Under the pieces are notes generated by a model, which made no database searches, was not told where the DNA came from, and was given only the letters and a program-made list of their open reading frames with translations. A stretch of DNA of 7,631 nt from NCBI GenBank assembly GCA_017880825.1, contig JADGRN010000064.1:1-7631 (forward strand), given 5' to 3'. This document shows positions 1-7,631 of the stretch, in pieces. This DNA is from Methylophilaceae bacterium (lineage in GTDB: Bacteria; Pseudomonadota; Gammaproteobacteria; Burkholderiales; Methylophilaceae). Numbering within the stretch: the stretch's first letter is position 1; every line of letters begins with the position of its first letter. The position numbers and the translations under genes are program-made.

Positions 1-38
1 TGGCTTTCCGTGTAGTAAATTCTGCGTCTCTGCTTCAT
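1..38 (-). CDS. IS30-family transposase, N-terminal fragment (cut by window edge)
   Basis: Only the first 12 codons are visible, reading MKQRRRIYYTES. They start at ATG 38-36, with an AAGGAG Shine-Dalgarno (52-47) eight bases upstream. A short basic start followed by I/F-Y-Y-T-E/D-S is typical of IS30-family transposases, whose N-terminus continues into a helix-turn-helix that binds the terminal repeats. The DDE catalytic core would lie outside the window, so whether the gene is intact cannot be judged. It is transcribed in the same direction as ada and alkB, so read-through from alkB could enter it. The identification rests on very few residues plus the terminal-repeat resemblance; another basic small protein is possible but less likely. 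Confidence 0.65.
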   Translation of the reverse strand, partial: MKQRRRIYYTES

Positions 39-39
39 C

Positions 40-80
40 TGCAACACTCCTTCTGCTTACGCAGGCTCTAGTGTGTTGCA
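40..80 (-). promoter_or_regulatory. Nested inverted repeat over the transposase ribosome-binding site
   Basis: On the minus strand TGCAACAC (80-73) pairs perfectly with GTGTTGCA (47-40). Between them is a second small hairpin, CTGC-GTAA-GCAG (64-53), whose loop fits a GNRA tetraloop. The AAGGAG ribosome-binding site (52-47) lies between the inner stem and the 3' arm of the outer stem, and its last G is in that arm. A transcript entering from outside the IS would contain both outer arms and could mask the start region. A transcript starting inside the element might lack the 5' arm. This resembles the known protection of IS transposase genes from impinging transcription; its operation here is inferred. 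Confidence 0.5.
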
Positions 81-120
81 TCCACCGGTTGAATCCGCAG
101 CCGAAATCGGACATCAAAAA

Positions 121-804
121 TTAGCTGGCTTTCCGAAACGTGAGATTGATACGACGGCTACCCAACAAGGAATGATGTGCTTGCTTAACCGGCAACACGC
201 CGTGATAGCGCATTCTGTCCGAGCCGCCCCAGACCACCACATCGCCATGGTTGAGCGGGACATGGGCAGGTTTATCCGCGCGCTTGAAGCCGCCGAATAA
301 AAACATGGCGGAAACGCCCAGCGAGACCGAGACAATGGGCTGGCTGAAATCTTTTTCGTTTTTATCCTGATGCAAGCTCATCCTAGCGCCTGATTCATAC
401 CTATTAAGCAGGCAGGCGTCCGGGCTGAAGTCGTTATAGCCAGCTTGCGCTGCGGCGTTTGCGGCAAGCACTCTGAAAACATCCGGCATGCCTGGCCAAG
501 GCTGACCTGACAGCGGGTCTAAAGCATCGTAGCGATAGCCGGTGCGGTCTGTGACCCAGCCATACGAGCCGCAGTTGCTCATTGCCACCGACATCTCGAA
601 ACCACCCGGCGTGACCATATGCCGAAAGGGCGCTTTTGCCAAGATTGATTCCACCGCTGCCAGTAGCGCAACCACATCGGCCAGCGCGAAATCGCGCAAT
701 ATGACTGAACCGGGCCCGAGCTTCTCTTGCAACAGCTCAGGGCTGGTGTGGCGGCTGAACAAATCCATCGTCATGGAATGCCATTCGCCAACAAACTCAT
801 GCAT
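121..804 (-). CDS. alkB: Alpha-ketoglutarate-dependent DNA dioxygenase AlkB
   Basis: AlkB oxidatively demethylates 1-methyladenine and 3-methylcytosine in DNA or RNA, using Fe(II), 2-oxoglutarate and O2. The protein lines up with E. coli AlkB over nearly its whole length. Visible landmarks are MVTPGG (63-68), substrate-pocket NCGSYGW (77-83), iron ligands HQD (H145, D147) and H201 in RYHG, and the 2-oxoglutarate-binding arginines R218 and R224 in RRINLTFR. All catalytic residues are present. The start is uncertain. ATG 804 has GGAGG only 3 bases upstream and gives 227 residues. ATG 774 overlaps the ada stop as ATGA and gives 217. ATG 768 gives MDLFS, which matches the E. coli start (MLDLF) best, and 215 residues. 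It follows ada directly and is presumably co-transcribed and Ada-induced. A partial IS30-type element begins 21 bp after its stop. Confidence 0.96.
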   Translation of the reverse strand: MHEFVGEWHSMTMDLFSRHTSPELLQEKLGPGSVILRDFALADVVALLAAVESILAKAPFRHMVTPGGFEMSVAMSNCGSYGWVTDRTGYRYDALDPLSGQPWPGMPDVFRVLAANAAAQAGYNDFSPDACLLNRYESGARMSLHQDKNEKDFSQPIVSVSLGVSAMFLFGGFKRADKPAHVPLNHGDVVVWGGSDRMRYHGVLPVKQAHHSLLGSRRINLTFRKAS

Positions 805-1886
805 TGGCCTCCATTGGCCTCTCGCTCAAGCAATGCATGCTTACGCTCTACGCCCCAACGGTAGCCGGATAACTCGCCGTCGTTACGCACCACGCGATGG
901 CAGGGGATAGCCACAGCCAGCACATTGGCGGCACAGGCACCCGCCACTGCACGCACCGCCTTCGGTACGCCGATACGATTGGCAATCTCGGTGTAGCTTG
1001 CGGTTGAACCCGCGGGGATTTCGCGTAACGCCTGCCAGACGCGTTGCTGGAAAGCGGTGCCGCGCACATCCAGCGGTAAATCCAGACCGATGGCCGGCGC
1101 TTCAACAAAACCGACTACCTTGGCGACTAGCTGCTCAAATTCCGCATCGCCGCCGATCAGGTTGGACTTGGGGAACCTGTCTTGCAAGTCACGCGCCAAA
1201 GCATCGGGGTCATCACCCATCAGGATGGCGCACACGCCTTTTTCGCTCGCGGCTACCAGAATTGAACCCAGCGAGCATTCACCGATGGCAAAACGTATCT
1301 CGGTGTTGGCGCCACCAGCACGGTAGCTGGATGGCGTCATGCCCAATAGCTGATTGGATTTTTCATAGAAGCGGCTGTTGGAGTTGTAGCCGGCATCGAA
1401 AATCGCCTCGGTCACCGTGCCGCAGCGATCAAGCTGATCGCGCACGCGCTTGGCGCGGTGCGCTGCGGCATAGGCTTTGGGTGTCAGCCCCGTCACACTC
1501 TTGAACACGCGATGAAAATGGTAAGTACTCAAGCCAGCATGTGCGGCCAGTTGCTCAAGGTTGGGCACTTCTTCCGCGCTCTCAATCAGGCGGCAGACTT
1601 CGGCGACCTTGGCCGTATGTAGCTCGGCCAGTGGCGCCTGGTCAGGCTTGCAGCGCTTGCAGGGGCGAAACCCTGCCTGTTCAGCCTCTTCACGCGTAGT
1701 GTGGAACTGCACATTCTCTGGCCGCGCAGGGCGCGCCGCGCACGAGGGCTTGCAATACACCCCCGTGGTTCTGACTGCATAGTAAAACTTGCCGTCCGCA
1801 GATGCGTCACGCGCTACTACTGCCGCCCAGCGTGGGTCTTGCTCGGTGGCGCTGGCCAGCGCTAAATTTTTAACTGATGCTTTCAT
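771..1886 (-). CDS. ada: Bifunctional Ada: methylphosphotriester/O6-methylguanine methyltransferase and transcriptional activator
   Basis: Ada transfers methyl groups irreversibly from DNA to its own cysteines. Methylation of the N-terminal cysteine turns it into an activator of the adaptive response. The 371 residues show three parts in order. The N-terminal zinc domain has C45, C49, C76 and C79 (VYCKPSC and RPCKRC); C45 is the phosphotriester acceptor equivalent to E. coli C38. An AraC-type double helix-turn-helix spans about 92-190. The O6-alkylguanine transferase domain spans about 196-357, with the IPCHRVV active site and acceptor C329. The start ATG 1886 has AAGGA at 1897-1893. The C-terminus (after about residue 357) runs past where E. 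coli Ada would end and is encoded across a 10-bp tandem duplication, so it is probably a frame-shifted tail. The gene overlaps alkB and has a perfect Ada box 67 bp upstream, suggesting autoregulation. Confidence 0.97.
   Translation of the reverse strand: MKASVKNLALASATEQDPRWAAVVARDASADGKFYYAVRTTGVYCKPSCAARPARPENVQFHTTREEAEQAGFRPCKRCKPDQAPLAELHTAKVAEVCRLIESAEEVPNLEQLAAHAGLSTYHFHRVFKSVTGLTPKAYAAAHRAKRVRDQLDRCGTVTEAIFDAGYNSNSRFYEKSNQLLGMTPSSYRAGGANTEIRFAIGECSLGSILVAASEKGVCAILMGDDPDALARDLQDRFPKSNLIGGDAEFEQLVAKVVGFVEAPAIGLDLPLDVRGTAFQQRVWQALREIPAGSTASYTEIANRIGVPKAVRAVAGACAANVLAVAIPCHRVVRNDGELSGYRWGVERKHALLEREANGGQCMSLLANGIP
802..821 (-). repeat. Perfect 10-bp tandem duplication at the ada/alkB junction
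   Basis: On the plus strand CATTGGCCTC occurs twice in tandem (802-811 and 812-821). It lies inside the end of ada and just before the upstream alkB ATG. Because 10 is not a multiple of three, removing one copy changes the ada frame: the protein would then end ...LEREANA with a TGA at 799-797. That is about the length of E. coli Ada's C-terminus, instead of continuing to the TGA at 773-771. The duplication also creates the GGAGG (812-808) ahead of alkB ATG 804. The duplication is seen directly; the ancestral state is inferred. Confidence 0.85.
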
Positions 1887-1916
1887 ATCAAGTCCTTGAG
1901 TTCTGATGACGATTGC

Positions 1917-1945
1917 AGTTTAAGAATCTGTCTGGAACTCCACAC
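1917..1945 (-). promoter_or_regulatory. Putative Ada-dependent promoter of ada-alkB
   Basis: On the minus strand a -10-like TAAACT (1922-1917, four of six matches to TATAAT) lies 17 bp from GTGTGG (1945-1940), which is a poor -35. A weak -35 fits a promoter that needs an activator. Transcription would start near 1910, placing the Ada box centre at about -50. That is similar to the E. coli ada and aidB promoters, where Ada binds just upstream of the -35 region and contacts RNA polymerase. The leader would be short, about 24 nt. Hexamer positions are a prediction. Confidence 0.5.
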
Positions 1946-1953
1946 TCTGAGTC

Positions 1954-1966
1954 TTGCTTTTGAATT
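1954..1966 (-). promoter_or_regulatory. Ada box facing ada
   Basis: On the minus strand the 13 bases read AATTCAAAAGCAA, a perfect match to the Ada-binding consensus AAT-N6-GCAA known from the E. coli ada and aidB promoters. It lies 31 bp upstream of the predicted -10 of ada and points toward that gene. It differs at only one position from the second box at 1998-2010 on the other strand. Chance expectation for the seven fixed bases in this intergenic region on both strands is about 0.03. Confidence 0.75.
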
Positions 1967-1997
1967 TGATATTATCTGCCATGAAATTGAGACGCCC

Positions 1998-2010
1998 AAT
2001 ACAAAAGCAA
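1998..2010 (+). promoter_or_regulatory. Ada box facing alkA
   Basis: The 13 bases read AATACAAAAGCAA, again matching AAT-N6-GCAA perfectly, and also containing AAAGCAA as in the E. coli alkA operator (AAAGCAAA). It is oriented toward alkA and is the mirror partner of the box facing ada; the two are separated by 31 bp (1967-1997). Shared sequence and downstream spacing suggest that the two operators arose from a common source or are under the same constraint. Confidence 0.75.
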
Positions 2011-2018
2011 TATTTGGG

Positions 2019-2047
2019 GTGTATTTTTGGATATCGGCACATACGCT
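2019..2047 (+). promoter_or_regulatory. Putative Ada-dependent promoter of alkA
   Basis: At exactly the same distances from the Ada box as on the ada side, this strand has GTGTAT (2019-2024, poor -35) and TACGCT (2042-2047, -10-like, three of six matches), with 17 bp between them. On its own this would be a very weak promoter. The identical layout, Ada box - 8 bp - GTGT - 19 bp - TAnnCT, is what makes it credible. The start would fall near 2054, leaving a leader of about 77 nt with no clear Shine-Dalgarno before alkA. Confidence 0.4.
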
Positions 2048-2130
2048 AAGCTTGATTTACATTTGGTTGCCCGATAGTCTTTGTTCGCTGAGCCAAATGA
2101 TACCCGTTCACCAAACCTCTGACTCCCTGA

Positions 2131-2745
2131 ATGCAAATCGATAGCTACCAACAGGCAACGCAATATCTATCCGGGATGGATAAAGACTTGGCAAGCCTGA
2201 TTGCGCTGGTCGGGCCGTGCACGCATGAACCCAAGCCAGAGCGCGAACCGTATGAAGCCCTGCTGCGGGCGGTTGCCTACCAACAACTGCACTCGCGTGC
2301 CGCCGAGGCGATTCTTGGCCGATTATTGAACTTGTATTCCGGCCACATGCCTGCTCCCGCTCAGCTACTGGCTAGCGAGTTTGAGGCACTGAGAGCCTGC
2401 GGGTTTTCTGCACGTAAGATCGAAACGCTCCGGGGTATTGCCGAGGGAGCCTTGAGTGGCGTTGTTCCTGAACGCAGGGTGGCAGACGCCATGTCCAGTG
2501 ATGAGTTGATAGAGTGCTTGGTCAAGCTAAAGGGGATTGGGCGCTGGACGGTGGAAATGTTGCTCATTTTCACGCTTGCCCGGCTTGATGTGCTGCCGGC
2601 GGATGATTTTGGTGTGAGAGAAGGCTATAAAAGGCTAAAAAATCTTGATAAAGCCCCAACGCCAAAAATCATGATGCAACTCGGCCACGCTTGGAGCCCT
2701 TATCGCACCATCGCAGCATGGTATCTGTGGCGGGTTCCCCGATAA
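2131..2745 (+). CDS. alkA: DNA-3-methyladenine glycosylase II, short AlkA-type
   Basis: This enzyme excises alkylated bases such as 3-methyladenine from DNA, starting base excision repair. The 204-residue protein is a helix-hairpin-helix superfamily glycosylase. A conserved helical segment AVAYQQLHSRAA (47-58) is followed by the helix-hairpin-helix LKGIGRWTVEM (133-143) and LPADDFGVREG (155-165). Its Asp pair D158/D159 should include the catalytic aspartate, probably D159 (E. coli D238 equivalent). The end WSPYRTIAAWYLWR (188-201) is also typical. It is shorter than E. coli AlkA (about 282) because the N-terminal domain is missing, as in many bacterial and yeast-like members. The start is uncertain: ATG 2131 directly follows an in-frame TGA, so no longer form exists, but no Shine-Dalgarno is visible; ATG 2176 is an alternative. 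The gene is divergent from ada with its own Ada box. Confidence 0.93.
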   Translation: MQIDSYQQATQYLSGMDKDLASLIALVGPCTHEPKPEREPYEALLRAVAYQQLHSRAAEAILGRLLNLYSGHMPAPAQLLASEFEALRACGFSARKIETLRGIAEGALSGVVPERRVADAMSSDELIECLVKLKGIGRWTVEMLLIFTLARLDVLPADDFGVREGYKRLKNLDKAPTPKIMMQLGHAWSPYRTIAAWYLWRVPR

Positions 2746-2774
2746 GAATTCCTTATATTGCTTTGCTTACTATT

Positions 2775-2982
2775 GCTTTTCAGGCCACGCACGCTCTCCC
2801 GGATAAATTCGACACGGCGGTCGGCTTCGTCCGTCAGCAGGTCGAGAATTTTCGTATCAAAAAATACATAAGGCGCAATAGACTTGATCGGAGGACTTTA
2901 ACGCATGATAAAACGCGGCGTGGTCGTAATCGCGCAGGTCGTGGCGAAACCATACCAGCGCTTTGGCTATGGATTTACTCAC
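2775..2982 (-). pseudogene. phr: Remnant of a deoxyribodipyrimidine photolyase (N-terminus only, frameshifted)
   Basis: From GTG 2982 the minus strand reads SKSIAKALVWFRHDLRDYDH and on to HALKSSDQVYCA, the N-terminus of CPD photolyases (LVWFRHDLR..DH). The frame hits TGA at 2859-2857. The photolyase sequence then resumes in another frame as FDTKILDLLTDEADRRVEF and continues to about VRGLKS near 2775. The break lies beside a six-A run on the plus strand (2859-2864). After about 70 codons the similarity stops and the convergent alkA end begins 29 bp later, so FAD- and DNA-binding domains are absent and the gene is dead. Its start overlaps the rlmH stop by 8 bp (GTGAGTAA), so the intact gene was the next member of the rlmH operon. 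Confidence 0.85.
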
Positions 2983-3442
2983 GATGGTAGGGATGGTTGT
3001 TGATGACGCTATGCGCCCGATACAGCTGTTCGGCAAGCAACACGCGCAACATGCCGTGCGGCAGGGTCAACTTGGACAAGCTCCACAGCCAGTCTGCACG
3101 GGTTTTGACGTCGGTGTGCAAACCATCCGCACCGCCAATCACCAGCGAGACATCGCGCCCACCACCCAGCCAGTTTTTCATGCGCTCAGCCAGTTGCAGG
3201 GTGGTGACCTCCTGCCCGTGTTCGTCCAGGGCAATTAAATAATCACGTCCAGCTGCTTCAATGATGCGTTTGCTTTCAGCTTCCTGCACCTGTACGGCAT
3301 TTTTGCCTGATACACGTTTGTTCGGTTTGATTTCGACAATCTCTACCGTCATTTCGCGCGGCATGCGCTTCAGATATTCTGCACAGCCCAGTTCCACCCA
3401 ATCGGGCATTTTGTGACCGACGGTTAGGATGCGCAGTTTCAC
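2975..3442 (-). CDS. rlmH: 23S rRNA pseudouridine-1915 N3-methyltransferase RlmH
   Basis: RlmH uses S-adenosylmethionine to methylate pseudouridine 1915 of 23S rRNA in helix 69 of the assembled 70S ribosome. It is a small SPOUT-fold enzyme. The 155-residue product has the family's exact usual length. It starts VKLRILTVGHKMP and has LIALDEHGQE (69-78), the cofactor-loop VIGGADG (101-107), LTLPHGMLRVLLAEQLYRA (125-143) and the terminal NHPYHRE. The start is GTG 3442, which overlaps the rsfS stop as GTGA. A longer frame back to 3577 would add 45 residues unlike the family and run through rsfS. It follows rsfS, the usual pairing in proteobacteria. Its stop overlaps the start of the phr remnant. 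Confidence 0.97.
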   Translation of the reverse strand: MKLRILTVGHKMPDWVELGCAEYLKRMPREMTVEIVEIKPNKRVSGKNAVQVQEAESKRIIEAAGRDYLIALDEHGQEVTTLQLAERMKNWLGGGRDVSLVIGGADGLHTDVKTRADWLWSLSKLTLPHGMLRVLLAEQLYRAHSVINNHPYHRE

Positions 3443-3804
3443 TGGCCAATGGAGTCGGACTTGACGTGCTGACGGCGGCTTTCGGCGGCGCCCCAGAGCT
3501 GCTCCAGGTTGTAGTAGGCACGGGTGGCCGGCAACATGATGTGGACAATGATGTCGCCCAGATCTACCAGCACCCACTCGCCTTCCTTTTCACCCTCGGT
3601 GCCGCGTATATCAACACCCAGTTCCTTGAGTTTTTCGCGCACATTATTGGCCAGGGCTTTTGCCTGGCGCGTGGAGGTGGCATTGGCGATGATCATGTAG
3701 CTGGCCATGGTGGTGAGCTTGCGCACGTCCATCACCGCGATGTCGTAGCCTTTGATGTCTTCCAGCGCGTCAACGACGGCCTGTTTCATTAATTCGGTAT
3801 CCAT
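3439..3804 (-). CDS. rsfS: Ribosomal silencing factor RsfS
   Basis: RsfS binds ribosomal protein uL14 on the 50S subunit and blocks joining with 30S, lowering translation in poor nutrient conditions. The 121 residues show the family's order: DIAVMDVRKLT near 21-31, then MIIANATSTRQAKALANNV (37-55), and the conserved WVLVDLGDIIVHIM followed by RAYYNLEQLWG. Length is normal for proteobacterial members (105-120 or slightly more). ATG 3804 is well supported by AAGGA at 3813-3809, which overlaps the nadD TAA. The gap to nadD is 7 bp, and the end overlaps rlmH by 4 bp, suggesting translational coupling across nadD-rsfS-rlmH. Confidence 0.97.
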   Translation of the reverse strand: MDTELMKQAVVDALEDIKGYDIAVMDVRKLTTMASYMIIANATSTRQAKALANNVREKLKELGVDIRGTEGEKEGEWVLVDLGDIIVHIMLPATRAYYNLEQLWGAAESRRQHVKSDSIGQ

Positions 3805-3811
3805 GAATTCC

Positions 3812-4456
3812 TTAAGCGTATAGCTGGTGAGTGGTTATGTAATTGATGGCAGATTCCGGCACAAGATAACGCGGGCTTAAGCCTTGTGCCAACTCCTCAC
3901 GAATCTGGGTGGCGGAAATATCCAGCGGCGTAATGTGATGCAGCAAAATCTTTCCACAACTAGCTCTGGCAAGGTCTTCGATAGAGGTTGTGGTGTGCTG
4001 TTGCCACAGCGCTTTCAACAGGTCGGCCATATTTTTCGGATTGGGTGCAGCATGCGGTCTATGCGCCGCCACAATGTGAGCGAGCGATAATAACTCATCC
4101 CAGCGTCGCCAACTGGTTAATCCAAGAAAGGCGTCGCTACCCAACAACAAACTTAACGACACACTTTTTCCGAGTTCTTTGCGTAACGAAAGTAGCGTAT
4201 CCACGGTATAGGAAAGACCGCCGCGCTGGAGTTCGCGATCATCAAGACTGAATTGTGGATTGCCTGCTATGGCCAGGTGCAGCATTTCTGCCCGATGGCT
4301 GGCGCTGGTAGCAGGTTGATTGCGGTGCGGTGGATTTGCCGCAGGGATGAAGCGCACTTCATCCAGCTTGAGCGCCTGCAGCAACTCTTGCGCCATGCGC
4401 AGATGCCCGTAGTGTATGGGGTCGAAGGTGCCGCCCAGAATACCTATCAGTTTCAA
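3812..4456 (-). CDS. nadD: Nicotinate-nucleotide adenylyltransferase NadD
   Basis: NadD joins ATP and nicotinate mononucleotide to give deamido-NAD, the penultimate step of NAD synthesis. The 214-residue protein has the nucleotidyltransferase signature GGTFDPIHYGH (8-18), with the HxGH nucleotide-binding histidines H15 and H18. It also has IPAANPPHR (37-45), LLLGSDAF (103-110) and the C-terminal ISATQIR (180-186). The start is TTG 4456: the codon just before it is the TAG stop of proA in the same frame, and the family N-terminus begins immediately, so no other start is plausible. No strong Shine-Dalgarno is seen; a weak AGAG lies five to six bases upstream within the proA end. Expression may therefore depend on translation of proA. 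Confidence 0.96.
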   Translation of the reverse strand: MKLIGILGGTFDPIHYGHLRMAQELLQALKLDEVRFIPAANPPHRNQPATSASHRAEMLHLAIAGNPQFSLDDRELQRGGLSYTVDTLLSLRKELGKSVSLSLLLGSDAFLGLTSWRRWDELLSLAHIVAAHRPHAAPNPKNMADLLKALWQQHTTTSIEDLARASCGKILLHHITPLDISATQIREELAQGLSPRYLVPESAINYITTHQLYA

Positions 4457-5713
4457 CTAAGCTCTGACTTCGCCATTACCCAGTACGATGTACTTTACGC
4501 TGGTCAGGCCTTCCAGCCCGACTGGACCGCGCGCGTGGAGTTTGTCGGTAGAAATCCCGATCTCCGCGCCAAGGCCGTACTCAAAGCCGTCGGCAAAGCG
4601 CGTCGAGGCATTCACCATGACCGAGCTGGAATCTACTTCGCGCAAGAATCGGCGGGCATGGGTGTAATTCTCGGTGACGATGGCATCCGTATGCTGAGAG
4701 GAATACTGGTTGATGTGCGCGATGGCTTCATCCACCCCAGCCACAACCTTGATCGAAATAATCGCCGCCAGGAATTCGGTGTAGTAATCATCTTCCGACG
4801 CTGCCTTGGCTTGAGGTACAAGCGCACAGGTTTCTGCGCAGCCGCGAATTTCTATGCCTTTATCTATCAGCATGGTCGCGATGGCAGGCAGCATTTGTTG
4901 TACCACGCTGCGCGCAACCAGCAGGGACTCCGCAGTATTGCAGGTGCCAAGGCGTTGGGTTTTGGAGTTTTCGACGATGCGCAGGGCTTTGTCGGCATCG
5001 GCATCATCGTCCACATACACATGGCAATTACCATCCAGGTGTTTGATAACAGGGATACGCGCTTCGTTGGAAATACGCTCGATCAGGCCCTTGCCACCGC
5101 GTGGCACGATGACATCGACGTATTCTTTCATGGTAATCAGTTCACCGACGGCAGCGCGGTCGGTAGTTTCTACCACTTGCACTGCGTTGGAAGGCAATCC
5201 TGCTGCTGCCAGACCTTCATGCACCAGTGCGGCCAGCGCGCGATTGCATTGAATCGCTTCCGAGCCGCCGCGCAGTATGGCGGCATTGCCTGACTTGATG
5301 CACAAGCCTGCTGCATCCACCGTGACGTTAGGCCGCGCTTCGTAAATGATGCCGATGACGCCCAGCGGCACGCGCATCTTGCCCACCTGTATGCCGGAAG
5401 GGCGGTATTTCAGATCGGTAATTTCGCCAATAGGATCGGCCAGTGCGGCGATTTGCTCCAGCCCTTCGGCCATGCTGGCGATGGATTTTTCCGACAAAGC
5501 CAGACGATCCAGCATGGCTTCATCCATACCGGTGGCGCGCGCACTGTCCAGATCCTCCCGGTTGGCGGCCAGTAACGTAGCCTTGTCGCGGCGAATAGCC
5601 GTCGCCATTGCCAGTAATGCCCGGTTCCTGGCATTGGTATCAGCCTTAGCCATCAGGCGTGAAGCCGCGCGCGCCTGTTTACCCAATTGCTGCATGGTTT
5701 GCTTGATGTCCAT
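4457..5713 (-). CDS. proA: Gamma-glutamyl phosphate reductase ProA
   Basis: ProA reduces gamma-glutamyl phosphate to glutamate-5-semialdehyde with NADPH, the second step of proline synthesis. The 418 residues match the usual family length. Recognisable parts are the cofactor-domain segment [18 protein letters not shown] (118-135), [12 protein letters not shown] (142-153), the catalytic cysteine C258 in [12 protein letters not shown], and the C-terminal signature [20 protein letters not shown] (367-386) followed by [11 protein letters not shown]. Nothing is missing. ATG 5713 has AAGGA a few bases upstream, and the gap to holA is 24 bp. proB is not in the window, so the two proline genes are unlinked at least here, while the proA-nadD linkage is common in betaproteobacteria. 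The TAG stop is followed in frame by nadD. Confidence 0.98.
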
Positions 5714-5737
5714 TTTATCCTTAACCCACTTTTACCT

Positions 5738-6763
5738 TTAATGACTTTTGGCGCGGTTACCGATGGTGGCCAGGCCAAAACATAACCTTGAAATTTCCAG
5801 CCATGCATCGCCGTGGGCAATGCCTTTGGCGATTTTGTCGATCTCGGCCAGCTTGCCCATTGCGGCTTGGAGTTGCCGCAAACTCAATCGCCTTAACGCA
5901 CGTTCGACCAGTAATTGCCGGTCACGTCGAATTTTGGCCTGTTGTATGGCGTTTGCCAAGTTTTCGCCGCGTGATTCAGCCTGTTTAATTCGCACTATGC
6001 CACGCAACAGCCACACCAGAGCGCCCATCAGCGCCACCACCTGGGTGCCTTCTTCGCGCAGGCCACGCAGAATTCTCACGGTGCGTTCGCTATCGGCTGC
6101 CAGCATCGCGTCGCCGAGTTGGAATACATCGTAGCGCGAAACGTTCAATACGGCTTCGCGTACCGCCTTAGCCGCCAGCACTCCTTGCGGATAAAGCAGT
6201 CCGAGTTTCTGGATTTCCTGATAGGCGGCGAGCAGGTTGCCTTCTACCTGATACGCGATAAATTCGAGTGTTTCAGCATCCGTCTGTTGTCCCTGTTGCG
6301 ACAGGCGTTGCGCTATCCATTGCGGCAACTGGTCAGGCGTCACCTGTTGGAAAGACATGACTACCGCAGCCTGTTCCAACGCCACGAACCACGTGCTTTT
6401 CTCGCTTTGCCAGTCAAGCTTGGGCAGCGTAATAACTACGACGGTGTCTTTGGGAAGCTTGATGGCCAACGCTTGCAGGGCTTTGCTGCCATCAATGCCG
6501 GGCTTGCCCGAGGGGATGTGCAATTCCAGCAAGCGCTTGCTGGCGAATAAGGACATCGAACGGCTTTCGGCGCCGAGCTGTTGCCAGTTGAAACTGCGCT
6601 CGACGGTCAGCGTCGTGCGCTCATCGTAACCTTGGTTACGTGCCGCCAGACGTATAGCGTCCAGACTTTCGCGCTGAGCTAAAGGCTCATCGCCGGTCAG
6701 CACATAAAGCGCGCGTAAGCCTTTTTCAAGATGTTGGCCAAGCTGCTGTGGCGGTAAGCGCAT
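5738..6763 (-). CDS. holA: DNA polymerase III subunit delta HolA
   Basis: The delta subunit of the clamp loader opens the beta sliding clamp for loading onto primed DNA. The 341-residue product has the family's N-terminal LxxxLxxGLxxLYVLTGDEPL pattern (about 7-28) and an AAA+-like domain without a functional P-loop. The middle has QWIAQRLSQQG then EGNLLAAYQEIQKLGLLYP, and the collar region contains ALVWLLRGI. Length is normal (E. coli 343). I chose ATG 6763 over the TTG three bases upstream because ATG is stronger and MRLPPQQL fits family starts. No clear Shine-Dalgarno is seen. A three-codon reading frame (ATG AGT CAT TGA, 6774-6763) ends on the start as TGATG and could help by coupling, but may be chance. 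It lies 33 bp after lptE. Confidence 0.95.
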   Translation of the reverse strand: MRLPPQQLGQHLEKGLRALYVLTGDEPLAQRESLDAIRLAARNQGYDERTTLTVERSFNWQQLGAESRSMSLFASKRLLELHIPSGKPGIDGSKALQALAIKLPKDTVVVITLPKLDWQSEKSTWFVALEQAAVVMSFQQVTPDQLPQWIAQRLSQQGQQTDAETLEFIAYQVEGNLLAAYQEIQKLGLLYPQGVLAAKAVREAVLNVSRYDVFQLGDAMLAADSERTVRILRGLREEGTQVVALMGALVWLLRGIVRIKQAESRGENLANAIQQAKIRRDRQLLVERALRRLSLRQLQAAMGKLAEIDKIAKGIAHGDAWLEISRLCFGLATIGNRAKSH

Positions 6764-6796
6764 CAATGACTCATAGTTTAATGACTAGCAGAACAA

Positions 6797-7321
6797 TTAA
6801 CTGTTGGGTTGCTCCGCTGCACGAGGCGTACCTGCCTTGTGTACACTCAAACGGCGCATGATCTCGCGCACCGCATCCGCATGCATATCGTTGTTGAGGC
6901 GAAGTTCTTCACCTTCCTTGGCCAGCAACTGAGTATTGTCAAAAGAGTAATCACGCCGTTCCTCAATGGTTTGCACGGCTTCCCAAGTCTCACTGGATGG
7001 ATCACGCACGCGGAAGTGGACACGGTAAAACAATTCGTATTCGCTTACCACACCCTTGCCACTCAGAGAAAGAATACGTTTCTCAGGGGATTCACTGATT
7101 AGTTCCAGCATCAATTCAGCTTTCTCTGGGCTGCTAACGATGGTGATGTCATTGACGGTCAAGGTTTTTTTCAGATCTTTTGAGATGGTCAGTGTGGCGC
7201 CCTGAATGTAAATGTTATGGAAAGACAAATCAGCCACCCCGCGCAGCTGAAAGCCACAGGCGGTCAGGATCGTAGCGCAAAGCAGCAGGACGTAAAATCC
7301 AGGATAGATTAAAGTTTTCAT
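6797..7321 (-). CDS. lptE: LPS-assembly lipoprotein LptE
   Basis: LptE is an outer-membrane lipoprotein that plugs the LptD barrel and helps place lipopolysaccharide on the cell surface. The 174-residue precursor has a positively charged start, a hydrophobic stretch (about 5-20) and a lipobox LTAC with the lipidated cysteine at C22, followed by GFQLRG, which is characteristic of LptE after the lipobox. The rest is polar with EYELFYRVHFRVRD (about 94-107), consistent with the family's sheet region, and a low-complexity tail. Overall similarity in this family is low, so the call leans on the lipobox-GFxLRG motif and on the order leuS-lptE-holA, which is conserved in proteobacteria. ATG 7321 lies 6 bp after the leuS stop; no strong Shine-Dalgarno is apparent. 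Confidence 0.93.
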   Translation of the reverse strand: MKTLIYPGFYVLLLCATILTACGFQLRGVADLSFHNIYIQGATLTISKDLKKTLTVNDITIVSSPEKAELMLELISESPEKRILSLSGKGVVSEYELFYRVHFRVRDPSSETWEAVQTIEERRDYSFDNTQLLAKEGEELRLNNDMHADAVREIMRRLSVHKAGTPRAAEQPNS

Positions 7322-7327
7322 GCGTAT

Positions 7328-7631
7328 TTATCCCACTACCACGTTAATAAGTTTGCCGGGCACAACAATGATTTTACGCACGCTGGCCGTTCCTTCCAGA
7401 TATTTTTGCACGCAGGGCTGTTGCAACGCCAGTTTTTCCAGTGATTCTTTATCCAGCGTACGTGCCACCGCCATATTGCCACGCAGTTTGCCGTTGACCT
7501 GGATGACCAGCTTAATTTCGTCCTGCACCAGCGCTGCTTCCTGCGGCTCCGGCCACGCTGCATCGATGATGTCACCGTCGTAACCCAGCTCGTTCCATAG
7601 CGCATGACAGATGTGCGGCGTGATAGGCGAG
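7328..7631 (-). CDS. leuS: Leucyl-tRNA synthetase, C-terminal 100 residues (cut by window edge)
   Basis: Leucyl-tRNA synthetase charges tRNA-Leu with leucine. The visible part begins SPITPHICHALWNELG, the end of the anticodon-binding helical domain (the family has ITPHxxxxLWxxLG here). It then runs through WPEPQEAALVQDEI into the small C-terminal domain with LVIQVNGKLRG, a LeuS hallmark, and ends RKIIVVPGKLINVVVG before TAA 7330-7328. The catalytic core and editing domain lie beyond the right edge. It is the first gene of the minus-strand string seen here, so the string's promoter is probably upstream of leuS, outside the window. Confidence 0.97.
   Translation of the reverse strand, partial: SPITPHICHALWNELGYDGDIIDAAWPEPQEAALVQDEIKLVIQVNGKLRGNMAVARTLDKESLEKLALQQPCVQKYLEGTASVRKIIVVPGKLINVVVG

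Follow-up and report, generated by a model that had tools for sequence, protein, structure and literature searches.

The window, that is, the whole stretch of DNA analysed here (7,631 nt, contig JADGRN010000064.1 of the Methylophilaceae assembly GCA_017880825.1), carries ada and alkB on the minus strand and, divergently oriented, a small alkA gene on the plus strand (Table 1). These gene identities had been proposed by a sequence-only reading and were supported by family profile matches. The alkB gene overlaps the 3′ end of ada, and the two are likely part of one operon. The alkA product scored 38.8 bits against family profile NF007641, far under the cut-off of 229. Between alkA and rlmH lies the remnant of a DNA photolyase gene (2746-2982, minus strand), which matches PF00875 over 33 N-terminal positions of the profile (E 4.6e-7) and then runs into stops; it is possible that the repair block took the place of a photolyase gene.

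The window Ada consists of an Ada metal-binding domain, an AraC-type domain with two helix-turn-helix motifs (HTH1 and HTH2) and an O6-methylguanine methyltransferase domain, the latter with C329 within a PCHR motif (PF01035). All four cysteines of the Zn domain (C45, C49, C76 and C79) are present, including the methyl acceptor (C38 in E. coli). Among the residues assigned to A- and B-box recognition, R52, R78, H123 and R126 match E. coli R45, R71, H115 and R118, and E. coli F114 is replaced by Tyr122, such that four of the five are identical. HTH2 carries the sequence RFYE at residues 172-175, with R172 in first place. The protein is not a Cada2, the Caulobacter Ada relative without an A-box domain that uses GCAA and a CGG X-box (PMC10957082), since PF02805 is present with all four cysteines.

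Table 1. Positions of genes and putative regulatory elements in the window
Feature	Position	Strand	Basis or remark
alkB	121..804	−	NF011930, 347.5 bits (cut-off 267)
ada, E. coli type	771..1886	−	PF02805, PF12833, PF01035; NF011964, 476.9 bits (cut-off 345)
ada promoter/operator module	1917..1966	−	sequence match; layout common to relatives
ada-side A box AAT, then spacer TCAAAA	1966-1964	−	
ada-side B box GCAA, then GACT	1957-1954	−	
ada-side X box CAG-AGTG, then 20 nt	1949-1943	−	
ada-side -10-like TAAACT	1922-1917	−	
gap between the two facing A boxes	1967..1997		31 bp
alkA promoter/operator module	1998..2047	+	sequence match; score 20.4 on the ada-promoter matrix
alkA-side A box AAT, then spacer ACAAAA	1998-2000	+	
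alkA-side B box GCAA, then TATT	2007-2010	+	
alkA-side X box TGG-GGTG, then 20 nt	2015-2021	+	
alkA-side -10-like TACGCT	2042-2047	+	
small alkA, short-type 3-methyladenine glycosylase, 204 aa, HhH-GPD	2131..2745	+	PF00730

The ada/alkA intergenic region contains two 13-mers, AATTCAAAAGCAA on the ada side (1966-1954, minus strand) and AATACAAAAGCAA on the alkA side (1998-2010, plus strand), which are identical at 12 of 13 bases and oriented outward, towards the ATG of ada (1886, minus) and that of alkA (2131, plus), respectively. Their positions, agreement and orientation as Ada boxes had been described earlier and were confirmed from the sequence. The two sites read AATTCAAAAGCAA-GACTC-AGAGTG-N20-TAAACT and AATACAAAAGCAA-TATTT-GGGGTG-N20-TACGCT. 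That is, both match the pattern AATN6GCAAN5RGRGTGN20TANNNT, in which three boxes (A, B and a third, X) and TANNNT stand at fixed spacing: RGRGTG follows GCAA after 5 nt and the -10-like TANNNT after 31 nt in both sites. Each X box is one base off CGG (CAG and TGG).

The bare motif AATN6GCAA was dropped as evidence in its own right, with three matches in the window versus 2.01 ± 1.26 in shuffles, and 321 matches in the assembly. The pattern AATWCAAAAGCAA was found exactly twice in the 1,452,689-base assembly, both times at the ada/alkA region, and its reversed-pattern control gave none, a specificity that supports the earlier reading; the assembly is 75.8% complete, so that further copies may be missing. 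Similarly, exactly two copies were found of the longer form, in which RGRGTG is added to the A and B boxes, both in the same region. When one mismatch was permitted, three more places were retrieved, versus one for the control, and a further regulon in the same assembly was dropped on these numbers. The idea that the inverted pair makes up one symmetric operator was also dropped, as relatives retain the ada-side half alone.

Conservation downstream of GCAA in ada promoters

The three-part pattern was drawn up after viewing the window and 20 relatives (21 loci) and then tested elsewhere. For a sample chosen without the pattern, the best 80 of 597 matches to the Ada alignment were taken, all close relatives of the window Ada type; AATN6GCAA was present within 300 bp of ada in 48 of these 80 loci, or 46 once near-duplicates were removed, and no further selection was applied. 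With the G of GCAA numbered 0, the column counts in the 46 promoters included G+4 (43), C+8 (45), G+9 (41), G+10 (44), T+13 (43) and G+14 (44), together with A+36 (45) and T+40 (44), which are the A and final T of the -10-like element. RGRGTG stood at offset 5 in 29 of the 46 promoters and TANNNT at offset 31 in 31 of them, with at most two at any other offset. The spacer between the A and B boxes followed the form AATTYRANM, with T in 44/46, C or T in 42/46, A or G in 44/46, A in 40/46, one free position and A or C in 45/46. The sequence-only reading had proposed an operator longer than the E. coli consensus and conserved locally as a 13-mer. The sequences do point to a longer operator, but not to a local 13-mer: the conservation of the spacer is moderate and wide, and most of the additional conservation, which had been missed, is in the X box and in the -10 at fixed distance, both downstream of the 13-mer.

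A matrix was then built from 45 AATN6GCAA sites, and an operator was called at a score of at least 20. With near-copies left out in scoring, an operator was detected upstream of 101 of the 118 ada genes. The full matrix gave 102/118 ada upstream regions, versus 2/118 on the reverse strand and 0/118 in ada coding sequences, the two reverse-strand matches being the window alkA and a divergent MFS gene. The 13-mer AATTCAAAAGCAA itself was found upstream of 13 of the 118 ada genes. Conservation of the ada-side site in relatives, as had been anticipated, is supported by these layouts of ada upstream regions. Two of the low scorers have their operator further upstream, before an oxygenase-ada operon in Cupriavidus (L108) and before alkA-ada in Pseudomonas putida (L114; score 13.7); others include E. 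coli and Acinetobacter.

A related element was found in loci encoding Cada2-like proteins. The sample consisted of 25 loci (L166-L190) that best matched a 271-aa protein lacking the A domain, and an A domain was encoded in none of the 25 in the stretches around the loci. The motif CGGKTSG occurred after GCAA in the register of the window in 15 of the 25, of which six had TANNNT at offset 31 and none had AAT at the A position; no in-register motif was detected within about 220 bp in the other ten.

One alternative is that the sites are plain bipartite Ada boxes of the E. coli type, the conserved bases downstream of them being core promoter (-35 and -10) only. A -35 TTG spaced 17 bp from the -10 would overlap the TG of the third box, the GTG end of which coincides with that TTG, and the -10 is at fixed spacing. 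E. coli aidB is similar without an X box, having the -10-like CATACT 31 nt after GCAA, so that a -10 at this distance does not by itself mark operators with an X box. The conservation of C+8, G+9 and G+10, which is about as high as that of the -10, is not accounted for in this manner, as these columns lie upstream of the -35 hexamer and the third box is unlike TTGACA. Moreover, the CGGKTSG of the Cada2-like loci stands at the equivalent place, and in Caulobacter the MEME motif has been reported to include CGG and a scrambled B+X sequence not to be induced (PMC10957082). We consider it unlikely that the third box is core promoter only.

The alkA-facing site deserves separate consideration. Its score is below that of most ada operators (median 35.1). 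A divergent ada/alkA arrangement occurs at 11 of the 118 loci, and the window alone among these shows a complete operator facing alkA. Four others, L008 (12.9), L016 (8.0), L014 (-2.2) and L072 (-11.4), have GCAA, followed at the X place by CAG or CGG, and no A box, and the matrix search showed nothing clear for the remaining six divergent alkA genes. It is quite improbable that only the ada-side site works and that the alkA-side one is a chance or decaying copy. The frequency of AATN6GCAA in the assembly and the lack of a full operator in 10 of the 11 divergent alkA genes would favour such a reading, but the 12/13 match to the ada-side 13-mer, the RGRGTG and TANNNT at equal offsets, and the fact that neither the 13-mer nor A+B+RGRGTG is found anywhere else in the assembly, argue against it. 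As a separate observation, at L005, from a member of the family whose Ada is 79% identical to that of the window, the divergent alkA has decayed to fragments (2788-2924) and the ada operator is intact (score 40.0).

The X box and the second helix-turn-helix motif

In Caulobacter Cada2, the R114A substitution in the RLHD motif of the second HTH was reported to impair promoter binding and to abolish reporter induction (PMC10957082). The residue at the position of R172 was compared with the X box. CGG was present at the X place in 99 of the 118 ada promoters compared, including 98 of the 110 whose Ada has Arg-172 (12/110 Arg-172 rows are without CGG). Where Arg-172 is replaced (by A, C, Q, N, G, H, S and Q), CGG was present in only one of eight (Fisher p 6.9e-6), the exception being the Gln-172 Ada of L137. 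The A box, the B box, G+4 and the -10 letters showed no such link to R172: they are kept in 7/7 of the rows without R172 that score at least 10. In a tree from which the HTH2 columns had been excluded, five changes of R172 were counted, with four independent pairs, of which on average 3.2 went in the expected direction and 0.2 in the other (sign test p 0.125-1). The covariation of R172 with the X box is thus suggestive but falls short of proof after correction for the tree.

Structural data bear on the other contacts. The Ada-DNA structures 1u8b and 1zgw comprise the Zn domain and HTH1 only; a contact between HTH2 and the X box could not appear in these complexes, because their chains end before the second HTH. 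In the AlphaFold model of the window Ada, residues 168-177 of HTH2 have a pLDDT below 50, and the model was not used as evidence. Taken together, the comparisons support the view that the second HTH of Ada probably reads the X box. That a different protein, or a second molecule of Ada, binds the third box instead appears very improbable: the poor prediction of HTH2 and the weak tree-corrected covariation would leave room for such a binder, but GCAA and the third box are separated by about one helical turn, the distance at which the two HTHs of a single AraC-type domain should bind, and the two HTH motifs of Cada2 reportedly serve B and X (PMC10957082).

The alignment also revealed variation in the Zn domain. 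In 18 of 102 aligned Ada proteins the methyl-acceptor Cys is kept and the three other Zn-ligand cysteines are replaced, often by Ser, Ser and Ala (L011, L069, L071, L073-L075, L081, L083, L088, L094, L096, L100, L108, L112, L118, L130, L136 and L142). These proteins are possibly metal-free sensors, judging from the substitutions; a search of open-licence papers on Ada proteins with replaced Zn-ligand cysteines returned nothing.

Occurrence of the three-part pattern in other genomes

The complete pattern was found at 36 sites in 31 of 399 genomes of the order, with one site for the reversed control. Of these, 35 are located at alkylation-repair genes, PF09859 genes or an ada relic. Of the full set of 36, 29 sites lie directly before ada, and one each before an oxygenase-ada operon, a PF09859 oxygenase, a lone MGMT gene, an MGMT-oxygenase-alkB-alkA operon, an EamA-family transporter gene, the window alkA and a 5′ stub of ada; the oxygenase of L039 shares 70-74% identity with those at the other loci. 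The ada loci of twelve of the genomes had been inspected beforehand, five with matches (G000, G066, G080, G084 and G085) and seven without (G010, G017, G029, G064, G069, G082 and G097). With those 12 removed, 26 of 387 genomes had sites, 27 in total, and each of these lies at ada, at a PF09859-type oxygenase or at the stub. Among 369 genomes of the class, nine sites were found outside the window: four before ada, one before a transposase gene, one unclear and three that look like chance.

Several individual sites are worth recording. In G066 a full three-part operator (L157:1132-1181) stands 45 bp before the gene of the EamA-family transporter (PF00892), which on this basis is a candidate new member of the Ada regulon. 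The ada 5′ stub of G259 (L160:1740) consists of about 150 bp, with the ada promoter and first codons, duplicated elsewhere in the genome. In G536 a complete operator (L145:1501-1550) directly precedes a transposase gene with a PF05598 domain, and a mobile element may have landed there behind an alkylation-induced promoter. Separate operators before PF09859-type oxygenase genes were seen in the ada flanks of two Pseudomonas genomes and one Lysobacter (L142:1447, L096:1457 and L083:1225), and from these positions the oxygenase looks like a common member of the Ada regulon. Operator-like sites near ada were also found before genes for a TMEM175-like channel in two genomes (L109:2121 and L091:2041), for a SnoaL-like protein at three loci (L052:1832, L053:1832 and L109:1432) and for short-chain dehydrogenases in two cases (L086:615 and L140:4272). 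These neighbours were identified in L109, L053 and L086 by Pfam, in L091, L109 and L140 by similarity to the former, and in L052 by eye.

A proposed tripartite operator and its relation to known systems

Since the window Ada is of E. coli type, its B and X boxes stand in the Cada2 register and its R172 has the corresponding spacing, we infer that the operator under this E. coli-type Ada is, as far as sequence can tell, a tripartite variant (A+B+X), with a third box close to CGGAGTG alongside AAT and GCAA. Our preferred reading, to which we assign a probability of roughly 0.7, is that two promoter modules lie back to back between ada and alkA, each combining a three-part operator with a -10-like hexamer at fixed distance, that methylated Ada activates both, and that HTH2 likely reads the X box. 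Methylated Ada would bind both operators and switch on ada-alkB and alkA, each from its own promoter. As in the solved E. coli complex, the Zn domain (R52 and R78) would contact the A box and HTH1 (Y122, H123 and R126) the B box, with HTH2 (R172) predicted to contact the X box; the three boxes would lie on one face of the DNA, about a turn apart. The sequence-only reading had predicted one Ada-controlled switch for all these genes: Ada control of both sites is indeed very likely, but the region contains a pair of predicted promoters, both of them complete with a separate operator and -10, rather than a single switch.

If the T of TANNNT is taken as -12, the operator would span -56 to -33. The X box would then end inside the -35 region and place Ada beside sigma, in the manner of class II AraC-family activators. 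The latter (SoxS, Rob and MarA) are sequence relatives whose two HTHs occupy adjacent grooves, with a site that overlaps the -35 region. They are not known to have a Zn methyl-acceptor domain or an A box, whereas the window Ada has the former and its operator the latter.

The E. coli system shares with the window the protein type, A and B boxes with an equal 6-nt gap, and the ada-alkB operon and alkA as targets, an Ada box being present at aidB as well. It differs in that GATTGTTGGTT follows GCAA at E. coli ada, so that there is no X box, and in that TAAAGG, which we take to be the -10 of E. coli ada, begins at offset 36 from GCAA, compared with 31 in the window. The aidB and alkA promoters of E. 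coli are also without an X box. In addition, E. coli Ada has SSSYYRKA at the corresponding place in HTH2, with Ser where the window Ada has R172.

The P. putida alkA-ada promoter resembles the window in that GCAA is followed by an X box (ATT-N6-GCAA-GAAC-CGG in L114, with CGG in the X position) and in that alkA and ada are under one control; it is a single operon with a single operator, versus two divergent promoters in the window. This ATTN6GCAA promoter was reported to be strongly induced by MMS and still slightly induced when the A box was removed, and swaps of the ada motif between P. putida and E. coli failed (PMC3788762). In our interpretation of the promoter sequences, the X box would account for both the residual induction and the failed swap.

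The Cada2 system has in common with the window operator the B box, and CGG stands in the register at which the window reads CAG and TGG; the 46 residues from R68 to R114 equal those from R126 to R172 in the window Ada. The differences are that Cada2 has neither an A-box domain nor an A box, both of which the window Ada system has, and that the X box is CGGKTSG for Cada2-like proteins and CGGAGTG for E. coli-type Ada, a comparison that rests on the Cada2-like loci rather than on Caulobacter promoter sequences themselves. The Cada2 report contrasts Cada2 with the A+B type of E. coli and states that all organisms checked with an E. coli-like Ada carry E. coli-like features (PMC10957082). In the titles and opening lines of abstracts of open-licence literature, we found no description of an X box in the promoters that drive ada genes of the E. 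coli type.

We give somewhat better than even odds to the broader proposal that A+B in E. coli and B+X in Cada2 are two reductions of one older A+B+X operator, which most proteobacterial Ada proteins of the E. coli type, in a sample made up mostly of close relatives of one Ada type with few E. coli-like ones, would still use and read with the Zn domain, HTH1 and HTH2. If this is true, the operator of a textbook DNA-damage switch would be revised, the failed motif swaps between E. coli and P. putida would have a testable reason, and a 50-bp pattern specific enough for mapping Ada regulons in genomes would be at hand. Furthermore, two Ada paradigms described as distinct would be joined: the bipartite operator of E. 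coli would be a reduced form, in which the X box and the HTH2 arginine, and with them the third contact, were lost, and Cada2 would represent the opposite reduction, with B+X and without the A box or the A domain.
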